Below are positions 1 through 6,062 of a stretch of 6,062 bases of DNA, piece by piece. The DNA is taken from contig JAFTRD010000165.1 of assembly GCA_017462425.1 (NCBI GenBank), positions 1 through 6,062 on the forward strand. The letters run 5' to 3'. Both the position numbers and the translations under genes were made by a program. The DNA comes from Clostridia bacterium (GTDB lineage: Bacteria > Bacillota_A > Clostridia > Christensenellales > Borkfalkiaceae). The notes beneath the pieces were generated by a model. It was given only the letters and a program-made list of their open reading frames with translations, made no database searches and was not told the DNA's origin. Each line of letters begins with the position of its first letter. Position 1 is the stretch's first letter.

Positions 1-479
1 ACATGGTCGTATTTAGCCTTATGAGATGGTCCTCATGTCTTCCGTCAGGATTCCTCGTGTCCCGACGTACTCCGGATTCCGCTAAACTCTTCGATAATGT
101 CGGTTACAGGTCTGTCACCTCCTACGGATCGGCTTTCCAGCCGTATTCACCTATCATCTCAGATGCTTTTATCGCGGTCCTTACCCCAAAAGTATTACTA
201 CCTTTGGTTTGGGCTACTCCAATTTCGCTCGCCACTACTTTCGGAATCGTTTTTACTTTCTTTTCCTCCCGGTACTTAGATTTTTCAGTTCCCAGGGTTC
301 CCCTCCTTACGCTATGAATTTACGTAAGAATAATACGCTGTTAACGTATTGAGTTTCCTCATTCGGATATCTGCGGATCATAGGATATGTGCTCCTCCCC
401 ACAGCTTTTCGCAGCTTGTCACGTCCTTCTTCGGCGCCATGTACCAAGGCATCCTCCGTATGCTCTTTGTAGCTTGATC
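1..479 (-). rRNA. 23S ribosomal RNA, 5' portion (partial)
   Basis: Read on the minus strand from about 479 downwards, this is the 5' end of a bacterial large-subunit rRNA. It begins GATCAAGCTACAAAG, then carries the conserved GGATGCCTTGG block, GCCGAAGAAGGACGTG, CCGAATGAGGAAACTCAA, a GTACCGGGAGGAAAAGAAA stretch and AGTAGTGGCGAGCGAAA, all in the order known for domain I of 23S rRNA. The mature 5' end is placed by alignment from memory to the known E. coli and Bacillus starts (GGTTAAG...), so it may be off by a few bases. The rest of the gene continues beyond the left edge. No 16S sequence, anti-Shine-Dalgarno end or spacer tRNA occurs upstream. Instead there is an untranslated leader with its own promoter and then a protein gene. 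Short plus-strand frames inside it are not genes. Confidence 0.97.
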
Positions 480-739
480 TTTTCTACTCGTCTTCTTCTA
501 CAAAAATTCTACGTACAATCTTACTTACTTCTTTGTTAACTTCATTTTTCACTCGGCTAAAAGGTTCAGACTACTCTTTATACGTTTTCGTATTAACCAT
601 TTAGCTAAAAAAATTTCAGTTAGTTCTTGAAATTTGCCTTTTGTACTATTTTTTTCTTTTTATACTATAGCTATGCAGTTGTTAATCTTCCGTCTTTTTA
701 CTTCAAAAGAAGCATCTGTGTCCCTCTCGGGGCGACAGC
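480..739 (-). other. Untranslated leader of the 23S rRNA transcript
   Basis: This gene-free stretch lies between the predicted transcription start near 739 and the 23S 5' end. It is AT-rich and holds no tRNA, no 16S fragment and no open frame with a ribosome binding site. Visible elements are a hairpin at the start of the RNA (738-716); a TGCTTCTTTTGAAG segment (714-701) that loosely resembles an rRNA boxA antitermination site but has an extra base; an 8-bp AT-rich hairpin (AAATTTCA/TGAAATTT, 635-611) followed by a run of T; and a small ATACG/CGTAT stem (593-580). A TTAACA...TATAAA pair around 684-659 could be a weak second promoter. rRNA leaders commonly carry antitermination and processing signals. 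Assigning those roles here is inference. Confidence 0.6.
716..738 (-). promoter_or_regulatory. 5'-end hairpin of the 23S leader
   Basis: On the minus strand CTGT (738-735) pairs with ACAG (719-716). After a two-base mismatch, CCC (732-730) pairs with GGG (724-722), leaving a CGAGA loop. It starts almost exactly at the predicted first transcribed base, so it would cap the 5' end of the precursor RNA. It could protect the RNA or aid antitermination or processing; none of these is shown by the sequence. Confidence 0.4.
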
Positions 740-745
740 TTATAT

Positions 746-774
746 ATATTAGCATTATCCCCTTTTAAAGTCAA
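746..774 (-). promoter_or_regulatory. Strong promoter for the 23S rRNA gene, with UP-like element
   Basis: Minus strand: -35 TTGACT (774-769), a 17-base spacer, and -10 TAATAT (751-746), with the predicted start near 739. Directly upstream, about 778-834 is almost pure A/T with several A-tracts, like the UP elements that strengthen rRNA promoters. The promoter lies after the terminator of the preceding protein gene, so the 23S gene appears to be an independent transcription unit. The -10 matches the TATAAT consensus at only four of six positions, but the -35 and spacing are near ideal. Confidence 0.75.
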
Positions 775-834
775 GCGTTTTTTTGAAGTTTTTTAAAATT
801 TTTTTAATCTTTTTATTTCCTTTTTTTAGTATAT

Positions 835-872
835 GAAAAAAAGAAGAACTTTGTGCCATTCTTCTCTTTTTC
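835..872 (-). terminator. Rho-independent terminator after the corA/zinc-ribbon operon
   Basis: On the minus strand, 872-859 pairs with 848-835 to give a 14-bp stem with one G.T wobble, rich in AGAAGAA/TTCTTCT, around a 10-base loop. The U-tract is part of the 3' arm. It lies about 40 bases after the stop of the zinc-ribbon gene and before the 23S promoter. The complementary strand also ends in a T-rich run, so it might act in both directions. A near-perfect AT palindrome at 881-902 lies between the stop codon and this stem. Confidence 0.75.
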
Positions 873-912
873 TTATTCCTTATTATATTATATAATATAT
901 TCTTATCCTATC

Positions 913-1110
913 TTACCGACAGCCGGCGCAGGTTTTACAGTTGCCGCTGCACTTTTTGGTCGGTTTCCCCGTAGCTGAAAGCATTTCGCCCGAATAACTG
1001 CGCACGCAAGGGATTTTGCAGTCGGGGCAAAGAACTTGTTCGGTGAAACTTTTCACCAGCTCGTCAAACTCTTTACCGCAATCGGGGCATTTATACTGTA
1101 ATAAGGGCAT
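913..1110 (-). CDS. FmdB-family zinc-ribbon protein
   Basis: This 65-residue protein starts MPLLQYKCPDCGKEFD, the hallmark of the FmdB/CxxC_CxxC regulatory-type zinc ribbon. C8-x2-C11 and C28-x2-C31 form the expected four-cysteine zinc site. The C-terminus adds a second cysteine cluster, C54-x3-C58-x2-C61-x2-C64, within a basic Lys/Gly/Asn-rich tail; this could bind another metal. The start is supported by AAGGAG (1122-1117), six bases before the ATG and immediately after the corA stop codon. The 12-base gap to corA argues for co-transcription, and the terminator at 835-872 closes the unit. Family members are small and mostly uncharacterised. The precise role is unknown, and a link to metal handling is only suggested by the corA neighbour. 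Confidence 0.9.
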   Translation of the reverse strand: MPLLQYKCPDCGKEFDELVKSFTEQVLCPDCKIPCVRSYSGEMLSATGKPTKKCSGNCKTCAGCR

Positions 1111-1122
1111 GCATAACTCCTT

Positions 1123-2118
1123 TTAATCCTTTTTAATATTTTTCCTGCCACGTACCCTTTTAATGGTCTTGTTGCTTTCAATTTTATTGGAGGCGGTGGT
1201 GCGGAAAATAACGATGCCAACGACGGCGGTAACCACTGCGGTCGCCGCTACGATGACCCAGAACCCCCACTCTGTTCCCTCAAACGGTACGGGGACGTTC
1301 ATACCCCATAAACTTGCGATGAGGGTAGGCACGCTGATGATGAGCGTAACGATGGTTAAGAGCTTCATGACGACGTTCATGTTATTAGAAATGACCGAGG
1401 CAAAGGCGTCCATGGTATCCTTTAAGATATTGCGGTAAATGTTACACATTTCGATTGCCTGCGTATTTTCAATGATAACGTCTTCGTACAGATCCTGATA
1501 TTCCTCTATATCGGTAACCGGTTTGAGTTTTTTCACCCGACCGTACACACGCATATTGGAAGAAAGCGAAGTGGAGAAATAAACCAAGGAATTTTCCAGT
1601 TCAAGCAGCTGAATGAGCTCTTTATTCTTCATGGAACGGTGCAATTCCGCCTGCACACGTAGGGATTTTTTATCGATTTGTCTAAGGTAGGAGAGGAATT
1701 TTTTAGCGTTGCCCATCATAAAGTTGAGCAAAAAGAATACGGGCTTGGACGTATCCGCCTTGATACGGTTGGAGATGAAGTCGCCCAAAATAGCGTTGCC
1801 GTGCAGAGAAACGGTGACGATACATTTCTCGTTGAAAATGATTGCGATAGGCAAGGTTTCGTAAGAGTCGCCCTCCTCCGTATCACGCATGATGGGGGTA
1901 TCCACGAGGAACATGCTGTTGCCTTCGTCTATTTCGACACGGGCAGTTTCCTCTTCGTCGAGCGCTGCCTTTATCATTTCTTCGGGAATACCCGTTAAGG
2001 CGACGATATCCTCTACCTCGTCGTCCGTCGGGTTGATCATATCGACCCAACACTTTTCACGAAAACCTTGAAGTTGCGCCATGTACAGCTTTTCGTCCGT
2101 TTGAAAGAATTTTACCAT
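1123..2118 (-). CDS. corA: CorA-family divalent cation (Mg2+/Co2+) transporter
   Basis: This 331-residue protein has the CorA plan. A soluble acidic N-terminal domain (about 1-240) ends in a long helical stretch, followed by two C-terminal membrane helices (about 253-271 and 286-306). The signature GMN motif is at 272-274 (LWGMNVPVPF) right after helix one, followed by a short loop containing EGTEW. The C-terminus is strongly basic and would be cytoplasmic. CorA forms a pentameric inner-membrane channel for Mg2+, and for Co2+/Ni2+ in some members. The start MVKFFQTDEK is chosen because GGAG (2131-2128) lies nine bases upstream. An in-frame ATG at 2181 would start inside the terminator hairpin and lacks an SD. 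A promoter, a leader ORF and a terminator/antiterminator lie upstream, suggesting transcription attenuation. The zinc-ribbon gene follows after 12 bases. Confidence 0.95.
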   Translation of the reverse strand: MVKFFQTDEKLYMAQLQGFREKCWVDMINPTDDEVEDIVALTGIPEEMIKAALDEEETARVEIDEGNSMFLVDTPIMRDTEEGDSYETLPIAIIFNEKCIVTVSLHGNAILGDFISNRIKADTSKPVFFLLNFMMGNAKKFLSYLRQIDKKSLRVQAELHRSMKNKELIQLLELENSLVYFSTSLSSNMRVYGRVKKLKPVTDIEEYQDLYEDVIIENTQAIEMCNIYRNILKDTMDAFASVISNNMNVVMKLLTIVTLIISVPTLIASLWGMNVPVPFEGTEWGFWVIVAATAVVTAVVGIVIFRTTASNKIESNKTIKRVRGRKNIKKD

Positions 2119-2162
2119 ACTCGCACTCTCCTTTGAATAGAATTTACCGTATTTCGGGAAAT

Positions 2163-2193
2163 AAAAAACGCACGGAAACAACTTCCGTGCGTT
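2163..2193 (-). terminator. Intrinsic terminator ahead of corA (attenuator)
   Basis: On the minus strand AACGCACGGAA (2193-2183) and TTCCGTGCGTT (2177-2167) form a perfect 11-bp stem with a five-base GTTGT loop, and the T-run reaches 2163. It ends about 45 bases before the corA ATG and downstream of a promoter and a small ORF, so it would stop leader transcripts before corA. It would also end any transcript from the upstream M1 peptidase gene. Its 5' arm is complementary to the end of the small leader ORF. Confidence 0.88.
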
Positions 2194-2243
2194 AAAAATA
2201 CCAAAACAAGTTTGGAGTATTTTTATAATTATTCGCGCGGAAG
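2182..2243 (-). promoter_or_regulatory. Candidate antiterminator enclosing an AT-rich hairpin
   Basis: CTTCCGCGCG (2243-2234), which covers the last codons of the leader ORF, can pair with CGCACGGAAG (2191-2182) at nine of ten positions; the one mismatch is C2237 with A2188. This pairing would consume the 5' arm of the terminator at 2163-2193. Between the two arms lies another hairpin: 2224-2218 plus 2215-2211 pairs with 2205-2194, giving 12 bp with a two-base bulge and a CTTGT loop, which would bring the arms close together. The two conformations exclude each other. The fold was found by eye; relative stabilities are not computed. Confidence 0.6.
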
Positions 2244-2288
2244 AATTTTATTTTCGTTCTTGCATGGATTGTCGGGAACGGCGTCCAT
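2229..2288 (-). CDS. Candidate 19-residue leader peptide of corA
   Basis: The frame is M-D-A-V-P-D-N-P-C-K-N-E-N-K-I-L-P-R-E followed by TAA. It has an excellent SD, GAGGAG (2300-2295), six bases before the ATG, and begins about 23 bases after the predicted transcription start. It carries no run of one amino acid, so classical amino-acid attenuation is unlikely. The N-terminus is Asp/Pro-rich, a composition known to destabilise translating ribosomes at low Mg2+ in the enterobacterial MgtL leader. Its last codons overlap the antiterminator arm. A ribosome completing the ORF would mask that arm, and early drop-off would free it. It might instead be a free-standing small protein. Translation is not proven. 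Confidence 0.6.
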   Translation of the reverse strand: MDAVPDNPCKNENKILPRE

Positions 2289-2317
2289 TTTTGACTCCTC
2301 GAAAATTTAGTATTTTC

Positions 2318-2346
2318 ATTATAAACCCAAAACCAAACTTTGGCAA
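2318..2346 (-). promoter_or_regulatory. Sigma-A-type promoter for the corA leader
   Basis: Minus strand: -35 TTGCCA (2346-2341), five of six consensus bases; a 17-base spacer; and a perfect -10 TATAAT (2323-2318). The predicted start is near 2311. It lies just after the stop codon of the M1 peptidase gene, giving corA and the zinc-ribbon gene their own transcript with a leader of about 190 nt. Confidence 0.85.
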
Positions 2347-2381
2347 GTGTTTGACGAAAAATTTTTCCGCTTTTTTTAATT

Positions 2382-3830
2382 TTAAATAACCGCCGTACCC
2401 GACAAGAAGCTGTCAAACAAGCCTTCCACGTCCACGCCCGTCTTTTTGAAACAAGAAATCATGTCCTCAGGCGTGGCGATTTGATGGGTATACTCCGCAT
2501 AATAATTTTTCAGCCCGGCAAAAAACCGATTGTCGCCTATCCCCTCACGCAGAGCGTCAAACAGGAGCAAACCCTTGTTATAGGTCAGATTGACGTACTC
2601 GTACTCGCTGACGTACGTGCTTAAATTGCGGTTCATAGAGGTATTGCTTTCACCGAAAATCTGGTTATAGATACTGTAATACGCTTTATATTTGGTGAGC
2701 GCTGTATGAACGATACTCTCCCGTGTCAACCCGTACGATTCGTGCGTTTCGTAAAATAACAGGGTGGAATATTCACTCAAGCCCTCGTCCATCCAGGCGT
2801 ATTCCTGTTGATTACTGCCCACGGCGGCGTACCACCACTGGTGCGCCGTTTCGTGTACGACGGTGTACAGATAATTTTCACGCTCTAATGCGTCGGAGAG
2901 AAGCACCATGCCGGGATATTCCATGCCGCCGTAACAAAAGCCCGTCTGCACCAAGGCGTAGCTGTCGTAAACATATTCGCCGAACGCTTCGGAGAAATAC
3001 GAAAAAGCGTCACACGCCGTTTGCAAGGTGGACTGCGCCTCGGCGTCGTCATAATAATAATACGTAACGGGAATTCCGTTCACTTCCTTAGAGCATACCT
3101 CAAAACGGTTGCTGAGCGCAAAGGCAAAGTCCCTAGCCGAGGATAGGACGTAACGGTAGGTTACCTTTCCCTCTTTTTGCGAGGTTTTACCCAAAGCGGA
3201 CGCTGCTACCGTGTACCCCGCCGGTACGGTGAGATATACGTCGTAATCGGCGCAGGCGCTGTAAAAGGGGTCGCCGTCCGAATAATATACGCACTCGTAA
3301 TAGCCGTTGGGCTGGTCGTACACGCAGAGAACGGGATAAAAGTTGCCTACGTTTATCACGTTTTCGGTGATACCCGTGCGATGATTGATTTTTGCGAGGG
3401 TAACGGTGAATTTGATATTGATTTCCGCCCGTTCCTCGGGGAAGAGGGATTGCGTTAACGTGACGGAGAGAATATTCTCGTCCTCGCCGCAAACCTCCCA
3501 GCTTTCAGCGCCCGTAACCTCGGTGATGGAGATGTTGCCGTAGCTTTCCCCGTCGTAATAGGCAACGGAGCGGTAGACGGAAGAAACGGGCTCGTAGGTA
3601 GCCCCTTCACGGAAGGCGTTGGGGAAAAGATTGAATTTTAGAACGGAAATTTCGTTTTCCGTGGTATTGACGTAATTAAAATTCATATCCGCCGTGAGCG
3701 TACCCGTATCGGGCGCATATTCGGCGGCAATGGTATACTTGCAGAGCGATTGCTTGGGCGTACACCCAACGAACGTTACCGCCGTACAGAGAATAAAGAC
3801 AGAGAGAAATAAACAAAACAGCTTTTTCAT
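2382..3830 (-). CDS. M1-family (aminopeptidase-type) metallopeptidase lipoprotein
   Basis: This 482-residue protein has a short basic N-terminus, a hydrophobic stretch and a lipobox ending FVGC, so C23 is the likely lipidated residue and the mature protein would be anchored outside the membrane. The middle (about 30-250) resembles the beta-rich N-terminal domain of M1 peptidases. The substrate-binding GxMEN equivalent is GGMEYPG (301-307). The zinc site is HETAH (326-330) followed after 18 residues by E349 in WMDEGLSEYS, the HEXXH-x18-E pattern of clan MA/M1. Y417 in LTYNKG is at the place of the usual catalytic tyrosine. All key residues seem present. It probably trims peptides at the cell surface; specificity cannot be read. 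SD GGGAGG (3847-3842) is 11 bases from the ATG, rather far, and lies in a hairpin arm. No clear terminator follows before the corA promoter. Confidence 0.93.
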   Translation of the reverse strand: MKKLFCLFLSVFILCTAVTFVGCTPKQSLCKYTIAAEYAPDTGTLTADMNFNYVNTTENEISVLKFNLFPNAFREGATYEPVSSVYRSVAYYDGESYGNISITEVTGAESWEVCGEDENILSVTLTQSLFPEERAEINIKFTVTLAKINHRTGITENVINVGNFYPVLCVYDQPNGYYECVYYSDGDPFYSACADYDVYLTVPAGYTVAASALGKTSQKEGKVTYRYVLSSARDFAFALSNRFEVCSKEVNGIPVTYYYYDDAEAQSTLQTACDAFSYFSEAFGEYVYDSYALVQTGFCYGGMEYPGMVLLSDALERENYLYTVVHETAHQWWYAAVGSNQQEYAWMDEGLSEYSTLLFYETHESYGLTRESIVHTALTKYKAYYSIYNQIFGESNTSMNRNLSTYVSEYEYVNLTYNKGLLLFDALREGIGDNRFFAGLKNYYAEYTHQIATPEDMISCFKKTGVDVEGLFDSFLSGTAVI

Positions 3831-3833
3831 AAT

Positions 3834-3865
3834 AAAAACAACCTCCCGAAGATGCTCGGTAGGTT
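3834..3865 (-). terminator. Terminator-like hairpin containing the SD of the M1 peptidase gene
   Basis: On the minus strand AACCTaCCGA (3865-3856) pairs with TCGGgAGGTT (3849-3840), nine pairs with one A.G mismatch and a six-base GCATCT loop, followed by G and five T (3838-3834). It lies about 50 bases after the M23 peptidase stop and would terminate that transcript. The 3' arm includes GGGAGG, the only SD available to the M1 peptidase gene, so the same structure would also hide its ribosome binding site. It shares its outer sequence with the hairpin at 5185-5222. Confidence 0.65.
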
Positions 3866-3916
3866 ATTTTATGTGCGTACAAGCTGAATAATGCTTATCG
3901 CGCGCTTTGGAATTGC

Positions 3917-4612
3917 TTATTTTTCAGAAAGCGTGAGATACCCGGCAGGGTCGACAATTTCGCCGCCCACGTACATTTCAAGATGCAAATGCGCCCCCGA
4001 CTTATATTCATTGCCCGTAGGCTCGGCAACCTTTGCAATGACCTGACCCTGCGCAACCGTATCGCCTGCCTTCAGGGTTTCTACGGGGTCAACGTAACCG
4101 TAAACGACTTTGGTGCCGTCGTCCTTTAAAAGCACGATTTGCGTGCCGTGCAATACGTCGCCCGTATAAATGGACTCGACCGTTCCGTTGCATACGGCAA
4201 ATACGTCGCTGCCCGCATCGGCGGATACGTCAATACCCACGTGCTCGTAATAGCAGTTGAGCGTGGAGTTGTAGAAGAAGCCCTGCTCGGTGATTACCGT
4301 CATGCTCTCTAAGGGATTGACAAACGATACGGTAGTACCTGCGTTTACGTCGCCGCCGGAATTATCGCCGGAGTTGTTCCCAGAGCCGCTGCCCGTCCCG
4401 TCTGAATTGCCGCCGGAATTATCCCCCGAGCCGTTGCCCGTGGGGGGATTGTTGTTATCCAGGGTAGGATTACCGCCGAAAATACCGTTGACCGCCAAGA
4501 CGATGAGCACGATAATTGCCGCAAGCAATACCACGCTGGCACTGAGGATGCTATACAGCCACGCCTTTTTGCGTACCTTTACGCCGCTTTCCGTTTGTTG
4601 ATTCTTTTTCAT
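3917..4612 (-). CDS. Membrane-anchored M23 (LytM/SpoIIQ-like) peptidase
   Basis: This 231-residue protein has a short basic cytoplasmic N-terminus and one membrane helix (about 18-41). A Gly/Ser/Asn/Asp low-complexity linker (about 46-92) with repeated GDNSGG follows, then an M23 domain (about 95-228). The zinc/catalytic signature is present: HVGID (H124, D128) and HLHLE (H208, H210). M23 enzymes cut peptide cross-links in peptidoglycan. A single N-terminal anchor with an M23 domain is also the design of the sporulation protein SpoIIQ, which contacts SpoIIIAH across the engulfment septum, and the preceding gene is possibly YwmB-like, a gene found near spoIIQ in Bacillus. The spoIIQ identity is plausible but unproven; a vegetative cell-wall hydrolase is the alternative. 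GGAGG (4625-4621) lies eight bases before the ATG. Confidence 0.92.
   Translation of the reverse strand: MKKNQQTESGVKVRKKAWLYSILSASVVLLAAIIVLIVLAVNGIFGGNPTLDNNNPPTGNGSGDNSGGNSDGTGSGSGNNSGDNSGGDVNAGTTVSFVNPLESMTVITEQGFFYNSTLNCYYEHVGIDVSADAGSDVFAVCNGTVESIYTGDVLHGTQIVLLKDDGTKVVYGYVDPVETLKAGDTVAQGQVIAKVAEPTGNEYKSGAHLHLEMYVGGEIVDPAGYLTLSEK
4352..4423 (-). repeat. Short direct repeats encoding the Gly/Ser/Asn linker
   Basis: A 15-base unit, gccgccggaattatc on the plus strand, occurs at 4352-4366 and again at 4409-4423, and related gagccgytgcccgt units lie beside it. They encode the repeated GDNSGG-type linker of the M23 peptidase. Such repeats allow linker length to change by slippage or recombination between strains. 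Confidence 0.6.
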
Positions 4613-4710
4613 GATAAAGACCTCCGTTTTTTAAGACAAAATAAGTTTGACGATTAAATTGTTGACCGTAAGTTGCGCATTTATACGCAAAAGATAAAAA
4701 TTTTTTTACC

Positions 4711-5184
4711 TTAAAATCCGCCGAAGATGAGCGGCGTACCCACCGCCGTCGAGGTTTGGCTTTGCGCTACGTGCAGATTGACGAGATATCCGCCCAGGCT
4801 AACGCCTTCCCCCAATAAAGGAGAATAACAGTAATAATTCACCACACCGCAAGCCGTTTCGCTGAACAAAAGCTCGGCGTCAAACGACTCGATAATCGTC
4901 GAAGGCGTGATTTCAGCCATTTCTTCGGTTTCGTCGGTTTCGACGGCTGAAGCGGTTTTATATACCGTACTTTCCCCAGTCAAAGAGGAGGATAAAATAT
5001 ACTTATAAATGGGCGCATAGGCGGGGCTGCACGTAACCGTTCTGGCTTGGGAAGAGGCGCTGTCGCAATAGAAGGTATACGTATCCCCTACCGTGAACGC
5101 CGTTTTCGTACCTGCCGCCGCAGGCAAGAGCAACAATCCTCCGACGAGTATGAATTTTAAGCCCAGACGTAACAATTTAAACAT
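4711..5184 (-). CDS. Small exported protein of uncertain family (possibly YwmB-like)
   Basis: This 157-residue protein has a signal peptide or anchor: basic MFKLLRLGLK, then a hydrophobic run (11-24) ending PAAAG, with possible cleavage near A24. The remainder is Ser/Thr-rich with four cysteines (C40, C52, C112, C119) that could form disulfides, an acidic patch (82-91), and a distinctive C-terminal half with NYYCYSP (116-122), VNLHVA (135-140) and the ending GTPLIFGGF. This C-terminal pattern, with the following SpoIIQ-like gene, recalls YwmB-type proteins of sporulating Firmicutes. I am not certain of the family and assign no function. The ATG at 5184 is preferred over a TTG at 5205 because GGGGAGG ends seven bases before it; the TTG lies in the hairpin loop. 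A gap of 98 bases separates it from the M23 gene. Confidence 0.82.
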   Translation of the reverse strand: MFKLLRLGLKFILVGGLLLLPAAAGTKTAFTVGDTYTFYCDSASSQARTVTCSPAYAPIYKYILSSSLTGESTVYKTASAVETDETEEMAEITPSTIIESFDAELLFSETACGVVNYYCYSPLLGEGVSLGGYLVNLHVAQSQTSTAVGTPLIFGGF

Positions 5185-5222
5185 AAAAAAACCTCCCCGT
5201 AACAATTTGCCACGAAGAGGTT
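5185..5222 (-). terminator. Terminator-like hairpin containing the SD of the next gene
   Basis: On the minus strand AACCTCTTCGT (5222-5212) pairs with ACGGGGAGGTT (5200-5190), 11 pairs including two G.T wobbles, with an 11-base loop, followed by five more T and directly the ATG at 5184. By shape it is a good intrinsic terminator for the upstream mtaB-HIT unit. Its 3' arm is also the GGGGAGG ribosome binding site of the exported-protein gene, so folding would both stop transcription and block initiation. Confidence 0.75.
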
Positions 5223-5276
5223 ATTGACTGAATTTTTACCTTTTATTCGGAAAAAAGAGAACAAAAACTCAAAGGA

Positions 5277-5612
5277 TTATTCCCAAGGGAGCGGTTCGCC
5301 GCCGAGGATATGAATGTGCAGGTGATGCACGGTTTGACCGGCGTTTTCACCCTGATTTACCACCAAGCGGAATCCGTCCGCCACCCCAAGCTCTTTTTTG
5401 AGCGCAGGAATTTTTTGCAGCGCGCGCTTGACGATTAAGGCACGGCTTTCGTCCATATCCTCCAAAAGCGCAAAATGCTCTTTGGGAATACACAGGCAGT
5501 GCACCTTGGCTCTGGGCGCAATGTCCTTGATGACGATAAGCTCGTCATCCTCGTACAATTTTGCCGAGGGGATTTGTCCCGCAATGATTTTACAGAATAC
5601 GCAGTTATCCAT
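5277..5612 (-). CDS. HIT-family (HinT-type) nucleotide-binding protein
   Basis: This 111-residue cytoplasmic protein fits the compact HinT branch, near the usual length of 110-120. The histidine triad is HLHIHIL (H97, H99, H101), preceded by the family's NQGENAGQTVHH segment (N86, G92-Q93). The N-terminus has DNCVFCKIIAGQIPS, with C4 and C7 as a likely structural zinc pair as in many Gram-positive members. HinT proteins hydrolyse nucleoside phosphoramidates such as AMP-lysine; the physiological role is often unclear. The ATG overlaps the end of mtaB by eight bases, and AGGAGA (5626-5621), eight bases upstream, lies within the mtaB coding sequence, so the two are likely translationally coupled. 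A terminator-like hairpin (5185-5222) follows about 55 bases after the stop. Confidence 0.95.
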   Translation of the reverse strand: MDNCVFCKIIAGQIPSAKLYEDDELIVIKDIAPRAKVHCLCIPKEHFALLEDMDESRALIVKRALQKIPALKKELGVADGFRLVVNQGENAGQTVHHLHIHILGGEPLPWE

Positions 5613-6062
5613 TATAAATTTCTCCTATACATAAATCCGAAGATTTTTTATTTATCAATTTTATTTTACGTTTATGCGCCACTTTACCAAAAACGGCGAC
5701 ACGTATATAATTTTCCGTGTACCCGAAGGTCTGTCCGTCCTTATATTCCTCGGGTACGAAGGAAAAAATTTCGCCCAAAAATTTATCCGTATACTCGCTG
5801 CGGCATTTTTCCGCCAACGACATTAAACGCAGTTTTCGTTCCTCTTTGATAAACGGAATCAGCTGCGGTAGCTTTGCCGCCGGCGTACCCTCCCGAGGAG
5901 AGTAAACGAAACAATGTATCTGGGCAAAGCCTACCTCCCTGACGAGATTCAGACTGTCGATAAAATCTTCCTCCGTTTCGCCCGGGAATCCCACGATGAT
6001 ATCGGTAGTGATTGCCGCACGAGGGAAATAGCGGTAGATGAGCTTACATTTTTCGATATACT
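5605..6062 (-). CDS. mtaB: tRNA t6A37 methylthiotransferase MtaB, C-terminal part (partial)
   Basis: The frame is open to the right edge of the window, so only about 151 C-terminal residues are seen; the upstream part with the radical-SAM CxxxCxxC motif is outside. Visible landmarks are AAITTDIIVGFPGET (the GTG at 5994 is the internal Val of IVGFPGE, not a start), then EVGFAQIHCFVYSPREGTPAA, an ER-rich linker, FLGEIFSFVPEE and FGYTENYIRVAV. This order is typical of the MiaB/MtaB family. The YSPREGTPAA and GYTENYI segments favour MtaB over MiaB or RimO. MtaB adds a methylthio group to N6-threonylcarbamoyladenosine at position 37 of tRNAs decoding ANN codons, using two Fe-S clusters and S-adenosylmethionine. 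The C-terminal TRAM-like tail looks short. It overlaps the HIT gene by eight bases. Confidence 0.93.
   Translation of the reverse strand, partial: YIEKCKLIYRYFPRAAITTDIIVGFPGETEEDFIDSLNLVREVGFAQIHCFVYSPREGTPAAKLPQLIPFIKEERKLRLMSLAEKCRSEYTDKFLGEIFSFVPEEYKDGQTFGYTENYIRVAVFGKVAHKRKIKLINKKSSDLCIGEIYNG

Follow-up and report, generated by a model that had tools for sequence, protein, structure and literature searches.

The Mg2+ transporter gene corA in the DNA analysed here, a stretch of 6,062 nt from a Clostridia bacterium (hereafter, the window), is preceded by a leader-peptide attenuator which, judged by sequence comparison, is real and widely conserved, occurring in many gut Clostridia. It is most likely the Bacillota counterpart of the enteric CorL and MgtL leaders, with an intrinsic terminator. 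We regard it as probable that this leader controls corA in cis as an attenuator of the CorL/MgtL kind wired to the intrinsic terminator, with ribosomes dropping off or stalling in low Mg2+. The comparative support comes from a small upstream ORF (uORF), its N-terminal motif, its codon choice, the terminator, a covarying antiterminator and the distance of the latter from the uORF start.

The corA leader and its conservation among relatives

An initial annotation had described a promoter, a Shine-Dalgarno (SD) sequence, a 19-codon ORF, a terminator and corA with its own SD, and each was found where it had been placed, on the minus strand. The sigma-70-type promoter (TTGCCA-N17-TATAAT, 2318..2346) matches the consensus at 11 of 12 positions and ranks first among the window's 13 promoter-like sites (7.9 expected). 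It is followed by the SD GAGGAG (2295..2300) and by the 19-codon uORF (2229..2288, ATG at 2288), which reads MDAVPDNPCKNENKILPRE up to its stop codon and whose conserved N-terminal part (codons 1-9, MDAVPDNPC, 2262..2288) contains Asp2 and Pro5. The antiterminator segment CUUCCGCGCG (2234..2243) is centred about 50 nt past the uORF ATG. Between it and the terminator, the centroid fold of the window leader predicts an A+U-rich hairpin (2194..2224). The intrinsic terminator hairpin itself occupies 2167..2193 and its U-tract 2160..2166 (together AACGCACGGAAGTTGTTTCCGTGCGTT, 2193-2160), and its 5' arm CGCACGGAAG (2191-2182) is the partner of the antiterminator segment. Finally, corA (1123..2118, ATG at 2118), preceded by the SD AGGAG (2128..2132), encodes a CorA-type Mg2+ transporter (Pfam PF01544, E 2.3e-54), which is 83-84% identical to the proteins of three uncultured Clostridia (L001, L002 and L008) and 64-65% identical to that of Candidatus Gallimonas caecicola (Bacillota, Clostridia).

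As for the neighbouring DNA, an M1-type peptidase gene (2382-3830) ends just before the corA leader. Frames upstream of corA end similarly, with F.SF..G..(I/V)I, in the family-set loci L071, L097, L100 and L101, so the order of the peptidase gene and corA may be conserved. Farther downstream, beyond corA and a zinc-ribbon gene, lies the 5' portion of a 23S rRNA gene (Rfam RF02541, 1-479, minus strand), with a promoter-like site before it at 746-774; neither a 16S match nor a tRNA was found upstream of it within the window, and 16S and 23S may thus be unlinked in this genome. A start-truncated ORF at 5605-5994 (minus) presumably resembles a radical-SAM methylthiotransferase.

Our comparison was built around a family set of 67 corA loci, namely the window, 14 loci from a first search for relatives and 52 from the genomes of a close relative's family; membership is assumed for L003, L005, L007, L009, L011 and L015, which are outside the 251 family genomes drawn. 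Among the 29 loci of the first search, L018 and L024-L029 were left unscored since the match starts inside the gene or the upstream DNA is incomplete, and for L002 no more than 125 nt of upstream DNA is available. L022, L023, L049 and L050, with no such uORF, and L020, whose only frame is at -262, belong to none of the scored sets. The order set consists of 61 examined loci outside the family set, from 139 genomes (140 places) with corA, and the Lachnospirales sample of 48 scored loci (64 with corA, 50 fetched). For a class-wide sample, 47 loci of 48 were examined; for a Listeria/Lactobacillales set, 48 places in 36 genomes gave 30 fetched and 19 shown loci, lower-identity paralogs being mostly omitted. 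Related genomes share ancestry, and locus counts are therefore not counts of independent events.

A strict test was applied for a uORF with an SD, an ATG or GTG start, 8-40 codons, an end before corA, and M[D/E] followed by proline or a second acidic residue; L129 and L207, with short upstream DNA, were left out of it. Such a uORF, SD included, precedes corA in 58/67 family-set loci against 0.5 expected from dinucleotide shuffles, in 42/61 other loci of the order (0.6 expected) and in 16/48 loci of the Lachnospirales sample (1.0 expected). Control genes of the same family yielded it in 1/29 cases for mgtE (29 of 30 loci being usable for uORFs) and in 0/30 for HIT. With a looser pattern that dispenses with the SD, and with L063 and L075 entered by hand in the uORF table, a uORF is found in 66/67 family-set loci, L097 being the only one that lacks it. 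For L056, one of two candidates was picked by hand, and where order or Lachnospirales loci had several candidates, the one nearest to corA was used. Class-wide raw counts, which come without a shuffle expectation, are 9/47 strict and 17/47 loose, and the motif uORF is absent before many corA genes (32/48 in the Lachnospirales sample; class-wide, 38/47 by the strict and 30/47 by the loose pattern).

Related motifs were also met farther afield. In Listeria grayi and its close relatives (L219-L223, L226, L229-L231), 9/9 of the corA leaders studied carry EPDP, EPEP or DPGP, at a slightly later position within the uORF. No comparable ATG/GTG uORF was found in ten less related Lactobacillales corA loci, in one of which (L243) a TTG frame at -255 reads MPEPDSP. 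A candidate uORF of L019, from the Chloroflexota, begins MEPGCASS. No CorA relatives were found on viral contigs.

Within the family set, the start of the uORF is conserved. Codon 2 is Asp in 59 and Glu in 7 of the 66 uORFs, and Pro occupies one of codons 3-5 in 60/66, so that the early acid and proline typical of CorL and MgtL are present in these as well as in the window. At codons 6-9 polar residues (N, S, R, C, Y, H) prevail; conservation fades afterwards, and the peptides diverge widely past the shared motif. A promoter with at least 10/12 matches precedes the uORF in 60/66 loci, the best -35 element being TTGCCA in 37 and TTGCAA in 17, and the -10 element TATAAT in 60. Three of the six uORFs without an early Pro (L081, L096 and L099) also have no SD; there, only 6-10 nt separate the end of a TATAAT from the uORF ATG, a second TATAAT is present slightly further upstream, and these uORFs may therefore be leaderless or nearly so.

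A covarying antiterminator and the proposed switch

A terminator-like hairpin separates the uORF from corA in 62/66 family-set loci, against 1.0 expected from shuffles. Among the uORF loci of the order the count is 22/42 (0.8 expected) and among those of the Lachnospirales 1/16 (0.1 expected); no terminator was found in the remaining 4 family-set, 20/42 order and 15/16 Lachnospirales loci. The pairing of 2243-2234 with 2191-2182 at 9/10 positions, as it had been annotated, is exact, and when the window leader is shuffled, 0/100 shuffles give the terminator 5' arm a duplex as good as its best one in the real leader. Weaker as single features are the number of terminator-like sites in the window (13 vs 8.5 expected) and the fold of the whole window leader, which is only mildly better than shuffles. 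With a z of only -1.69, the whole-leader minimum free energy was set aside as uninformative.

The position of the antiterminator segment tracks the start of the uORF. Across the 62 family-set loci, the sequence that best complements the terminator 5' arm has its centre 44-53 nt past the uORF ATG (middle half), compared with a middle half of -32 to +5.5 when the uORF stop is the reference, and a tie to the stop codon is ruled out. The centre falls within +35..+60 of the ATG in 49/62 loci, against 26% with shuffled arms, and outside it in 13/62; with slightly longer arms, the best match falls elsewhere in L087 and L090. In uORFs of 10-13 codons the segment is centred past the stop codon in 15/16 cases, and in longer uORFs, that of the window included, it lies inside the ORF. 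Consequently, the initial annotation was right for the window in having the final codons of the ORF pair with the terminator arm, but this is not a general rule.

The segments covary with their terminator arms. Summed over the 62 family-set loci, the segments paired with their own terminator arms reach -710 kcal/mol vs -579 (sd 16) for permuted partners, and 0/20,000 permutations were as good. The same holds when the set is restricted to 47 distinct arms (-542 vs -429, sd 14; 0/20,000) and for 22 order loci outside the family set, L156 being omitted, whose terminator sequences are mostly different (-267 vs -194, sd 10; 0/20,000) and whose segment lies at +35..+60 in 16/22. Compensation extends to all three strands (segment, 5' arm and 3' arm): 5 loci have C-G-C at a place where U-A-U prevails, 7 have U-A-U instead of the prevailing C-G-C, and 12 have A-U-A instead of the prevailing G-C-G. 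Conservation of the ORF and of the pairing in relatives, a check proposed with the initial annotation, is thus borne out by the strict uORF counts and by these permutations. What the sequences contain is what a ribosome-mediated attenuator consists of, that is, an SD-preceded leader ORF before an intrinsic terminator and a covarying, mutually exclusive antiterminator, and the comparison supports the earlier reading of the leader in these terms. For loci without a terminator we considered sequestering of the corA SD instead; folding gave no consistent direction of SD accessibility and no consistent translational switch (mean accessibility for a ribosome placed at codon 5/at the stop: 0.45/0.36 in the Lachnospirales, 0.41/0.44 in the order, 0.44/0.49 in the family set). 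Hairpins over the corA SD are visible by eye in L016 and L021.

Folding was also carried out with a ribosome footprint masked. Before the 3' arm is made, the mean antiterminator probability over 62 loci is 0.75 with no ribosome, 0.81 with a ribosome at codon 5 and 0.76 at codon 8, vs 0.10 once codon 14 is reached and 0.16 with the ribosome at the stop; the same series for the window runs 1.0, 1.0, 1.0, 0 and 0. Such values suggest that a ribosome which is lost or stalls early would turn corA on and further translation would turn it off. When the full transcript is considered at equilibrium, the terminator prevails in the mean whatever the ribosome state (0.72-0.92), single loci such as L100 without a ribosome being exceptions, and the switch must therefore be kinetic, decided during transcription.

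Keeping these results in mind, we propose the following scenario. The ribosome would begin the uORF while RNA polymerase is still within the leader. If the acidic-proline start is read through, the ribosome would by about codon 14 cover the segment some 50 nt downstream of the ATG; with the segment covered as the terminator 5' arm emerges, the terminator would form and corA would be off. Drop-off or stalling in the first ~9 codons, which low Mg2+ would favour via intrinsic ribosome destabilization, would instead leave the segment free to pair with the 5' arm, so that the terminator would come too late and corA would be made. In 10/49 loci the uORF continues until 20-54 nt past the segment centre, and a ribosome at its stop would leave the segment unmasked; there, a passing or following ribosome would need to mask it. 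In the earlier proposal, early stalling or drop-off switches corA on; conservation of the first ~9 codons favours such an early event over a late stall. From the sequence, the identity of the gene and enteric precedent we infer that the uORF is translated, that Mg2+ is the signal and that drop-off prevails over stalling; read-through of the terminator and the direction of control would be the expected outcomes of the scenario.

Codon choice and competing explanations

The least expected result is a constraint that appears to act at the level of codons (AGU and CGA). In codons 2-10 of the 62 distinct family-set sequences, Ser is AGT in 46/66 cases, compared with 6% in long ORFs of the same loci, Arg is CGA in 28/36 (long ORFs 10%), and Pro is CCA in 40/58 (8%). 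The 41 order sequences have AGT in 43/59 (long ORFs 6%), CGA in 21/34 (8%) and, for Pro, CCT in 22/36 (16%), and the 17 Lachnospirales sequences have AGT in 17/26 (11%), CGA in 3/10 (5%) and CCT in 14/25 (27%); all these counts omit L156, whose uORF is identical to that of L155, and L103, which is the same locus as L016. AGT is nearly confined to the reading frame (46, 43 and 17 in frame vs 5, 2 and 0 out of frame in the family, order and Lachnospirales sets), a point in favour of codons over an RNA motif. The frame argument fails for CGA (28, 21 and 3 in frame; 12, 25 and 6 out of frame). No such bias is seen at the beginning of 166 further ORFs from the family loci (AGT 14/85, CGA 5/77, CCA 5/32), and this rules out a simple 5' codon ramp for AGT, CGA and, in the family set, CCA; these control genes were found mechanically and, with only 2 CCT codons per set, are silent on CCT.

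The window uORF itself has neither AGT nor CGA in codons 2-10. It combines Asp2 with Pro5 (CCC)-Asp6 and has CCA at codon 8, where L008 has CGA; L001 has its CGA at codon 9. Across the family set, CCA is used in 0/16 cases before an acidic residue and in 43/44 otherwise (43/46 with L016 and L021 included). The weak codon and the second acid thus behave as if they were alternatives, a pattern that relatedness may inflate.

Codon-level conservation gives some room to a different sensor within the same attenuator anatomy, in which the early motif would be an arrest peptide or a slow-codon sensor for a signal other than Mg2+, such as tRNA charging, EF-P or ABC-F supply. The Ser, Arg and Pro codon preferences of the family set, all above those of gene starts, and a conservation that reaches codon ~9 speak for it. 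However, besides the codon-2 acid no one amino acid recurs in all leaders, 4/62, 8/41 and 5/17 distinct leaders (family, order, Lachnospirales) have neither AGT nor CGA, the controlled gene is a Mg2+ transporter, and the acidic-proline start fits MgtL and CorL. Overall, we consider such a sensor rather improbable. An amino-acid attenuator of the trp type was discarded, the peptide lists, inspected by eye, containing no run of codons for one amino acid.

Within our preferred reading, that of a leader responding to Mg2+, the codons may have a part of their own. AGU is decoded by G-U wobble and CGA by inosine-A pairing, and both are weak forms of decoding. It is tempting to speculate, quite tentatively, that the acidic-proline start and weakly decoded codons (AGU, CGA, CCU/CCA) form a codon-and-peptide sensor in which codon-anticodon stability reads Mg2+. 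It might be a single sensor, either ancient or evolved more than once, that serves corA in two or more phyla, Rho-coupled in enterics and intrinsic-terminator-coupled in Bacillota. Different orders of Clostridia retain the codons in question, and E. coli corL has one of them (AGU). In any case, AGU/CGA conservation constitutes an unexplained rule that a peptide-only destabilization model would not predict.

A direct Mg2+-binding riboswitch with an incidental ORF appears very improbable. Control of this type is at home in the family, where M-box riboswitches were found before mgtE in 7/20 loci (Rfam scan with limited upstream DNA), a result that also served as a positive control. Against it, the conserved part of the corA leader is in-frame coding sequence that shows D/E exchange and comes with an SD, and a scan of the window and 19 other sources with corA leaders for known Rfam families gave no M-box and no other riboswitch above the gathering score, the only match being to rRNA in the window. 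As regards gene content, corA is present in 61/251 genomes of the close relative's family. Among 99 listed family genomes, 13 have CorA only, 77 MgtE only, 2 both and 7 neither, the two transporters being nearly mutually exclusive between genomes. The leader thereby provides a corA regulator in genomes that are mostly without MgtE and its M-box.

Last, the ordinary terminator of an upstream gene combined with a chance small ORF can practically be dismissed: terminator-like hairpins are common in the window (see above) and the peptidase gene does end upstream, but a promoter lies between that gene and the terminator, and the comparative data contradict such an origin, the uORF, the pairing and its position being conserved far beyond chance.

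Comparison with known systems

In the literature searched, which covers neither most subscription papers nor any preprints, we found no description of a leader peptide for corA in Bacillota, nor of a rule at the codon level for leaders of this type. This agrees with the earlier statement, which knew of no attenuator of this kind for corA in Bacillota, but a corA leader ORF as such, corL, is known, as PMC11552253 describes. In E. coli and Salmonella, according to the same paper, corA is Mg2+-responsive and translation of corL represses it through Rho; corL has fewer prolines and acidic residues than mgtL, and its N-terminus is reported to be conserved (PMC11552253). The E. coli ORF ysgD, which we take to be corL from its place before corA and its TTG start codon, reads M-D-T-P-S-R-Y-W with AGT for Ser. 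Like the Bacillota leaders, corL is thus a short uORF before corA, and its M-D-T-P-S(AGT)-R is within the Bacillota pattern. The difference is in the output, Rho and a structured leader in one case, an intrinsic terminator combined with a short antiterminator segment in the other.

The mgtL leader is a second enteric parallel. As PMC11282234 sets out, acidic and proline residues near its start cause ribosomes to drop off mgtL when Mg2+ is low; translation of mgtL represses its transporter gene, and early drop-off turns it on. E. coli MgtL reads M-E-P-D-P-T-P and holds a CGA. The acidic-proline N-terminus is common to mgtL and the Bacillota leaders, and the EPDP, EPEP and DPGP of the Listeria grayi group resemble MgtL. 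In contrast, mgtA encodes a P-type ATPase, its control is Rho-dependent and MgtL has several prolines, whereas the Bacillota uORFs mostly have one early Pro and a marked codon choice. As far as the sources at hand go, Mg2+ control via ribosome destabilization has been worked out in E. coli and Salmonella, and similar ORFs have been suggested in other Proteobacteria.

Two further systems resemble the leader in part. In the mgtCBRU operon of Salmonella, the short uORF mgtQ has early Asp and Glu that lower its own translation and switch alternative hairpins (PMC8092293). A short uORF with early acids is shared with the corA leader studied here, but mgtQ acts on mgtB translation within the operon, not on corA transcription. 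The corA motif is a riboswitch candidate before corA, proposed as a metal riboswitch, with 325 representatives, all gammaproteobacterial or metagenomic (PMC6429828). It shares with the Bacillota leader its position before corA, and differs in range and in its proposed riboswitch nature.

In attenuators of the trp type, the position of the ribosome selects between an antiterminator and an intrinsic terminator. The corA leader differs from these in having no regulatory codon run, in deciding at the first codons and in keeping its antiterminator segment at a roughly constant distance from the start codon. Overall, a corA leader ORF is already known in enterics, and the Bacillota version with its intrinsic terminator is most likely a variant of it. 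With more than 100 natural Bacillota variants, this version represents a ready mutational series in which the peptide, the codons and the switch can be compared separately.
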